64,000 nt of DNA from an uncultured Erysipelotrichaceae bacterium. Its GTDB lineage: Bacteria; Bacillota_I; Bacilli_A; Erysipelotrichales; Erysipelotrichaceae. The stretch spans positions 1 to 64,000 of the forward strand of contig CALVCO010000001.1 of the NCBI GenBank assembly GCA_944326095.1, given 5' to 3'. The notes under the pieces are model-generated. The model saw only the letters and a list, made by a program, of their open reading frames with translations, was not told the origin of the DNA and made no database searches. Numbering within the stretch: the first letter of the stretch is position 1; the number at the start of each line of letters is the position of its first letter. The position numbers and the translations under genes were made by a program. Below, one piece after another: positions 1 through 64,000 of this stretch.

Positions 1-75
1 GTAGCGCCGTATACGAGACCCGTACGTACGGTGCAATGAGAGGGGCGAAGATTAATTTCTTCCCTCTACTCTATT
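1..75 (+). mobile_element. 3' end of a group II intron (domains V and VI)
   Basis: Positions 4-34 fold into a domain V-like hairpin: arms GCGCCGTA (4-11) and TACGGTGC (27-34), an upper TACG/CGTA helix (12-15 and 21-24) and a two-base CG bulge. This is the pattern of the catalytic hairpin of bacterial group II introns. It is followed by a domain VI-like stem, AGAGGG (39-44) with CCCTCT (62-67), and a terminal ACTCTAT that suits an intron end ending in AY. The intron, and any reverse transcriptase it carries, lies upstream of the window, so the 3' boundary near 74 is an estimate. Confidence 0.72.
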
Positions 76-85
76 ATATAGTTAA

Positions 86-137
86 AAAATAGGTTTAATT
101 TATCCTATTTTATAATATAATGTAATTAGAAAAGAGG
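86..137 (+). promoter_or_regulatory. Promoter and possible autoregulatory operator of the antitoxin gene
   Basis: An 8-bp inverted repeat, AAAATAGG (86-93) and CCTATTTT (104-111), abuts a -10-like TATAAT (111-116). A Shine-Dalgarno-like AAGAGGT lies near 132-138 before the ATG at 145. Phd-type antitoxins usually repress their own promoter through such palindromes. The palindrome is seen in the sequence; the regulation is inference. Confidence 0.45.
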
Positions 138-144
138 TCACTAT

Positions 145-387
145 ATGATGATTAATACAAATAATATGATTTCAATTACTGAAGCTAATCAAAATTTTTC
201 CAAAGTTACACGCATGGTAGATGAAAAAGGTTCAGTTCTAATATTAAAAAATAATAAACCACGTTATTTGGTGATGGAGTTTTCTATGGCTGAAGATAAT
301 CAGTTTGCTAGTGATGAGGATGTTATGAATGTTTCTAAAAGAATAATTGAAAAAAATCGTAAAGCTTATGAGTTGCTTGGAAAATGA
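145..387 (+). CDS. Phd/YefM-family antitoxin
   Basis: This 80-residue protein has the N-terminal Phd/YefM layout: residues about 8-48 read MISITEANQNFSK through KPRYLVMEF, the dimerising DNA-binding fold, followed by a short charged C-terminal tail that in this family wraps the toxin. It starts at tandem ATGs (145/148) behind AAGAGGT. Its stop overlaps the ATG of the downstream doc remnant at 384 (ATGA), the usual translational coupling of phd-doc modules. The toxin partner is interrupted by stop codons, so the antitoxin is probably an orphan, kept passively or as a repressor. The family assignment is firm; present function is uncertain. Confidence 0.8.
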   Translation: MMINTNNMISITEANQNFSKVTRMVDEKGSVLILKNNKPRYLVMEFSMAEDNQFASDEDVMNVSKRIIEKNRKAYELLGK

Positions 388-761
388 TTTGTTTAACAAA
401 AAATCAAATTCTTTTACTTCATAATTAGCTTATAATATAAACTGGTGGTTTAGCTGGCGTTAAAGATTAAAGAATGTTGGAGTCGGCAATTAATGCGCCT
501 TTTCAAACTTTTGATGGCGTTGATATGTATCCAACAATTCAACATAAAGCAGCAAGATTGTGTTTTGGTATAGTGAAGAATCATCCATTTGTTGATGGTA
601 ATAAACGTATTGGTGCACATGCTATGTTAGTATTTCTTGAGCTTAATGGGTTTGATTTAAAATATTCACAAACTTAACTTTATGATATTATTATGCGAGT
701 TGCAACAGGAAAAATTAATTTAAATGATCTTTTAAATTGGATTATTTTGCATCAAATATAG
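384..761 (+). pseudogene. doc: Doc (death-on-curing, Fic fold) toxin pseudogene
   Basis: A single reading frame from ATG 384 to TAG 759-761 matches Doc end to end: an MICLTKNQ start, TGG, LESAINAPFQTF, KNHPFVDGNKRIG (the Fic/Doc HPFx(D/N)GNKR motif) and a DLLNWII end. It is interrupted by four in-frame stops: TAG 426, TAA 438, TAA 468 and TAA 675. No frameshift is seen. By family comparison the stops replace Gln or Glu positions, as expected for CAR to TAR and GAA to TAA changes. Doc phosphorylates EF-Tu; this copy cannot make full-length protein without readthrough. The longest uninterrupted piece (474-677) carries the active motif but lacks both termini. Confidence 0.85.
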
Positions 762-779
762 TATTTTATTTACTTTAAT

Positions 780-820
780 AAGTCTTTGAATATCTCAATT
801 GATATTTGAAGACTTTTTTT
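780..820 (+). terminator. Intrinsic terminator after the phd-doc module
   Basis: AAGTCTT (780-786) pairs with AAGACTT (810-816). The stem continues inward with GAATATC (788-794) against GATATTT (801-807), and a T run follows. It separates the toxin-antitoxin remnant from the housekeeping run. Confidence 0.75.
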
Positions 821-871
821 AATGATATAAATCATGGTATAATCAATTATTATCTATCAGAGGTAAGCTTG

Positions 872-1777
872 ATGAATAACAATGTAAGAAAATTAACAGA
901 TGGGGCTTTAATGTTAGCTTTAATTGGCATCTTTATTTTTTTAGATATTCAACTTGGAGGAATGTTAAGTGGATATATCGTTTTTTTAGTACCTTTACCA
1001 TTGGCCCTATATGGAGCAAAATATGGGATGCATGATGGTTTAGTCGTATGGTTTGCTGCTTCTTTAATGGCAGTTATCTTAGGAGGCTTTACGGAATTAT
1101 TTTATATTGCATGTTATGGTATGGGTGGACTATATTATGGCGATGGTGTTTATAAACACAAAGAGATGGCAAAAGTAATTGTTGTTACTTGTTTGATTAC
1201 GATATTTACTAATGCGATAACTACAGTAATCTTAGCTAGTGTATTTGGATATGATTTAGCTAGTGATATTGCAATGTTTAAGAATGTGTTTGATCAAATC
1301 AACTTTACGCAATTAACGGGAATAATTAATATTGAAAGTATCATTAAGAGTATGATTGTTATTTCTACTATTATATTAGGAATAATGGAAGGTTTTATCA
1401 TTCATTTTTGTTCTAAAATATTGCTTACAAGATTGAAATTTAATGTGCCTAGAGCTGATTTTAGTATTTTTAAAGTTGGTAAATGGACAGGATATTTGGC
1501 TTTTATTGGATTTATTGCTTATAATATTTTATATGGTAGAATTAGTGATCCAAGAATAAATGATGCCTTATTTGTTTTTTCTATGCTTTGTAGTTTATAT
1601 TTAATAATCTATGGTATTATTGGTAGCTATAATTTGCTTGGAAAATTTTTAGGTACTACAAATAATGGATTAAGGGTTATAATTATTATAATAGTGTTTA
1701 TGTTGTTTAATTTATTGTTATTAACAATTGGTTTCATTTATCTAACAACAGATATAAAAGAAAGGATTAATGAGTGA
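872..1777 (+). CDS. DUF2232 (YybS-like) integral membrane protein
   Basis: This protein of about 301 residues has roughly eight hydrophobic segments, beginning with a GALMLALIGIFIFLD segment. The family (DUF2232, YybS) is characteristically found directly upstream of gdpP and rplI in Bacillota, as here, and resembles ECF substrate-binding components in overall fold. The start at ATG 872 is chosen because AGAGGTAAG sits just before it; an upstream TTG at 806 is inside the terminator and has no ribosome-binding site. The stop overlaps the gdpP start (GTGATG). Biochemical function is unknown. Confidence 0.8.
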   Translation: MNNNVRKLTDGALMLALIGIFIFLDIQLGGMLSGYIVFLVPLPLALYGAKYGMHDGLVVWFAASLMAVILGGFTELFYIACYGMGGLYYGDGVYKHKEMAKVIVVTCLITIFTNAITTVILASVFGYDLASDIAMFKNVFDQINFTQLTGIINIESIIKSMIVISTIILGIMEGFIIHFCSKILLTRLKFNVPRADFSIFKVGKWTGYLAFIGFIAYNILYGRISDPRINDALFVFSMLCSLYLIIYGIIGSYNLLGKFLGTTNNGLRVIIIIIVFMLFNLLLLTIGFIYLTTDIKERINE

Positions 1778-3744
1778 TGCAACAGATTGATAAGCTGAAA
1801 TGGCAAATATTTTCTATTATTGTATTACAATTTTTTATATTGATTGTTTTATATTTCTTTTTTGATATAACAGTGGTAGTTCCTTTAATTATTACAATTA
1901 TTGAAGGATTAATTGTTTATTATATAATTTACTTCTGTAAAAAAGAAATTGATAATTATAGTCATGGTGTAGAAAATTATTTAGGTAGTTCATATAATGA
2001 TATTTTTAACTTTGGACAAGTTGGTATTGTTATGTATGATGAAAATTATGTTGTTACCTTCATGAGTGAACTATTTAAAGATAGTAGTATCGATAGAGTA
2101 GGAAAGAAAATATTAAGTTGGTTGCCAGAAGTTGATGAGTTAATTAGTGGCAAGAGTGAATCAGTTAAAGTAATGTTGGATAATCGTTTATATGAAGTTA
2201 AAAGGAAAGATGAAGAAACGGTTTTATTATTTAAAGATATTACTAAACAGGATTATTTTGAAACATGTTATAAAGATGAACAATTAGTTGTAGGCTTATT
2301 TAACCTTGATAATTATGAAGAGTCTACTCAATATGAAGATGAAATTGAAGTTAGTAATATTAATTCTATTTTGCGTACATGTATCAATGAATATGCTAAA
2401 GAACATAAGATAATGTTAAAACGTTTGAACAGTTTTCGTTATTTAGCTATTCTTAATGAAAAAATATATAAGGAATTAGTGGAAGATCGCTTTAGTCTTT
2501 TAAATAAGATAAGAAGAGAAGCTCAAAAATTGGATGTACCTATTACTTTATCTATGAGTTTTGCTAGAGGGTCTAGTGATATTCAACAACTTGATGAAAT
2601 TAGTGTACAATTGATGGATTTAGCTCAGACTCGTGGTGGAGATCAAGTTGTAACTAAAAAAGTTGATGAAGATGTAAAATATTATGGTGGTTCTTCTGAA
2701 GCTTTAGAAAAAAGAAGTAGAGTAAGAGTTAGAGTTATGGCTAATACCATTAAGGAATTAATTCAAAAGAGCTCTAATGTTATTATTTGTGGTCATATGG
2801 TCGCAGATTTTGATTGTATTGGTGCAGCTATTGGTATGGCTAGAATTGTAGAATGTTATCATAAACAAGTGTGTGTAGTAGCTAAAACTGGTGGTATTGA
2901 AGAAAAGATTAAAGGGGCTTTGGATGCTAATGAGAAAGCTCTAAAAGATCGAGTTTTGTTTGTTAGTGAAAATGAAGCGCTAAATCAATTGAAGGATAAT
3001 ACTTTAGTAATTATGGTTGATCATCATAATTTAGCTCAATCAAATGCTAAGCAAATTTTACAAAAAGCTAAGCGCATTGCGATTATTGATCATCATCGTA
3101 GAAGTGCTGATTTAGAAGTTAAACCAATGTATGTATATATTGAAAGTGCAGCTAGTTCTTCATGTGAATTAATCACGGAATTTATGCCATATATTTCTAA
3201 TCGTTTAGATATTAATGAAGTAGAAGCTACGATTATGCTTGGTGGTATGACAGTAGATACTAATTCATTTAAACGTAAGACTGGTTCTAGAACTTATGAT
3301 GCAGCTAGTACCTTAAGAAAACTTGGGGCTAATCCAATATTGGTTGATGAATATTTAAAAGATACTTATGAAGAAATGCGTATTAAAAATTTAATAGTGG
3401 CTAATAGCTATCAATTTAAAAAAGGTATTGCACTTTCTACTAATGATACATTAATTACTCGTAGTTTAATGTCACAGGCTGCTGATAAATTAATGACTAT
3501 TCAAAATATGCATGCAGCTTTTGTAATTGCAAAAGGTGAAGATGATCAAGTTTGTATTTCAGCTAGAAGTGATGGTACAATCAATGTGCAAATCATCATG
3601 GAAAAAATGCATGGTGGAGGCCATTTAACAGGAGCTGCTTTGCAAAGAAAGAATACAACTGTAGAAGCATTAAGAGAAGAACTTTGTGCTACTATTGAGA
3701 ATTATTTAAAGGAGGTTCAAAATGAAAGTAATATTGAAAACTGA
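1777..3744 (+). CDS. gdpP: Cyclic-di-AMP phosphodiesterase GdpP
   Basis: At about 655 residues it has the usual GdpP length and order: two N-terminal transmembrane helices (about 10-55), a PAS-like domain (about 70-150), a degenerate GGDEF domain (about 165-300), then DHH and DHHA1 domains. DHH motifs seen are [18 protein letters not shown] and IIDHHRR; the DHHA1 signature is [11 protein letters not shown]. Family members hydrolyse c-di-AMP to pApA, controlling potassium, turgor and wall stress. ATG 1777 is preferred over GTG 1774 and follows AAAGGA. The 3' end overlaps rplI by 23 bases, so the two are translationally coupled. Confidence 0.95.
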
Positions 3745-4168
3745 TGTTAAAAAAGTTGGTAAGAAGGGTGAAATTGTAGAAGTTAGTGATGGTTATGCTC
3801 GCAACTTTTTGATAAATAAAGGTTTAGCTGTGCAAGCTACAACTAAAAGTTTAGAAATTTTAGCTGATCAGAAGGCTGAAGAGGCTAAACATCAACAATT
3901 ATTAAAGGAAGAAGCTTTAAAATTAAAAGAAGAATTGAAAGATATGGTCTTTGAATTCAAAGTTAAAAGTGGTAAAGAAGGTAGAGTGTTTGGTAGTGTA
4001 AGTACTAAACAAATTCATGAAGCTTTAAGTAATAAAGGTATTAAAATTGATAAAAGAAAGATTTTGGATACAGCACCAATAACTTCACTTGGTACAACTA
4101 TTGTGAAAGTTGAATTATATAAAGATGTTATTGGGGAAATTAAATGTCATTTAAGTGGCGATAATTAA
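3722..4168 (+). CDS. rplI: 50S ribosomal protein L9
   Basis: The 148-residue protein has the two-lobed L9 structure: an N-terminal rRNA-binding domain with the signature [21 protein letters not shown], a long connecting helix rich in Lys and Glu (residues about 40-75), and a C-terminal domain. L9 binds 23S rRNA near the L1 stalk and helps maintain reading frame. Its ATG lies inside the end of gdpP with GGAGG just upstream, and dnaB follows 15 bases later. The gdpP-rplI-dnaB order is classical for Bacillota. Confidence 0.97.
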
Positions 4169-4183
4169 TGATAGGAGGAAGTA

Positions 4184-5533
4184 ATGGTTAGAACAATGCC
4201 TTGTGCCCTAGAAGCTGAATCTAGCTTATTAGGGACGATCATGCTATATAATAGTGCTCCAAGAATAGCGATCGAGGAAGGATTGCGAGATAGTGATTTT
4301 TATCTTGATGCTAATCGCAAAATTTTCGGGGCAATTGTAGATATTTATAATGAAAATAAACCTATCGATATAACAACAGTTGCAACTAGACTAAATGATT
4401 TAAATTTATTAAGTATTGTTGGGGGTACAGATTATTTAGCAAATCTTACAGAAGCAGCTGTAACTAGTGCAAATACTAAAATGTATGTGGATATCATCAA
4501 AGATAAAGCATATATGCGAATGATGATTGAAGCTGCCCAAAAGATACTTGATGAAGGTTTTGAAGGTCAAGTTGATATTGATGAATATCTTGATGAAGCT
4601 GAAAAAGCTATTTTAAATGTAAGTAGAAATCGTAGGACTAGTGAATTTTTAACTGGTGGTGAAGTTATTGATAGAGTTATTGATAATATTCACAAGATGG
4701 AAGATAATCATTCTAATATCACTGGTATTGCCACAGGTCTTAGAGATTTGGATTATGTTACGCATGGTTTTCAACGCTCAGATTTAATTATCTTAGCTGC
4801 TAGACCTTCAATGGGTAAAACAGCTTTTGCGCTTAATTTGGCGATGAATATTGCTCAATTGCAAAATAATGAGGCTGTAGCAATCTTTTCTTTAGAAATG
4901 CCAGCTGAACAACTTATTTCGCGTATTTTAAGTGCTAAAAGCCATGTTCCTGGTGATAATCTAAGAACTGGTAGATTAAATAATAATGAGTGGAGTTCAA
5001 TAAATGAAGCAGCTACCGAATTAAAAAGTTGTAAGATTTTTATTGATGATAAACCTGGATCTAGGGTTAATGAGATATTTGCTAAATGTCGTAGATTACA
5101 AAATGAACATGGTTTATCTTGTGTATTAATTGACTATATTCAATTGATTAGTGGTAATGGTAAAGCTGGCGATAATCGTCAACAGGAGGTTAGTGATATT
5201 TCACGTGGTTTAAAAGCTCTAGCCCGTGAATTAAATGTGCCTGTTATTGCTTTATCACAACTTAGCCGTTCAGTAGAACAAAGAAATGATAAAAGACCAA
5301 TGCTTAGTGATTTGCGTGAATCTGGAGCATTGGAACAAGATGCAGATATTGTAATGATGCTTTATCGTGATTCATATTATAATGCTGAAGCAAAGGAAAA
5401 GGCTAATGAAACAGGTAATGAAATCATTGAGGTAAATATTGCTAAGCATCGTAATGGTGCTACTAAAGTGGTGGAAATGGCTTTTGAAGCTAGAACCAAT
5501 GCTTTCTATAATATCGATCATAGCAAGGAGTAG
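4184..5533 (+). CDS. dnaB: Replicative DNA helicase DnaB
   Basis: The 449 residues carry the DnaB N-terminal helicase-loader domain (about 8-105) and a RecA-like C-terminal domain (about 180-445). Walker A is ARPSMGKTAFALN, Walker B is VLIDYIQLI, and LSQLSRSVEQR plus DLRESGALEQDAD are diagnostic. It is the hexameric fork helicase that recruits primase. AGGAGGAAGT precedes ATG 4184. No intein interrupts the Walker A region. The next gene starts 6 bases after the stop. Confidence 0.97.
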   Translation: MVRTMPCALEAESSLLGTIMLYNSAPRIAIEEGLRDSDFYLDANRKIFGAIVDIYNENKPIDITTVATRLNDLNLLSIVGGTDYLANLTEAAVTSANTKMYVDIIKDKAYMRMMIEAAQKILDEGFEGQVDIDEYLDEAEKAILNVSRNRRTSEFLTGGEVIDRVIDNIHKMEDNHSNITGIATGLRDLDYVTHGFQRSDLIILAARPSMGKTAFALNLAMNIAQLQNNEAVAIFSLEMPAEQLISRILSAKSHVPGDNLRTGRLNNNEWSSINEAATELKSCKIFIDDKPGSRVNEIFAKCRRLQNEHGLSCVLIDYIQLISGNGKAGDNRQQEVSDISRGLKALARELNVPVIALSQLSRSVEQRNDKRPMLSDLRESGALEQDADIVMMLYRDSYYNAEAKEKANETGNEIIEVNIAKHRNGATKVVEMAFEARTNAFYNIDHSKE

Positions 5534-5538
5534 GTGCG

Positions 5539-7059
5539 ATGAAAAGATTTTTGTCTATATTATTTATGGCTATATTAGCTATAGCAATCACCTTAGCTAG
5601 TAATGCTACGAAAATTTTTTCTAATGCTTCACAAGAAACAGCAGTTGTTTCATTAGTAAATGATGCGATTATTGATCAAAATATTACTAGTGTTAATGAA
5701 CAAGAAAAGATGATATATAAATTATATGATGCTGGAGTCTTAGTAGGAGTATTGGAAGATTTAACTCCAATTAGAGATGTCTTAGAAAGTGCATATTCTA
5801 TAGAATTTTCCGAAATTTTCCCTAATAAAGATATTTATTTAGGTGAAGATTTATATATAGCTCAAGAACTAAGCTATTATGATTTTGAAGATATTTCTAG
5901 TCAAATAGCGGATTATATTCGCAATCGTGATGTATATACAGTACAAGCTTATAGTGTAGAATTTTCTAATGAAAATGGTATCTATGCCAATATTTTCGTA
6001 GATAATTTAGATATTTATCAAGAAGCATTAACTGAATATCTAGGATATTTTGTTGATTCTGATGATTTGATGGCACTATTAAATCATCAGGAACCAAATG
6101 CTTTAACTACTTACGGAACTAGAGATGTTTCTTTTGAAATAAAACAAACAATTACAACTTCAGAAACTTATGCACCAAGCAATCAAGTATTCACAACTAA
6201 AGAACAAGTATTAGAATTTTTGGAATATGGTGATAATACGGTGCGTGAATATTATACTGTTCAAGAATTTGATACAGTAGCCGGTGTTGGTTCTAAAAAT
6301 TATGGTTTAAGTGCAACACAAGTAATGAATATTAATAGCGACATTATCAATAGTGTTGATCAAGTTTTAGAAGTAGGCACGCAACTTTGCGTTAGTTATT
6401 TTACTCCAGTTATCGATGTTATTGTTTATAAAGAAAATATGAAGCGTGAGCCTGTATATTCTACCGAAACTTTATATGTTGAAGATCCAACGATTCGTGA
6501 AGGTCAAGAAGAAATTAGACAAGCAGGACAAGCAGGAAGTCAAAATTCTTTATATTTAGAAAGATGGGAAAATGGTATTTTGATAAGTGGTGAATTACAA
6601 AGCTCGGTAGTTACCATTCAACCAGTGCAAGAAATTATTGCTCGTGGTACGATGGTTATTCCAGGAGTTGGAACAGGTACTTTCCGTTGGCCAGTCGATA
6701 ATCCTACAATTAGCTGTGGTTGGGGATGCTATGCAACTCATAGGGCTATCGATATTCAAAATATGTATGATCGTTATGGTAGCTTATATGCCGCTGATAG
6801 AGGTACAGTCATTGTTAATTCATATCATAGTATCAATGGTTATTATATGATTATTGATCATGGTAATGGTTATCAAACATATTATGGTCATATGAATACC
6901 CCTGGTTATTTTGAAGTAGGTCAAACAGTTGATAAAGGTGATGTGATTGGCCAAATTGGTATGACAGGTCTAGCCAGTGGACCGCATGTACATTTCTTTA
7001 TTTTAGAAAATGGAGAGCGTAGAAATCCTTGTGATGGTTTTCTACCATGTTATGGATGA
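5539..7059 (+). CDS. M23 (LytM) peptidoglycan endopeptidase with LysM and G5 domains
   Basis: The 506-residue exported protein begins with a signal or anchor segment (1-30). A helical region follows, then a LysM-like wall-binding repeat (about 239-288, YYTVQEFDTVAGV onwards), a G5-like domain (about 290-370) and the M23 domain (about 382-500). Candidate zinc ligands are His401 and Asp405 in HRAIDI and His485 in GPHVHF, with His483 and His451 also placed as in LytM enzymes. Such enzymes cut peptide cross-bridges during wall growth or division. Its stop overlaps the yycJ start (ATGA at 7056-7059), indicating coupling to the walJ-htrA-rlmH set. Confidence 0.9.
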   Translation: MKRFLSILFMAILAIAITLASNATKIFSNASQETAVVSLVNDAIIDQNITSVNEQEKMIYKLYDAGVLVGVLEDLTPIRDVLESAYSIEFSEIFPNKDIYLGEDLYIAQELSYYDFEDISSQIADYIRNRDVYTVQAYSVEFSNENGIYANIFVDNLDIYQEALTEYLGYFVDSDDLMALLNHQEPNALTTYGTRDVSFEIKQTITTSETYAPSNQVFTTKEQVLEFLEYGDNTVREYYTVQEFDTVAGVGSKNYGLSATQVMNINSDIINSVDQVLEVGTQLCVSYFTPVIDVIVYKENMKREPVYSTETLYVEDPTIREGQEEIRQAGQAGSQNSLYLERWENGILISGELQSSVVTIQPVQEIIARGTMVIPGVGTGTFRWPVDNPTISCGWGCYATHRAIDIQNMYDRYGSLYAADRGTVIVNSYHSINGYYMIIDHGNGYQTYYGHMNTPGYFEVGQTVDKGDVIGQIGMTGLASGPHVHFFILENGERRNPCDGFLPCYG

Positions 7060-7802
7060 AAATATATTCATTAGCTAGTGGCTCTAAAGGTAATTGTTTT
7101 ATCTTATGTTTTAATGATGCTTGTTTGATGATTGATTGTGGTACAACCCAAAAGTATTTAAAAATGGCCATGGAATCATTAAATATTAATCTAAAAGATA
7201 TCGATGCTTTGTTAATTACCCATGAGCATAGCGATCATATTAGTCAAATTAATATGTTCAAAGATTTGCCAATTTATAGCCCTATTGATATTAAAGATAG
7301 AGAGATATATAAGATAGTTCCTTTAGAAAAATTTAATATTAAAAATATTCAAATACTTCCTTTAGCCTTAAGCCATGATGCCAGTATTACATTAGGTTAT
7401 ATATTTAATGATGGCATGCAAAAAATAGCTTATTTAACAGATACTGGTTATGTAAATGAAAAATACTATCCTTTGCTTAAAAATATGGATTATATTATCA
7501 TTGAAAGTAATCATGATATTAAGATGTTAATGGAATCAAATAGACCTTTATATGTTAAACAGCGAATCTTAAGTGCTAATGGCCATCTTTGTAATGAGGA
7601 TTGTGCTGATGTTTTAAGTAATATAATTGGTAATAATACTAAGGGTATTATGCTTGCGCATATTTCTAGGGAAGCTAATGATTATGCGCTGGCTTTAAAT
7701 ACAAATATTGATTATTTACTTAAATGTGATATTGATTTAAAAAAGATTAAAATTAAAACTTGTGAACAATTTTCTATTGTAGATTTGGGAGATGAAGGAT
7801 GA
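7056..7802 (+). CDS. walJ: Metallo-beta-lactamase fold hydrolase YycJ/WalJ
   Basis: A protein of about 248 residues with an MBL fold; the metal-binding motif is THEHSDH and a second cluster includes AYLTDTGY and IIESNHD. The opening MKIYSLASGSKGN is typical of YycJ/WalJ, a predicted nuclease-like hydrolase linked to cell-wall/replication coordination in Bacillota. The start at ATG 7056 is chosen for that conserved N-terminus; an in-frame ATG at 7047 lies inside the previous gene. It overlaps both neighbours by ATGA. The walRK two-component genes that often precede it are not in this window. Confidence 0.92.
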   Translation: MKIYSLASGSKGNCFILCFNDACLMIDCGTTQKYLKMAMESLNINLKDIDALLITHEHSDHISQINMFKDLPIYSPIDIKDREIYKIVPLEKFNIKNIQILPLALSHDASITLGYIFNDGMQKIAYLTDTGYVNEKYYPLLKNMDYIIIESNHDIKMLMESNRPLYVKQRILSANGHLCNEDCADVLSNIIGNNTKGIMLAHISREANDYALALNTNIDYLLKCDIDLKKIKIKTCEQFSIVDLGDEG

Positions 7803-8872
7803 AAAAGTTTGTTTATGTAATTATTGGAGTATTAATAGTTTGGAATATCTTTTTGACTTTTGAATTTTTTAATCAACCGCAAAATAATACCACGATTGAA
7901 CATAATGTTGTAGAAACTACCATTACTGGCTATACTACAGACATTACTCAAACGGTCGAAGTATGTGAAGAAAAAGTAGTAACTATTGAAAATTATCAAG
8001 ATGATGTTGTAGACAGTGTTGGTAGTGGTATTGTCTATGATTGTCAACAAGGTGAAGTATATATTGTAACTAATTATCATGTTATTGAAGGAAGCCAACG
8101 CGTCAATGCGATATTTGCTAATGGGGCAAATGTAGAATTAACCCTTGTTGGCTATGATGAAAATTATGATGTTGCTTTGTTGAAGGCAGCTACAGATTTT
8201 AATGTTGAGCCATTTGTTCATGGTGATACTAATTTATTAAAAAAAGGTGAATATGCGATAGCTATTGGATCTCCGATTGCTAAAGACTTTGCAGGTAGTG
8301 TTACTTTTGGAGTTATTAGTGGTAAAGACTTACTATTAAGCGTAGATAGTGATAATGATGGTATCTTTGATGCCGATATGGTTTTATTACAAACTGATGT
8401 AGCAATGAATGTTGGCAATAGTGGTGGTGCTTTAGTAAATTTAAATGGTGAACTAATTGGTTTAAATACTTTAGGACTTACAGGTTCTAATGTGCAAGGT
8501 ATGAATTTTGCTATTCCTATTAATGAATTAGCATATATTGTTGAGCAATTAATGGAAAATGGTATCATCGAAAGAGGATATTTAGGCATTAGTGGTGAAG
8601 ACGTTGCAAACTTAGAAAATTATGAAAAGAGTTATTTAAATCTTAATTTAGAACTTAATGAAGGCTATCTAATTAAAGTAGTAGAAACTGATGGTCCTGC
8701 TTATAATGCTGGTTTACAAGTTAATGATATAATAGTGGCAATAAACGATCAAAATGTCAGTGACTATGCCCAAATTAGAGATATGTTATATCATCTTAAA
8801 CCTCAGGATACTATTGAAATAACTTATTTGCGTAATAATATTGAAGAGACTTGTAGTGTGGTATTAGGATGA
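7799..8872 (+). CDS. htrA: HtrA/DegP-like S1C serine protease with PDZ domain
   Basis: The 357-residue protein has one N-terminal membrane helix (about 4-23), a trypsin-like domain and a C-terminal PDZ domain (about 262-355). The catalytic triad is visible as His94 (TNYHVIEG), Asp124 (YDENYDVALL) and Ser208 (GNSGGAL; the commoner form is GNSGGPL). HtrA degrades or refolds damaged exported proteins on the outer face of the membrane. It overlaps walJ and rlmH by ATGA, the standard walJ-htrA-rlmH order. One PDZ domain is normal for Gram-positive HtrA. Confidence 0.95.
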   Translation: MKKFVYVIIGVLIVWNIFLTFEFFNQPQNNTTIEHNVVETTITGYTTDITQTVEVCEEKVVTIENYQDDVVDSVGSGIVYDCQQGEVYIVTNYHVIEGSQRVNAIFANGANVELTLVGYDENYDVALLKAATDFNVEPFVHGDTNLLKKGEYAIAIGSPIAKDFAGSVTFGVISGKDLLLSVDSDNDGIFDADMVLLQTDVAMNVGNSGGALVNLNGELIGLNTLGLTGSNVQGMNFAIPINELAYIVEQLMENGIIERGYLGISGEDVANLENYEKSYLNLNLELNEGYLIKVVETDGPAYNAGLQVNDIIVAINDQNVSDYAQIRDMLYHLKPQDTIEITYLRNNIEETCSVVLG

Positions 8873-9342
8873 TTAAAATAATTGCCGTAGGTAAATTAAA
8901 AGAAAAATATCTAAAGGATGGAATTAATGAATATATTAAAAGATTAAATCCTTATACCAAAATTGAGATAATTGAAGTTAATGATGAGAAAACTTATGAA
9001 GACTCACCATCACTTAATAAACAGATTATGGATATTGAAGGTCAAAGAATATTAAGTAAAATTAATAAAGACGATTTTGTAATTGCTTTAGATCTTCATG
9101 GTGAAAGTTTTACTAGTGAAAAATTAGCTGCAAAATTATCAGAAATTTATACTTATCATACTAGTAAGATTACTTTTGTAATTGCTGGATCATGTGGTTA
9201 TGGTCAAGAAGTCTTAAAAAGAGCGAATTTAAGATGGAAACTTAGTGATTGTACCTTTCCTCATCAACTAGTACGTTTATTATTAGTGGAACAAATTTAT
9301 CGCTGTTATAAGATTAATAATAACGAACCCTATCATAAATAG
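8869..9342 (+). CDS. rlmH: 23S rRNA pseudouridine-1915 N3-methyltransferase RlmH
   Basis: The 157 residues match the SPOUT methyltransferase RlmH throughout: MIKIIAVGKLKEKYLKDGI at the start, a glycine-rich SAM knot (FVIAGSCGYG) and the diagnostic C-terminus DCTFPHQLVRLLLVEQIYR ending in NNEPYHK. It methylates m3-pseudouridine 1915 in helix 69 of 23S rRNA. It is the last gene of the run; a terminator hairpin follows within 2 bases. Confidence 0.97.
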   Translation: MIKIIAVGKLKEKYLKDGINEYIKRLNPYTKIEIIEVNDEKTYEDSPSLNKQIMDIEGQRILSKINKDDFVIALDLHGESFTSEKLAAKLSEIYTYHTSKITFVIAGSCGYGQEVLKRANLRWKLSDCTFPHQLVRLLLVEQIYRCYKINNNEPYHK

Positions 9343-9343
9343 C

Positions 9344-9365
9344 CCCAAGAAAACTTGGGATTTTA
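9344..9365 (+). terminator. Intrinsic terminator of rlmH, possibly shared with the original yolD end
   Basis: CCCAAG (9344-9349), loop AAAA, CTTGGG (9354-9359), then ATTTT. It is a short perfect hairpin. It probably lay between convergent rlmH and yolD before the IS element inserted. Confidence 0.75.
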
Positions 9366-9371
9366 TAAAAC

Positions 9372-9420
9372 AAACGCCTTAAATTCACATTCCTTTAGGT
9401 GTGTGGATACAAGGCGTTTT
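9372..9420. repeat. Right-end region of the IS element: nested hairpins acting as a bidirectional terminator
   Basis: The outer arms AAACGCCTT (9372-9380) and AAGGCGTTT (9411-9419) pair perfectly. Inside, CACA (9386-9389) pairs with TGTG (9400-9403) and CC (9392-9393) with GG (9398-9399), leaving a TT bulge and a TTTA loop. An imperfect subterminal hairpin with bulged bases is what IS200/IS605 TnpA recognises. T-rich sequence follows on either strand, so it can also stop transcription of tnpA and of rlmH. The exact cleavage site cannot be fixed from one copy. Confidence 0.6.
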
Positions 9421-9825
9421 TTAACCTTGATTTTGAATATATTTTTCTATAATTTCTTGAGATACTTGTCCTATACTACATGCAAAATATCCATCAGACC
9501 ATAATATCTTAGATTTCCAATAATACTTAGATAGATATTCACTATGAAAATCCCACATCTTATAAGTACTATATTGTTTTAATTGTTTAACTATTTTTGA
9601 AACTGAGATTTCAGGTCCATAATCTAATAAGATATGAACATGGTCTTTGTCTGTTTCCATCTGAATTATCGAATAACCATATTTTTGTGCGGTATCGTAT
9701 AAAAATTGTTTAATATCATCAGAATATTCAAATGTTTTAAATATTTTCTTACGATATTTTGTTACGAAAATAAGATGAACTTTCATACTAAATTTGGCGT
9801 GACCATTTCGCTTGTAATCATCCAT
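9421..9825 (-). CDS. tnpA: IS200/IS605-family Y1 transposase TnpA
   Basis: The 134 residues form a complete single-strand transposase: the opening KFSMKVHLIFVTKYRKKIF, the HUH metal motif His62-Val-His64 (KDHVHILL) and a C-terminal helix with Tyr129 and Gln133 (EKYIQNQ). This matches the Tyr-xxx-Gln spacing of the nucleophile helix in TnpA of IS608. It would excise and insert the element as single-stranded DNA. The start overlaps the end of iscB by 43 bases and there is no strong ribosome-binding site, so it is likely coupled to iscB translation. Full tnpA-iscB pairs are less common than lone iscB copies. Confidence 0.95.
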   Translation of the reverse strand: MDDYKRNGHAKFSMKVHLIFVTKYRKKIFKTFEYSDDIKQFLYDTAQKYGYSIIQMETDKDHVHILLDYGPEISVSKIVKQLKQYSTYKMWDFHSEYLSKYYWKSKILWSDGYFACSIGQVSQEIIEKYIQNQG

Positions 9826-11057
9826 GACGATCTTGCTGTTAATCTAATAAGATTTTTAAGTTTAGGTGTTTTGAATCCTGTAGGCATATTACTAAAATCT
9901 ATCTTATTTCCTATAATGTCCATCAATAATGCATATCCAGATGACATTCTACCTTTAATGAAATATTCTTTACCAAAATATTTGACCTTATCAAATTTTT
10001 TAAAGCCTAATATTTTTTTAGTTGTAATTGGTTGTCCAGAGCGAACACCTTTTGTTTTTTGAAAATCTCCACACGCAACACATTTCTTTTTAAAAAGATT
10101 AGTTTTAATGTTAAACTTACTTCCTTGAGTTGCAATAACACAAGCATCTAAATAGTGTTCTTTACCTACATTAAGAAGTAAACGATTCGCTTTAGTTATA
10201 TAGCCAAATGTTTCTAAAGCTTCAGGATAAATCTTAAATAATTGTTTACGAATCATATTCATTTGTATAGCATATTTTAGATTTCCTTTTAGTTTACCTT
10301 TTAAATTAAGTTTAATATTTCCTGCATGAAGTTCTTTATGACAAGTATGGCACAAAGTTATGAGATTACTTTGATCATCTGAACCACCTTGACTTCTATA
10401 AATAATATGATGAACTTCAAGCTTACTATCTTTGTGCTTGCCTTTACAATACTGACAAGTATAATCATCTCTATTTAAAATCATCGCTTTAGTATTTTCA
10501 AATCCATAATTTGGACCTTTTTGATAACCCCAATGTCTAATATTTTGGTTTACTAAACTTGGATTTTTCATAAGATGAGTATCAAATTGACTTGTTTCAA
10601 AAACCAATTTTTTAATAGGTAAAATAGATTTAATATATTCTATTTCTTTAACATGACTATGTAATTTACTTTGCATTGTTGGACTAAATCTATTTGCTTT
10701 TTTAGAGCTACCTCTATTAAGCCATCTTGCTTTTCTATATCGTGTTTTTCGATTTCTACGACTACGACGGTATTTTCTTCTTTGATCCATTTTACTGGTA
10801 ATATCATTTCTAACTATAACTTCAGACATATAAACAATATCACCATTTTGATTACTAACAGCAGCACCAATAGTACCACTTCCTGTATCTACACCAAGTG
10901 TTAAATCTTGAACGTAGGTTGTTGTGTCATAATTTAATTTAATCGTAAATGGTTCACGACATTTAACTTTTGCTTTACCTTGTTTTAGTAATAATCTTGC
11001 TATTGGATTACTACAAGGCATTAAAGGTTTACCTTGTTTTGAAATTACATAAACCAT
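9783..11057 (-). CDS. iscB: IscB: OMEGA RNA-guided HNH/RuvC endonuclease
   Basis: The 424 residues show every IscB part in order: the N-terminal PLMP motif (GKPLMP, 9-14), RuvC-I (LGVDTGS, Asp57), the arginine-rich bridge helix (about 92-115, RRKYRRSRRNRKTRYRKARW), RuvC-II (LVFETSQFD, Glu154), a zinc-finger HNH domain (Cys201/204, His216/217, Asn231, Cys236/239, His240), RuvC-III (EHYLDACVIA, His301 and Asp304), and a C-terminal domain (about 310-424) of the kind that reads the TAM. All catalytic residues are present, so it is a predicted active nuclease. AAGGAG precedes the ATG by a normal spacing. IscB is distinct from TnpB, which has no HNH insert or bridge of this type. Confidence 0.96.
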   Translation of the reverse strand: MVYVISKQGKPLMPCSNPIARLLLKQGKAKVKCREPFTIKLNYDTTTYVQDLTLGVDTGSGTIGAAVSNQNGDIVYMSEVIVRNDITSKMDQRRKYRRSRRNRKTRYRKARWLNRGSSKKANRFSPTMQSKLHSHVKEIEYIKSILPIKKLVFETSQFDTHLMKNPSLVNQNIRHWGYQKGPNYGFENTKAMILNRDDYTCQYCKGKHKDSKLEVHHIIYRSQGGSDDQSNLITLCHTCHKELHAGNIKLNLKGKLKGNLKYAIQMNMIRKQLFKIYPEALETFGYITKANRLLLNVGKEHYLDACVIATQGSKFNIKTNLFKKKCVACGDFQKTKGVRSGQPITTKKILGFKKFDKVKYFGKEYFIKGRMSSGYALLMDIIGNKIDFSNMPTGFKTPKLKNLIRLTARSSWMITSEMVTPNLV

Positions 11058-11071
11058 AATAAGGGCTCCTT

Positions 11072-11360
11072 ATAAATTCTCTGCTTAAAAGCAGGTAGTG
11101 CGTACTATACTATACTGTCACCATATAGTTATTCCGACGTCAACTCGACAATGATATAAAGGCTTTTTACATCCATATCACAAGGCTTTGCTTACTCTAA
11201 CCTAACTTAAATATGTACGATAGAGCGATGGTCTGTTGCGTCAACCAAAGGTATCATGACCTAAATATCGTAGTATCCATTTCTGAATACTTAGTCTGGT
11301 GAACTATTTAACAGAAGCCACTGACCTTTACGGTCTGTGGTAGTTCACTCTATTTCGTGA
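11072..11360 (-). ncRNA. Predicted omega-RNA (HEARO-type) of IscB, guide at its 5' end
   Basis: About 290 bases between yolD and iscB lack a plausible gene and contain stems. Clear ones are CCAC-T-GACC (11318-11326) with GGTC-T-GTGG (11332-11340), an outer stem GTGAACTA (11299-11306) with TAGTTCAC (11341-11348), and CTGCT (11081-11085) with AGCAG (11090-11094) just ahead of the iscB ribosome-binding site. In known IscB systems the omega-RNA lies upstream of iscB and its roughly 16-nt guide comes from DNA flanking the left end. Here that would be TCACGAAATAGAGTGA, the end of yolD including its stop codon. Both ends of the RNA are predicted, not known. Confidence 0.7.
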
Positions 11361-11671
11361 GTTAATTCGATATCTATAATATTTTTAATAGGAATTATTT
11401 TATTTACAATTTGGATAGTTTTATGATTAATTAAATCAATCTTAGCTACCATACCACATACTTTAATATATTCTTCATCAGCAAAATATATTACCGTAAT
11501 AATATCATTTGGTTTTATCATATGAATTTTCCATTCTAGTTGGGCATATTCATCTTCTGATAATTGACGACACTTTACGACAACTTTTTCTTGTTGTCTA
11601 AGATATTCTTGGAAACCTTTTAAAGCATCAAAACTTAAAAATAATTTAGCACGATCTACTTTATTGGGCAT
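11345..11671 (-). CDS. YolD-like protein
   Basis: A protein of about 108 residues with the YolD-like pattern (DRAKLFLSFDALKGFQEYL, then ITVIYFADEEYIKVCGMVAKID and IPIKNIIDIE). YolD-like proteins are encoded next to UvrX-type Y-family polymerases; their role is not established. The start at ATG 11671 has GGAGG just upstream; an in-frame TTG at 11683 overlaps that site. It overlaps the polymerase gene by 11 bases. Its stop codon sits in the GTGA at the IS insertion point, so the coding sequence is kept intact while its original downstream region is displaced. Confidence 0.85.
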   Translation of the reverse strand: MPNKVDRAKLFLSFDALKGFQEYLRQQEKVVVKCRQLSEDEYAQLEWKIHMIKPNDIITVIYFADEEYIKVCGMVAKIDLINHKTIQIVNKIIPIKNIIDIELTHEIE

Positions 11672-12920
11672 TATGTCCTCCAATTAATTTATTACGCTTG
11701 ATAGTTGTAGCCTTTGGTAAAAGATTCATGCCTTTAAAGATAGCATTTTTACCATAACGATTTTTAATAGTTGAAATGGTATGTTGTAAATTCTTTTCTT
11801 CAACAATATTTTCATAATTGTTAAAAAGATCATATTGTTCATAGATTTCATTTTGTAAATTGCCAAAAGAAATGCCAATTTGTCTTATTTGATATATTGG
11901 ATTAGTTATTTTTTTAAATAGGTCTATAAATTCATTAGTTAATATACTACAAGAATTGGTAGTACAAGTTATTTTACATGAACCTCTTGATGCTTTATGT
12001 ACATTTTTAGTATAGCCAATATATAAAGATATATGATTAGTAACTAGATGCATATCTGAAAGGCGTAATATGGTTACTTCTACCATTTCTTTTAAAATTA
12101 ATAAGGCATGTTCATAATCATAATCTTCAAATAATATTTGTGAATTGGATATAGAATTAGTTTTAGGTTTATAATTTTTAATATCTTGAATTGTTGTTGG
12201 TTCTTGTCCCCAAGCATGATCTATTAAATATTCAGCATTGATGCCAAATTCTTTATATAAGATATCTTCAGGATAGTGAGCTAAATCATACATGTCTTTA
12301 ATTCCTAATTTGTTTAAATGATTAGATATGCCTTTACCAATGTGCCAAAAATCTGTTAAAGGTTGATGATGCCATAAAGTAGCTTTAAAGATTTCTTCAT
12401 CTAAAAAAGCTAAATTATCTTTGGTATGTTTAGCACTAATATCTAAGGCTATCTTAGTTAAATATAAATTAGTGCCAATACCACAAGCAGCAGTTATGCC
12501 AGTGGTTTGTTTTACATCATTAATTATTTTTTTAGCCAATTCTTTAGGTGATAATTTATATAAATGTAAATAGGGCGTAACATCAAGAAAGCATTCATCA
12601 ATGGAATATACATGAATATCTTGAGAACTTATATATTTTAGATATATGCCATAAATTTGTGCTGAATATTCCATATATTTTTTCATTCTAGGTTTAGCAA
12701 TTATATAATCAATATTCTCGGGTATTTCATATAAACGACAACGATTTTTAATTCCTTGAGCTTTTAATTTAGGAGATATAGCTAAACAAATAGCTCCTTT
12801 ACCTCTAGAAGGATCGGCTACTACTAAATTTACTTTAAAGGGGTCTAAACCTCTTTCTACACATTCACAAGAAGCATAAAAAGTTTTTAAATCGATGCAT
12901 AAATATCTTTTATTTTCCAT
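11661..12920 (-). CDS. Y-family DNA polymerase, UvrX/UmuC-like
   Basis: The 419-residue protein starts CIDLKTFYASCECVERGLDP, the Y-family palm motif with the first metal-binding Asp and the Tyr steric gate region. It has SIDECFLDVTPY, carrying the catalytic Asp-Glu pair, and a helix-hairpin-helix region (HIGKGISNHLNKLGI). The SIDEC form and pairing with YolD point to the UvrX/YqjW branch rather than housekeeping DinB. These are error-prone translesion polymerases induced by DNA damage. AAAGGAGA precedes the ATG. The promoter contains a candidate operator for the divergent LexA-like repressor. Confidence 0.92.
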   Translation of the reverse strand: MENKRYLCIDLKTFYASCECVERGLDPFKVNLVVADPSRGKGAICLAISPKLKAQGIKNRCRLYEIPENIDYIIAKPRMKKYMEYSAQIYGIYLKYISSQDIHVYSIDECFLDVTPYLHLYKLSPKELAKKIINDVKQTTGITAACGIGTNLYLTKIALDISAKHTKDNLAFLDEEIFKATLWHHQPLTDFWHIGKGISNHLNKLGIKDMYDLAHYPEDILYKEFGINAEYLIDHAWGQEPTTIQDIKNYKPKTNSISNSQILFEDYDYEHALLILKEMVEVTILRLSDMHLVTNHISLYIGYTKNVHKASRGSCKITCTTNSCSILTNEFIDLFKKITNPIYQIRQIGISFGNLQNEIYEQYDLFNNYENIVEEKNLQHTISTIKNRYGKNAIFKGMNLLPKATTIKRNKLIGGHNAQ

Positions 12921-12942
12921 TTTGTAAATCTCCTTTATGGAT

Positions 12943-13052
12943 ATTATAGGCTATAAAGTTTCCTAAAACAACTAAAATAAGAAACTTTTTAAGAATAAAA
13001 TCTTAATAATTTCTTTTTTAAAGTAATTATGATACAATTTAGGAAACTGGAG
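12943..13052. promoter_or_regulatory. Divergent promoters and candidate operators between the polymerase operon and the LexA-like repressor
   Basis: For the polymerase (minus strand): -35 TTGTTT (12966-12971), 17-base spacer, -10 TATAAT (12943-12948). The spacer holds TTTAGGAAACT (12957-12967 read on minus). For the repressor (plus strand): weak -35 TTTCTT (13010-13015), 17 bases, -10 TACAAT (13033-13038). The identical 11-mer TTTAGGAAACT (13038-13048) follows it directly. A third AAGAAACTT lies at 12979-12987. The same box in the sense direction of both genes is a strong operator candidate. The Bacillus SOS box GAAC-N4-GTTC is absent. Confidence 0.65.
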
Positions 13053-13060
13053 ATAGGCTT

Positions 13061-13663
13061 ATGGATTTAAAGGAAATATTACAAAGTTATAAGGATAAAA
13101 CAGGTTATAATAATGATCTTTTAGCTACTAAATTAGGAGTTACAAAATCTGCTGTTTCTAAATGGTTATCTGGACAAGTTAAAAAAGTAAAGCCAGAAAC
13201 GATGGAAAGAATATCTACTCTAGTTGGTTATGATATTGGACCATTTTTAAAAGGACAGGTAGTAAGTTTTAAAAAGCCAATATTGGGATATGTTAAAGCA
13301 GGTTATGATCTTTTTAGAGAGGAACAATATCTAGGATATGAAGAAGTAAATGCTAATGAAAATATTCAAGGTGATTATTTTTTGCAGGTTGTAGGTGATT
13401 CGATGATAGGTGATGGGATCATGGAAGGTTCACTTGCTTATGTAAAACAATGTAATCAAGTTAGTAATAATTCTATTGCCGTAGTAGCTATAGGTGATGA
13501 TGAAGTTACGATAAAGCGAGTTATCAAACGCCCTGAAGTATTTATTTTGGAAGCTTCAAATCCTAATGTAAAAGCTCGCTATTTTACATATGAAGAGGTT
13601 GAGAATTTACCTGTAAGAATCATTGGCAAAGTATTATATGTTAAGACAATACTTGGTCGATGA
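13061..13663 (+). CDS. LexA-like autocleaving repressor (XRE HTH plus S24 peptidase)
   Basis: The 200-residue protein has an XRE-type helix-turn-helix (residues about 17-50, LATKLGVTKSAVSKWLSG) and a C-terminal S24 domain. The self-cleavage machinery is complete: an Ala80-Gly81 scissile bond (VKAGYD), Ser114 (GDSM) and Lys152 (VTIKRV). In LexA/CI-type proteins RecA filaments trigger this cleavage and relieve repression. It probably represses itself and the divergent translesion polymerase operon. GGAG lies 12-9 bases before ATG 13061. It differs from classical LexA in using an XRE rather than a winged HTH, so it may be a host SOS regulator or a domesticated phage repressor. Confidence 0.9.
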   Translation: MDLKEILQSYKDKTGYNNDLLATKLGVTKSAVSKWLSGQVKKVKPETMERISTLVGYDIGPFLKGQVVSFKKPILGYVKAGYDLFREEQYLGYEEVNANENIQGDYFLQVVGDSMIGDGIMEGSLAYVKQCNQVSNNSIAVVAIGDDEVTIKRVIKRPEVFILEASNPNVKARYFTYEEVENLPVRIIGKVLYVKTILGR

Positions 13664-13682
13664 AAACCTTTTCAATTTAAAC

Positions 13683-13711
13683 TTGAATAATAAAGATTAA
13701 TGCGTTAAAAT
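13683..13711 (+). promoter_or_regulatory. Promoter of ptsH
   Basis: -35 TTGAAT (13683-13688), 17-base spacer, -10 TAAAAT (13706-13711). GGGAGGAAG follows at 13738-13746, just before ATG 13756. Confidence 0.6.
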
Positions 13712-13755
13712 ATTTCTATAAAGAGTTATTAGATAACGGGAGGAAGAATAAAAAA

Positions 13756-14022
13756 ATGAAACAAATTTCTGTATTAGTAATAGATCCAGTAGGATTACAT
13801 GCTCGTCCAGCTACAGTTGCAGTTAATGCTGCTAGCAAATTTAAAAGTGAAGTAAAAGTTGCTTTTAAAGGTAGAACTGTTAATATGAAATCTATTATGG
13901 GCGTTATGTCTTTAGGTATTCCTACACAATCTGATATTACTATCACTTGTGAAGGTGAAGACGAAGAAGTTGCTATTAATACAATTGAAGAAGTTCTTCG
14001 TGCACAAAAAGTAATTGCATAA
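13756..14022 (+). CDS. ptsH: Phosphocarrier protein HPr
   Basis: The 88 residues include the active-site loop GLHARPATVAV (phospho-accepting His) and the regulatory segment KSIMGVMSLGI, whose serine is the HPr kinase target in Bacillota. HPr relays phosphate from enzyme I to sugar-specific EIIA proteins; HPr-Ser-P is the CcpA corepressor. It stands alone with its own promoter and terminator; ptsI is not adjacent. The regulatory Ser and the cre-like sites in front of glgB and glgC support CcpA-type catabolite control in this organism. Confidence 0.96.
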   Translation: MKQISVLVIDPVGLHARPATVAVNAASKFKSEVKVAFKGRTVNMKSIMGVMSLGIPTQSDITITCEGEDEEVAINTIEEVLRAQKVIA

Positions 14023-14034
14023 CAATAATTAATT

Positions 14035-14063
14035 GGCAGGAAGATGGACTTCCTGTCTTTTTT
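14035..14063 (+). terminator. Terminator of ptsH
   Basis: GGCAGGAAG (14035-14043) pairs with CTTCCTGTC (14049-14057, one G-T), followed by a T run. Confidence 0.8.
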
Positions 14064-14080
14064 AAATTTAGGAGAAGATC

Positions 14081-15778
14081 ATGGAAATTAAAGATAATTA
14101 TCAAAGATGGTTAAACCATCCAAATTTAGATGCTAATCTAAAAAAAGAATTAGAAAATATGGATGAAAAGCAAATCAATGATGCTTTTTATACTAATGTT
14201 GAATTTGGTACAGCAGGAATGCGTGGCGTTTTAGGAGCTGGTACTAATCGTATTAATATCCATACTATTAGAAAAGCTAATGAAGGTTTTGCAAAATATA
14301 TCATGGACAATGGTAAAGAAGCATGTGATGCAGGCGTAGCTATTGGCTATGATAATCGTCATATGTCTAAAGAATTTGCCTTTGATAGTGCAAAAGTATT
14401 AGCTAGTCATAATATTCGTTGTTATGTATTTGAAAGCTTACGTCCAACTCCAGAATTGAGCTTTGCAGTAAGAGAATTAAAATGCTTTGGTGGTATTATG
14501 ATTACAGCTAGTCATAATCCTCGTGAGTATAATGGTTATAAATTATATGATAGTAAGGGTTGTCAATTAGTTCCTCATTTAGCTGCTAAAGTTGTAGAAA
14601 ATGTTAATGCAATTAAAGATGAGTTAGCTATTAATCCTATTCTAACTGATGAACAAGAAAAATTAATTAGTGTAATAGGCAAAGAAATTGATGAAAAATA
14701 TTATGAAAGAGTATTAAGTATTCAATTAAATCCAAATGTTGATAAATCTAAGGTAAAATTTGTTTTCTCACCTGAACATGGTACTAGTGCTATTCCAGTA
14801 AAGACTTTATTTGAAAGAGTTGGTTATCAATTAATTTGTGTTGAAGAACAAATGACTCCAGATCCTGATTTTTCAAATACACCAACACCTAATCCAGAAG
14901 AAAGAAGAGCTTATGATCTTGCATTGGAATATGCTAAAAAGAATGATGCTAATGTCATTTTAGTATGTGATCCAGATGCAGATAGAATGGGTGTAGCAGT
15001 TAAAGATAAAGATGAATTACATGTATTAACAGGTAATCAATCTGGTGCTGTTTTAATTGAATATATTTTCTCACAATTAAAGAAACAAGGAAGATTACCA
15101 AAAAATGGTGTTATGTTTAATACAGTAGTTACAGGCGATCTAGGTGAAAAGATTGCGGATAGCTATGGTGTTGAAACCGAAAAAACATTAACTGGTTTTA
15201 AATTCATTGGTGAAAAAGTTGCTAAGTATGAAGTGAATCATGAAAAAGAATATGTATTTGGCTATGAAGAAAGTTATGGTTCTTTAATTAGTCCATTTGT
15301 TCGTGATAAAGATGCTCCTCAAGCTTGCTTGATGCTAGCAGAAGCTGCTTGTTACTATAATGAACAAGGCAAGACTTTGTGGGATGTCTTAAATGAATTA
15401 TATGCTAAACTAGGTTATTATGATGAATCACAAACTTCTATTTCATTAAAAGGTGAAGAAGGAGCTAAGAAGATTAAAGAAATCATCGCTAAGCTTAGAG
15501 CAAATCGTTTAACTAAGATTGCTGATGCTACAGTAATTGGTTGGGAAGATTATGGTACTTGCGAAAAGATGAAAGATGGTAAGGTAGTAGAACTTACAGG
15601 CTTTACTAGAAGTGAAGTATTGAAATATTATCTTGATGATGGTTCTTGGATTGCAATTAGACCTAGTGGAACTGAACCTAAGATGAAAATTTATTATTGC
15701 GTAAAAGGTAGTTCACTTGCTGATGCTAAATCAAAAGCTAGTATCTATCAACAAGCAATGAAAGAAATTACTGCATAA
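14081..15778 (+). CDS. pgcA: Phosphoglucomutase (phospho-sugar mutase, PgcA-like)
   Basis: The 565-residue enzyme has the alpha-D-phosphohexomutase motifs: the phosphoserine loop TASHNPREYNGYK, the metal loop CDPDADRMG, the sugar loop around GYEESYGS and the phosphate-binding loop RPSGTEPKMK. It interconverts glucose-6-phosphate and glucose-1-phosphate, linking glycolysis to glycogen (glgC, glgP) and cell-envelope sugars. Length and motifs match the Bacillus PgcA group. AGGAGAAG precedes ATG 14081. It is followed by its own terminator. Confidence 0.94.
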   Translation: MEIKDNYQRWLNHPNLDANLKKELENMDEKQINDAFYTNVEFGTAGMRGVLGAGTNRINIHTIRKANEGFAKYIMDNGKEACDAGVAIGYDNRHMSKEFAFDSAKVLASHNIRCYVFESLRPTPELSFAVRELKCFGGIMITASHNPREYNGYKLYDSKGCQLVPHLAAKVVENVNAIKDELAINPILTDEQEKLISVIGKEIDEKYYERVLSIQLNPNVDKSKVKFVFSPEHGTSAIPVKTLFERVGYQLICVEEQMTPDPDFSNTPTPNPEERRAYDLALEYAKKNDANVILVCDPDADRMGVAVKDKDELHVLTGNQSGAVLIEYIFSQLKKQGRLPKNGVMFNTVVTGDLGEKIADSYGVETEKTLTGFKFIGEKVAKYEVNHEKEYVFGYEESYGSLISPFVRDKDAPQACLMLAEAACYYNEQGKTLWDVLNELYAKLGYYDESQTSISLKGEEGAKKIKEIIAKLRANRLTKIADATVIGWEDYGTCEKMKDGKVVELTGFTRSEVLKYYLDDGSWIAIRPSGTEPKMKIYYCVKGSSLADAKSKASIYQQAMKEITA

Positions 15779-15784
15779 AAGTAA

Positions 15785-15815
15785 GAGGAAGATGCTCAAT
15801 TATCTTCCTCTTTTT
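15785..15815. terminator. Terminator between phosphoglucomutase and the ABC-F gene
   Basis: GAGGAAGAT (15785-15793) pairs perfectly with ATCTTCCTC (15802-15810) and is followed by TTTTT. It lies between two convergent genes. Confidence 0.85.
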
Positions 15816-17280
15816 ATAATTCTATTTTTTTAGTGGCTATATTATTGGTAAATGTTTTATCATGTTCAACAAAGATCATGGTAAATTGATATTCTTGAAT
15901 TAATTTTTCTATTTGCATTCTTGAATAGATATCAATATAGTTTAATGGTTCATCCCAAACATAAAGATGAGCTTTTTCGCAAAGACTTTTGGCTATTAAT
16001 ACTTTCTTTTTTTGGCCAGCAGAATAATCTTCAATATTTTTTTCAAATTGTATTCTTGAAAAGTCCATTTTGCGTAAAATTGCTTTAAATAAGCTTTCAT
16101 CTATTTCATTATTTTTAGCAAACTCTGTTAAGTTTCCTTTTAGTGATGAAGTATCTTGAGGTACATAGGAAATAATGATACCTGAACCTAAATTAATAGT
16201 GCCTTGGTGGTTAATTGGTTGTCCTAATAATAATTTTAATAGGCTACTTTTGCCACTTCCATTTTTTCCAATAAGTGCTATTCTATCATTTTTATTAATT
16301 TCAAATGATATAGGATTACAAATCTTTTTCTCATCATAAATAGGTACTACATGATCAAAGATTGCTAGAGTATTAGAGAAGTAAGAAATAGGAGCTATTT
16401 TTAAATCTTCAATAGTTTCTAAATTTTGTAAAAGTTGCGATTTTTCTTCAATAGCTCTTTGTTGACGTATTTCAATAGCTTTTGATCTTTTCATCATTTT
16501 AGCAGCTTTATGACCGATATAACCACGATCACAATGGCCATTACCAATTTTACTTGCTTCGACTTTATCTGACCAATTTGCAGTTCTTTTAGCGGCTTTG
16601 CGCATATTATCAATATCTTTTTTAAGTTTGGCATTTTTATTTAGTTCAAAATTTTGTTGACGATTAAAATTAGTAAACCAAGTAGAGAAATTTCCACTTT
16701 GAATTTCAATATTTGAACGATTGATAGATAAGATATGATCAACACAGCCATCTAAGAAACTTCTATCATGAGATACTAAGATAAAACCTTTTTTGCGTTT
16801 TAGATAGTTTGCTACTGTTTCTCTAGCGTTCATATCCAAATGATTGGTTGGCTCATCTATTAATAGAAAATGGCCTTCATTTAAAAATAAGGCTGCTAAT
16901 AATACTTTAGTCTGTTCGCCATTAGATAAAGTATTAAATGGGCGATATAATACATCTTCATCTACTTCTAGATATGATAATTCTCTTATTAATTCCCATT
17001 CTTGAGCATTAGGACAAATATTTAGAAGAATATCTTTACAAAAATCTTCTTTATCTTCAATGATATAAGGGAAATAATCAAATTGTACGGATGATTGGAT
17101 TTTTCCTTGGTAGCTATATTTTCCTTGTAATAGATTTAAAAAAGTAGTTTTTCCTTTTCCATTTCTACCAATTAAACCTAGTTTCCAATCGGTATCGATT
17201 TGAAAACTAACATTTTCAAAAATATTTTCAAAACTAGAATCATAGGCAAAAGTTAGATTTTCTACGCGTATTATTGCCAT
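15814..17280 (-). CDS. Lsa-like ABC-F ATPase (probable ribosomal protection protein)
   Basis: About 488 residues with two ABC domains and no membrane segments. The first has Walker A GRNGKGKT, signature LSNGEQ and DEPTNHLD; the second has GKNGSGKS, a degenerate SAGQ signature and WDEPLNYID. A charged linker lies between. The opening VSFQIDTDWKLGLIGRNGKGKTTFL and the DEPLNYID ending resemble the Lsa/CplR branch, which displaces lincosamides, streptogramin A and pleuromutilins from the ribosome. Actual resistance is inference. ATG 17280 is chosen because AGGAGG sits just ahead of it; the gene starts 14 bases after the lacZ-like gene and is probably co-transcribed. Confidence 0.82.
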   Translation of the reverse strand: MAIIRVENLTFAYDSSFENIFENVSFQIDTDWKLGLIGRNGKGKTTFLNLLQGKYSYQGKIQSSVQFDYFPYIIEDKEDFCKDILLNICPNAQEWELIRELSYLEVDEDVLYRPFNTLSNGEQTKVLLAALFLNEGHFLLIDEPTNHLDMNARETVANYLKRKKGFILVSHDRSFLDGCVDHILSINRSNIEIQSGNFSTWFTNFNRQQNFELNKNAKLKKDIDNMRKAAKRTANWSDKVEASKIGNGHCDRGYIGHKAAKMMKRSKAIEIRQQRAIEEKSQLLQNLETIEDLKIAPISYFSNTLAIFDHVVPIYDEKKICNPISFEINKNDRIALIGKNGSGKSSLLKLLLGQPINHQGTINLGSGIIISYVPQDTSSLKGNLTEFAKNNEIDESLFKAILRKMDFSRIQFEKNIEDYSAGQKKKVLIAKSLCEKAHLYVWDEPLNYIDIYSRMQIEKLIQEYQFTMIFVEHDKTFTNNIATKKIEL

Positions 17281-17294
17281 GAATATCACCTCCT

Positions 17295-20200
17295 TTAATT
17301 AAAGGTTATTAATGTTTCAAAGGTATAATAATTATTTTGTTTTATTATATATTGATCTAGTGGTTGGACACCCATACTAGCATTTCCTAAACCTCTTGTC
17401 AAATAGTCGATATTAATAATTATATCATCTTGTTTAGTTACTTCATTAAAATGTTTGGCATGGGTTAAATCTATATCATCATAGTGAGTTACTTGAATAT
17501 TCATCGGTTGAAACATATTAAATGTAATATCATCGATAGTTAAATAACGAGCATCACTCTTATAGTTGGATGTTTGTGGCTTTAAGTATTTAGTATTAAA
17601 ATATTCATCGATGGTTTCAGTATAAACATTTAATTTACTTGCACTATTACGATCAACAAAATTTTCAAAAGGTCCTTTACCATAATAAGTATATTCTTGA
17701 ACATTATTATTTAATTTCATCGTTAGACCAACATTAGCAATTTCTCCAATTTTATCAGCGCTAGGAATGAATATTTTGGATGTTATCTTCAATTGATTAT
17801 CACTAGTTTCTAAAGTTAATTCAAAAGGAGTTTCTAGTATTTTGATATTACCTTTTAGTATAGTTTTATTTTCTTGTTCATCTATGCTAGTAATATCTAA
17901 TTTTAAATTTGCTAGCTCTTCAATAAAATGGGGATCATTATCTACTGGGGCTCTATATAGATCGAAAGTTAGTTCTTTGATTAGTTTGTCTTGATAGTAA
18001 ATATTGATAGTTTCATCATATTCTATTTTAATGTCTGATGGTTTGTTTGTTTCAAATTTTGGATAATTATAGGAATTTATTGCATGTTGTTCAAAAGCTA
18101 TTTCTTCATTATTATTGAAAGCTTGAATGGTTATAATTATTTCTTCATCACTTGAAGGAATGTCTAAATCGATAATTTGAGAAGTATTTGGTTCTAGAGT
18201 TAAATTAAAATCTTTTTGTGAAATAATATTATCTTCAATTTGGTAAGTTAGTTTAAAAGTTAGATTACTTAAGTCATTATTATGAAATAAATTAGTGATA
18301 GTTAATTGATTATTATTAAAAGTAAAATGAATATCTTGGAATACTTTTTTTACTTCATAGCTTTCCGCTTGTAGACTTCTATCAGCATTTAAGATGCCAT
18401 TGCCACAGAAATCACCATCATTTAATGGTTGTCCCCAGTCATCACCATAGCCAAAATAATCATCAGTTAGAATACTTTGATCAATCATATCCCAGATAAA
18501 ACCTCCTATTAGTCCTTCTTGTTGATAATAAAGATCATAATATTCTTGAAGATTGCCTACGGCATTACCCATAGCGTGAGCAAATTCTTGTTGGACAAAA
18601 GGAATATCATATTTCTTATTAGCATCCTCAACTTGTTCTAGAGAATAATATTGACTACTAGCGATATCCACCATGGATGTTTCGCGTGTATCTTGAGTTC
18701 TATTATCACGCTCATACATTCTAAGGCGACTTGGATCTTTGCTTAAAATCCATCTTGAATTATTATACATACCATAATTATCATCTAAAGGATATTCTTG
18801 ATAGGTAGATTCATTGCCAAGTGAATAAATAATTATAGATGGATGATTTAAATCACGTTCGACCATATTTTTAGTACGATCTAATAATAAAGGATTAAAG
18901 GTAGGATTATTAGCAGGCATTGAAAGTACTTGTTCACCAAGATGACTTTCAATATTAGCTTCATCAATAACATATAATCCTAATTCATCCGCAATATCAT
19001 AAGTTATTTTGGCATTTGGATAATGGGCAGTTCTAAAGGCATTGATATTTAATTTTTTCATAGTAGTTAAATCATAGATGATTTGTTCATCACTGATATA
19101 TCTTCCACCTTCTAAACTAGTTTCTGTACGATTTATTCCTTTAAATATGATAGGATTATTGTTTATATAGACATTATTTTCATCAAAGGTAATATTTCTT
19201 AAACCAATATTAATCATTGTAGCTTCCATTGGTTGATCATTATTAGTAGTTTTGATAATAAGATGATATAAATAAGGATTGTCATAATCCCATAAATTTG
19301 GTTTATCAATAGTGATACTAGAACCACTACCAATTAATTGATTATTCTTATCATATAGGTCGATTTGAATATTATTAATATCCTTAGCTTGAACAAGTGT
19401 ATTTAAAGTAACGCTACCATCTTCATTAAATACTTGCTTTGTCTCAACATCTTCTAAATAATTATTGGGATGAGTAATAATTTCTACATCGCGATATATA
19501 CCATAGGTACGAATGCTATCTTGATTTTCAAAATATGAAGCATCAGAATATTTCATTACTTCTACAGCTATGGTATTTGTTCCTTCATGAATATAAGATG
19601 AAATATCAAATTTAGCATTACATGTAGAATCTTCACTATAACCTACAAAATTACCATTTACATAAACATAGAAAGCGCCTAATACTCCTTCAAATGATAG
19701 ATGAGTTACATCTAATAAATAATCTTTAGGTATGTCGATAGTTTTTTTATAGTGCATAACATAGTTGGATGCAGTTGCAGCTGTTGGTAAACCATCCCAA
19801 CCATATTGGATTTGTTCGTAGTTTAACCATGGATAGGTACTATTGACATAAATTGGTTTTTCATATTTAAATTCATTATTTTCATCTTTAATGGTTTGAA
19901 TGGTACTTGGAACATTGATAGTATCAAAGTTGGTAGTATCCCAATTTTCATAACGTTGATTGGCTTCAATACCTTTTAGTGGAAATAGTCTTTCGTTTAA
20001 AGGAGTATATAAAAATTGCCAGTTACCATTTAAAGATATTATTCTTGATGATATCGTATAATCAATATCATCTAAAGCACTTTTTTGAGCTTTGTATGCT
20101 GAAGTTTCATCTTGAAAAGGATAGAAACTAGCATTTGCTTCTAAACGATTTATTTGATATATATCATATCTATTGAACCATTCTTCATTAGCGTAGTCCA

Positions 20201-20327
20201 TGGTAGTTTCTAAATAATTTATAGTTGGTTCTACCTCTATTTCTTCTTTAAGCAAAGTTGGGGTATTTGGGGTACAACCGGTAGTTAAAAATAGTAATAT
20301 AGATAAAAAAATTATTAATTTATGCAT
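17295..20327 (-). CDS. lacZ: Beta-galactosidase, glycoside hydrolase family 2, predicted lipoprotein
   Basis: The 1010-residue protein follows the LacZ layout: N-terminal sugar-binding jelly roll (about 95-290), immunoglobulin-like domain, TIM barrel (about 385-650) and the C-terminal beta-galactosidase small-chain domain. The likely acid/base is Glu506 (SLGNES) and the nucleophile Glu581 (QQEFAHAMGN). Unusually for LacZ, it begins with a lipoprotein signal (hydrophobic 4-15, lipobox LTTGC with Cys18), so it should be anchored outside the membrane. It may process host glycans or dietary galactosides before uptake. Other GH2 activities, such as beta-glucuronidase, are less likely given the length and small-chain domain. 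Confidence 0.88.
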   Translation of the reverse strand: MHKLIIFLSILLFLTTGCTPNTPTLLKEEIEVEPTINYLETTMDYANEEWFNRYDIYQINRLEANASFYPFQDETSAYKAQKSALDDIDYTISSRIISLNGNWQFLYTPLNERLFPLKGIEANQRYENWDTTNFDTINVPSTIQTIKDENNEFKYEKPIYVNSTYPWLNYEQIQYGWDGLPTAATASNYVMHYKKTIDIPKDYLLDVTHLSFEGVLGAFYVYVNGNFVGYSEDSTCNAKFDISSYIHEGTNTIAVEVMKYSDASYFENQDSIRTYGIYRDVEIITHPNNYLEDVETKQVFNEDGSVTLNTLVQAKDINNIQIDLYDKNNQLIGSGSSITIDKPNLWDYDNPYLYHLIIKTTNNDQPMEATMINIGLRNITFDENNVYINNNPIIFKGINRTETSLEGGRYISDEQIIYDLTTMKKLNINAFRTAHYPNAKITYDIADELGLYVIDEANIESHLGEQVLSMPANNPTFNPLLLDRTKNMVERDLNHPSIIIYSLGNESTYQEYPLDDNYGMYNNSRWILSKDPSRLRMYERDNRTQDTRETSMVDIASSQYYSLEQVEDANKKYDIPFVQQEFAHAMGNAVGNLQEYYDLYYQQEGLIGGFIWDMIDQSILTDDYFGYGDDWGQPLNDGDFCGNGILNADRSLQAESYEVKKVFQDIHFTFNNNQLTITNLFHNNDLSNLTFKLTYQIEDNIISQKDFNLTLEPNTSQIIDLDIPSSDEEIIITIQAFNNNEEIAFEQHAINSYNYPKFETNKPSDIKIEYDETINIYYQDKLIKELTFDLYRAPVDNDPHFIEELANLKLDITSIDEQENKTILKGNIKILETPFELTLETSDNQLKITSKIFIPSADKIGEIANVGLTMKLNNNVQEYTYYGKGPFENFVDRNSASKLNVYTETIDEYFNTKYLKPQTSNYKSDARYLTIDDITFNMFQPMNIQVTHYDDIDLTHAKHFNEVTKQDDIIINIDYLTRGLGNASMGVQPLDQYIIKQNNYYTFETLITFN

Positions 20328-20377
20328 GGGAACTCCTTTATAAATATACTTATATTATAAAGGGTTTTTATAAAGAT

Positions 20378-20441
20378 TTTATTTTTTTATTGCTTTGTTA
20401 TATAATATACATAGTGATAGCGTTTTCAAACGCACAAGAGG
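20378..20441 (+). promoter_or_regulatory. Promoter and CcpA cre site of the glgB-glgP-pulA operon
   Basis: -10 TATAAT (20401-20406) with a weak -35 TTTATT (20378-20383). Just downstream, 20414-20429 read on the minus strand is TTGAAAACGCTATCAC, matching the cre consensus WTGNAARCGNWWNCAW at 15 of 16 positions. Its place just after the -10 suits repression by CcpA with HPr-Ser-P. The ribosome-binding site AAGAGGT lies near 20435-20441. Confidence 0.75.
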
Positions 20442-20447
20442 TATTTT

Positions 20448-22292
20448 ATGGACAATAAAATAATTGAAAGTTTTCATCGTGGGCATTGTATAAATGCTTA
20501 TCGTGTTTTTGGAGCTCATTTTACCCAGGAGTCTAAAGCAGGGGTACGTTTTACCGTTTGGGCACCACATGCTCGTAAGGTTAGTGTTGTTGGTACTTTT
20601 AATGATTGGAATGATGAAGGATACCAAATGGAAAGAATAAGCGATGGTGGGGTATATAGTTTATTTATACCTGGCATAAAAGCTTATGATATGTATAAAT
20701 ATCGTATTGTAGATAATGGCGGTCGTACTTTTGATAAGGCCGATCCGTTTGCTTTTTATAGTGAATTGAGGCCTAATACGGCTAGTATCGTTTACAATTG
20801 TTTTAATTTTAAATGGCATGATGCTAAGTGGATGAAAAATAGGACGAAGAATTTTGATCGTCCAGTAAATATCTATGAAGTATATGCTGGGGCTTGGAAA
20901 ATTAAAGAAGATGGTACTCATTATTGTTATGAGGAATTGGCTAAAGAATTAATTCCATATTGCTTGGAACATGGTTTTACACATATTGAATTGATGCCAC
21001 TTAATGAATATCCATTTGATGGTTCTTGGGGATATCAAGCTAGTGGATATTATTCTTGTACTAGTCGCTATGGTTCACCTGGTGGATTTGCTTACTTTGT
21101 TGATGAGTGTCATCGCAATGGTATAGGAGTAATCATGGATATGGTTCCCGTACATTTTGTTAAAGATGATCATGGCTTGCGTTTATTTGATGGTCAACCT
21201 TTGTTTGAATATGCTAATCAAAGTGATGCGAATAGCCAATGGGGAACATGTAATTTTGATTTATGGAAGGAAGAAGTACGCTCATTCTTAATGTCAGCTG
21301 GAGGGTTCTGGTGTGATATTTTCCATATAGATGGTATTAGAATCGATGCGGTTAGTAATTTAATTTATTGGGGTGGTAATAAAGAAAGAGGTAATAATGA
21401 AGGAGCACTAGCCTTTATTAGACGCATGAATTATTATCTAAGCAAGGAATTTAATGGCTTAATGTTGATTGCGGAAGACAGTTCAGATTTTCCTAAAGTT
21501 ACTTGGTCTACTATTGATGGAGGCTTAGGTTTTGATTATAAATGGGATTTAGGTTGGATGAATGATACTTTAAATTATTTAAAGAAAGATCCAGTTTATC
21601 GTAAATGGGAACATAATAAAATAACTTTCTCAATGGCTTATTTCTATTCAGAACGTTTCTTGATGCCACTTAGTCATGATGAAGTAGTACATGGTAAACA
21701 TACAATTATTGATCAAATGTGGGGCTTATATGGCGAAAAATTTGCACAAGCTAGAACCCTTTATATGTATATGTTTACACATCCTGGTAAGAAATTGAAT
21801 TTTATGGGCAATGAAATTGCGATGTTTAGAGAATTTGATGAGGCTAAAGAACTAGATTGGTTTATGTTAAAATATCCAGCTCATGATGCTTTCTTAAGAT
21901 ATTTTACAGATTTATCACATGTTTATACTGCATATCCTTCATTATATAAATATGATTATGATTATAAAGGCTTTAAATGGATAGATGCAGATAATAATGA
22001 AGAAAGTATTTATAGTTATTATCGTGAGGCTGATGATGAATGTATCGTTGTTGTATTAAACATGACACCAATAGCTCGACCTCAATTTAAATTAAAAGTT
22101 CCATATAAAGGAAGTTATATGGAATTGATAAATTCAGAAAAAGATATTTATGGTGGTTGCAATATGTGCAATTTTAAACCAGTACAAAGTAAATATGATC
22201 GTAAGGCTAAACAAGATAATATTATTATTGATATTGCTCCATTTGGGGGTGTAATGTTTATATGTAAAAAACGTAAGGAAAGGAAAAAGTAG
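20448..22292 (+). CDS. glgB: 1,4-alpha-glucan branching enzyme
   Basis: The 614-residue GH13 enzyme has an N-terminal CBM48 domain (about 25-115, FTVWAPHARKVSVVGTFNDW) and a catalytic barrel. Visible motifs are DMVPVHF, GIRIDAVSNLIYW (nucleophile Asp), LIAEDSSDFP (acid/base Glu) and LSHDEVVHGK. It creates alpha-1,6 branches in glycogen. It leads a three-gene operon with glgP (3 bases later) and a debranching enzyme. The cre site upstream suggests repression when glucose is plentiful. Confidence 0.95.
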   Translation: MDNKIIESFHRGHCINAYRVFGAHFTQESKAGVRFTVWAPHARKVSVVGTFNDWNDEGYQMERISDGGVYSLFIPGIKAYDMYKYRIVDNGGRTFDKADPFAFYSELRPNTASIVYNCFNFKWHDAKWMKNRTKNFDRPVNIYEVYAGAWKIKEDGTHYCYEELAKELIPYCLEHGFTHIELMPLNEYPFDGSWGYQASGYYSCTSRYGSPGGFAYFVDECHRNGIGVIMDMVPVHFVKDDHGLRLFDGQPLFEYANQSDANSQWGTCNFDLWKEEVRSFLMSAGGFWCDIFHIDGIRIDAVSNLIYWGGNKERGNNEGALAFIRRMNYYLSKEFNGLMLIAEDSSDFPKVTWSTIDGGLGFDYKWDLGWMNDTLNYLKKDPVYRKWEHNKITFSMAYFYSERFLMPLSHDEVVHGKHTIIDQMWGLYGEKFAQARTLYMYMFTHPGKKLNFMGNEIAMFREFDEAKELDWFMLKYPAHDAFLRYFTDLSHVYTAYPSLYKYDYDYKGFKWIDADNNEESIYSYYREADDECIVVVLNMTPIARPQFKLKVPYKGSYMELINSEKDIYGGCNMCNFKPVQSKYDRKAKQDNIIIDIAPFGGVMFICKKRKERKK

Positions 22293-22295
22293 TTA

Positions 22296-24704
22296 ATGTT
22301 TAAAAATAAAGAAGAATTCAAAAAAGAATTTGCTGAAAAAGTTGAATCCGTTTTTGGTCGACCAGTTGAAGATTCACATTTATCAGAAAAATATATTACT
22401 TTAGGTTATATGATAAGAGACTATGTGAGCTTAAACTGGAAAGATTCAAAATATATCGTTAGTGATAACCAAGAAAAATCCATGTATTATTTTTCTATGG
22501 AATTTTTGATGGGACGTTTATTAACCAATAACTTAATGAATTTAGGTATTTATAATATTGTTAAAGAAGGATTAAGTGATTTAGGTATTGATATTAATGA
22601 ACTTGAAAATGTAGAAAGTGATGCTGGTTTAGGTAATGGTGGACTAGGTAGATTAGCTGCATGTTTCTTAGATAGTTTAGCTAGCCAAGGATATCCTGGT
22701 AATGGTAACTGTATTCGTTATAAATATGGTCTATTTAAACAATTGATTGATGATGATGGTAATCAAATTGAAGTTCCTGATCAATGGTTAAAAATTGGTA
22801 ATGTTTGGGAAGTTAGAAAACCTAAGCATTCTTTCGATGTTAAATTCTGGGGTCGTGTTGAAATGGGTGAAAGAACTCCAGATGGTAAGATGACTTTTAA
22901 TCATGTTGATTATGAGGCAGTTAGAGCGATTGCTTATGATATGCCAGTTGTAGGAGCTAATAATCGTCAAACTAATACTTTGCGTTTATGGAGTGCTGAA
23001 CCTAGTGAAGACTTGCCTAAAAATAAAGACTTTAGAAAGTATTTGGAAGAATTAGAAGAAATTTGTTTGAATGTATATCCTGATGATTCAACAGAAGATG
23101 GTAAGATTCTACGTTTGAAGCAACAATATTTCTTTGTTAGTGCAGGTTTACAAGCTATTGTTAAACAACATTTACGTAATTATGGCACATTAGATAATTT
23201 TGCTGATAAAGTAGCTATTCAATTGAATGATACCCATCCAGCATTAGCTATTCCTGAATTGATGCGTATTTTAATGGATGAACATCGCTATGAGTGGGAA
23301 GATGCATGGAATATTGTAGTTAATACCATGTCTTATACTAATCATACAGTTTTAGCAGAGGCATTAGAAAAATGGCCAGTATCATATGTTAAACGTTTAT
23401 TACCACGTATCTATATGATTATTGAAGAGATTAATCGTCGTTGGTGCCAAGAAGTTCGTGAAAAATTCCCAGATAAATATTATTTATTACAAAGAGTATC
23501 TATTATTAAAGATGATCAAGTTTATATGGCTAGCTTGGCAGTAATTGGTTCACATAGTATCAATGGTGTGGCAAAGATTCATAGCGATATTATTAAGAAT
23601 GATGTATTTAAAGACTTTGTAAGAATGTATCCTGAAAGATTTAATAATAAGACTAATGGTATTACACATCGTAGATGGTTATTATATTCTAATCCACAAC
23701 TTACAAGTTTATTAGATGAAACTATCGGTACGGCTTATCATAAGGATTTTGATAAAATTATTGATTTGATGGATCATGTGGATGATGAACAATTGCAAAC
23801 TAAATTCTTACAAGTAAAAAGAGAAAGAAAGGTTATTTTAGCTGATTATATTAAGAAGGTTTGTGGTGTTGATATTAATCCAGATAGTATTTATGATGTA
23901 CAAGCTAAGCGTTTGCATGCTTATAAGCGTCAATTGTTGAATGTTTTCCATATCATATATCTATATCAAAGATTAAAGAGTGATCCAAACTTTAAGATTT
24001 ATCCTCGCACATTTATTTTTGCAGCTAAGGCCGCTCCAGCATATGTATTTGCTAAGCAAGTAATAAAATTGATTAATCGTTTGGGTATGGTTATCAATAA
24101 TGATCCTAGTGTTAACCAAATGCTAAAAGTAGTATTTATACCTAATTATAGTGTATCTATTGCTGAAATTTTGATGAATGCTGCGGATGTTAGTGAACAA
24201 ATTAGTACAGCTGGTAAAGAAGCTAGTGGTACTGGTAATATGAAATTTATGATGAATGGAGCTATTACCTTAGGTACTTTGGATGGTGCTAATGTTGAAA
24301 TTGATCAATTAGTTGGTAGAGGTAATGATGTTATTTTTGGCTTAACAGTTGAACAAATTAAAGAGATGAAGTCCTATTATAATTATAGTAATTATTTAAA
24401 TAATGATGGTCGTCTACGTAGCATTTATGACTCTTTGACTAATGGTCCATGGGTACATGATCCTAATGATTATCGTAAGATTATTGAAGATTTGAATTTC
24501 AACAATGATGAATATTTCTTATTTGCAGATTTTGATAGTTATGAAAGTGCTCAAAGAGAAATTGAAAGAAGATATATTGATCGTTTAGGTTGGGCAAAAT
24601 CTTGCTTGATTAATATTGCAAAATCAGGTTATTTTTCTAGTGATAGAACGATTAGAGAATATTGTGATGAAATATGGCATATCAAGCCAACAGGACTTAA
24701 GTAG
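22296..24704 (+). CDS. glgP: Glycogen phosphorylase
   Basis: The 802-residue GT35 enzyme carries YFSMEFLMGR, the glycogen-site region EDAGLGNGGLGRLAACFLDS (read here as ESDAGLGNGG), and the pyridoxal-phosphate lysine loop EASGTGNMKFMMNG near residue 650. It releases glucose-1-phosphate from non-reducing ends; the adjacent pullulanase removes the resulting limit branches. The length is typical for bacterial GlgP. It starts 3 bases after glgB and ends 5 before pulA. Confidence 0.96.
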   Translation: MFKNKEEFKKEFAEKVESVFGRPVEDSHLSEKYITLGYMIRDYVSLNWKDSKYIVSDNQEKSMYYFSMEFLMGRLLTNNLMNLGIYNIVKEGLSDLGIDINELENVESDAGLGNGGLGRLAACFLDSLASQGYPGNGNCIRYKYGLFKQLIDDDGNQIEVPDQWLKIGNVWEVRKPKHSFDVKFWGRVEMGERTPDGKMTFNHVDYEAVRAIAYDMPVVGANNRQTNTLRLWSAEPSEDLPKNKDFRKYLEELEEICLNVYPDDSTEDGKILRLKQQYFFVSAGLQAIVKQHLRNYGTLDNFADKVAIQLNDTHPALAIPELMRILMDEHRYEWEDAWNIVVNTMSYTNHTVLAEALEKWPVSYVKRLLPRIYMIIEEINRRWCQEVREKFPDKYYLLQRVSIIKDDQVYMASLAVIGSHSINGVAKIHSDIIKNDVFKDFVRMYPERFNNKTNGITHRRWLLYSNPQLTSLLDETIGTAYHKDFDKIIDLMDHVDDEQLQTKFLQVKRERKVILADYIKKVCGVDINPDSIYDVQAKRLHAYKRQLLNVFHIIYLYQRLKSDPNFKIYPRTFIFAAKAAPAYVFAKQVIKLINRLGMVINNDPSVNQMLKVVFIPNYSVSIAEILMNAADVSEQISTAGKEASGTGNMKFMMNGAITLGTLDGANVEIDQLVGRGNDVIFGLTVEQIKEMKSYYNYSNYLNNDGRLRSIYDSLTNGPWVHDPNDYRKIIEDLNFNNDEYFLFADFDSYESAQREIERRYIDRLGWAKSCLINIAKSGYFSSDRTIREYCDEIWHIKPTGLK

Positions 24705-24709
24705 GCCCT

Positions 24710-26848
24710 ATGCAAAATAGTGATAATATTTTAGCTTATATGGATGATTATGGGAAAGTGGTGGTTAGTGTTAATCGCCACTTTTACCAAGGAAAGTGTG
24801 ATTATTTCTATATAAGCGATAATGAAAACTTTTGTCATGACTGCGTTATTAGTCGGATAGAAGAAAGGGCGGATGTCTATATTTATGAATTGAGTATTCC
24901 ATGCGATATTGAAATTGGTAAATTATATTACTTAGTGGAAAATCATGGAGTACAAAATGTTATTCAATATCGTTTTATCGTTAAGTCTAAACAGTTTAAT
25001 AATGAATTTTATTATGATGGTAATGATTTAGGAGCACATTATCATGGTAAGTATACGGATTTTGCTTTGTGGGCACCAACCGCTAATAAAGTATTTGTTG
25101 AAATTGAAGATAAACATCAAACTCATGTTTATATGATGAATAGGAGCGAAAAAGGGGTTTATCGCTTAAGAGTAAATAAAGATTTAGAAAGAGCGACATA
25201 TGTTTATAATGTGCATGTAAATGGTATGGCACAAATATGCCAAGATCCTTATGCTGTAAGTTCAACAGCCAATGGAGAAAGAAGTGCAATAATTAACTTT
25301 GATCGCTTGGAAAAATTAGAAGATGATAAAAAGTGTGCTAAGATTGTAAATAATAATGATGCGATTATTTATGAAGCCAGTGTTAGAGATTTAACTAGTC
25401 TGGCAAGTAGTGGTACTAGTACACATGGTTTATTTCTTTCACTTTGTGAAGATAACACAAGCTATAATGGTTTTTCAACTGGTTTGAGTTATATTAAAGA
25501 ATTAGGTGTTACCCATGTGCAATTGATGCCTATTTTTGATTTTGCGACGGTTGATGAAAATCAGCGTAAAAGACAATATAATTGGGGCTATGATCCTAGT
25601 CAATATAATGTTCCAGATGGAAGTTTTGCTAGTGATCCTAACGATCCATATGCGCGTGTTGCGCAATTGCGTAAGATGATTAATTGTTTTCATGCTAAAG
25701 GCATTAGAGTAAATATGGATGTGGTATTTAATCATATGTATGATGTTAAATATTCTGCATTCCAAAAGTGTGTACCATATTATTATTTTCGCTATAATCA
25801 AGCGGGCTATCTTTCTAATGGTTCATATTGTGGCAATGATCTTGATTCTTGTGGTAGCATGGTTAGAAAATATATTGTCGATAGTATTAGCTATTGGATG
25901 AATAATTATGGCATTGATGGTTTTAGATTTGATTTAATGGGTATTTTAGATATTAATACTATGAATGAAGTCTATAAAAAAGCTAAAAGTATTAATCCTA
26001 ATGCGATGATTTATGGTGAAGGATGGAATATGCCTACCGCCTTGAATGATAATGAAAAGGCTTCTTTGATGAATAATGAAAAGATGCCAGGCATTGCCCA
26101 TTTTAATGATTATTTCCGTGATGTAGTAAAAGGAAAAACAAGTGATGATGAGCGTTATGATCAAGGATATATTACAGGTAATGTTTATAAGATTAAAGAG
26201 ATGGAATCAGCACTAATTGCCAATGCAGCTATAGCTCCAGGCTATGATTATATCTATAGTAATCCTAATCATAGTATAAGTTATGTGGAATGTCACGATA
26301 ACTGTACAAGCTGGGATAAGATGAAAGATTGTTGTAAAGATGCCATACGTGAAGAAAGAATCTTTAAACATAAGATGATGATTGCGACTATAATGTTTGC
26401 TCAAGGAATACCTTTTATTCATAGTGGTCAAGAATTTTGTCGTACCAAATTACAATATGGTAATACCTTTAATAAGCCAGATACAATCAATGGCATTGAT
26501 TGGGCCAGACGTTGTGCATTTAATGATGTTGTAGAATATACTAAAGCATGTATTAAAATAAGAAAGAAATATAAGGCTTTTAAATTAAATAGCATGCAAG
26601 AGATAATTGCTAGTGTGCGCTTTAATATCATTGATAATGCTGCTTTAGAATATACTATTGTATGTCCAGATGATAAAAATGCAATTAGTGAGATTAAAAT
26701 TATTTTTAATCCTACAGAATATCAAAAATATTTAACATATGATAATGATTATCATATTCTTTTAGATGAAATGGGAGAAGTTAATTCAACATTACCAACA
26801 AGGGTTATTGTAGTTAAACCTTTTAGTTGTGTGGTGTTTGTTAGATAA
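24710..26848 (+). CDS. pulA: Type I pullulanase / glycogen debranching enzyme
   Basis: The 712-residue GH13 protein has an N-terminal beta-sandwich region, a CBM48-like segment (about 110-190, FALWAPTANKVFVEI) and the pullulanase-specific motif YNWGYDPSQYNVPDGSF. Barrel motifs are DVVFNHMYD, GFRFDLMGILD (nucleophile Asp), YGEGWNM (acid/base Glu) and ECHDNCT. It hydrolyses alpha-1,6 linkages. There is no signal peptide, so with glgB and glgP it acts on intracellular glycogen. Confidence 0.93.
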   Translation: MQNSDNILAYMDDYGKVVVSVNRHFYQGKCDYFYISDNENFCHDCVISRIEERADVYIYELSIPCDIEIGKLYYLVENHGVQNVIQYRFIVKSKQFNNEFYYDGNDLGAHYHGKYTDFALWAPTANKVFVEIEDKHQTHVYMMNRSEKGVYRLRVNKDLERATYVYNVHVNGMAQICQDPYAVSSTANGERSAIINFDRLEKLEDDKKCAKIVNNNDAIIYEASVRDLTSLASSGTSTHGLFLSLCEDNTSYNGFSTGLSYIKELGVTHVQLMPIFDFATVDENQRKRQYNWGYDPSQYNVPDGSFASDPNDPYARVAQLRKMINCFHAKGIRVNMDVVFNHMYDVKYSAFQKCVPYYYFRYNQAGYLSNGSYCGNDLDSCGSMVRKYIVDSISYWMNNYGIDGFRFDLMGILDINTMNEVYKKAKSINPNAMIYGEGWNMPTALNDNEKASLMNNEKMPGIAHFNDYFRDVVKGKTSDDERYDQGYITGNVYKIKEMESALIANAAIAPGYDYIYSNPNHSISYVECHDNCTSWDKMKDCCKDAIREERIFKHKMMIATIMFAQGIPFIHSGQEFCRTKLQYGNTFNKPDTINGIDWARRCAFNDVVEYTKACIKIRKKYKAFKLNSMQEIIASVRFNIIDNAALEYTIVCPDDKNAISEIKIIFNPTEYQKYLTYDNDYHILLDEMGEVNSTLPTRVIVVKPFSCVVFVR

Positions 26849-26849
26849 A

Positions 26850-26869
26850 AAGCTCATAAGAGCTTTTTT
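26850..26869 (+). terminator. Terminator of the glgB-glgP-pulA operon
   Basis: AAGCTC (26850-26855) pairs with GAGCTT (26860-26865), followed by a T run. Confidence 0.8.
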
Positions 26870-26946
26870 ATTTTATTTTTGTAGAAAGCGCATACATGTT
26901 AAATGAAAAAAATTACATTTATATGAAACAAAATATGTAAAAAATA

Positions 26947-26974
26947 TTGACAAATGTTTTCACGGTGGTATACT
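26947..26974 (+). promoter_or_regulatory. Strong sigma-A promoter of the opp operon
   Basis: Consensus -35 TTGACA (26947-26952), 16-base spacer, -10 TATACT (26969-26974). AGGGGG precedes ATG 27004. Confidence 0.8.
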
Positions 26975-27003
26975 AATGATATTTAAAAAAAGGGGGAAAC
27001 CAC

Positions 27004-28638
27004 ATGAAAAAGATGAAAAAGGTATTAAGCTTGCTTCTGTGCATGCTGCTGATGGTTGGATGTTCTTCTGGCAATGATGGACAAGCAGGTACCACAACAA
27101 ATGAAACAAGCGGTGAAAGCGTGGTAAGGATTGCTCAGGACACAGACTTATCGACGATGGATCATCATATCGCAACTGATGGTACTTCATTCATTGCACA
27201 AACGATGATGCTATCAGGATTAACCGCGTTGGATGCTAATAATCAACCTGTTCCAGAATTAGCTGAGAGCTGGGATGTCAGCGATGATGGCTTGGTGTAT
27301 ACCTTCCATTTGGTTGATGCTAATTGGTCAGATGGAACACCAGTTACCGCTAATGATTTCGTATATGCATGGCAAAGATTGGCAAATCCAGATACAGCTA
27401 GCGAATATGCATTCATTCTAAGTACGATCAATTTAGTAAATGCTGATGCTGTTACCGCAGGTGAGATGCCAGTTGATCAATTAGGAGTAAAAGCTATTGA
27501 TGATAAGACCTTAGAAGTTACCTTGGATCTTCCTTGTAACTACTTATTAGGATTGATGGCTTTCCCATCTTTCTTCCCATTGAACCAAGCTTTCTATGAA
27601 GCTCAGGGTGACCAATATTCGCTAAGTCCAGCTAATTTATTAGCTTGTGGACCATATGTCATGGAAAGCTGGACTCCAGGAAACTCTTGGGTATTTGTTA
27701 AGAATGATCAATATTTCAAAGCTGATGAGATCACTACCGAAAGAGTTGAATTTAAATTTATCCAAGATACACAATCAGCAATGCTTGAATACCAATCTGG
27801 CAATTTAGATGTTGTTAAGCTTACTGGTGAGCAAGTAGATGCGTATAAGAACGAAGCAGAATTTACTAATCGTTTGGAAGGATATCTATGGTATCTATCA
27901 ATTAACTTTACAGTAGATAAATTCCAAAATGATAATTTACGTAAGGCTTTAGCTTTATCTATCGATCGTGAAACAATCGCTACCAATGTATTGAAAGATG
28001 GCTCGATTGCTGCTGAAGGTTTGATCCCAGTTGCTTTAGCATCTGATACTAACGGCGTTGATTTTAGAGAAGGTGCAGGTACCGTAACAGCATATGATCC
28101 TGAAGCTGCGGCTGAATACTATGAAAAAGCTAAAGAAGAACTTGGCGGTGATGTAACGATCGATCTATTGTTTGAAGATACTGAAGCTTCTAAAGCTGTA
28201 GCAGAATACATTCAAAATAACTGGGAAACCAATTTACCTGGTTTGACCGTTACTTTGAATTCTAAGCCTAAGAAAACACGTTTGGATCTGATGAATGATC
28301 AAGCTTATGATATCTGTTTAACTCGTTGGGGACCAGATTACGCTGATCCACAAACATATTTAGATCTATTTATTTCTACTAATGAAGCAAATAATGCTGG
28401 TCGATATAGTAATGCTGATTATGATGCTAAGGTATTGGCTGGTACTTCAGGAGAAGATGCAACAAATGCAGAAGCTCGTTGGCAAGATTTCATCGATGCT
28501 GAAAAAATTATTGTTGATACAGTGGGGGTAATTCCAGTATACCAAAATGGTGGAGCCTATATGATCAAATCTAATGTCAAAGGTGTAGAATTCCACTCTG
28601 CTGGTGTAGATAGTTTCCGTAATATTACTGTGGAATAG
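27004..28638 (+). CDS. oppA: Oligopeptide ABC transporter substrate-binding lipoprotein
   Basis: The 544-residue family 5 solute-binding protein has a lipoprotein signal (lipobox LMVGC, Cys about 21) and the SBP_bac_5 core: a PELAESWDVSDDGLVYTFHL segment, TANDFVYAWQR and RKALALSIDRE. It captures peptides outside the membrane for OppBCDF. It is the first gene of the operon; a hairpin between oppA and oppB probably makes it more abundant than the rest. Codon use is GC-richer than in flanking genes. Confidence 0.93.
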   Translation: MKKMKKVLSLLLCMLLMVGCSSGNDGQAGTTTNETSGESVVRIAQDTDLSTMDHHIATDGTSFIAQTMMLSGLTALDANNQPVPELAESWDVSDDGLVYTFHLVDANWSDGTPVTANDFVYAWQRLANPDTASEYAFILSTINLVNADAVTAGEMPVDQLGVKAIDDKTLEVTLDLPCNYLLGLMAFPSFFPLNQAFYEAQGDQYSLSPANLLACGPYVMESWTPGNSWVFVKNDQYFKADEITTERVEFKFIQDTQSAMLEYQSGNLDVVKLTGEQVDAYKNEAEFTNRLEGYLWYLSINFTVDKFQNDNLRKALALSIDRETIATNVLKDGSIAAEGLIPVALASDTNGVDFREGAGTVTAYDPEAAAEYYEKAKEELGGDVTIDLLFEDTEASKAVAEYIQNNWETNLPGLTVTLNSKPKKTRLDLMNDQAYDICLTRWGPDYADPQTYLDLFISTNEANNAGRYSNADYDAKVLAGTSGEDATNAEARWQDFIDAEKIIVDTVGVIPVYQNGGAYMIKSNVKGVEFHSAGVDSFRNITVE

Positions 28639-28645
28639 TGGCTTG

Positions 28646-28685
28646 AACATAGCAGTGAATTATGATTTGCTGCTATGTTTTATTT
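28646..28685 (+). terminator. Intercistronic hairpin between oppA and oppB
   Basis: AACATAGCAG (28646-28655) pairs perfectly with CTGCTATGTT (28670-28679), followed by TTATTT. It resembles a leaky terminator or 3' stabiliser that raises oppA mRNA over the permease genes. Confidence 0.65.
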
Positions 28686-28701
28686 AAAGAAAGGGGTATA
28701 T

Positions 28702-29637
28702 ATGGGTAAATATATTACTAAGCGGGTATTGATCGCCATCTTTACCTTGTTGGTAATCTTGTTTGTCTTATTCGTGATGTTGGATAAGATGCCAGGATCA
28801 CCATTTAATGATGAAAAGCTTACAGCTGATCAATTAGCGCTTTTGAATGCGAAATATGGCTTAGATCAACCGTTCATGATCCGCTTTATCAATTATGTCA
28901 AATGTGTTATCAAGTTTGATTTTGGGGTATCTTATAATATTCAGAAAAATTTGGCAGTAAGCTCAATGTTGGCAACGCGTTTGCCAATTTCCATTCAAAT
29001 TGGTTTGCAAGCCATGGTCGTAGGTACGATCATAGGTATGCTTTTAGGTATCATTGCCGCATTAAAGCGTAATACTTGGATCGATACATTGTGTACCGGC
29101 ATCTCGGTATTAGGTGTTAGCGTGCCTAGTTATGTCATTGCTTTAGGTTTAGCTTACTTTGTTGGATTTAAATTGGGGTGGTTTCCTATTTTATATAACG
29201 CCAGCAAACCTTTTATTTCTACGATCATGCCAACGATGGCGCTTAGCTTGTCTCCAATTGCTAATATTGCAAGATTTACGCGTAGCGAGATGATCGAAGT
29301 TCTTAATTCTGATTATGTATTGCTGGCGCAATCGAAAGGTATCAAACAGTATAAGCTGATCATCAACCATGTTTTGCGTAATACTTTGATCTCGATCATC
29401 ACGGTAATGGGACCTTTGCTAGTTGGTTTGCTTACAGGATCGATGGTTATCGAAAAGATCTTTAGTATTCCTGGTTTGGGTTATCTGATGGTCCAAGCGA
29501 TTCAGAATAATGATTATAATGTAGTTATGGCTTGTGCCTTTATTTATAGTTTCTTGTATATCTTCGTGATGTTGATCGTTGATATCTTATATGGCATCAT
29601 CGATCCAAGGATCAGAGTAGCAAAGGAGGGAGAATAA
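28702..29637 (+). CDS. oppB: Oligopeptide ABC transporter permease OppB
   Basis: About 311 residues with six hydrophobic segments, an opening GKYITKRVLIAIFTLLVI typical of OppB/DppB, and the EAA-type cytoplasmic loop near LLAQSKGIKQYKLIINHVLRNTLI. It forms the membrane channel with OppC. ATG 28702 is preferred to an in-frame start at 28675 because AAAGGGG lies 5-11 bases upstream and the conserved N-terminus begins there. Confidence 0.94.
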   Translation: MGKYITKRVLIAIFTLLVILFVLFVMLDKMPGSPFNDEKLTADQLALLNAKYGLDQPFMIRFINYVKCVIKFDFGVSYNIQKNLAVSSMLATRLPISIQIGLQAMVVGTIIGMLLGIIAALKRNTWIDTLCTGISVLGVSVPSYVIALGLAYFVGFKLGWFPILYNASKPFISTIMPTMALSLSPIANIARFTRSEMIEVLNSDYVLLAQSKGIKQYKLIINHVLRNTLISIITVMGPLLVGLLTGSMVIEKIFSIPGLGYLMVQAIQNNDYNVVMACAFIYSFLYIFVMLIVDILYGIIDPRIRVAKEGE

Positions 29638-29638
29638 G

Positions 29639-30679
29639 ATGAGCGCTAATGAAAGATTAGATGCTAAAGGCTATGGCACTTATGAATTTGCCAGTGATGA
29701 TTTTACCTTTGCTTATGATGAAAATGAAAAGATCATTTATAAAAGCTATACCGCTAGTAGTTATCTTGCAGATGTCTTGCATGCTTTCTTAAAGAATAAA
29801 GGTGCGGTTATTGGCTTTATCGTTATCGTGATCATTGCGATCTTAGCGCTTGTTGGCCCGATGATGAATGAACATACTTATAAATCGATCATCATCGAAC
29901 ATGCCAGTTTGGTGCCAAGGGTTCCTTTCTTAGAAAATTTTGGGATCTTTGATGGTGTTTATAAAGGAAGCAATCAATATCTAGATAAAGGCTTTACGGA
30001 TATTTATTACTGGTTTGGTAGCGATCCGCAAGGACGTGATATCTGGACCAGGGTATGGGAAGGTACCAGGATATCATTGATCATTGCGTTTACTGCCGTA
30101 TGTATCGATATTTTTATCGGTATGATATATGGTTTGATTTCTGGTTATTTTGGCGGCAAGGTCGATATGGTCATGCAGCGTTTTGCGGAGATCTTAAATG
30201 GCATCCCAACCTTGGTCGTTGTTACCTTATTGGGCTTGATCCTACCGCGTGGTGTTACTTCGATCATCTTTGCTTTGATGATCACAGGCTGGATCGGCAT
30301 GAGCCGTATTGCCCGCGCGCAAGTTTTAAAGTTAAAGGAACAAGAATTTATATTAGCTAGTAAAACGTTAGGGGCTCAACATTTTAGGATCATCTTTAAA
30401 GATATCTTGCCAAATATCTTTGGTCAGATCATCATCATGAGCATGTTTAGCATTCCTAATGCGATATTTACCGAAGCATTCTTATCGTTTGTTGGTTTAG
30501 GAGTTCCAGCACCGATGGCTTCTTTAGGTTCATTGATCTCTGAAGGCTATAAGTCATTGACGACCTATCCTCATGTCATCGTGGCGCCGATCGTAGTTTT
30601 GGCATTGTTGATGCTGAGCTTCAACTTGTTTGCCGATGGCTTGAGAGATGCTTTCGATCCAAAGATGAAGCAAATGTAA
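29639..30679 (+). CDS. oppC: Oligopeptide ABC transporter permease OppC
   Basis: The 346-residue permease has a cytoplasmic N-terminal tail of about 50 residues, an OppC N-terminal helix (about 52-75), a periplasmic-facing loop with FGSDPQGRDIWTRVWEGTR (the DppC/OppC hallmark) and further helices. The EAA loop is near LASKTLGAQHFRIIFKDILPN. GGAGGGAG precedes ATG 29639. Confidence 0.94.
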   Translation: MSANERLDAKGYGTYEFASDDFTFAYDENEKIIYKSYTASSYLADVLHAFLKNKGAVIGFIVIVIIAILALVGPMMNEHTYKSIIIEHASLVPRVPFLENFGIFDGVYKGSNQYLDKGFTDIYYWFGSDPQGRDIWTRVWEGTRISLIIAFTAVCIDIFIGMIYGLISGYFGGKVDMVMQRFAEILNGIPTLVVVTLLGLILPRGVTSIIFALMITGWIGMSRIARAQVLKLKEQEFILASKTLGAQHFRIIFKDILPNIFGQIIIMSMFSIPNAIFTEAFLSFVGLGVPAPMASLGSLISEGYKSLTTYPHVIVAPIVVLALLMLSFNLFADGLRDAFDPKMKQM

Positions 30680-30691
30680 GGAGGATCTGCT

Positions 30692-31765
30692 ATGAGTGAA
30701 AAGAAAGATAAAAAAGATCGCGTTTTATCGATTCGTGATCTAGATATTTCCTTCGATACATCGAATGGTGTCGTAAAAGCAATCCGGGGCGTGCGTTTGG
30801 ATCTATTTAAAGGAGAAACGATCGCAATCGTCGGAGAATCCGGAAGCGGAAAGAGCGTTACCGTTAAAGCGATCATGGGGATCTTAGCAAGCAATGGTCA
30901 TATCGATAATGGTTCCATTACCTTTTTTGATGAAGGCAAAGCTATCGATCTAGTAAAGATGAAACCAAAGGATATCCGTTATAATTATTGCGGTAAGAAG
31001 ATCGCTATGGTCTTTCAGGATCCCATGACATCATTAGATCCTACGATGACCATTGGCCGTCAGATCATGGAACCGATTTTAGAACACTTGAAAGTTTCGC
31101 ATCAAGAAGCTAAAAATAGAGCGATGGAATTACTAGAATTGGTAGGGATTGAAAATCCGCAAAAGCGTTTCAAACAATATCCCCATCAATTATCGGGCGG
31201 TATGCGCCAAAGAGTGGTCATTGCGATTGCGTTAAGCTGTGATCCGCAGATATTGATTTGTGACGAGCCTACGACAGCGTTGGATGTTACCATCCAAGCA
31301 AAGATCTTGGAACTTATCAAAGACATCCAATATAAGAAAAATATTTCGGTCATTTATATTACGCATGATCTTGGGGTCGTTGCCAAGGTCGCTGATTATG
31401 TAGCGGTAATGTATGCTGGTAAGATCATTGAAAAAGGTAATATCGATGAGATCTTCTATGATCCACGCCATCCATATACCTGGGGCCTTTTGAGTAGCAT
31501 GCCGGATGTTGATACTGATTCGCATCGTTTATTTGCCATTCCTGGTTCTTGTCCTAATTTGCTGGAAAGAGTGGAGGGCGATGCTTTTGCCCCACGAAAT
31601 CCTTATGCCTTAAAGATCGACTTTAAGGTTGAGCCGCCAATCTTTGATGTTGGTGGGCAACATAGGGTAGCCAGTTGGCTATGTCACCCAAACGCTCCAA
31701 AAGTTGAGATGCCGGAGCAGTTAAGAAAACGTATCGATAAGATGTTAAAGGAGGTTAGAGGATGA
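30692..31765 (+). CDS. oppD: Oligopeptide ABC transporter ATPase OppD
   Basis: The 357-residue ATPase has Walker [10 protein letters not shown]-loop [15 protein letters not shown], signature LSGGMRQR, Walker [13 protein letters not shown], an H-loop His in YITHDLG, and the C-terminal oligopeptide/dipeptide region with a PGSCPNL motif. That region in OppD/DppD proteins often carries a cysteine cluster; only part of it is visible here. It overlaps oppF by ATGA. Confidence 0.94.
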
Positions 31766-32688
31766 TGGAAAGAACTCCTTTATTAGAAGTAACTGATCTT
31801 AAGCAATACTTTAAGATCACCCGTACCTATACGACCAAGGCCGTTGATGGCATATCATTTAAGATCTATCCGGGTGAAACCTATGGCTTGGTTGGTGAAT
31901 CAGGAAGCGGTAAAAGTACGACCGGACGTTCGATCATTCGTTTGTATGATCCAACCAGCGGATCGATCAAATTTGATGGCAAAGAGATCGGTAAGAAACT
32001 AAGCAAAGAGGATAAGGCTTATCTAAGGATGAACATGCAGATGATCTTCCAAGATCCTATGGCTTGTTTAAATCCGCGGATGAAGGTCAAAGAAATCATT
32101 GCTGAGGGCTTGCGGATCCATAAGATCTGTAAATCGGAACAAGAAATTGACGAGAAAGTAAATGCAATTTTGGAAAAAGTTGGTCTTTCTAAAGAACATG
32201 CTACGCGTTTTCCTCATCAATTTTCTGGTGGTCAAAGACAAAGGATCGGCATTGCCAGAGCTTTGGTCATGAATCCGAAACTAGTGATCGCCGATGAAGC
32301 GATTAGTGCTTTGGATGTTTCGATCCAAGCGCAGGTTGTTAATCTGATGAAAGATATCCAGCAGGAATTGGGAACGACATATCTATTTATTGCGCATGAC
32401 CTAGCGATGGTAAAATATATCAGCGATCGTATCGGTGTATTGCATCTAGGTCATATCGTTGAAACGGGTACGACCGATGAGATCTTCCAAGATCCTATCC
32501 ACCCTTATACCAAATCATTATTATCCGCCATTCCGCACCCTAATCCTAAGGTAGAAAAGACCCGTAAGGCTTTGACATATGATAAAAATAAGGAAGGCGT
32601 GGATTATACCAAAGGTAAGATCCATCACTTAAGCGATACGCATTATGTCTTAGCTACTGATGAAGAATTTGCCAAATGGCATGGTTAA
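31762..32688 (+). CDS. oppF: Oligopeptide ABC transporter ATPase OppF
   Basis: The 308-residue ATPase has Walker [11 protein letters not shown]-loop MIFQDPMACLNPRM, signature FSGGQRQR, Walker B LVIADEAISALD (Ala-Ile where most have Pro-Val or Pro-Thr) and an FIAHDLAMV switch region. It pairs with OppD to power peptide import. Tandem ATGs at 31762/31765 both suit the GGAGG upstream. Confidence 0.94.
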   Translation: MMERTPLLEVTDLKQYFKITRTYTTKAVDGISFKIYPGETYGLVGESGSGKSTTGRSIIRLYDPTSGSIKFDGKEIGKKLSKEDKAYLRMNMQMIFQDPMACLNPRMKVKEIIAEGLRIHKICKSEQEIDEKVNAILEKVGLSKEHATRFPHQFSGGQRQRIGIARALVMNPKLVIADEAISALDVSIQAQVVNLMKDIQQELGTTYLFIAHDLAMVKYISDRIGVLHLGHIVETGTTDEIFQDPIHPYTKSLLSAIPHPNPKVEKTRKALTYDKNKEGVDYTKGKIHHLSDTHYVLATDEEFAKWHG

Positions 32689-32717
32689 AGTCATATCAAC
32701 AGATATGGCTTTTTTTG
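32689..32717 (+). terminator. Terminator of the opp operon
   Basis: AGTCATATC (32689-32697) pairs with GATATGGCT (32702-32710, one G-T), followed by seven T. Confidence 0.8.
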
Positions 32718-32754
32718 TGGGATGTGCTATCATAGTAACAAGAGGGAATACATG

Positions 32755-34011
32755 ATGAAAAAAATATTGATAATGTTGTTATGTTGCTTGCTGACAGGTT
32801 GCGCTACAAGCAATGATACATCTAATATGAGCGCTGAAGATATTGCCAAGGATACGGTTGCTAGCATCATCGCTCAAGATTATGATAAGGCTTATGGTTA
32901 TTTTAATGATGATGTCAAGCAAGCGTTGAGCGTAAATGTGCTTAAAGATGCTTATGAACAAACTAGCGCTGGTTTAAGCGGTGAAGGGGCGATCAGTGAT
33001 ATTAGCCAAAACGATCAGGGGCAGTATCTTTTGGTCTGTGATTTTGAACCGCAGGATATCTTATTTACTATTACTATTCAAGATCAAAAGATTGCTGGAA
33101 TCTTCATGAGCTATACGAATCCTACTTTATCTTTAGTGGATAATGATGAGTTTAAGGAAACGGCAATCAAAGTTGGCGAATATGCTTTAGATGGTATCTT
33201 GACCCAACCAAAGACACCGGCTAAAAATATGCCGATCGTTTTGCTGATCCAAGGATCAGGGGTTAGCGATTATAATGAAATGATCGGACCTAATAAACCC
33301 TTTGAAGATCTAGCCTATGGATTAGCAGCAAAAGGCATAGCTTCTTTACGCTATAACAAACGCTTTTATCAGGTGCCCGAATCAGCTTCAGCAAATTATG
33401 ATATGCATGATGAATATTTTGATGATATCAATGCGGCAATTGAATTGATTATACAAGAAGGTTATGACAATATTTATTTCTTGGGTCATTCACAAGGTGG
33501 AAGTATTGCGCATTATGTAGCAGCTAATAATGATAATATCGATGGATTGATATTAATGGCTGGTACGCCAAGATTATTAATTGATTGTATGATTGATCAA
33601 ATAGAAGCGCAATTAGTTGCTTTAGGTTCTAGTGATATCGAAAGTTATATGGAACCTTATTATGCAGCTAAAGAAGAAATCTTAGCTTTAGAAAATAAAG
33701 ATGAAGAAGGTATGATTTTAAATCTTCCTAAAAGTTATTGGTATGATATTAAAGAAACTTTACCCGAAAACTATTTAATAGATATTGATACTTTAGTATT
33801 ACAAGGTAGTGAAGATTTTCAAGTATATCCTGATGTAGATTATGTTATGTGGCAAGAATTATTAAAAGATGGAGCTGATTATATTCTATATGATGGCTTG
33901 AATCATCTTTTTATGCCTAGTATTAATGGTGATGCTAGTGATTATGAAGTGGCATCACATGTTGATCAACAAGTTATTGATGATATTGTCAATTGGATAA
34001 AAGAAAAATAG
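32755..34011 (+). CDS. DUF3887 / alpha-beta hydrolase lipoprotein
   Basis: About 418 residues: a lipoprotein signal (MKKILIMLLCCLLTGC), a DUF3887-like domain (about 25-130), then an alpha/beta hydrolase. The nucleophile elbow is GHSQGG; the acid is probably Asp in QGSEDFQV and the base His in DGLNHLF. The substrate is unknown; it would act outside the membrane as an esterase or acyl hydrolase. ATG 32755 (or 32752) is chosen because AGAGGGA precedes it. Codon use shifts within the gene: the first two thirds resemble the opp block, the rest the AT-rich background (change near 33430-33540). Confidence 0.85.
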   Translation: MKKILIMLLCCLLTGCATSNDTSNMSAEDIAKDTVASIIAQDYDKAYGYFNDDVKQALSVNVLKDAYEQTSAGLSGEGAISDISQNDQGQYLLVCDFEPQDILFTITIQDQKIAGIFMSYTNPTLSLVDNDEFKETAIKVGEYALDGILTQPKTPAKNMPIVLLIQGSGVSDYNEMIGPNKPFEDLAYGLAAKGIASLRYNKRFYQVPESASANYDMHDEYFDDINAAIELIIQEGYDNIYFLGHSQGGSIAHYVAANNDNIDGLILMAGTPRLLIDCMIDQIEAQLVALGSSDIESYMEPYYAAKEEILALENKDEEGMILNLPKSYWYDIKETLPENYLIDIDTLVLQGSEDFQVYPDVDYVMWQELLKDGADYILYDGLNHLFMPSINGDASDYEVASHVDQQVIDDIVNWIKEK

Positions 34012-34016
34012 ATTGG

Positions 34017-34679
34017 CTAGTCTATTTGCCAATCTATTGGTTGCATATGATGTTCAATTAAGAATTTATTTGCTTGGGAAAAATGATGACAACCAAAGAA
34101 ACCATTATAAGCACTTAAAGGGCTAGGATGAGCGGCCTTTAAGATTAGATGGTTAGGGTTAGTTATTAATTTTTCCTTTTTTTTGGCTGGATTACCCCAA
34201 AGCATGAATACAATTGGTTGTTGACGCTCATTTAATTTACTAATAATAGTATCGGTAAATATTTCCCAGCCTTTATTAGCGTGAGATGCTGGTTTATTTT
34301 GTTCAACGCTCATAATGGTATTTAATAGAAGTACACCTTGTTTGGCCCACTTAGTTAAAGTTCCTTTAGTAGGTATAGTACAACCTAAATCATCATGTAA
34401 TTCTTTATATATATTTTTTAATGATGGTGGTGGAGGAACATTGGGTCCTACTGAAAAAGCTAAACCATGAGCTTGATTAGGATTGTGATAAGGATCTTGC
34501 CCTAAAATTACTACCTTAACATTTTCATAACTAGTATATATTAAGGCATTGAAGACATCTTGTTTAGGGGGATAGATAATCTTATTTTGATATTCATGAC
34601 GTAAAAAATGAATAAGGTTAATAAAATATGGTTTTTCATATTCTTCCTTTAAAATATTGTCCCATTGATTGTGTATCAT
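34017..34679 (-). CDS. ung: Uracil-DNA glycosylase, family 1
   Basis: The 220-residue enzyme contains the water-activating loop GQDPYHNPNQAHGLAFSV, PPPPSLKNIYKEL, VLLLNTIMSVEQNKPASHANKGWE, and the minor-groove loop HPSPLSAYNGFFGCHHFSQAN. It removes uracil from DNA to start base excision repair. It is divergent from folC and ends 5 bases from the convergent hydrolase gene. Confidence 0.97.
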   Translation of the reverse strand: MIHNQWDNILKEEYEKPYFINLIHFLRHEYQNKIIYPPKQDVFNALIYTSYENVKVVILGQDPYHNPNQAHGLAFSVGPNVPPPPSLKNIYKELHDDLGCTIPTKGTLTKWAKQGVLLLNTIMSVEQNKPASHANKGWEIFTDTIISKLNERQQPIVFMLWGNPAKKKEKLITNPNHLILKAAHPSPLSAYNGFFGCHHFSQANKFLIEHHMQPIDWQID

Positions 34680-34733
34680 ATATCATTTCCTTTTATTGTT
34701 TATAATATTTTAGCATATGCTAAAATAGAATTG

Positions 34734-35951
34734 GTGATTAAATTGTATTTTACAGATATAGAAAAAGCTATAACATTTGTTACTAATAGACATAATTATC
34801 ATCATGGATTTGAACATTTTGCTAAGTATATGGCAAGTATTGGTAATCCTCAAGATCAATTTAGAAGCATTCATATTGCAGGTACTAATGGTAAAGGGAG
34901 TACTACTAATTATTTAAAAGATATTCTAAGACATAGTGGATATAAAGTAGGAACTTTTACTTCTCCCCATTTAATTTCTCATTTAGATAGAATAAGAATT
35001 GATGATAAGTGGATAATAGCTGATACTTTTTTATTTTATCTAAATAAATATCTTGATGATATCTTAAGATTTGAACTTAGTATGTTTGAAATTGATATGT
35101 TGATAGCTAGTTTATATTTTAAAGATGAAAAGGTGGATATAGCTATTATTGAAACGGGTTTAGGAGGAAGATTAGATAGTACTAATGTTTTAAATTATCC
35201 CTTAGTCGATGCAATCGTTTCTATTGGCTATGATCATATGGATCGTCTAGGTAATACCTTGGAAAAAATAGCTAGGGAAAAAGCAGGTATCATTAAAAAG
35301 GGTTCTAAGGTAGTTATTGGTAATATGCCTAAATATCTAGAGAATGTGATTAAAGCTTATGCTAAAAATAATCATATTTTTAATAATAATTATGAATTTA
35401 ATTTGGATAAATTAATTGTTGATGGAAAAGCTTATCCTTTTAATTCTAAGGCTTTATATCAAAGACATAATATGGCTATGGCTTTAAATATTGTTAGAAT
35501 TTTGTCTGATTTTAAAATTAATTATGATGGTTTAGATGAAGTATTACTTAAAAGTAGTTGGGCAGGGCGTTTTGAAATTTTAGATAATGATTTGCCTATT
35601 ATTATTGATGGGGCTCATAATCAATTAGGTATTAGAGCTTTAATTTCTTCTCTTCAAGAATATGATAAAGAATTTAATATTATCTTTGCGGCTATGAAGG
35701 ATAAAGAGCCTTTGAAACTTTTAGAAGATCTTAAGGTGATTGCCAAGAGAATTATTGTTACGAAGATAGATATGGAACGTTGTGAAAAGCTAGATGCTTA
35801 TCCAGATATGTATTTTAAATATGCTGATTTTAAAGAAGCTATAGATTTTGGAATTAGTTTAAATGAGCCTTTAGTGATATGTGGTTCGCTTTATTTTATA
35901 TCTGATGCAAGAAAATATTTACTTGAAAAAGCAAATTTAAGTAAAAAATAA
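34734..35951 (+). CDS. folC: Bifunctional folylpolyglutamate/dihydrofolate synthase
   Basis: About 405 residues in the Mur-ligase fold: P-loop AGTNGKGSTTNYL, SPHLISHLDRIRI, ETGLGGRLDSTN, an HMDRLG metal site and the C-terminal domain with DGAHNQLGIRAL. FolC adds glutamate to folates. The start is uncertain: GTG 34734 (or TTG 34731/34743) fits the family N-terminus YFTDIEKAI, while an ATG at 34665 lies within the divergent ung start and would add residues with no family match. No good ribosome-binding site is visible. Confidence 0.9.
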   Translation: MIKLYFTDIEKAITFVTNRHNYHHGFEHFAKYMASIGNPQDQFRSIHIAGTNGKGSTTNYLKDILRHSGYKVGTFTSPHLISHLDRIRIDDKWIIADTFLFYLNKYLDDILRFELSMFEIDMLIASLYFKDEKVDIAIIETGLGGRLDSTNVLNYPLVDAIVSIGYDHMDRLGNTLEKIAREKAGIIKKGSKVVIGNMPKYLENVIKAYAKNNHIFNNNYEFNLDKLIVDGKAYPFNSKALYQRHNMAMALNIVRILSDFKINYDGLDEVLLKSSWAGRFEILDNDLPIIIDGAHNQLGIRALISSLQEYDKEFNIIFAAMKDKEPLKLLEDLKVIAKRIIVTKIDMERCEKLDAYPDMYFKYADFKEAIDFGISLNEPLVICGSLYFISDARKYLLEKANLSKK

Positions 35952-35959
35952 CATGTTAT

Positions 35960-36030
35960 TGTTAAACGCTTACATTTTTTATAGAAATATTAAATTTTTG
36001 TTTTATAATTAATATATAAGCTATTATAAA
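35960..36030 (+). promoter_or_regulatory. glgC promoter region with cre-like palindrome
   Basis: TGTTAAACGCTTACA (35960-35974) is a cre-like imperfect palindrome with one extra base against the cre consensus. TATAAT (36004-36009) and a second TATTAT (36022-36027, 18 bases after TTGTTT at 35998-36003) are possible -10 boxes. GGGAGGG precedes ATG 36051. Control by CcpA is inference, weaker than at glgB. Confidence 0.45.
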
Positions 36031-36050
36031 ATTGCAAGGGAGGGTAAATA

Positions 36051-37184
36051 ATGAGGCAAAATAATGTAGTTGCAATGATTTTAGCTGGAGGAAGAGGATC
36101 TAGACTTTTAGACTTGACTAAAAAAGTTGCAAAGCCAGCGGTATATTTTGGTGGAAAATATCGTATTATTGATTTTCCACTAAGTAATTGTGCCAATTCT
36201 GATATATCAGTAGTTGGTGTTTTGACCCAATATGAATCAGTTATTTTAAATTCTTATGTAGCAAGAGATCATCGTTGGGGATTGGATACTAAAGATGGTG
36301 GAGTATTCGTATTACCGCCTATGGAAACTGATGCGAATGGCTTTAATTTATATCGTGGTACAGCTGATGCAATTGCGCAAAATATTGATTTCTTAGATCA
36401 AATGAATGCGGAATATGTTTTAATCTTATCAGGAGATCATATCTATAAAATGAATTATGATAAGATGTTGAAAGTGCATAAAGAAAAACAAGCTGATGCA
36501 ACGATCGCAGTTATTGGTGTACCTTTAAAAGAAGCTAGTCGTTTTGGTATTATGAATACTAATGATGAAGATGTTATAGTGGAATTTGAAGAAAAGCCTG
36601 CTAAACCTAAGAGCAATCTAGCTAGTATGGGTATTTATATCTTTACTTATAAGACACTTAGAAAATATTTAGTGGATGATATGAAGAATGAAAATAGTCA
36701 TCATGACTTTGGTAAAGATATTATTCCTGCTTATTTAAATGATGGTAAGAAATTGGTTGCTTATCGCTTCAAGGGCTATTGGAAGGATGTAGGTACTATC
36801 GATAGTTTGTGGGAAGCAAATATGGATTTATTGAATCCTAATAATGAATTAGATTTATCTGACTCTGGATGGAAGATTTATACAGAGGATGTCAATGTTC
36901 TTCCACAATATATAGGGGAAAATGCTATTATTGATAATGCATATATTAATCAAGGTTGTGTTATCGATGGAACTGTTAAGAATTCCGTTATCTTCACAAA
37001 TGCTAGAATAGCTGAAGGAGCTAAAGTTGTTGATAGTGTAATCATGCCTAATGCTATTATTGGTAAGAATGCTAGCGTTACCCGTTGTATAGTTGCTGAA
37101 GGGGTAGAAATAAAAGAAGGCGTTAGTGTTGGTGATAAAGATAGTGAACATATCGAACTTGTTGCAAAGAAAGTTGTAGAATAG
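36051..37184 (+). CDS. glgC: Glucose-1-phosphate adenylyltransferase GlgC
   Basis: The 377-residue nucleotidyltransferase starts with [16 protein letters not shown], the ATP-binding loop. It has [33 protein letters not shown] (metal-binding Asp), the sugar-binding EEKPAKPKS and GYWKDVGTI, then a left-handed beta-helix of hexapeptide repeats (about 285-370). It makes ADP-glucose, the committed step of glycogen synthesis, and in Bacillota works as a heteromer with GlgD, the next gene. Confidence 0.96.
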
Positions 37185-37194
37185 GTGGATGAAT

Positions 37195-38313
37195 ATGAGT
37201 AATAAAGTATTAGGAATTGTTAATTTTGAAGATTCAACTGCTAGTGTAGAAGGATTGGGGGATTATCGTCCAATTCCAGCTTTTGGCTTTTTAGGTCGTT
37301 ATAGAGTAATCGATTTTGTTTTAAGTAATATGACTAATTCAGGAATTAGTGATATTCAAGTTTATTGTAAAGAAAAACCTCGTAGTTTAATTGAACATTT
37401 GGGTACTGGTCAACACTATAATATCAATTCTAAACGTGGTAATTTGCATATTTTAAATGGTGAGAAAAAACCTATTAGTGATGTTTATAATAATGATATA
37501 AATAACTTTATGCAAAATATGGAATTTATTGAAGAAAGTGATAAAGGCTATGTTGTAGTTGCACCTAGTTATTTCATTTATCAAATTGATTTTAGTCAAG
37601 TTTTAGAAAGTCATATTAGTAGTGGTGATGATATTACATTATTATATAAAGCTACTGATAATGCTAAAGAAGAATTTAATGGTTGTGAAACTGTACAATT
37701 TGATGAGACTAAAAAAGTAATTGGCTTTGAAAAGAATCGTGGAAAATATAAGAATCGTAATATTTCCTTAGAATGTTATATAATGAGCCGTAAATTATTT
37801 ATTGATCTTGTTAAAAGAGCTGCACAAACTAGTTCATTATATTGGTTTAAAGATATTCTTCGTGATGTAATTAATGAATATACTATTAGAGGTTATGCAG
37901 TTAAGAGTTATGTTGCTTGCATTAATTCTTTAAAAGCTTATTTTAAAGCAAATATGGAATTGGCTAACTTAAGTAATGCTAAGACAATCTTTAAGAAAGA
38001 TTGGCCTATTCATACGATGACTAATGACTCTGCTCCAACACATTTCTATCCTGATTGTCATGTTAAGGGCAGTGCTATTGCGAATGGATGCTTTATTGAA
38101 GGTACAGTAGAAAATAGTGTTTTATGTCGTAATGTTACAGTTAAAAAGGGTGCTACAGTTAAAAATAGTATCGTTTTACCTGGTGCTTATATTAGTGAAA
38201 ATGCTTATCTAGATCATGTTGTAGTTGATAAATATGCAATTATTCATCATGTTAAGAAACTAATTGGTAATGATGATGAACCAGTTTATGTTAAACGTCG
38301 TGATCGCATTTAG
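37195..38313 (+). CDS. glgD: GlgD, regulatory paralogue of GlgC
   Basis: About 372 residues with the same two-domain architecture as GlgC, but the nucleotide-binding glycine loop is replaced (VNFEDSTASVEGLGDYRPI) and the catalytic Asp region reads APSYFIYQID. This is characteristic of GlgD, which is catalytically weak and stimulates GlgC. AGGTGG at 37183-37188 supports ATG 37195; ATG 37189 is also in frame. Confidence 0.94.
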   Translation: MSNKVLGIVNFEDSTASVEGLGDYRPIPAFGFLGRYRVIDFVLSNMTNSGISDIQVYCKEKPRSLIEHLGTGQHYNINSKRGNLHILNGEKKPISDVYNNDINNFMQNMEFIEESDKGYVVVAPSYFIYQIDFSQVLESHISSGDDITLLYKATDNAKEEFNGCETVQFDETKKVIGFEKNRGKYKNRNISLECYIMSRKLFIDLVKRAAQTSSLYWFKDILRDVINEYTIRGYAVKSYVACINSLKAYFKANMELANLSNAKTIFKKDWPIHTMTNDSAPTHFYPDCHVKGSAIANGCFIEGTVENSVLCRNVTVKKGATVKNSIVLPGAYISENAYLDHVVVDKYAIIHHVKKLIGNDDEPVYVKRRDRI

Positions 38314-38322
38314 AGGTGAGTT

Positions 38323-39765
38323 ATGAAAACAGTATTATTTGTTGCTAGTGAGGGCTTACCATTTATTAAAAGTGGTGGTTTAGCTGATGTTGTTGGTTCG
38401 TTGCCTAAGGCTTTATATGCTTGTAATTATGAAGTAAGGGTAGTAATTCCTTTATATCGTAAAACAGCAGAAAAGGATCATGGTAAACTTACCTATATTG
38501 GTACAAGACAAATTCATAGTGGTTGGATTAATCAACCTGCTAATTATTATCAATGTGATGTTGATGGTATAATTTATTACTTTGTTGAACATCAAGGATA
38601 TTTTGAAAGAGAACAATTATATGGATATGCTGATGATGGAGAGCGTTTTGCTTATTTCCAAAAAGCAGTTTTAGAGCTTTTATATCATATTGATTGGTAT
38701 CCTGATATCATTCATACACATGATTGGCATACTGGTATGATTCCTTTGATGACTCATGCTTTATATGGTTCTGATTGGCGCTTTGAAAAGATTAAACATG
38801 TTTATACTATTCATAATTTAGCTTTCCAAGGTAATTTCCCTGAATCGGTTTTGACAACTTGTTTAGGATTGGATCGTTATTTCTATGATAATGGCTCAGT
38901 TAAATTTGATTCAGGTATTAGCTTTATGAAAGCTGGCTTAGTTTATGCAGATAAAATTACTACGGTTTCACCAACATATTCTCATGAAATTTTAACTAGT
39001 GAATTTGGTGAACGCATGGATGAAGTATTACGTTATCGCCATGATGATCTTTGGGGTATTGTCAATGGTATCAATATTGATGAATGGAATCCAAAGACGG
39101 ATAAATTATTAGCTAAAAATTACAATTTAAAGAATTGGAATAGTGGTAAAAAAGCTAATAAGAAGGCTTTACAAGAAGAACTTGGACTTGAAGTTCGTGA
39201 TGATGTTATGTTGATTGGTTTAGTTAGCCGCTTAACTAATCAAAAGGGTGTATATTTAATTACTGAAAAAATGAATGAAATCATGTCTTTAGATGTTCAA
39301 TTCTGTATCTTAGGTACTGGTGAAGAAAATGCTGAAAATGCCTTTAAATGGTTAGAAGCTAATTATAAAGGTAAAGCGGTATATTATTGTGGATATAATG
39401 AAGAATTGGCTCATCGTATCTATGCAGCTAGTGATTTATTCTTAATGCCTTCTATCTATGAACCATGTGGAATTGGTCAATTGATTGCAATGCATTATGG
39501 AGCATTACCATTAGTTAGAGAAACTGGTGGCTTAAAAGATACAGTTCATCCTTATAATCAATATACTGGTGAAGGAAATGGCTTTAGTTTCTGGAGTAAG
39601 AATCCTAATGATATGATGTATACGATTAGATGGGCTAGTGAACAGTATTACTATAATAAAGATGGTTGGAAACAGCTAGTTAACAATGCAATGAATACTG
39701 ATGTAAGTTGGCAACAAAGTGCTAATTTATATGGTGAATTGTATAAGATGCTTGTAGGTGAATAA
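38323..39765 (+). CDS. glgA: Glycogen synthase (ADP-glucose)
   Basis: The 480-residue GT5 enzyme has the N-terminal ADP-glucose loop KSGGLADVVGSLPKAL, HTHDWHTGMIPL, and a C-terminal Rossmann domain with MPSIYEPCGIGQLIAMHYGALPLVRETGGL. It elongates alpha-1,4 chains for GlgB to branch. It closes the glgC-glgD-glgA operon; the degradation and branching genes are 10 kb away. Confidence 0.96.
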   Translation: MKTVLFVASEGLPFIKSGGLADVVGSLPKALYACNYEVRVVIPLYRKTAEKDHGKLTYIGTRQIHSGWINQPANYYQCDVDGIIYYFVEHQGYFEREQLYGYADDGERFAYFQKAVLELLYHIDWYPDIIHTHDWHTGMIPLMTHALYGSDWRFEKIKHVYTIHNLAFQGNFPESVLTTCLGLDRYFYDNGSVKFDSGISFMKAGLVYADKITTVSPTYSHEILTSEFGERMDEVLRYRHDDLWGIVNGINIDEWNPKTDKLLAKNYNLKNWNSGKKANKKALQEELGLEVRDDVMLIGLVSRLTNQKGVYLITEKMNEIMSLDVQFCILGTGEENAENAFKWLEANYKGKAVYYCGYNEELAHRIYAASDLFLMPSIYEPCGIGQLIAMHYGALPLVRETGGLKDTVHPYNQYTGEGNGFSFWSKNPNDMMYTIRWASEQYYYNKDGWKQLVNNAMNTDVSWQQSANLYGELYKMLVGE

Positions 39766-39770
39766 AAATA

Positions 39771-39808
39771 AAAGATTTTCTAGTTTGAATAGCTAGAAAA
39801 TCTTTTTT
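39771..39808. terminator. Bidirectional terminator between glgA and the SseB-domain gene
   Basis: AAAGATTTTCTAG (39771-39783) pairs perfectly over 13 bases with CTAGAAAATCTTT (39793-39805), flanked by A and T runs on both sides, between convergent genes. Confidence 0.9.
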
Positions 39809-41294
39809 AACTTAAGATGCGATTATCAAAATATTTGAGCATATTTTCAATAATCATTAATGAATGTTCATCGATAATTAATTCATTATTAGATGTTGGA
39901 TTAATCGCGATTTGTGAAATGTTAAATGATGGATTATCAAACATTTTAATAACTTGTAAGAAAGATATTTTTTGTTTAGTATAAGCATTATCATAATAAT
40001 TTATAAACATATCGATTTCATGTTCATCAGTAAATAGACTAATTTCATTAGTACCATCTTCTAGAGTTGATAATTGAGGATCAATATCTTGTAAAGAAGA
40101 TGTTGGTGTGCCTAATAAATATAGATTAGATTTGCCTAGAGCATAAAATACTTTATAGTTATTTTCTGGATTAGGATCTTCTAGGGCCCAATAGATTAAT
40201 TGTTCCAATAATTTATTATCGGCAAAATAACTATCATCTAAATCTTCAATATCAATATTTCTAGGATCATATTTATCAAGTATGTTATAAATTTCTATTA
40301 GTTCTTTATCATATTGGTTTGTAAATATTTGATTTAATTGTTCAAATAATTCTTTAGCTAATAAAGGATTATGCTTCATTGAGCGTTTAGCATGGGCTAT
40401 TACTTGGGCTAAAGTTTGTTTGGTTGGTAAATATAGTCCTAAATCATTTAGTTGCTTATTTAATTGTTTTTTGGGTGGTTTATTTACTTTTTGTTTATTT
40501 ATATTATTTATATTTTGTCTAATTACATTTTTATTTTTATTAGCATATGGTAAGACCATAAATAAACAAGTTGTAGCAGCGGAAATATCTTGTTTTTGAA
40601 TATAGCAATTGGCAGCTAATTGTAATAATCCTAATAGATATAAAGAGTCATATGCTAAAGGTAAATATGCTTTAATTAGTTCTAAAGCTTTGTCTACTTC
40701 ATTATTTAAAGTTAATATTTCAATATACATAATAACAATATCAATATCTGCAGGATTATATAAATAAGCATTAGCTAAAGAATTTTGAGCAGATTGATTA
40801 TCATTTAGCATATATAGACAAATGCCATGAATGTAATATAGTAAATCTAATTGTTGATTGATAATTATTTTTTTGGCATCCTTATTGAAAAAAGATGGTT
40901 TAGGATAATTTATAAATTTTTTGGTTGCGCCTTTTACTATATATTGAATATTTTTAGTTTGTTTGAAAGCATGATGTTTATCTAAATGTAAAATATAAGA
41001 ATTAGTTATTTGAAATGCAGCATAAAAATTATATAAAGCAATATGTTTTTGGGCTATTTCTAAGGCATATTCCAAATCTTTACTATTTTTATAATCATTA
41101 TAAAAAAGATTGAAATTTGGATTATCAAAGCGATGAAAAATAGTTATGTTAAGATAATTGCTGATAAATAGAATGGTCTTAGTTTCGTTATTATATAATA
41201 CATCGTCTAAAATATAAGTTAGATAGCTAATATCGTGTAATGGTAGGCCTTTTAAATTTTTATCTAGCAATTTAATGCGTTTTTCAAATTCCAT
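39807..41294 (-). CDS. TPR-like helical protein with C-terminal SseB-like domain
   Basis: The 495-residue cytoplasmic protein has no signal or membrane helix. Residues about 70-250 are alternating amphipathic helices resembling tetratricopeptide repeats (for example AQNSLANAYLYNPADIDIVIMYIEIL). A charged spacer (about 255-290) and more helices follow. Residues about 365-490 resemble the SseB domain (KVFYALGKSNLYLLGTP, then ISLFTDEHEIDMFIN). SseB domains are found in varied, mostly uncharacterised proteins. I do not assign a function; a scaffold or regulatory role is only a guess. Confidence 0.6.
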   Translation of the reverse strand: MEFEKRIKLLDKNLKGLPLHDISYLTYILDDVLYNNETKTILFISNYLNITIFHRFDNPNFNLFYNDYKNSKDLEYALEIAQKHIALYNFYAAFQITNSYILHLDKHHAFKQTKNIQYIVKGATKKFINYPKPSFFNKDAKKIIINQQLDLLYYIHGICLYMLNDNQSAQNSLANAYLYNPADIDIVIMYIEILTLNNEVDKALELIKAYLPLAYDSLYLLGLLQLAANCYIQKQDISAATTCLFMVLPYANKNKNVIRQNINNINKQKVNKPPKKQLNKQLNDLGLYLPTKQTLAQVIAHAKRSMKHNPLLAKELFEQLNQIFTNQYDKELIEIYNILDKYDPRNIDIEDLDDSYFADNKLLEQLIYWALEDPNPENNYKVFYALGKSNLYLLGTPTSSLQDIDPQLSTLEDGTNEISLFTDEHEIDMFINYYDNAYTKQKISFLQVIKMFDNPSFNISQIAINPTSNNELIIDEHSLMIIENMLKYFDNRILS

Positions 41295-41425
41295 ATATCT
41301 TGCCCTTCTTTAATATAATGATAACATATAATCTATCTAATATAATGATTATTAAAAGAAATTGTACAATATTTAAAAGATGTATTAGGGAGTTGTGAAA
41401 ATGTGGACAAAAATATTTTTAAGCG

Positions 41426-41454
41426 TTTGCGAATAGCCATTTTAGTGATATAAT
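41426..41454 (+). promoter_or_regulatory. Promoter of the pgk-tpiA(-eno) glycolytic genes
   Basis: -35 TTTGCG (41426-41431), 17-base spacer, -10 TATAAT (41449-41454). AGGAGG precedes ATG 41482. AAGCGTTTGCG over the -35 is weakly cre-like. Confidence 0.6.
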
Positions 41455-41481
41455 AAAAACGTCATAGGAGGATAATTTTAC

Positions 41482-42678
41482 ATGGCAAAGAAAACTGTCA
41501 AAGATTTAGATGTTAAAGGAAAACGCGTCTTAGTTCGTGTTGATTTTAACGTTCCAATTAAGGATGGAGTAATTACTGATGATAATCGTATTCAGGCTGC
41601 TCTACCAACTATTAACTATTTAACAGAAAATGGAGCAAAAGTAATCTTACTTTCTCATTTAGGTAAAATTGATCATAAAGATCCTGAAAAATGTGAAGCA
41701 GGTAAGAAGAAAAATAATATGGCTCCAGTAGCTGCTCGTTTACAAGAATTAGTAAGCTCTAAAGTAACATTTGTACCTGTTACTCGTGGAGAAGAATTAG
41801 AAAAAGCTATTGCTGAAATGAATGATGGCGATATCGTATTAATGCAAAATACGCGTTATGAAAAAGGTGAAAGCAAGAATGATCCTGAATTAGCTGCTTA
41901 TTGGGCTAGCTTAGGTGATTTGTTTGTATCAGATGCTTTCGGTTCAGTACATAGAGCACATGCTTCTACAGTAGGAATTGCTACTCATCTACCTAGTGCT
42001 TGTGGTTTCTTAGTTCAAAAAGAAATTGAAAATTTAGGTGCTGCTATTGATAATCCTAAACGTCCATTGGTTGCTATTTTAGGTGGTGCTAAAGTTTCTG
42101 ATAAGATTGCTGTTATCGATAATTTATTAAATATTGCTGATAAAGTAATTATCGGTGGTGGTATGGCTTATACTTTCTTGAAAGCTAAAGGCTATAATGT
42201 TGGAAATTCTTTATTAGAAGAAGATAAGATTGAAATGGCTAAAGAATTCATGGAAAGAGGTAAAGATAAGTTAGTATTACCTGTTGATACAGTAGTAGCT
42301 AATGATTTCTCTAATCCAACTGATATCAAGACTGTTGATTGTGATAAGATTCCTGATGGTTATATGGGTTTGGATATTGGTGAAAAGACTGTTGAATTAT
42401 TTGCAAAAGAACTTCAAGGTTGCAAGACTGCAGTTTGGAATGGCCCTATGGGTGTATTTGAAGATCCTCGATTTGCTAAGGGAACAGAAGCAGTTTGTAA
42501 AGTATTATCTGAACTACCAGATGCTATGACGGTAATTGGTGGTGGTGATAGTGCTAGTGCTGCTAAGAAATTAGGTTATAAAGATAAATTTACTCATATT
42601 TCTACTGGTGGAGGAGCATCATTAGAATATATGGAAGGTAAAGAATTACCTGGTATTGCAATTATTGAGGAGAAATAA
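41482..42678 (+). CDS. pgk: Phosphoglycerate kinase
   Basis: The 398-residue glycolytic kinase has [47 protein letters not shown], and the C-terminal hinge and nucleotide region WNGPMGVFE plus [10 protein letters not shown]. It transfers phosphate from 1,3-bisphosphoglycerate to ADP. It leads pgk-tpiA-eno; no phosphoglycerate mutase gene lies in the cluster. Confidence 0.98.
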
Positions 42679-42683
42679 AGATA

Positions 42684-43433
42684 ATGAGAAAACCTATTAT
42701 TGTTGGAAACTGGAAAATGAATAAGCTTCGTGGTGAAGCTAATGAGTTCATGGAAGCAATTGAAGCATATTTGACAGGAGATGAAGCTAGCACTTATGGT
42801 ATTGCTGCTCCTTTCACTTGTGTTGGAAATTGTGTAGATCGCGCTAAGAATTTAGTAGTTGCTGCTCAAAATTGTCATTGGAAAGAAAGTGGAGCTTATA
42901 CTGGTGAAGTTAGCGTGGAAATGCTAGAAGATTTAGGAGTTAAATATTGTATCATTGGCCATTCTGAAAGAAGATCAATGTTTGGTGATACTGATGAAAC
43001 AGTAAATAATAAAGCTAAAAAATTATTAGAAAAAGGTATAGTTCCTATTCTATGTATTGGTGAAACTGAAGCGCAATATGATGCTGGTGAAACAGAAAAA
43101 GTTATCCGTGATCAAATTTCTGGTAGCATGAAGGACCTTTGCCCTAAATGTGTAGCTAAGATGGTTGTTGCTTATGAACCTATTTGGGCTATTGGTACTG
43201 GTAAGAGTGCTACTAAAGAAATTGCCCAAAATTGTTGCCATATCGTTCGTGATCAAATCCGTGTTATGTATGGTGATGAAGCAGCAGATAGTGTTCGTAT
43301 CCAATATGGTGGTAGTGTAAAACCAGAAAATATTAAAGAATATATGGCTTGTGAAGACATCGATGGTGCATTAATCGGTGGTGCTTCTTTGAAAGTTGAT
43401 TCTTTCAAAGCTATTATTGATGCAACAAAATAG
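42684..43433 (+). CDS. tpiA: Triosephosphate isomerase
   Basis: The 249-residue TIM barrel has NWKMNK (active-site Lys), IIGHSERR (electrophilic His), AYEPIWAIGTGK (catalytic Glu in loop 6) and QYGGSVKPEN with IGGASL (phosphate site). It lies 5 bases downstream of pgk and is co-transcribed with it. Confidence 0.98.
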   Translation: MRKPIIVGNWKMNKLRGEANEFMEAIEAYLTGDEASTYGIAAPFTCVGNCVDRAKNLVVAAQNCHWKESGAYTGEVSVEMLEDLGVKYCIIGHSERRSMFGDTDETVNNKAKKLLEKGIVPILCIGETEAQYDAGETEKVIRDQISGSMKDLCPKCVAKMVVAYEPIWAIGTGKSATKEIAQNCCHIVRDQIRVMYGDEAADSVRIQYGGSVKPENIKEYMACEDIDGALIGGASLKVDSFKAIIDATK

Positions 43434-43482
43434 TTTACAATCAGAATATTCTGAATGTAATAAATTATTAAGGTATTTATAG

Positions 43483-44799
<1,317 letters not shown>

Positions 44800-44814
44800 T
44801 TGATCATTATCTTT

Positions 44815-44844
44815 GAAGGAAGCTTATGCTTCCTTCTTTTTTTT
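44815..44844 (+). terminator. Terminator of the glycolytic operon
   Basis: GAAGGAAGC (44815-44823) pairs with GCTTCCTTC (44828-44836) with a TTAT loop and a T8 run. Confidence 0.9.
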
Positions 44845-44870
44845 GTGTTATCATTAGCATAGGTGATGAT

Positions 44871-45692
44871 ATGAAGATAATTAAAAAATTATTAGTAATT
44901 GCTTTTTTATGTCTTTTACATGGCTGTCAAGATAAAAATAATGTTCAATTTACAGATGGAATTGAGCTATGTAATGAAAACGGGATAATGATTAAAATAG
45001 AAGAAATTGTCAATTGTAAAGAAGAAAAGCAAGTTTTTTTAGATCTTGTGATAGAAAATGAAAATTTAAAAGAAGCTTATATTTCGTTTGATGAAATAAA
45101 AGTTAATGGTCTAATTGCACAGGAAATAAATGAAGCACAATATATCTACTTAGGTAGCGGAAATAAAGAAAAAAAGATAGTTAGCATTGATTATAGCGAT
45201 ATTGCATCTTTAGGTATCAATAGTATTACGGATATAGCAAATATTGAAATGACAATTACTAGCAGCATGGCAGAGATGCCAAATATAAATTATTTAACCA
45301 AGAATGTAACTATTTATCCTTTTGGAATCGAAAAACAACTAGATATGCATGATAAATTAGAACCTTATAAGACATATGAAAATGAAAACTTGGCAATTTA
45401 TTATTTAGGATATGAGGATGGAGAGCTAAAATTGTATATTAAAAATAAGATGTTAGAAGATATCGCGATGGATATGATATTTGAAGATCTTGATGATGAA
45501 GACTTGGATGATGATAGCAAAATAACATATACGTTCATAGGCGAGAGTGCTGATATCTTGGTGAAGCTGCCATTAGAGATATTTGAAAAACTAGAGTGTT
45601 CATTTGATGTATATCATTCTGAATTTTTTCGTCAAGAAGATCCTTTGATGAAAGATAGCTTTATTATAGAAATGGGAAATGATCGATCATGA
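44871..45692 (+). CDS. Predicted lipoprotein of unknown function
   Basis: About 273 residues with a lipoprotein signal (KKLLVIAFLCLLHGC). The mature part is predicted beta-rich with two similar halves, each a strand-rich block of 100 to 120 residues. An acidic stretch (EDLDDEDLDDD) lies in the second half. ATG 44871 is chosen for the signal sequence and GGTGATGAT before it. It overlaps the next lipoprotein gene by ATGA. I do not recognise the family. Confidence 0.65.
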   Translation: MKIIKKLLVIAFLCLLHGCQDKNNVQFTDGIELCNENGIMIKIEEIVNCKEEKQVFLDLVIENENLKEAYISFDEIKVNGLIAQEINEAQYIYLGSGNKEKKIVSIDYSDIASLGINSITDIANIEMTITSSMAEMPNINYLTKNVTIYPFGIEKQLDMHDKLEPYKTYENENLAIYYLGYEDGELKLYIKNKMLEDIAMDMIFEDLDDEDLDDDSKITYTFIGESADILVKLPLEIFEKLECSFDVYHSEFFRQEDPLMKDSFIIEMGNDRS

Positions 45693-46588
45693 AAAAGAAA
45701 ATTATATTATTTATTGTTATCTTGTTTTTACTGGTAGGCTGTACTAATAGCATGGATCAAATTAAAAATAAAATTGAAGTAGTTCAAGGTGAGAATACAT
45801 CAGCAAATGCACAAAATTATAAATCATATGAAATAACATGTTGTGATCAAGAAATTATGTTGTATGAAGATGAGGATATTTCTTTTTGGGCTATAGAAGG
45901 TTACTATGTTTCTAATTGGGAATATTCGTTAACTTTGAAAATTAAAAATGAGCTTGATGTTGAGCAAAGATTGATATTAAGTGATTTTAAAATAAATAAT
46001 ATTGAGGTTGCATATGATCAACCGCTGATTTATTTGCTGCCCAATGCAGAAGAAACGATTATATTTTTCATTGATTTAAGATATACCAAAGCACTTGGCA
46101 TTGACGGCTTACATATTTTTAATGTTAACTATAGGCGTTATCTAGAACAAGATGATAGATGGTTTGAGAAAAATGAAGTTAGCGTTTATTATGAATTGAA
46201 TGATATGCTTAATCTTGATGAATATATCTCTTCTCTAGATGCACCGATAATCGCAAATGATGATGTTGAAATATGGTATATAGACGTTGAAAAAGATAAA
46301 TTTTATAAAAGAAAAAATTTGTATTTTTTGGTGCATAACAAGACCGATGATACATTGATGGTTGGATGGGAAGATATCTTGGTAAATGATGTTGATCAAA
46401 ATTTATTCAACTATTCTTTGATAAATCCACATGCTTATAGCATTAGCAGGTTATCTTATGAGGTTAAATATGACTATGAATATATGAACAATGATGATGA
46501 TATCAATGCGTTGGTGAAAGTGTATATAACCAATTCTCAAGCTAAAGAATTGCTAAATGAATATCATATTATGTTTAAAGCACAATAG
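45689..46588 (+). CDS. Predicted lipoprotein of unknown function
   Basis: The 299-residue protein has a lipoprotein signal (IILFIVILFLLVGC) and a beta-rich mature region again in two halves. Its first half follows the same order of features as the upstream protein: a SLTLKIKNEL strand, then IKINNIEV, IYLLPNAEETIIFFIDLRY and LGIDGL, against VNGLIAQEINEA, YIYLGSG, VSIDYSDIASLGINS in the neighbour. This suggests an old tandem duplication. Function is unknown. Confidence 0.65.
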   Translation: MKKKIILFIVILFLLVGCTNSMDQIKNKIEVVQGENTSANAQNYKSYEITCCDQEIMLYEDEDISFWAIEGYYVSNWEYSLTLKIKNELDVEQRLILSDFKINNIEVAYDQPLIYLLPNAEETIIFFIDLRYTKALGIDGLHIFNVNYRRYLEQDDRWFEKNEVSVYYELNDMLNLDEYISSLDAPIIANDDVEIWYIDVEKDKFYKRKNLYFLVHNKTDDTLMVGWEDILVNDVDQNLFNYSLINPHAYSISRLSYEVKYDYEYMNNDDDINALVKVYITNSQAKELLNEYHIMFKAQ

Positions 46589-46598
46589 AAAATAACAA

Positions 46599-46627
46599 TT
46601 TACAAATATGAAAAAAAGTAGTAAGAT
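46599..46627 (+). promoter_or_regulatory. Promoter of the riboflavin-uptake operon
   Basis: -35 TTTACA (46599-46604), 17-base spacer, -10 TAAGAT (46622-46627). It sits just upstream of the FMN riboswitch. Confidence 0.55.
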
Positions 46628-46639
46628 AAAGATGCTTAA

Positions 46640-46758
46640 AAATAACTTCAGGGATGAGTGTAATTCTCTACTGGCGGTATACTCCGCGAGCCAATATTGG
46701 CATGAATCGGTGCAATTCCGATAGCAACAGTTAAAGTCTGGATGGAAGAAGGTTATTT
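46640..46758 (+). promoter_or_regulatory. FMN riboswitch (RFN element)
   Basis: The conserved RFN core is plain to read: CTTCAGGGATGAGTG, CTACTGGCGGTATACTCCGC (46670-46689 region), the AGCCA arm, CGGTGCAATTCCG, CAACAGTTAAAGTCTGGATG and AGAAGG. P1 is closed by AAATAAC (46640-46646) with GTTATTT (46752-46758). FMN binding lowers expression in this class. It precedes ribU, so it senses flavin sufficiency and shuts riboflavin import. Confidence 0.96.
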
Positions 46759-46779
46759 GCTTATATCTATTAAACAAAT

Positions 46780-46818
46780 AAGCGTACCTGAAAAGTTTTT
46801 TTTGGGCACGCTTTTTCT
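46780..46818 (+). terminator. Riboswitch-controlled terminator
   Basis: AAGCGT-A-CC near 46780-46788 pairs imperfectly with GG-GC-ACGCTT near 46804-46813, followed by TTTT. Its place between aptamer and ribU suits transcription attenuation by FMN. Confidence 0.6.
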
Positions 46819-46841
46819 TTGTTTGTTAGGGAGGGATATAA

Positions 46842-47477
46842 GTGAGTACAAAGAAAATAACTACTATAGGGGTTCTATGCGCCATGGCAATGGTCACTAA
46901 TTTGTTGATTTCTTTTCCTCTAGTACCTGCAGCTTCTTTTTTGAAGTATGATCCAAAAGATATCATCATTGTGATGGGAGGGTTTATTTATGGTCCTTTA
47001 ACATCATTTTTGATGAGCTTTATTTGCTCAATTTTAGAAATAATGTTTAAAGGTGGTAATGCTTTAGATGTATTGATGAACATGGTATCAACTTGTACGT
47101 TTGCTTGTGTAGCAGCATATGCTTATCAAAAACAGCATACAAAAAAGGGAGCAATTGTAGGACTTATAGCTGGGGTGATCATTTCAGCTGGCGTAATGTG
47201 TTTATGGAATTATGTAATAACACCAATATATTATGGATGGCCTCGTGAAGAAGTTGTTGCAATCTTAGTTCCAGGGATACTGCCATTTAATTTGTTAAAA
47301 AGCGGAATAAACGCCGTAATTACTTTGTTTTTATACAAACCTTTTGTTAATATCTTGCGTCATAATAATCTTGCAAATAAAAATGATGATAAAGCAAATT
47401 ATGGATTTGTATGGGTAATTATTTTTATTTGTTTATCAATAATATTGTTTGTTTTAGCTAAAGGAGGAACAATTTAA
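46842..47477 (+). CDS. ribU: Riboflavin ECF transporter substrate-binding protein RibU
   Basis: The 211-residue membrane protein has about six helices and the ECF S-component pattern (LCAMAMVTNLLISFP, LKYDPKDIIIVMGGFIYGP). The FMN riboswitch directly upstream assigns riboflavin as substrate. It would use shared EcfA/A'/T energising subunits encoded elsewhere. It starts at GTG 46842, behind AGGGAGGGA. A close paralogue lies two genes downstream. Confidence 0.92.
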   Translation: MSTKKITTIGVLCAMAMVTNLLISFPLVPAASFLKYDPKDIIIVMGGFIYGPLTSFLMSFICSILEIMFKGGNALDVLMNMVSTCTFACVAAYAYQKQHTKKGAIVGLIAGVIISAGVMCLWNYVITPIYYGWPREEVVAILVPGILPFNLLKSGINAVITLFLYKPFVNILRHNNLANKNDDKANYGFVWVIIFICLSIILFVLAKGGTI

Positions 47478-47478
47478 G

Positions 47479-47943
47479 ATGAAGGAATTTACATTTGAAC
47501 AAGCAAAAAATATAATGTTTGAAAAGTTAGGTGATTATAAGATCATGGCATTAGCTAGTAGTGTTGATGATTATCCAATGGTAAGAAATGTTAGCTGTAT
47601 TTTTTACAATGATAAAATATATTTTAAAACCGATAAAAATTTTAGAAAGACACAACAACTATTTAAGAACAATCAAGTTGCTATGTGCTTCAATGGAGTA
47701 CAAGTTGAAGGAAAAGCTTTAAATAAGGGGCTTGTAATTGATGAACCTGGAAGGATTTTTGAGAAAAAATACCAAGAATTCTTATGGCAAAGTTATAATG
47801 CTTATAGTCATGTCGATACAGAAATCTTGATCGAAGTAGAACCTAAATTTGTGGAAATTTGGGATGAAGACGAAAATAGAAATGCTTTTCAATTGTTCAT
47901 AGATTTTGAAAATGAAACTGTTGAATATAAGCCATATGATTAA
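47479..47943 (+). CDS. Pyridoxamine 5'-phosphate oxidase-like FMN-binding split-barrel protein
   Basis: The 154-residue protein has the split-barrel pattern of small flavin-binding proteins: MALASSVDDYPMVRNVSCIF, YFKTDKNFRKTQQLFKNNQVAMCFNG, and a C-terminal EPKFVEIWD strand. It probably binds FMN or another flavin; true pyridoxine oxidase activity is unlikely. Its place between two ribU genes behind an FMN riboswitch suggests a flavin-dependent reductase or flavin-handling role. It starts 1 base after the upstream stop region, with AAGGAGG within the preceding codons. Confidence 0.8.
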   Translation: MKEFTFEQAKNIMFEKLGDYKIMALASSVDDYPMVRNVSCIFYNDKIYFKTDKNFRKTQQLFKNNQVAMCFNGVQVEGKALNKGLVIDEPGRIFEKKYQEFLWQSYNAYSHVDTEILIEVEPKFVEIWDEDENRNAFQLFIDFENETVEYKPYD

Positions 47944-47959
47944 ATAGAATGGTATCTGC

Positions 47960-48607
47960 ATGAAAATAAAGAAAATTACAACATTAGGAATTTTATGCTC
48001 TTTAGCTGTTATTACAAATTTATTAATTTCTTTTCCAATTATTCCATTGGTATCATTTTTGCGCTATGATCCAAAAGATATTATCATTGTAATTGGTGGA
48101 TTTATTTATGGGCCTTTAAGTGCAATGATCATGAGTGTTTTAACTAGTCTGATCGAAGTTTTTTATCGTAATGCTGGTGGTAACATTTTAATTGATATTT
48201 TGATGAATGTTATTTCTACTTGTAGTTTGGCTTGTGTTGCAGCTTATTTTTATAAGAAAGAACATAGTCGTAAAGGGGCCATCAAAGGTTTGATCATTGG
48301 TGCAGTACTTTCGATTGCCATAATGTGCTTGTGGAATTATATTGTTACGCCAATTTATTATGGTATGCCTAGAGAAGTAGTGGCTGCTTTGATCGTTCCA
48401 GGTATCTTGCCTTTTAACTTGATCAAAAATGCTATTAACGTTTTGGTCGTTATATATTTATATAAGCCTTTGGTTGATCTGTTACGGCGTAATAATTTAG
48501 CTAATGGTTCTGAAGGTAAAGTAGGCATAGCATTTTTAATTTTTGTTATTTTTATCATTTTGACAATTATCTTATTATTCTTGGTACAATATGGAATTAT
48601 AGCTTAG
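47960..48607 (+). CDS. Second RibU-like ECF substrate-binding protein
   Basis: The 215-residue membrane protein is clearly paralogous to the ribU upstream (ITTLGILCSLAVITNLLISFP, LRYDPKDIIIVIGGFIYGPLSA, CLWNYIVTPIYYGMPREVV). The riboswitch-led operon argues for riboflavin or a related flavin as ligand. Ligand specificity may have diverged. The ribosome-binding site before ATG 47960 is weak. Confidence 0.85.
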   Translation: MKIKKITTLGILCSLAVITNLLISFPIIPLVSFLRYDPKDIIIVIGGFIYGPLSAMIMSVLTSLIEVFYRNAGGNILIDILMNVISTCSLACVAAYFYKKEHSRKGAIKGLIIGAVLSIAIMCLWNYIVTPIYYGMPREVVAALIVPGILPFNLIKNAINVLVVIYLYKPLVDLLRRNNLANGSEGKVGIAFLIFVIFIILTIILLFLVQYGIIA

Positions 48608-48678
48608 AATGTAAATTACAGTTGTTAATTCTTTAGATGTTTGTTATAATTGGTTAGTACATTTGGAAGGTGAAAAAT

Positions 48679-48900
48679 ATGTTAGATATTTTATTAATGA
48701 TAGTATCTGCAGGATTAATTGTATTAACATTATTACAAAGTGGAAAATCTGATGGTATATCCGGAGCATTCACGGGAAATGGTGGATTAAATCTTTTTGC
48801 GAATGTTAAAGAGAGAGGTTCGGAAAAAGTAATTGCTAATTTAACATTAGTAATGGGTATATTATTTTTTGTACTAGTAATTGTAATTAGAGTTATTTAA
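48679..48900 (+). CDS. secG: Preprotein translocase subunit SecG
   Basis: About 73 residues with two membrane helices (about 2-18 and 52-72) and the SecG signature LLQSGKSDGISGAFTGNG between them. SecG assists SecYE during export. ATG 48679 fits better than GTG 48670, which overlaps the GGAAGGTG ribosome-binding site. The order secG-rnr-smpB is the standard Bacillota arrangement. Confidence 0.94.
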   Translation: MLDILLMIVSAGLIVLTLLQSGKSDGISGAFTGNGGLNLFANVKERGSEKVIANLTLVMGILFFVLVIVIRVI

Positions 48901-48901
48901 G

Positions 48902-48924
48902 AGGTCCTACACAGGGCCTTTTAT
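48902..48924 (+). terminator. Terminator after secG
   Basis: AGGTCC (48902-48907) pairs with GGGCCT (48914-48919, one G-T), followed by TTTATT. It partly separates secG from rnr. Confidence 0.65.
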
Positions 48925-49079
48925 TAATTTTATCAAGAATATTTTTTTCTTAAATCAAGATAAATTTTTAAGAAAATTATAAAAAATAGTATATATATTG
49001 TAGGTGAAAAATAAGTATATTTTTACTGTTGTGTTGTCTTCACTTCTATAATTGGAGGTAGTTCACTTTTGGAGGTATT

Positions 49080-51191
49080 ATGGAACAATTAAAAGCTGAA
49101 ATCTTAAAATTAATTAGTGAACATAAAAAAGGTTTTTATGATTTAAAGAAATTGGCTGTAGTTTTAAAAATGACTAAAACTTCGGATTTTGTTATGCTTA
49201 ATAAAGCTTTGAATCAATTGGAGGATGAGTTTTTAATTGTGCGTAATAGTCAAAATTTCTTTTTGAGTGCTAGTCAAGCGGGAATATATAAAGGGGCAAT
49301 TAGTTTAAATAAAAAGGGCTTTGGTTTTGTTGATATTAATGAAAATTTGAGTTTTTATATTAGTGCTTATAATATTAATGGGGCTATGGATAAAGATATT
49401 GTTTTAATACAACAAACTTATGATATAGATGAAGCTAAAGTTTTAAAAGTTATTGAAAGACATAGTGATAATTTAATTGGTACAGTTTTTGGTAAGAAAT
49501 TAAATATTCGATTAGATGATTTACGTTATCGCGATTATAAGTTAAATATTATTAATAAGGATAAATTTAAACTAGTCAAAGGTTTAAAAGTTCAATTAAA
49601 AGTTATAGATTTTTCTAGACCGTTAAAAGTAGAAATTGTTAGAGTGATTGGCCATGAGGATGATCCTGGAGTTGATATTAGTAGTATTTTATTAGCTAAT
49701 AATATTAAACTTGAATTTGATGAGAAGACTCTGGAACAAGCTAATAGCATAAGCCAAGAGGTAGATCCTAGTGAATATAAGAATAGAACAGATTTAACTA
49801 ATAGAACTATTGTTACAATTGATGGTGATGATTCTAAGGATTTTGATGATGCGATAAGCATTGAAAAATTAGATGATGGTTTTATGCTAGGTGTTCATAT
49901 TGCGGATGTATCTCATTATGTTACTCAAGGTAGTCCTTTGGATAAAGAAGCTTATGAAAGAGGTACTAGCGTCTATGTTTGTGATCGAGTAGTTCCAATG
50001 TTGCCTCATGTTTTAAGTAATGGTATTTGTAGCTTAAATCCTGGTGTTGTGCGTTTATGTCTTAGTGTTGATATGAAGATAGATAATAATGGTGAAGTTG
50101 TTGATTATAATCTTTATCCTTCTATAATTAAGTCTAAAGCGCGAATGACTTATAATAATGTTAATAAAATATTGGCTGGGGATCCTTCTTTACAAGCTAA
50201 ATATGCTGATATAAAGGATATGTTTTTTGATATGGCTGAATGTTCCGCACTTATTAGAAAACGTCGTGAAAAAGCTGGCGCTATTGAATTTGATACGGAT
50301 GAAGCATATGTTGTAGTAGATAAAATGGGAAAACCTATTGATATTAAGGTGCGTGAAAGAGGAATTGCTGAGAAGCTTATTGAGGATTTTATGATTTGTG
50401 CTAATGAATGTGTAGCTAGAATTATGAAATTTCAAAATTTACCTTGTGTCTATCGTATTCATGAGAGTCCTAAGGTTGATAAATTGCGGGAATTTGCGAT
50501 GATAGCGAAAATAAGAGGACATAAATTTAAGGGTAATTTGGCCAATATTCGTCCTTTAGATATTCAAAAGTGTTTAGATAGTTTTACTGATGAACAAGAA
50601 CATAGTGTATTATCTACCTTGATGTTAAGATGTATGCAAAAGGCTAGATATGATGCTAGTTGTGTTGGACATTTTGGCTTAGCTAGTAAAGAATATTTGC
50701 ATTTTACTTCCCCAATTCGTCGTTATCCTGATTTAATTGTTCATCGCATGGTTAGAAAGTATATCTTTGAAAAAAATTATGATGATATAGCTAAAGATGA
50801 AAAATTAATGGATGATATTGCTTCACAAGCTAGTGAATGCGAAGATAAAGCTACATATAGTGAACGTGATGTATTAGATATGAAAAAGGCTGAATATATG
50901 CAAAATTTTGTTGGCCAATATTTTGATGGAATCATATCAAGTGTTACTAATTTTGGCTTTTTTGTTAAATTAGATAATACAATAGAGGGATTAGTCCATA
51001 TAACTTCTTTGAGTGATGATTATTATAACTATATTCCGTCAATGATGTGTCTACAGGGAAGATCTATACAAAAATGTTATACTTTAGGTGATAAAGTTAG
51101 AATAAAAGTTGTTGGGGCTAATAAAGAAGAAGGTACAGTTGACTTTAATATAGTTACTCCACGTAAAAAAAGAAAGCAAGTTTGGATGTGA
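49080..51191 (+). CDS. rnr: Ribonuclease R
   Basis: The 703-residue exoribonuclease has an N-terminal HTH-like region (1-65), cold-shock domains (about 68-190) and the RNB catalytic domain (about 235-565) with TIDGDDSKDFDDAIS (metal-binding Asp residues) and HFTSPIRRYPDLIVHR. A C-terminal S1 domain (about 615-695) ends in a basic tail. It degrades structured RNA 3' to 5' and works with tmRNA-SmpB on stalled messages. The sequence before it has a repeated TTGGAGGTA (49052-49060 and 49069-49077). Confidence 0.96.
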   Translation: MEQLKAEILKLISEHKKGFYDLKKLAVVLKMTKTSDFVMLNKALNQLEDEFLIVRNSQNFFLSASQAGIYKGAISLNKKGFGFVDINENLSFYISAYNINGAMDKDIVLIQQTYDIDEAKVLKVIERHSDNLIGTVFGKKLNIRLDDLRYRDYKLNIINKDKFKLVKGLKVQLKVIDFSRPLKVEIVRVIGHEDDPGVDISSILLANNIKLEFDEKTLEQANSISQEVDPSEYKNRTDLTNRTIVTIDGDDSKDFDDAISIEKLDDGFMLGVHIADVSHYVTQGSPLDKEAYERGTSVYVCDRVVPMLPHVLSNGICSLNPGVVRLCLSVDMKIDNNGEVVDYNLYPSIIKSKARMTYNNVNKILAGDPSLQAKYADIKDMFFDMAECSALIRKRREKAGAIEFDTDEAYVVVDKMGKPIDIKVRERGIAEKLIEDFMICANECVARIMKFQNLPCVYRIHESPKVDKLREFAMIAKIRGHKFKGNLANIRPLDIQKCLDSFTDEQEHSVLSTLMLRCMQKARYDASCVGHFGLASKEYLHFTSPIRRYPDLIVHRMVRKYIFEKNYDDIAKDEKLMDDIASQASECEDKATYSERDVLDMKKAEYMQNFVGQYFDGIISSVTNFGFFVKLDNTIEGLVHITSLSDDYYNYIPSMMCLQGRSIQKCYTLGDKVRIKVVGANKEEGTVDFNIVTPRKKRKQVWM

Positions 51192-51195
51192 TTTT

Positions 51196-51645
51196 ATGAG
51201 TGAAAAAATTATTTCAATTAATCGTAAAGCTTCTTATAATTATTATTTAATAGAACGTTTTGAAGCTGGTTTAGTCTTAAAAGGAACAGAAATTAAGTCT
51301 ATAAGAATGGGAAAAGTTCAATTTAAGGATGCTTATATTTCGATAATTAAACATGAGGCTTATATTAAAGAGATGCATATTGCAGCTTATGATTTTGGTA
51401 ATAGATTTAATCATGATGAGACTAGGGAAAGAAAGCTTTTATTGCATAAAAATGAAATATTGAAACTTGAACAAAAGGTTAAGCTTAAGGGTTTTACTAT
51501 TGTTCCTGTTAAACTTTATCTAAAAGATGGTAAGGCTAAGATGGAAATTGCCTTGGCTAAAGGTAAAGAATTGTATGATAAAAGGCAAGATGCAAAGATT
51601 AGAGATGCTAAAAGAGAAATGGAAAAAGCATTGAAATTTAGATAA
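51196..51645 (+). CDS. smpB: SsrA-binding protein SmpB
   Basis: The 149-residue OB-fold protein starts ISINRKASYNYYLIERFEAGLVLKGTEIKSIR and ends with the basic tail KRQDAKIRDAKREMEKALK that enters the decoding centre. It binds tmRNA and is needed for trans-translation. It follows rnr by 4 bases. The ssrA gene is about 6.5 kb downstream on the opposite strand. Confidence 0.97.
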   Translation: MSEKIISINRKASYNYYLIERFEAGLVLKGTEIKSIRMGKVQFKDAYISIIKHEAYIKEMHIAAYDFGNRFNHDETRERKLLLHKNEILKLEQKVKLKGFTIVPVKLYLKDGKAKMEIALAKGKELYDKRQDAKIRDAKREMEKALKFR

Positions 51646-51648
51646 AAA

Positions 51649-51678
51649 ATGGCACGCATTAGATGCGTGTCATTTTAA
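51649..51678. terminator. Bidirectional terminator between smpB and the HIT gene
   Basis: ATGGCACGCAT (51649-51659) pairs with ATGCGTGTCAT (51663-51673), with one G-T, between convergent genes; A and T runs flank it. Confidence 0.8.
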
Positions 51679-52062
51679 TAATTCATAAGCTTTTTCAATA
51701 TTTTTATCAGGATTTTCCAGGAATTCGATATTTAATTTATCATTTTCATCATAGCGAGGAATAATATGATAATGCATATGCATTACTGTTTGCCCTGCTG
51801 CTTCATTAGCATTATGCAAAATGTTAATTCCTTTTGCATTTGTTTTTTGATAAATTTTAGTAGCTAATTGTTTGATGACTTTCATTAGTTTTTCATAAGT
51901 TTCATCATCACATTCCAATATATTTGTTACATGCTTTTTAGGAATAACAACAGTATGTCCAAAAGTAGTTTGCGAAATGTCTAAAAATGCTAGGACATCG
52001 TCGTCTTCATAAAGTTTGTAACTTGGAATTTCATTATTTATAATTGAACAGAATATACACAT
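51670..52062 (-). CDS. HIT-family nucleotide hydrolase
   Basis: The 130-residue protein has the Hint-branch start MCIFCSIINNEIPSYKLYED and the histidine triad HMHYHIIPR. HIT proteins hydrolyse nucleoside phosphoramidates or Ap4A-type nucleotides; the substrate here is unknown. AAAGGAGATG precedes the ATG. Its 3' end overlaps the shared terminator. Confidence 0.93.
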   Translation of the reverse strand: MCIFCSIINNEIPSYKLYEDDDVLAFLDISQTTFGHTVVIPKKHVTNILECDDETYEKLMKVIKQLATKIYQKTNAKGINILHNANEAAGQTVMHMHYHIIPRYDENDKLNIEFLENPDKNIEKAYELLK

Positions 52063-52197
52063 AAATATACATCTCCTTTGTTAATATTATATGCTAAAAT
52101 CGTTAAACTTCACATAAATTTCAGTATATTTATTTAGTATAAGTTTGCTTAAAGAGAAAAAATATTATAAAATAATAAGGATTTTAGGGAGGAAAAG

Positions 52198-53172
52198 ATG
52201 AAAGAGTTTATTAAAAAGTATGGTGTTCTTACAATAATTATATGCTTTTTAATAGGAGCCATTGGTGTTTATGCTTATAGTCAAGCACAAAGTACTGTTC
52301 CTGGTAAAAGTGTAAGTGGTGAGGATATCGTATATAGTATCAATAATGAAGATGTTAGTGCTAATACCTTATATGATCAAATGTATGATATCAATGGTAT
52401 TGGTAGTATTTATTTAACTTTTGAACAAGCAGTATTAGATCAAGCAATAGAAACTACTCAAGATATGGAAGATATTGCAGCTTATAATGCTCAACAAATA
52501 ATTGCGAATTATCAAAGCTCTTATGGTGATGGTTATGAAGATTATATCGTGAGTGCTTTAAGACAATCTGGTTATGAATCAATTGCTGATCTTCAACCAT
52601 ATTTAATTTCTCAATTAAAGGGTGAAGAATTAGTTAAAACATATTTGAGTGAAAATCCTGATGTTTATGCAGCATTTGAACAAGAATATCAACCTCGTAA
52701 AGTTAGTCATATCTTAGTGAAAATGGCTGATAGTGAAAATCCTACAGAAGAAGAATTAGCTAAAGTTCAAGAAATTGAAGATGCTTTAGCTGCAGGGGAT
52801 GATTTTGGTACAGTAGCTACTGAATATTCTGATGATAGTAGTGCTTCTAGTGCTGGTAGCTTAGGTTGGATGGATGTTAATACAAACTTTGTTGAATCAT
52901 TCAAAGAAGCTGCGCTTGCTTTAGAAGAGGGTGAAGTAAGTGATTGGGTTGTTTCAGAATATGGTTATCATTTGATTAAATGTGATGAGAGTACATATGA
53001 AACATTGTCTCAAGATAGTGATTTTGTTTCAAATGTATTAACTTCTGATGTATCAATTAAACCTAAAGCTGTTTGGGCTAAAGCACAAGAATTAGGTGTT
53101 GATTTCAATGGTAATAGTGATTTAGAAGCTCAACTTAAACAATATATGTTATTAGATGAGGAGGGCAACTAA
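52198..53172 (+). CDS. prsA: PrsA-like foldase (parvulin peptidyl-prolyl isomerase)
   Basis: The 324-residue exported protein has an N-terminal membrane helix (about 8-27) with no clear lipobox, a SurA-N-like helical region (about 40-165) and a parvulin domain (about 168-265: RKVSHILVKM, FGTVATEYSDDSSASSAGSLGWM, GYHLIKCD). It folds secreted proteins outside the membrane. GGGAGGAA precedes ATG 52198. A second PrsA-like gene follows within 1 base. Confidence 0.9.
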   Translation: MKEFIKKYGVLTIIICFLIGAIGVYAYSQAQSTVPGKSVSGEDIVYSINNEDVSANTLYDQMYDINGIGSIYLTFEQAVLDQAIETTQDMEDIAAYNAQQIIANYQSSYGDGYEDYIVSALRQSGYESIADLQPYLISQLKGEELVKTYLSENPDVYAAFEQEYQPRKVSHILVKMADSENPTEEELAKVQEIEDALAAGDDFGTVATEYSDDSSASSAGSLGWMDVNTNFVESFKEAALALEEGEVSDWVVSEYGYHLIKCDESTYETLSQDSDFVSNVLTSDVSIKPKAVWAKAQELGVDFNGNSDLEAQLKQYMLLDEEGN

Positions 53173-53173
53173 G

Positions 53174-54025
53174 ATGAAAAATACTAAGAAAATTTTAGTC
53201 TTATTATTATCTTTATTAGTTTTAGCTGGTTGTAGCGATGGACACGCAATGGTTAGTGATCCTAATGAAAAAATATTTAGTGTAGGTGATACAACAGTTA
53301 CTAAAGGTGATATTTATTCTTCACTAGTAAATAATATTGGTTCATATGTAGTTGTTAGTGAAGTAAATAGAGCAGTATTAGATATCTATGTGCCAGTAGA
53401 TGATGAAATTAATGCTGAAGCTGATGGCATAATGAATAATTATGAATCTATGTATGGTGATGCATTAGATACTATGGTAACTTCATATGGTTATAGTGAT
53501 TCTGAAGAATATCGTAATGAAGGTATTGTTCCAAGTATTCAAGCTAGAAACCTATATGAAATGTATGTTAATGAGAATTGGGAAACTATTAAACAAGAAA
53601 AGAATCCTAAAAAAGGTGTTGTCATTAGTGTAGAAGATGCAGATACTGCAAATACAGTAATGAATGCTTTAAATGATGGTACAGCATTGGCTGATGTAAT
53701 TAGTGAAAATGGACTTACTCATAGCGGTAGTGAAGAATTAATTTATGCTGATAGTGATTATCCAGTAGAAGTTATGACAATGGTTAATTCAGCTACAGAT
53801 GCAACATATGTTACAGTTACATGTGCTGATGGTTCAATTTATGTTTTAAGTGTTACTGAAAGTGATCCTGAAGCTATTAAAGATGAAGTAGCTGCTGATC
53901 TTGCTTTGACTGAAGACATTCAAAGAAATGCATTGGCTCATTATATTCAAGCTTCAAATTTTGAAGTTTATGATCGTAATGTTTATGATGCAATTGCTGT
54001 AAATTATCCAGAATATCTTGGTTAA
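53174..54025 (+). CDS. PrsA-like lipoprotein with a degenerate parvulin region
   Basis: About 283 residues with a lipoprotein signal (VLLLSLLVLAGC) and a helical chaperone region like the upstream PrsA (VGDTTVTKGDIYSSLVNN). The stretch where a parvulin domain belongs (about 145-245) lacks the HILV, SDD and GGxLG motifs, so isomerase activity is unlikely. It is probably a chaperone partner of the upstream protein. ATG 53174 is chosen because GAGGAGG precedes it and the signal begins there. Confidence 0.8.
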   Translation: MKNTKKILVLLLSLLVLAGCSDGHAMVSDPNEKIFSVGDTTVTKGDIYSSLVNNIGSYVVVSEVNRAVLDIYVPVDDEINAEADGIMNNYESMYGDALDTMVTSYGYSDSEEYRNEGIVPSIQARNLYEMYVNENWETIKQEKNPKKGVVISVEDADTANTVMNALNDGTALADVISENGLTHSGSEELIYADSDYPVEVMTMVNSATDATYVTVTCADGSIYVLSVTESDPEAIKDEVAADLALTEDIQRNALAHYIQASNFEVYDRNVYDAIAVNYPEYLG

Positions 54026-54032
54026 TAAAAAT

Positions 54033-54064
54033 AACCTTTCAAGTTTTGCTTGAAAGGTTTTTAA
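54033..54064 (+). terminator. Terminator of the prsA pair
   Basis: AACCTTTCAAG (54033-54043) pairs perfectly with CTTGAAAGGTT (54049-54059), followed by TTTT. Confidence 0.9.
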
Positions 54065-54220
54065 ATGGGTAAAATAATGAGACAAAGATTAGCAAAGTTT
54101 TTAACTAAAACATATGCAAGAATTCTCCTACTTCTAAAAGTAGTAAGTAGTAAGATGAATTGTTTTTTTGATAAGATAAAGAAAAAAAGGCTTGTTAGCC
54201 TTTTTCTCTTTTTAATATAA
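54065..54220 (+). other. Intergenic transcription unit candidate: small RNA or 47-residue basic peptide
   Basis: The 400 bases between the prsA pair and the next gene are not empty. A second terminator-like hairpin, AAAGGCT (54186-54192) with AGCCTTT (54197-54203) plus a T run, implies a transcript starting after the prsA terminator. A frame from ATG 54077 to TAA 54218-54220 would give a basic, hydrophobic 47-residue peptide (start MRQRLAKFLTKTYARILLLL). It has no good ribosome-binding site and runs through the hairpin. CTACTT/AAGTAG near 54128-54151 could be another stem. An sRNA seems likelier than a peptide. From 54230 to 54400 I see only an ACAAGGA/TTCCTTGT hairpin (about 54270-54298). 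Confidence 0.3.
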
Positions 54221-54425
54221 GGGGATAGAATATACTAATTATTGATAAGGGGAATACAACAATTAGATTTACAAGGATTCAATTATTATTTCCTTGTGAC
54301 TATATAGTACAAAAAAACTTTATTATAAATATGTCAGCAATATGTAAAATTATGTGATATTAATTTTTATTGTATATAGATTTAAATTTGTTAAAATAAA
54401 TATAGAATTTAGTTGGAGGCATTAT

Positions 54426-56108
54426 ATGACTAATTGGAATTTTCAATTTAATCAAGGACCTATGAATTTTAAAAGAAATAGTAATTATTCACGAGCTAAA
54501 CAAAAAAGTGTTAGTAAGTTTGTTATTGCATTAATTATTAGTACTATTATTTTATTAGTTGCTTGGTATTTTATTCATCCGGTTATAAATTGGCATTCGC
54601 CAGTTAATTTTTTGAATTTAATTGGTTTAGGTATTTATTTTGCAATTGTAATTAGTTTTGCAATGTATTATCACATTATTACAATTAAAACTTATCAAAA
54701 ATTATTTAAATATTTTGGTATTTTAGTTGGTTTAGTGGTTGTTTTTGTAATTGGTTTAGGTGTTGTTACTTCTCCTATATTTAATGCAAAGGAGTATGCT
54801 AGTAGAGTAGAGGTGCAACAAGTTGATTTTGATGTTATTAATGAAGTGGATTTTAATAAGACACCAATTATTGATAGAGAGTCTACAGTTGCCTTAGGTG
54901 ATAGGGTAATGGGGCAAATGCCAGAATTAGTATCGCAATTTGAAGTTAGTGATGATTATACGCAAATATCTTATAAAGATAGCGTATATCGTGTTACACC
55001 ACTTGAATATGCTGATTTTATTAAATATCTTACTAATCGTGAAGAGGGTATACCTGCTTATATTTTAGTTAATTCGACTACTGGTGAAGCTGAACTTGTT
55101 AAATTAGAAGATTTGGGGCTTGATGGTATGCGATATGTTCCATCGGGTATGTTTAATGAGAATTTAATGCGTAAATTGCAATTGACTTATCCTACAGAAA
55201 TATTTGGTGAACCTTCATTTGAAATTGATGAAGAAGGTCATCCATGGTATATATGTACTACTTATACATATAAGGGTATTGGTAATAAGTTACAAGTAGA
55301 AGGCGTTGTATTATTTGATCCAATTACTGGTGATTCAACTAATTATGAAAATGTATTGGATGCTCCAAGTTGGATTGATCGTATTTATCCTGAAAGTTTA
55401 ATTACTGAAGAAATTGATAATTATGGAAGTTTAAAAGATGGTTTTTTAAATTCCATTTTTGGTCAAAAAAATGTATTTGCGACTTCTGAAGGATATAACT
55501 ATTTAGAACAAGGTGGAGATATTTGGATTTATTCGGGTTTAACATCAGTTAATAGTGATTCAGCAAATCTAGGTTTTGTTTTATCAAATCTTAGAACGCA
55601 TGAAACTATGCAAATAACTAGTGCTGGTGCTGATGAGATGTCGGCGATGAATTCAGCAGAAGGTGAAGTTAAGAATTATGGTTATTATTCTACTTTCCCA
55701 TTGTTGGTAAATGTTCAAGGACAACCAGTATATTTATCAGCATTAAAAGATAATGCTGGATTGATTAAAATGTATGCTATGGTAGATGCTTCAGATTATC
55801 AAAAAGTAGTTACCGTAAATGCAGATGAAGGATTAGAGGCATTACGTGATAAATATATAAGCACCAGTGGCAATATTATTTTGGATGGTGAAGATTTAGA
55901 AGAAAAAACCATAACAGTAGCTGATATTCAATTCTATATGGTAGATAATGAAACTAGAGCATATATTACTGATACGCAAAATAATCGTTATAAGATTACT
56001 TTGACTAGTGAAAATGAAAATATTTTAGCATTTATTAAACCACAAGATAGAATTAAAATTGCTTATGTATATCATGAAGATGTTTCATTAATACAAACAA
56101 TTGAATAA
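54426..56108 (+). CDS. Conserved membrane protein of unknown function
   Basis: About 560 residues: a short basic N-terminal tail, three membrane helices (about 30-52, 58-80 and 96-117), then a large extracytoplasmic domain with conserved-looking blocks (FDVINEVDFNKTPIID, YKDSVYRVTPLEYADFIKYL, GQPVYLSALKDNAGLIKMYAMVD). I recall similar proteins across Bacillota, often annotated only as CvpA-like or Tat-signal proteins; no function is established. ATG 54426 is preferred because TTGGAGG precedes it. Confidence 0.7.
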   Translation: MTNWNFQFNQGPMNFKRNSNYSRAKQKSVSKFVIALIISTIILLVAWYFIHPVINWHSPVNFLNLIGLGIYFAIVISFAMYYHIITIKTYQKLFKYFGILVGLVVVFVIGLGVVTSPIFNAKEYASRVEVQQVDFDVINEVDFNKTPIIDRESTVALGDRVMGQMPELVSQFEVSDDYTQISYKDSVYRVTPLEYADFIKYLTNREEGIPAYILVNSTTGEAELVKLEDLGLDGMRYVPSGMFNENLMRKLQLTYPTEIFGEPSFEIDEEGHPWYICTTYTYKGIGNKLQVEGVVLFDPITGDSTNYENVLDAPSWIDRIYPESLITEEIDNYGSLKDGFLNSIFGQKNVFATSEGYNYLEQGGDIWIYSGLTSVNSDSANLGFVLSNLRTHETMQITSAGADEMSAMNSAEGEVKNYGYYSTFPLLVNVQGQPVYLSALKDNAGLIKMYAMVDASDYQKVVTVNADEGLEALRDKYISTSGNIILDGEDLEEKTITVADIQFYMVDNETRAYITDTQNNRYKITLTSENENILAFIKPQDRIKIAYVYHEDVSLIQTIE

Positions 56109-56114
56109 TAGAAA

Positions 56115-56138
56115 AAAAGACCAAACGGTCTTTTTTTC
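56115..56138 (+). terminator. Terminator after the membrane-protein gene
   Basis: AAAAGACC (56115-56122) pairs with GGTCTTTT (56127-56134), with a T run. Confidence 0.85.
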
Positions 56139-56317
56139 TTACTGATAATTATTTATATTATTAAGGAAAGGATATACAAGTCTTTTATCAACTTGCATAT
56201 ATATAATAACAATAACTTTTCGTATAAATTTGTTATCATTATGGAAAATTATGTGAATTATTTATCGTAAATAAAATTTTTTGCTATGTTATAATTTAAT
56301 TAGGAGGAAACAAAAAA

Positions 56318-57268
56318 ATGAATAAGATAATACTTACTTTATTAATGATGTTGTTGATATGTGGTTGTTCCTCTAATAATGGAGAGGATAGTGAAGTTGA
56401 GCAAACTGTTACACCTAGTATAAGTGTAGAAACAGTGAAACCTGTGGAAAGCGTGGATGTAACCAAATTACCACTAACTAGCATTGGTATCTTTAATGAT
56501 ATCGAAGATCCTTCATTATATTGTGTAGTTGAGATTGAAGCTTATCAAAATGATGATGAATTTACTTCAATTAATTTTGATCCTTTTTATGATTTTATAA
56601 ATCAACATAGAAATGATGGTACTTTAGAAACATATAGCTATTATGATTATGATAATCCTGATGATACAATATTAAGTACAATGGGTTTTACCCCGCAAAG
56701 TACTTATGATTATAAAATTAGTTATTATTATCATTATTATAAAGTTGATGATAGTATTAAAGATGAATTTTTAGATATATTACATAATTTAAAAGCTAAA
56801 TATGGTACTAGAATTGAAGAGGGAGATAGTGTAGATATTACTTATTTTGAAGGTAAAGATACCTTTGTAGAAACTGATGTTTCTACATATGATTTTGAAG
56901 AATTACCTTTGGATCATAATGCGGGTGGCTATGATTATTATTTAATAGATGCTGAAAATAATTTATATTTAAAAGTTAAAGATGATATTAATGATATATT
57001 TATGGCAGGGAAAAGAGATACATTATATGGCATATATTTCCAAGGTGATGTAATGGAAGATTGTATTAAAGGTTGGTATATAAGTGATAGTGTATATACG
57101 CATCATTGGGAAAGTGGAGGTTGGTCTGTTCCTCAAGAACAACTTACAGAAAATTTGCGTATAGAGCCTCATGTTAATATTGGTGGTGTAGTTTCATCAG
57201 ATCCTAATGTTCAAGAAATACTTGATAATTTTGATTATGATAGTGTTAGTTTAGAAATAGTGGAGTAA
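56318..57268 (+). CDS. Predicted lipoprotein of unknown function
   Basis: The 316-residue protein has a lipoprotein signal (ILTLLMMLLICGC). A Ser/Thr/Val-rich linker follows (about 20-50), then an acidic, tyrosine-rich globular region (for example DYKISYYYHYYKVDDS). I do not recognise a family. AGGAGG lies before ATG 56318 and TATAAT is present about 30 bases upstream. The next gene starts 1 base after its stop. Confidence 0.65.
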   Translation: MNKIILTLLMMLLICGCSSNNGEDSEVEQTVTPSISVETVKPVESVDVTKLPLTSIGIFNDIEDPSLYCVVEIEAYQNDDEFTSINFDPFYDFINQHRNDGTLETYSYYDYDNPDDTILSTMGFTPQSTYDYKISYYYHYYKVDDSIKDEFLDILHNLKAKYGTRIEEGDSVDITYFEGKDTFVETDVSTYDFEELPLDHNAGGYDYYLIDAENNLYLKVKDDINDIFMAGKRDTLYGIYFQGDVMEDCIKGWYISDSVYTHHWESGGWSVPQEQLTENLRIEPHVNIGGVVSSDPNVQEILDNFDYDSVSLEIVE

Positions 57269-57269
57269 A

Positions 57270-57581
57270 ATGAAAAAAGTTAAAATTACAGTTATGAAAA
57301 TAGCATGTTATGATGACTTGATTGCTAAATATGAAAAACCATTAGAACATCCTTGTGATATGCGTCTTGGGCAAGTATTTATTGCAAGTGGATGGGAAAA
57401 ACCTGATAATTTTTGTGAAAGTGCATGGCAAACAATATCTCCTTTTGTTATGGCTTTAACATATGGAGCTAAAGATATTTATAATGGTTGGATGAAAAAT
57501 GAAAATTCAGTTATGATATCTTGTAATGATGGCTTTCGTCCAGTATCTTTTTTGTTAGAAGCAATTGATGAAGATGAATAA
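57270..57581 (+). CDS. TIGR04076-family protein
   Basis: The 103-residue protein has the TIGR04076 pattern: KVKITVMKIACYDDLI at the start, LGQVFIASGWEKPDNFCESAWQTI and the end SCNDGFRPVSFLLE. Conserved cysteines (about 31, 52 and 90) are present. The function of this family is unknown. Its 3' end overlaps the following kinase-like gene by 8 bases. Confidence 0.75.
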   Translation: MKKVKITVMKIACYDDLIAKYEKPLEHPCDMRLGQVFIASGWEKPDNFCESAWQTISPFVMALTYGAKDIYNGWMKNENSVMISCNDGFRPVSFLLEAIDEDE

Positions 57582-58065
57582 AATTGTTGTAATAGGTTGC
57601 CCTGGTTCGGGTAAAAGTTATTTTAGTAAGCAATTAGCTAAATCATTAAATATTCCTATATATCATTTGGATATGATATGGCATAAACCTGATAAAACTA
57701 ATATAACAAAAGAAGAATTTAAAGATAAAGTGAATGAGATAATAGCTAAGGATTGTTGGATAATAGATGGTAATTATCAAAGTACTTTAGAACAAAGATT
57801 TCAAGCTTGTGATACTATATTTCTGTTGGATTTTCCTTTAGATGTTTGTTTAAATGGAGCATTATCTAGAATTGGTAAAAAAAGAGATGATCTACCTTGG
57901 CTTGAAGAAAATCCTGATGAAGAATTTATTGAATTTATCAAAGATTTTCCAAATAAACAATTGCCTTTAATATATGAATTATTAAATAAATATAATGATA
58001 AAAATATAATTATTTTTAAAAGTCGTGAACAATTACAACAATATTTAAGGTCAGTCAATGACTGA
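57574..58065 (+). CDS. P-loop nucleotide kinase-like protein (AAA/adenylate-kinase type)
   Basis: About 163 residues with a Walker A GCPGSGKSYFSK at the very start, YHLDMIWHKPDKT, CWIIDGNYQSTLEQRF and LDFPLDVCLNGALSR. This pattern is seen in small P-loop proteins annotated as topology modulation (FlaR-like) or adenylate kinase-related. The substrate is unknown. ATG 57574 puts the P-loop at the normal distance; ATG 57568 is also in frame. Confidence 0.8.
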   Translation: MNKIVVIGCPGSGKSYFSKQLAKSLNIPIYHLDMIWHKPDKTNITKEEFKDKVNEIIAKDCWIIDGNYQSTLEQRFQACDTIFLLDFPLDVCLNGALSRIGKKRDDLPWLEENPDEEFIEFIKDFPNKQLPLIYELLNKYNDKNIIIFKSREQLQQYLRSVND

Positions 58066-58090
58066 TCTTTTTTTATGTTTTTAAAAATAA

Positions 58091-58113
58091 AAAAATCGCT
58101 ATTTTTAGCGATT
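58091..58113 (-). terminator. Terminator of ssrA
   Basis: AATCGCTA pairs with TAGCGATT across 58094-58113. On the minus strand it is followed by a run of seven T, ending the tmRNA transcript; it also lies beyond the convergent kinase-like gene. Confidence 0.8.
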
Positions 58114-58124
58114 CAATTACTTAT

Positions 58125-58483
58125 TGGTGGAGATGAGGAGAATCGAACTCCTGTCCAAGAATAGTCCCACATTCAAACGTCTACAGTTTAGCTTACTGTT
58201 GGATAAGACGATCATATGTCAGTAAGCATACCATGATCGAATTTGCCCATTGAATTTTCGTATCTTATAATAGGACGATTATAAGATCTTATTCATTTAA
58301 AAATACGCTACATAATCATTAAATGACAACTGATATGTAGGGGCTGCAAGCCAGGTCTAGTTAGGCTATATTAAGCAGCAAAAGATAATCTGTTATTTCC
58401 GTTTATTTTTTTTTAGTGATTTAGGTCCACAATACCACTGCAATTTGAATCAAACATAAACCTGTCGAAACCAAGACATCCCC
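58125..58483 (-). ncRNA. ssrA: Transfer-messenger RNA (tmRNA, 10Sa RNA)
   Basis: On the minus strand, the 5' end GGGGATGTCTTGGTTTCGACAGG-type start (58483 downwards) and the 3' TGGACAGGAGTTCGATTCTCC-type T arm ending CATCTCCACCA (to 58125) are diagnostic. GGGGATG pairs with CATCTCC as the acceptor stem, and CCA is encoded. The tag frame ends GCT GCT TAA at 58371-58379. Reading back to an in-frame TAA (58413-58415) gives at most KKINGNNRLSFAA, so the proteolysis tag ends LSFAA. The first tag codon is uncertain. tmRNA rescues stalled ribosomes with SmpB. Confidence 0.95.
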
Positions 58484-58497
58484 ATGTTTGCTCCAAT

Positions 58498-58526
58498 ATT
58501 ATAACAAAAATATGTATAACATGCAA
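58498..58526 (-). promoter_or_regulatory. Promoter of ssrA
   Basis: On the minus strand, -35 TTGCAT (58521-58526), 17-base spacer, -10 TATAAT (58498-58503), about 15 bases before the mature 5' end. Confidence 0.75.
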
Positions 58527-58569
58527 TTTTGGTTATTTAGGGTTATAATAAAATAAATGAGGTGTTAGA

Positions 58570-59931
58570 ATGAATGATACAAAAAATGCAGTTGATTTAA
58601 GCAAGGGGAATGTTACTAAATTATTAATTAGTTTGGCTTTACCTGCTATTGCTGCTCAAGTTATAAATGTTTTATATAATATGGTTGATAGAATGTATAT
58701 TGGTCATATTGATGTTATTGGTAGTGATGCGCTTACTGGAGTAGGAGTTACCATGCCAATTATTATGTGTGTTTCGGCTTTTGCTGCTTTAGTTAGTATG
58801 GGAGGGGCACCAAGAGCTAGTATCTTTTTAGGTAGAAATGATAAAGATATGGCGGAAAAGATTTTGGGTAATTGTTTTGTAATGTTAATCATTGTGGCAA
58901 TTATCTTAACTTTTGGTGTATATATATTTGCTCCAGAATTAGTTATGTTTTTGGGAGCCAGTGAGATTACAGCACCATATGGAATTGATTATATTAGAAT
59001 TTATGCTTTAGGTACTTTCTTTGTTCAATTAACTTTGGGACTTAATGCCTTTGTTACATCTCAAGGGTTTGCTAAGACTAGTATGCTTACTGTAGCAATT
59101 GGGGCAATTCTTAATATTATACTTGATCCTATTTTTATCTTTGTATTTAATATGGGAGTTAAAGGAGCTGCTTGGGCTACAATTATTTCACAAGCTGTTT
59201 CAATGATTTGGGTTATTAAATTTTTAAGTAGTAATCGTAGTTATTTACGCTTAAGAAAAGCTAATTTTCGTTTAAATCCTAAGATTTTTATTCCATGTCT
59301 TAGTTTAGGATTATCACCATTTATTATGCAATTTAGTGAAAGTATAATCGTTGTTTGTTTTAATACTAGTTTAGCATTATATGGTGGAGATATAGCAGTT
59401 GGGGCTATGACGATACTTTCTAGTGTTATGCAATTTTCTATGTTGCCTTTACAAGGACTTACCCAAGGGTCACAACCCATTATTAGTTATAATTATGGGG
59501 CTAAAAACATGGATAGAGTTAAAAATTGTTTTAAATCATTGCTTATTATTAGCTTAGGATATTCTACATTATTATGGGCAGTTGCTGTATTTGCTCCAAT
59601 GGTATTTATTAGTATCTTTACTAATGATTTAACTCTTAGTGAGTATAGTATTACTGCGATGCGTATATATATGGGCATGAGTTTGATATTTGGAGCGCAA
59701 ATTGCTTGTCAACAGACTTTTATTGCTTTAGGTAAAGCTAAACAATCAATATTTTTAGCTTTATGGCGTAAGGTAATATTGTTAATACCATTAATTTATA
59801 TATTACCTAATTTTGTTGAAGATAAGGCTATGGGAGTATTTTTGGCTGAACCGATTGCTGATACGATTGCGGTAATGACTACGGTTATTATGTTTGCTTA
59901 TTATTTTAAAAAGATTTTAAGTACTAAATAA
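58570..59931 (+). CDS. MATE-family multidrug/cation efflux transporter
   Basis: The 453-residue protein has about 12 membrane helices in two similar halves. MATE motifs include LALPAIAAQVINVLYNMVDRMYIGHI, the second-half equivalent SPFIMQFSESIIVVCFNTSL, and GLTQGSQPIISYNYGAKN. It resembles the DinF/NorM-like branch that exports drugs or other solutes by Na+ or H+ antiport. GAGGTG precedes ATG 58570. A response regulator follows after 10 bases. Confidence 0.92.
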   Translation: MNDTKNAVDLSKGNVTKLLISLALPAIAAQVINVLYNMVDRMYIGHIDVIGSDALTGVGVTMPIIMCVSAFAALVSMGGAPRASIFLGRNDKDMAEKILGNCFVMLIIVAIILTFGVYIFAPELVMFLGASEITAPYGIDYIRIYALGTFFVQLTLGLNAFVTSQGFAKTSMLTVAIGAILNIILDPIFIFVFNMGVKGAAWATIISQAVSMIWVIKFLSSNRSYLRLRKANFRLNPKIFIPCLSLGLSPFIMQFSESIIVVCFNTSLALYGGDIAVGAMTILSSVMQFSMLPLQGLTQGSQPIISYNYGAKNMDRVKNCFKSLLIISLGYSTLLWAVAVFAPMVFISIFTNDLTLSEYSITAMRIYMGMSLIFGAQIACQQTFIALGKAKQSIFLALWRKVILLIPLIYILPNFVEDKAMGVFLAEPIADTIAVMTTVIMFAYYFKKILSTK

Positions 59932-59941
59932 GGAGGTTTTC

Positions 59942-61021
59942 ATGGATAATGATGTAGCTATTAAAAAAATGCTTATCATCGATGATGATGATATGAATAG
60001 AGAAATTTTAGCTAATATCTTTGAAGATATTTATAAAAGTGATCATGCTTGTAATGGTAAAGAAGGATTGCAGATGATTTATGATAATCAAGAGACTTAT
60101 TGTGCAATTCTTTTGGATGTTATGATGCCTATAATGAATGGTATTGAAGTATTAGAGGCGCTTAGTGAGCAAATGATTGCTTCAAAGATTCCTATTTTCT
60201 TAATAACTGCCGAAAGAAGTAATGAAGTAATGCGTAAAGGGTATGAACTTGGGGTTATGGATATTATTGAAAAACCTGTTATACCTTTTGTAATTAGGCG
60301 AAGAATTTTGTCAGTTGTTGAATTGTTTGAGTCACGAAAACAATTAGCAAAAAAAGTTGAATATCAAGATTGGGAATTATTGAAAAAAGCTAAAGAAATA
60401 ATTGCTTTAAATGAAGGATTGATTGAATCTTTAGCCACTGCTATTGAATTTAGAGATGGAGAAAGTGGCAATCATGTTAAAAGAATTCATGATATTACTA
60501 AGTGTATTTTAACTGATACGAAACTTGGTGAAGGTTTATCAGCACAAGAAATTGATGATATTGCTTTGGCTTCTATCATGCATGATGTTGGTAAGATAGC
60601 TATTCCGGATGCAATTTTAAATAAACCTGGTAAATTGACAAAGGAAGAATATGAAATTATGAAGTTGCATACTATAAAAGGGGCTGATCTTTTAAAAAGC
60701 ATACCAGCTTTAAGAAATGCTAATGTTTATAAATATGCTTTTGATATAGCTAGACATCATCATGAAAGATATGATGGTAATGGTTATCCTGATAGATTAA
60801 AGGGTGATGAAATTAGTTTGTGGGCTCAAGTAGTTTCCTTAGCGGATGTCTATGATGCTTTGGTTAGTAAAAGAGTATATAAAAATGCTTTTAGTTTTGA
60901 TGATGCGGTTAAAATGATTATTAATAATGAGTGTGGGGTATTTTCTCCTAAATTATTAAGTGCTTTTTTAGAAGTAGAAAAAGATATTCGTAATATATAT
61001 AATAAATACAAAGAGGTGTAG
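59942..61021 (+). CDS. Response regulator with HD-GYP phosphodiesterase domain
   Basis: The 359-residue protein has a receiver domain (about 8-130; DDDD acidic pocket, phospho-Asp in LLDVMMP, switch Thr in LITAE, Lys in EKPV). An HD-GYP domain (about 160-350) follows with ESGNHVKRI, HDVGKIAIPD, HTIKGADLL, and HHERYDGNGYP. Such RpfG-like proteins hydrolyse cyclic dinucleotides, usually c-di-GMP. AGGAGG precedes the start. It is followed within 1 base by an Hpt protein; no histidine kinase is adjacent. Confidence 0.93.
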   Translation: MDNDVAIKKMLIIDDDDMNREILANIFEDIYKSDHACNGKEGLQMIYDNQETYCAILLDVMMPIMNGIEVLEALSEQMIASKIPIFLITAERSNEVMRKGYELGVMDIIEKPVIPFVIRRRILSVVELFESRKQLAKKVEYQDWELLKKAKEIIALNEGLIESLATAIEFRDGESGNHVKRIHDITKCILTDTKLGEGLSAQEIDDIALASIMHDVGKIAIPDAILNKPGKLTKEEYEIMKLHTIKGADLLKSIPALRNANVYKYAFDIARHHHERYDGNGYPDRLKGDEISLWAQVVSLADVYDALVSKRVYKNAFSFDDAVKMIINNECGVFSPKLLSAFLEVEKDIRNIYNKYKEV

Positions 61022-61022
61022 T

Positions 61023-61370
61023 ATGAGCTTGAATGAATTGAAATCTATAGGCGTTGATATTGATGACGCAATGGAACGTTTTATGAATAATGAAATGTTA
61101 TTTAAAAAGTTTTTTAAAAAGCTTTTAAATGATAATAATTTTACTTTATTACAAGAGGCTTTTAAAAATCATAATATTGATGATGCCATTAGTTATGCTC
61201 ATACATTAAAAGGTGTTTGTGGTAATTTGGCTATTAAACCTTTATATCATTTATTTGATGAAATAGTTAAAGCTTTAAGAAGTGATAATTGGGATGTAGC
61301 TATTGAACTTAATGATAAAGCTATTAGCGAATATACAAATTTATTAAATGTAATAAAAGCGATGGATTAG
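61023..61370 (+). CDS. Histidine phosphotransfer (Hpt) domain protein
   Basis: The 115-residue helical protein carries the Hpt motif SYAHTLKGVCGNLAI, with the phospho-accepting His near residue 60. The usual HxLKG(S/A)xxNxG pattern is recognisable. It would pass phosphate between a hybrid kinase and a receiver, probably that of the adjacent HD-GYP protein. Its final 4 bases overlap the end of the convergent HAD gene. Confidence 0.85.
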   Translation: MSLNELKSIGVDIDDAMERFMNNEMLFKKFFKKLLNDNNFTLLQEAFKNHNIDDAISYAHTLKGVCGNLAIKPLYHLFDEIVKALRSDNWDVAIELNDKAISEYTNLLNVIKAMD

Positions 61371-62077
61371 TTTCCATCGCTTTTGAATAATACTTGTTTA
61401 GATTCTAATTGGAAGATTACTTCGATAAAATCACTTGTTACTAATTTAATTTCAGGATAGTCGCCATATAAATTTTTTAGTTGCTTAGCATATAAAACTA
61501 TAATATTTTTACATCCGGCTTTTATTCCACATTGAATGCCAGATAATGAGTCTTCAAATATTAATATTTTATCAATATCTGTATGAATAGTATTAGCTGC
61601 ATCTAAAAACATTTGTGTTTTATCAATGTAGGTATTATTATCATAGATAATTTTATTAGGATCTAAATATTTATATAATTGAAATTTATCCACAAAGAAA
61701 TCAATATTTTCTTTAATTGAAGCACTAGCAATCGTAAATGGAATATTATTGGCATTTAGATATGAAAATAGGGCTATAGCACCATCACGAAGTTTTAATT
61801 TATCATTTAGTTTTAGACATTCATCACGATATAATCTTTCTTTTTCTTTTGATAATCTATCTATTTCTTCATCGGATAATGGTTTATCAGATAATGATTT
61901 TATAATCATTTCATTAGGTTTACCTAATAATGAAGGGAAAATAGTTTTAATATCATTTATATGAGGAAAATATTGTTGTACCATATTTTGCCAAGCTTTG
62001 ATATGAAGCTTTGTATCATCAAATAAGGTTCCATTAAAATCAAATATGATACCATATATTAAAGTGTTCATAAACAT
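61367..62077 (-). CDS. HAD-superfamily phosphatase (beta-phosphoglucomutase-like)
   Basis: The 236-residue protein has the subfamily IA layout with a helical cap: motif I IIFDFNGTLFDD, motif II FTIASASIKENID, a motif III Lys near LDPNKIIYD, and motif IV ILIFEDSLSGIQCGIKAG. In motif I the second Asp of the usual DxDGT is Asn (DFNGT), changing the general acid/base position. It could be a sugar-phosphate phosphatase or mutase relative. Two ATGs (62077 and 62071) are possible; AAGGATGG lies upstream. Confidence 0.85.
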   Translation of the reverse strand: MFMNTLIYGIIFDFNGTLFDDTKLHIKAWQNMVQQYFPHINDIKTIFPSLLGKPNEMIIKSLSDKPLSDEEIDRLSKEKERLYRDECLKLNDKLKLRDGAIALFSYLNANNIPFTIASASIKENIDFFVDKFQLYKYLDPNKIIYDNNTYIDKTQMFLDAANTIHTDIDKILIFEDSLSGIQCGIKAGCKNIIVLYAKQLKNLYGDYPEIKLVTSDFIEVIFQLESKQVLFKSDGN

Positions 62078-62151
62078 TCCATCCTTCTTTTTTGATTATA
62101 CTATATTTTAGATAATTTGCTATAATTAATTAAAAAGAAAGGAAAAAACGT

Positions 62152-62781
62152 ATGAAATATTCCGCAGTAATCGTGGCAGCTGGTAAAGGGACACGAATGA
62201 ATTTAGGATATAATAAAGTATATTATAAAATAGATGATCGTTGTATCTTAGAACATACTATTGAAGCTTTTAAAAATGATTTGGATTGTAAAGAAATTAT
62301 TGTAGTATGTGATTTAGATGATTTTAAAAAATATATAGATGATAGTGATGTTATTTTGGTTGAGGGTGGTTTAACTCGTAGTGATAGTGTATATAATGGA
62401 CTTAAAAAAGTTAGTTTTCCTTATGTTATGATTCATGATGGGGCAAGGCCTTATGTTTCTAAAAAAATATTAGATGATGTTAAAACTTGTTTACAAGATA
62501 ATGATGCTTGTGTAGTTATGGTTAAATGTAAAGATACCATTAAAAGAGTAATAGATGGTAAAGTTGAATTGACATATGATCGCTCTACATTAATGCAAGC
62601 CCAAACTCCTCAGGCTTTTAAGACATCAGAAATTTTGGCTTGTTATAAAAAAGCGATAGAAGATAAGGCTATTACTAGTGATGATGCTAGTGTATTTGAA
62701 TTATATGGGTCAAAACCTGTAATGGTAGTCGAAGGTAATTATGATAATATTAAGATTACTACAATTGAAGATATTAAATAG
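62152..62781 (+). CDS. ispD: 2-C-methyl-D-erythritol 4-phosphate cytidylyltransferase
   Basis: The 209-residue nucleotidyltransferase has the CTP loop AVIVAAGKGTRMNLGYNKVYYKI, EGGLTRSDSVYNGL, IHDGARPYVS, and AQTPQAFKTSEI followed by TSDDASVFE. It makes CDP-methylerythritol in the MEP isoprenoid pathway. The related ribitol-5-phosphate enzyme TarI is an alternative, but no teichoic acid genes are adjacent. AAAGGAAAA precedes ATG 62152. It is slightly short for IspD. Confidence 0.88.
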   Translation: MKYSAVIVAAGKGTRMNLGYNKVYYKIDDRCILEHTIEAFKNDLDCKEIIVVCDLDDFKKYIDDSDVILVEGGLTRSDSVYNGLKKVSFPYVMIHDGARPYVSKKILDDVKTCLQDNDACVVMVKCKDTIKRVIDGKVELTYDRSTLMQAQTPQAFKTSEILACYKKAIEDKAITSDDASVFELYGSKPVMVVEGNYDNIKITTIEDIK

Positions 62782-62826
62782 GAAAATTTATTAAACCTGC
62801 ATAAATTATTTTATGGAGGTTTTTTT

Positions 62827-63981
62827 ATGCAGTGTCCTAGATGTTTAAATGAAGATGATAGTTATTTTTATTTGGGGTCTAAGGGTTGGATGTGTCGTAA
62901 ATGCATTAGTTTTAAAAGAGTATTAATCTTAGAAGAACAAGATAAGCCTATAGGAATAGAACCAAAGGATGATTGTGGAGAATATGTATTACGTTATCCT
63001 CTTACTTCTTTACAACAAATTGTTTCTGATCAATGTGCTAAATTAGTATTAGAAAATGATATATTGATTGAAGCTATCTGTGGTGCAGGAAAAACTGAAT
63101 TAGTATTTGCGACGATTGCAAAGATGTTAAAGATGAAAAAGCGCGTTTGTTTTGCGATTTCAAGGCGACAAGTTGTATTAGAATTGCATCAGCGTTTAGC
63201 AAATACTTTTAAAGAAGCTAAAGTAGTTAAGGTATGTCAAGGTTTTAGTGATGATTTATATGGAGATATTGTAGTATGTACAACACATCAATGTTATCGT
63301 TATTATCAATATTTCGATTGTCTTATTCTTGATGAAAGTGATGCATTTCCTTATAAAGGCAATGATGTTTTAGCGGGCATTGTTAGAACTAGTTGTAAAG
63401 GGCATATGGTTTATCTTACAGCTACTATTGATAATTATTTAAAACAAAGAATTAAAGATAAATCTATTGTGCATTTACAACTTAATGCTAGACCTCATGG
63501 TTATGATTTACCTGTTCCTAAGAAGATTATTGCATTTAAAGGTATTTTATTAGGTATATTAATAAAATGGATATATGAGCATATGGAAAAACCTTTAATT
63601 ATTTTTGTTCCAACAATTCAAATATCTAAGCAATTATATTACTTTTTACATTTATTTTTTAAATGTGATTATGTAAATAGTAAATCTTTAAATCTTGATG
63701 AAAAGATTAATAGATTTCGAAAAAATGAATATAAATTATTAATAGCTACGACGATATTAGAGAGAGGAGTTACGATTGAAAATGTAAATATTTGTGTCTT
63801 TATGGCTGATCATAAAGTATTTGATGAAGCAAGTTTAATTCAAATGAGTGGAAGAGTGGGACGAACTTTTAAATATCCTGAAGGAGAGTGCTTATTTTTA
63901 TGTACAAAACAGAGTGAACAAGTAGATGAATGTATTAAAAAAAGTCAAAAGGCCAATGCCAACAAAATGTTTGTGGTGTGA
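62827..63981 (+). CDS. comFA: ComFA-like DEAD/DEAH helicase for DNA uptake
   Basis: The 384-residue protein has an N-terminal zinc ribbon (CPRCLNEDD and CRKC), Walker A AICGAGKTE, Walker B LILDESDAFPY, motif III VYLTATID, and C-terminal helicase motifs ATTILERGVTIENVNICVF and QMSGRVGR. ComFA drives transport of single-stranded DNA into the cell during natural transformation. TGGAGG precedes ATG 62827. The overlapping comFC start supports the assignment. Confidence 0.93.
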   Translation: MQCPRCLNEDDSYFYLGSKGWMCRKCISFKRVLILEEQDKPIGIEPKDDCGEYVLRYPLTSLQQIVSDQCAKLVLENDILIEAICGAGKTELVFATIAKMLKMKKRVCFAISRRQVVLELHQRLANTFKEAKVVKVCQGFSDDLYGDIVVCTTHQCYRYYQYFDCLILDESDAFPYKGNDVLAGIVRTSCKGHMVYLTATIDNYLKQRIKDKSIVHLQLNARPHGYDLPVPKKIIAFKGILLGILIKWIYEHMEKPLIIFVPTIQISKQLYYFLHLFFKCDYVNSKSLNLDEKINRFRKNEYKLLIATTILERGVTIENVNICVFMADHKVFDEASLIQMSGRVGRTFKYPEGECLFLCTKQSEQVDECIKKSQKANANKMFVV

Positions 63982-64000
63982 TGGGCCTTTAGAAGATGGG
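63956..64000 (+). CDS. comFC: ComFC, 5' end only (runs off the window)
   Basis: Fifteen codons are visible from ATG 63956, overlapping the end of comFA by 26 bases in another frame. They read MPTKCLWCDGPLEDG, with a CxxC zinc-ribbon beginning typical of ComFC phosphoribosyltransferase-like competence proteins. AAAAGG lies 4 bases upstream. The comFA-comFC order is standard in Bacillota. Confidence 0.7.
   Translation, partial: MPTKCLWCDGPLEDG

What the first reader, a model, noticed from the sequence alone, without database searches (positions are those of the whole stretch)
9372..11360. Complete TnpA + IscB + omega-RNA element with all catalytic residues intact
One element carries a Y1 transposase (HUH, Tyr129/Gln133), an IscB with PLMP, bridge helix, three RuvC motifs and a full zinc HNH, and a structured RNA region upstream. 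Most iscB copies known to me stand alone without tnpA. An autonomous, undamaged copy from this lineage is a good candidate for an active OMEGA nuclease.
Basis: partly seen in the sequence, partly recalled or inferred. Interest (0 to 1): 0.85.

Follow-up and report, generated by a model that had tools for sequence, protein, structure and literature searches.

The report
Autonomous IscB–TnpA transposon with guide RNA
This is an intact, single-copy jumping gene that carries its own transposase and an RNA-guided DNA cutter related to the ancestor of Cas9; such complete copies are uncommon, but the kind is already known.

Summary
On the minus strand lie a HEARO/omega-RNA (11348-11128, above Rfam's cut-off), iscB (424 aa, RuvC, HNH and zinc residues present) and tnpA (134 aa, HUH, Tyr129, Gln133), iscB and tnpA overlapping by 43 bp. 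The RNA fold shows strong covariation (42 of 75 pairs changed on both sides). Both ends fold into hairpins. An exact empty site for a 65%-identical relative in Enterococcus cecorum fixes its ends: GTGAAC...TTTT, no target duplication, just 5' of ATAAAA. By homology the window copy is 9367-11348, in the stop codon of a yolD-like gene; two genomes of the genus have the yolD-rlmH junction without it. The likely target motif of IscB is ATAAA, also the reverse complement of the inferred TnpA target; the guide would be host flank 11364-11349. The overlap recurs in Enterococcus and Niallia; tnpA is absent, truncated or altered at a catalytic residue in 10 of 12 loci of this lineage. It is a new member of a known kind (autonomous ISC transposon). 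Activity is predicted, not shown. Two side findings deserve follow-up: IS110-like insertions at one nucleotide of ISC elements, and a strong orientation bias of ISC copies.

The parts
9367..11348 (-). whole element, 1982 bp; starts GTGAACTACC, ends GGCGTTTGTTTT
   Evidence: ends placed by homology with the exact empty site of the E. cecorum relative; yolD-rlmH junction without the element in G196 and G195
11128..11348 (-). omega-RNA (HEARO, RF02033)
   Evidence: 95.1 bits, gathering score 83; covariation with 12 relatives
11349..11364 (-). predicted 16-nt guide, host sequence of the yolD-like gene
   Evidence: inferred from the IscB rule that the guide is 5' of the omega-RNA scaffold and that 16 nt suffice (PMC9640706, passages); sequence
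9783..11057 (-). iscB, 424 aa: PLMP, bridge helix, RuvC I-III, HNH, C-terminal region
9421..9825 (-). tnpA, Y1 transposase of IS200/IS605 type, 134 aa
9783..9825 (-). 43-bp overlap of the iscB end with the tnpA start
   Evidence: similar overlaps in L055 and L057
9372..9419 (.). subterminal hairpin at the tnpA side
   Evidence: DNA fold z -4.36
11300..11347 (.). subterminal hairpin at the omega-RNA side, also the first helices of the RNA
   Evidence: DNA fold z -3.90; helices 1-2
9362..9366 (-). ATAAA flanking the right end: predicted IscB target-adjacent motif and reverse complement of the predicted TnpA target TTTAT
   Evidence: OrufIscB prefers ATAAA (PMC13180657, passages)
11345..11347 (-). 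TGA stop of the yolD-like gene (11345-11668), now supplied by the element
9344..9359 (.). CCCAAG-TTTT-CTTGGG hairpin just outside the element, possibly the end of the host operon
   Evidence: read by eye; a CCAAG-TTTT-CTTGG hairpin follows yolD in G196, which lacks the element

Best explanation
It is a complete, probably functional autonomous ISC transposon of the IS200/IS605 superfamily. TnpA recognises the two end hairpins on the strand complementary to iscB, cuts next to TTTAT and moves the element as single-stranded DNA without target duplication. Transcription entering from the host gene upstream (here behind dinB-yolD) would make an RNA whose 5' end is host flank (guide) followed by the omega-RNA scaffold, and the mRNA of iscB and tnpA. 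IscB loaded with this RNA should cut the restored empty site, which carries the guide sequence followed by ATAAA, so that repair from a sister copy brings the element back. Shown: genes, residues, RNA fold by covariation, ends and empty site of the relative, flanking motif. Inferred: activity, guide use, target motif, polarity of TnpA, host-driven transcription and the retention mechanism.
For: Families and residues; Foldseek puts IscB structures on top (8csz E 1.4e-19; model pLDDT only 64); RNA covariation: 42 of 75 pairs changed on both sides, 0 of 500 shuffles as high, slid controls 4-13; exact ends and empty site in E. cecorum, where the 16 nt before the junction are the same in the filled and the empty allele and are followed by ATAAAA; right flank ATAAA or ATGAA in 10 of 13 distinct loci read, three unassigned (by eye); same iscB-tnpA overlap in L055 and L057.
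Against: No expression or activity data. Single copy in its genome. Three of 75 RNA pairs broken. End hairpins have mismatches: the omega-side one folds at -9.9 against -13.9 kcal/mol in L060, though L055 (-9.0) and L133 (-9.5) are no better; the tnpA-side one folds at -12.5 against -13.5 (L055) and -12.6 (L133). The orientation of ISC copies is the reverse of what the lagging-strand rule predicts from the inferred TnpA polarity, so that polarity or the rule may not hold here. G196 differs from the window around the junction, so the exact window ends rest on homology.
Confidence: 0.85

Rival explanations
1. A recently immobilised copy: the proteins are still intact by chance, but the end hairpins have decayed so that TnpA no longer moves it, and IscB is idle.
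For: Single copy; mismatches in the hairpins and three broken RNA pairs; in 10 of 12 loci of the lineage tnpA is absent, cut or altered.
Against: Both reading frames and the catalytic residues are intact; both hairpins fold far better than shuffles (z -4.36 and -3.90) and with energies close to those of L055 and L133.
Confidence: 0.25
2. The iscB and omega-RNA part is kept for a host function (guide RNA and nuclease domesticated behind the dinB operon), and tnpA is a leftover.
For: It sits codirectionally at the end of a dinB-yolD gene pair with a divergent HTH plus S24-peptidase regulator, so it could be DNA-damage induced.
Against: tnpA is intact; the five other genomes of the genus searched gave no IscB match, and two of them show the junction without the element, so it is not a conserved host trait.
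Confidence: 0.05

Closest known systems
Autonomous ISC transposons (Kapitonov et al. 2015; recalled, paper not held)
   Same: IscB plus Y1 TnpA, terminal palindromes, no target duplication, insertion next to a short target motif (recalled)
   Different: In this lineage tnpA lies downstream of and overlaps iscB; whether that order was described there could not be checked.
OgeuIscB and OrufIscB OMEGA nucleases
   Same: Domain order and catalytic residues; ATAAA fits the OrufIscB preference (PMC13180657, passages)
   Different: 23% identity in the structural alignment to IscB 8csz; 424 aa against about 495; tnpA present here
IS608 TnpA (ISHp608 transposase)
   Same: Y1 family, HUH, Tyr and Gln in register, subterminal hairpins
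   Different: The conserved flanking motif lies at the iscB 3' side, so the inferred active strand is the iscB template strand; the partner is IscB, not TnpB
ISC element of Enterococcus cecorum (L055)
   Same: iscB 65%, tnpA 60% identical, same overlap, omega-RNA, ends and ATAAA flank
   Different: Other host and insertion site; an empty allele exists in another genome named E. cecorum

Membership tests
IscB OMEGA nuclease | PLMP, RuvC I-III with D, E, H, D; Arg-rich bridge helix; HNH with catalytic His | tested here: met
IscB OMEGA nuclease | cognate omega-RNA (HEARO) directly upstream, with conserved fold | tested here: met
IscB OMEGA nuclease | RNA-guided DNA cleavage next to a 3' target-adjacent motif | not testable with these tools
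   needs an assay; motif only inferred from flanks
IS200/IS605 superfamily | Y1 TnpA with HUH, Tyr and Gln | tested here: met
IS200/IS605 superfamily | subterminal hairpins at both ends | tested here: met
   z -4.36 and -3.90
IS200/IS605 superfamily | no target duplication, insertion next to a fixed short motif | tested here: met
   shown on relative L055 against its empty site; for the window itself inferred
Autonomous ISC transposon | own intact tnpA inside the same ends | tested here: met
Active transposon | multiple copies or observed mobility | tested here: inconclusive
   one copy in its genome; presence or absence between genomes shows past movement only

The most novel reading that the evidence does not exclude
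ISC copies may survive mainly where host transcription runs into the omega-RNA end, because the guide can only be made from the host side. Support: the nearest upstream ORF is codirectional with iscB at 42 of 52 loci that have one (54 examined), against 92 to 89 for intergenic ATAAA sites in the same flanks, and the orientation is the reverse of what the lagging-strand rule would predict from the inferred TnpA polarity. Replication direction is an equally good correlate so far.
Probability: 0.2. Interest if true: 0.6.

Novelty: new member of a known kind. Interest (0 to 1): 0.38.

Why it matters
Complete iscB-tnpA-omega-RNA elements are uncommon. This one comes with defined ends, a predicted guide and target motif, and a relative whose empty allele is in hand, so the joint action of TnpA and IscB (moving, and re-cutting the empty site) can be tested in one natural, compact unit of under 2 kb. 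It does not change what is known about the kind.

Tried and rejected
A direct MAFFT alignment of the two host flanks was uninformative. A viral-contig scan with the E. cecorum TnpA gave nothing. The HEARO hits of G196 without a detected iscB were looked at as possible solo guide RNAs; the two read first (L240, L260) lie at contig ends and are better explained by a multi-copy element broken in assembly; L272, inside a contig, shows no iscB frame behind its RNA and stays open. The inserts between omega-RNA and iscB in G277 were first suspected to be introns; Rfam gave no intron match in those loci, and the ORFs are IS110-type transposases (one 59 bits, cut-off 29; the other 27.5 bits, just below it). 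The idea that the orientation bias proves guide transcription by host genes was not kept as a conclusion: downstream ORFs are codirectional too (27 of 36); the 7 copies scored in the closed genome G277 follow the replication arms, and so do the 5 PF07282 (TnpB-type) hits there, one of them below the family cut-off; only 4 of those 7 copies have a codirectional upstream ORF (L284-L287 yes, L281-L283 no). Motif controls other than ATAAA, intergenic, same to opposite: ATAAAA 41:39, ATRAA 172:146, NTAAA 221:243. Rows dropped: L053 from the counts, being the same insertion as L054; L058 from the protein alignment, its iscB having a stop; 18 of 54 loci from the downstream count (no iscB frame found by the simple caller, no ORF within 1000 nt, or no upstream call).

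Full report
What is there. On the minus strand of 9367-11348 lie, in order, a HEARO/omega-RNA (11348-11128; RF02033, 95.1 bits, gathering score 83), iscB (11057-9783, 424 aa) and tnpA (9825-9421, 134 aa), iscB and tnpA overlapping by 43 bp. Family models agree: guided_IscB 348.7 bits against a cut-off of 175 and transpos_IS200 130.5 against 55; RRXRR, HNH and Y1_Tnp in Pfam. Against solved proteins iscB matches IscB chains, OgeuIscB among them, at 7e-41 to 1e-40, and tnpA matches the ISHp608 transposase at 5e-17. A predicted model of modest confidence (mean pLDDT 64, pTM 0.56) finds IscB structures first (8csz, E 1.4e-19, TM 0.48 by query length).

Catalytic residues. In IscB D57, E154, H301 and D304 (RuvC), H216 and H217 (HNH), and C201, C204, C236 and C239 are present and invariant in an alignment of 11 sequences, the window and 10 relatives. 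Counted by hand on the alignment, D57, E154, H217, H301 and D304 fall on OgeuIscB D61, E193, H247, H340 and D343, named as catalytic in PMC9640706 (passages seen). TnpA has H62, H64, Y129 and Q133, in register with IS608 TnpA (that these are its catalytic positions is recalled).

The RNA. Thirteen omega-RNA regions (window plus 12 relatives) were aligned. The consensus fold has 75 pairs, 42 with at least one sequence changed on both sides. Counted again, 96.9% of cells pair; 42 pairs and 146 cells show changes on both sides, with 0 of 500 shuffles as high and only 4 to 13 pairs when partners are slid. The structure came from the same alignment, so the percentage paired leans its way; the covariation far exceeds the slid versions. 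The window forms 72 of 75 pairs.

Ends. In Enterococcus cecorum DSM 20682 a relative (L055; iscB 65%, tnpA 60% identical) is present at a site that is empty in another genome named E. cecorum (ESM13AIC1, G288). The two alleles align with a clean junction: the element starts GTGAACTA, ends GATTTT, leaves no duplication, and is followed by ATAAAA; shifting the cut either way raises the mismatches from 3 to 4 or more. The same landmarks in the window give 9367-11348, 1982 bp. The rejoined window site would read GAA ATA GAA TAA, restoring a stop of the yolD-like gene; at present the element's own TGA is that stop. Genomes G196 and G195 of the same genus have yolD and rlmH adjacent without the element. 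Right flanks read ATAAA in 8 and ATGAA in 2 of 13 distinct loci, with 3 not assignable (read by eye). Both ends fold into hairpins well beyond shuffles (z -4.36 and -3.90).

How it probably works. The fixed motif lies at the iscB 3' side, so the strand that TnpA handles is inferred to be the template strand of iscB, with target TTTAT. The same motif read on the other strand, ATAAA, lies where the target-adjacent motif of IscB belongs, 3' of the guide-matching flank. OrufIscB takes NTAAA, best ATAAA (PMC13180657, passages). In the E. cecorum pair the 16 nt before the junction are the same in the filled and the empty allele and are followed by ATAAAA, so a guide made from the filled allele would match the empty one. 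This fits the model in which the nuclease cuts sites the element has left, so that repair restores it (recalled from work on TnpB and IscB; those papers are not held). None of this was measured.

Relatives and rarity. Of 12 distinct loci in the lineage (window, L053/L054 counted once, L055-L062, L133, L134), three have a full-length tnpA beside iscB (window, L055, L057), and L057 has Pro at the first HUH histidine, leaving two with all residues. L059, L060, L061, L062 and L133 keep pieces of tnpA; in L133 the iscB frame runs into a tail like that of TnpA, and a separate TnpA, 43% identical, lies about 2.2 kb upstream of its omega-RNA. L053/L054, L056, L058 and L134 gave no TnpA match; L058 may keep the last few codons (by eye). 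So tnpA next to iscB looks ancestral in this lineage and repeatedly lost. Outside it, 0 of 16 iscB loci held from the same taxonomic family (L004-L019, about 30-42% identical) had a TnpA match in the flanks held, up to 1.5 kb and shorter at contig ends. Five annotated plasmid iscB loci (of 87 plasmid records with a match) showed no feature named tnpA within 2.5 kb; that gene table is incomplete, and in two of them an unnamed ORF begins at the last base of iscB, which I did not examine. [quoted passage not shown] HEARO hits over cut-off occur in 5 of 395 genomes of the class sample and 23 of 315 of the order, the own genome counted in both; few candidates per genome were scored in these searches, so these are lower bounds.

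Surroundings. Upstream are a dinB-like gene and a yolD-like gene (the latter 26.7 bits, just under Pfam's cut-off of 27.5) and a divergent HTH plus S24-peptidase regulator. An SOS-type control of the operon, and so of the omega-RNA by read-through, is plausible but untested. The own genome has one HEARO, one iscB, and a second Y1 transposase.

Orientation. At 54 distinct HEARO loci (14 of this lineage and its neighbours, 40 others) the nearest upstream ORF of at least 80 aa within 600 nt is codirectional with iscB at 42 and opposed at 10, with 2 lacking one; cut-offs of 60 and 100 aa give 43:11 and 40:10. Intergenic ATAAA sites in the same flanks give 92:89, Fisher p 1.1e-4. Downstream ORFs are codirectional at 27 of 36. 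In the closed genome G277, with dnaA at its start and GC skew changing sign between the stretches sampled at 1.51 and 1.685 Mb, the 7 copies scored (of 20 candidates, so there may be more) all point along the replication forks, although only 4 of them have a codirectional upstream ORF. From the inferred TnpA polarity the lagging-strand rule (PMC6006769, start of abstract in a search listing) would predict the opposite. Cause unknown: replication, selection for transcribed guides and loss by excision are not separated, and the ORF caller is simple.

Verdict. The finding is real and nearly as described. It is a new, complete member of a known kind.

Noticed in passing
L283, L284, L286 (genome G277), 374 bp into the ISC element: Three of the 7 near-identical ISC copies examined carry an insertion at the same nucleotide, in the Shine-Dalgarno region between omega-RNA and iscB. 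The inserts hold two different IS110-type transposase frames (one in L283 and L284, another in L286), so a bridge-RNA-type element may be targeting ISC elements. The far junction was seen for L284 and L286, not for L283. A paper search for IscB, IS110, bridge RNA and HEARO found 28 papers with two of the terms; none of the 12 listed says so in title or start of abstract.
   Followed up: partly
54 HEARO loci and the window: ISC copies are strongly codirectional with the upstream host gene (42:10) and, in G277, with replication (7 of the 7 copies scored).
   Followed up: partly
G196 C210, C63, C7, C243: A genome of the same genus that lacks the element has four HEARO hits (three over cut-off) of another type and no IscB match; two lie at contig ends, one inside a contig.
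   Followed up: partly
L060 and L061 (Lachnoclostridium MAG), L062: ISC copies that keep a complete omega-RNA but only parts of iscB and tnpA.
   Followed up: partly
window 12900-13070: GTTTCCTAAA and TTTTAGGAAAC, inverted half-sites upstream of dinB, also seen in G196 and, with one change, in G195 (by eye).
   Followed up: no
G000:C42:12782-13135 (L219): A second Y1 transposase in the own genome, with a TnpB-like reading frame nearby (the TnpB label is by eye).
   Followed up: no
window 2-74, 46640-46758, 58125-58483: Group II intron match, FMN riboswitch and tmRNA.
   Followed up: no

Follow-up and report, generated by a model that had tools for sequence, protein, structure and literature searches.

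A predicted lineage-specific operator of a LexA-like repressor at a DNA polymerase cassette of an uncultured Erysipelotrichaceae bacterium

Gene arrangement and the repressor protein

The analysed window (the whole stretch of 64,000 nucleotides from an uncultured Erysipelotrichaceae bacterium) contains an operon of umuC and a yolD-like gene and, divergent from it across a 140-bp spacer, a gene for a LexA-like repressor. The features of the locus are listed below.

9421–9825, minus strand: Y1 transposase of an IS200/IS605-type element
9783–11057, minus strand: IscB-like RRXRR-HNH protein of the same element
11128–11348, minus strand: HEARO RNA of the same element (Rfam RF02033, 95 bits)
11345–11683, minus strand: yolD-like gene (Pfam YolD), putative UmuD counterpart, overlapping the end of umuC
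11661–12920, minus strand: umuC/uvrX-like gene for a Y-family DNA polymerase of 419 aa (Pfam IMS and IMS_C)
12943–12971, minus strand: umuC promoter as read from the sequence, with -35 TTGTTT (12966–12971), a 17-bp spacer and -10 TATAAT (12943–12948)
12957–12986, no strand assigned: predicted operator O1, an interrupted palindrome AGTTTCCT-N14-AAGAAACT of 30 bp straddling the umuC -35
13030–13038, plus strand: repressor promoter as read from the sequence, with extended -10 TGATACAAT and a weak -35
13038–13048, plus strand: predicted operator O2, TTTAGGAAACT at the presumed start site of the repressor gene
13061–13663, plus strand: XRE-S24 LexA-like repressor of 200 aa (Pfam HTH_3 and Peptidase_S24)

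The match of the yolD-like product to Pfam YolD (E-value 6.7e-6) scored 26.5 bits, below the cut-off of 27.5, and the best NCBIfam match of umuC, PRK03103, was also below the cut-off of that model. The yolD gene adjoins umuC in most relatives too, and a pair of Y-family polymerase and YolD has been proposed to be a Gram-positive Pol V (PMC6511836). The IS200/IS605-type element (9421–11348, minus strand) lies immediately downstream of yolD, and its HEARO RNA overlaps the final bases of this gene. A consensus promoter scan of the umuC/repressor spacer returned no promoter above the threshold, and the -35 elements are weak; the extended -10 pattern of the repressor, TGNTAYAAT, is retained across the same-genus loci.

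The repressor has an Ala-Gly cleavage site (A80-G81) and a S114/K152 dyad, exactly as described earlier for this DNA. G81, S114, and K152 are invariant in all 46 aligned sequences, while position 80 is occupied by Ala in 42 and by Gly in 4. The AlphaFold2 model (39-sequence alignment, pLDDT 85) comprises a four-helix HTH (helices 3–14, 18–25, 29–37, and 45–55) and an S24 domain, with low confidence at residues 81–84, beside the cleavage site; the recognition helix corresponds to residues 29–37 (KSAVSKWLS). The best fold matches in PDB were LexA, including RecA-bound LexA entries, followed by the lambda and 186 repressors, and the sequence also matched LexA, including the RecA-bound entries. 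The curated LexA model TIGR00498 gave 66 bits against a cut-off of 111, with the S24 half only, and by this model the repressor is not a canonical LexA/DinR. The fusion of an XRE/CI-type HTH to a LexA-like S24 domain, the Ala-Gly site, the Ser-Lys dyad, and an operator-like box common to its own and the umuC promoters, as judged by sequence, are properties of HdiR-type regulators, which are further marked by RecA-dependent self-cleavage, clearance by Clp, and induction by DNA damage.

Structure and conservation of the boxes

Exact copies of an 11-mer, TTTAGGAAACT, occur at 12957–12967 (minus strand) and 13038–13048 (plus strand). The first is located within the 17-bp spacer of the umuC promoter, between -35 and -10, and the final base of the repressor's extended -10 is also the first base of the second. 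The preliminary description had placed one 11-mer at these two positions in the sense direction of both divergent genes, with a partial third copy in between, and the sequence bears this out. The partial copy (AATAAGAAACT, 12976–12986) matches the box at 8/11 positions, and its arm at 12979–12986 mirrors the first copy (AGTTTC-N18-GAAACT). Because the first copy has the third as its mirror arm, O1, whose left part in minus-strand reading is that first copy, is two-armed, and O2 is a single half-site with no conserved inverted partner. The combination AGTTTC-N13..22-GAAACT was found genome-wide at O1 and at two sites within reading frames.

By number, the boxes are ordinary. The 1.61-Mb genome contains only two exact copies of TTTAGGAAACT, both at the umuC/repressor divergent promoters, and the reversed control pattern likewise has two copies, so it is the co-location that counts. 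Dinucleotide shuffling of the 140-bp spacer produced an exact inverted repeat of at least 11 nucleotides in 19 of 500 trials (p about 0.04), which makes the repeat alone weak evidence, and a search of the 64-kb window with up to two mismatches revealed no excess of boxes. The case is strengthened beyond this marginal result by conservation. Four same-genus loci (the window and three further genomes with spacers 74%–88% identical to it) share O1 in the form AGTTTCYT...AAGAAACW, and the O2 block AATTTAGGAAACTGGAG is identical in all four. Of the box columns 25/27 are invariant, compared with 55/93 in the remainder of the spacer (Fisher p 8e-4 when promoter hexamers are left out of the box columns, with columns treated as independent). 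Since two of the genomes have near-identical spacers, the GAAACT-type box is carried by about three independent lineages.

The divergent arrangement of umuC-yolD and the repressor recurs across genera, with spacers of 107–150 bp, and the box differs among the relatives: AGTTTC/GAAACT in the own lineage and GTTGC/GCAAC, ATACATAA/TTATGTAT, AGATTTGGGAAT, or GTCCGATAAT elsewhere. One genome of the same genus has a different box, of the AGATTTGGGAAT type. The GAAACT box pairs with a KSAVSKW recognition helix, the GCAAC box mostly and the ATACATAA box with an xxTV(S/G)RW helix, the AGATTTGGGAA box mostly with STYYRW, and the GTCCGATAAT box with RSTYYRW. Box type thus appears to follow the recognition-helix type of the repressor, a correlation confounded by shared ancestry. 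In some box types the inverted repeats at umuC are clear; many relatives score no higher than shuffles, and a clear palindrome is lacking in several spacers of the AGATTTGGGAA type. In four other umuC spacers the promoter carries an evident palindrome with a different sequence; examples from relatives are AGTTGCAT-N13-ATGCAACT and TATACATAA-N9-TTATGTATA.

In two genomes (G054 and G013, the latter only 68% complete) umuC and the repressor gene are on separate contigs, and GCAACTTTTnTGCAACT is present upstream of both genes. A search for GCAACTTTTnTGCAACT allowing one mismatch found those two sites only in each genome; the reversed control also gave one to two matches, so the weight of the unlinked boxes lies in their placement rather than their number. 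No other evidence links the box to the repressor, and points to umuC as the repressor's target, as well as this natural separation does, and the unlinked copies argue for the repressor acting in trans on umuC. The palindromic form of O1, the co-variation of box and helix, and the persistence of the box where the genes are unlinked extend the preliminary description.

In nine further loci, repressor relatives are divergent from a different gene, which begins like MKRTIVHADLNHCYAQIE. This gene apparently represents another type of Y-family polymerase, with about 24% identity to umuC in the matched cases; since some relatives adjoin it, repressors of this group may control error-prone polymerases of several kinds.

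LexA, SOS boxes and repair genes in the genome

The genome (1.61 Mb, 99% complete, 86 contigs) was examined through pattern searches and stretches. The winged HTH of LexA (PF01726) had no match in it, and the matches to PF00717 were the repressor, a signal-peptidase-like frame, and a short S24 fragment. The latter, a 62-aa C-terminal piece (positions 1465–1653 of locus L032, contig C12) beside phage-like genes, is probably a prophage remnant. LexA above the curated cut-off was found in 4 of 142 genomes of the family, and this genome is not among the four; a literature search on LexA loss in Erysipelotrichaceae found nothing. The classical SOS box GAAC-N4-GTTC is absent from the umuC/repressor spacer. 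Genome-wide it occurs once, in a pyruvate-phosphate-dikinase-like coding sequence (reversed control, 15), and none was found upstream of repair genes. The earlier proposal that the operator is non-Bacillus and serves an XRE-type LexA-like repressor agrees with the lack of a canonical LexA and of classical SOS boxes.

The same proposal had extended the box to a distinct SOS-like regulon and named a genome-wide motif scan as its check; here the result went against it. Allowing one mismatch, the box had 59 matches, including the two exact ones, versus 94 for the reversed control. All but three were inside frames of about 100 codons or more, and by-eye naming places the remaining three before an alanyl-tRNA-synthetase-like gene, a short nitroreductase-like frame, and a transposase-like gene. 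No box with up to one mismatch preceded any repair gene in this genome-wide search, which covered the uvrA and uvrB promoters. The box was absent from the upstream region of recA, from the start of recN (right after a dxs-like gene), and from that of dinB (directly after recN). Because these searches found it upstream of no repair gene, the regulon as defined by sequence comprises only the repressor and umuC-yolD.

A cassette-confined switch and its alternatives

The boxes are best read as operators of the adjacent XRE-S24 repressor, which would act as an HdiR-like switch confined to its cassette and controlling itself and umuC-yolD; we give this reading a probability of about 80%. The evidence for it lies in the anatomy of the locus, the conservation of the boxes, their genome-wide confinement, the absence of canonical LexA, and the pairing of box and repressor, including the unlinked copies. 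The locus is thus most likely a small switch of two promoters rather than a genome-wide repair regulon; switches of this kind are known from streptococci, and the one here has a lineage-specific operator sequence.

Since LexA is absent here, the repressor could conceivably stand in for it at recA, uvr, and further repair genes. Moreover, HdiR of S. thermophilus reaches cinA-recA, and in Bacteroidetes non-canonical LexA proteins run a full SOS regulon (PMC8565304). Such a genome-wide regulon is nevertheless very unlikely: the exact box is confined to the umuC/repressor locus, its near matches are fewer than those of the control, none of the three non-coding ones lies before a repair gene, the recA and recN-dinB upstream regions are free of it, and where the loci are split, in two relatives, the GCAACT-type box is restricted to umuC and the repressor. 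The opposite extreme, in which the repressor regulates itself alone, for instance as a prophage-type repressor left stranded, with umuC under other control, would fit the facts that XRE-S24 proteins are typical phage repressors and that phage repressors are among its weaker relatives. The matches in plasmids and phages are only distant (<60% identity), and two such regions that were inspected were phage-like, with no umuC. Self-control alone has, if anything, a slightly smaller chance, as the two-armed site is part of the umuC promoter, the repressor stays paired with umuC across genera, and an unlinked umuC keeps the box of the distant repressor. The neighboring genes (serine protease, RlmH-like, HPr-like, sugar-phosphate mutase-like, and the IS element) are not prophage-like either.

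The 11-mer repeat could also have arisen by chance, the spacer being very AT-rich, as the shuffles reaching its length and the lack of a window excess would suggest. This explanation is the most improbable: the boxes are preferentially conserved and lie over both promoters, and relatives have parallel boxes.

If the boxes are operators of the repressor, the switch could work as follows, the steps beyond the anatomy being drawn from LexA and HdiR (PMC8565304). Bound to the palindrome of O1, across the umuC -35, the repressor would block RNA polymerase, and on O2 it would cover its own start site and limit its own synthesis. Because both O1 and O2 would be occupied, umuC-yolD, the operon of the error-prone polymerase, would be silenced and the repressor self-limited. 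Upon DNA damage, RecA on single-stranded DNA would trigger self-cleavage at A80-G81 through S114/K152, both promoters would open, and the polymerase would be made. Operator binding, repression, RecA-driven cleavage, and damage induction are thus proposed by analogy.

HdiR of Streptococcaceae (L. lactis, S. uberis, and S. thermophilus) is a LexA-like S24 repressor of itself and umuC in LexA-less hosts, and its regulon is minimal in S. uberis (PMC8565304). The present cassette resembles it, by description, in function and layout, namely a LexA-less host, an S24 repressor, and predicted control of itself and umuC, but comes from another bacterial family and, unlike S. thermophilus HdiR, gives no sign of recA control in this genome. 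UmuDAb of Acinetobacter, again in a LexA-less host, is an S24 regulator that cleaves itself and controls operons for error-prone polymerases (PMC8565304; PMC11332147); self-cleavage is predicted for the present repressor too. UmuDAb derives from UmuD and is aided by the corepressor DdrR, whereas the present repressor is of the XRE type. The uvrX/yqjW-yolD operons of Bacillus and Staphylococcus likewise combine a Y-family polymerase and YolD (PMC6511836) but are under LexA, while here neither a canonical LexA nor GAAC-N4-GTTC promoter boxes were found. Non-canonical LexA of Bacteroidetes has the same combination of a CI-like HTH and an S24 domain replacing LexA (PMC8565304); it runs a canonical multi-gene SOS regulon, which the present repressor appears not to do.

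Judged by sequence, an HdiR-like polymerase switch with a predicted operator is indicated in a LexA-less lineage outside streptococci. The types of box and helix could be turned into testable specificity rules, such as A31/K34 with GAAACT versus T31/R34 with GCAACT. In a family largely devoid of LexA, the SOS response may have been reduced to private polymerase switches with fast-changing operators that co-evolve with the recognition helix, a view to which we give even odds. If it is true, the family would represent a natural series of operator-helix pairs.
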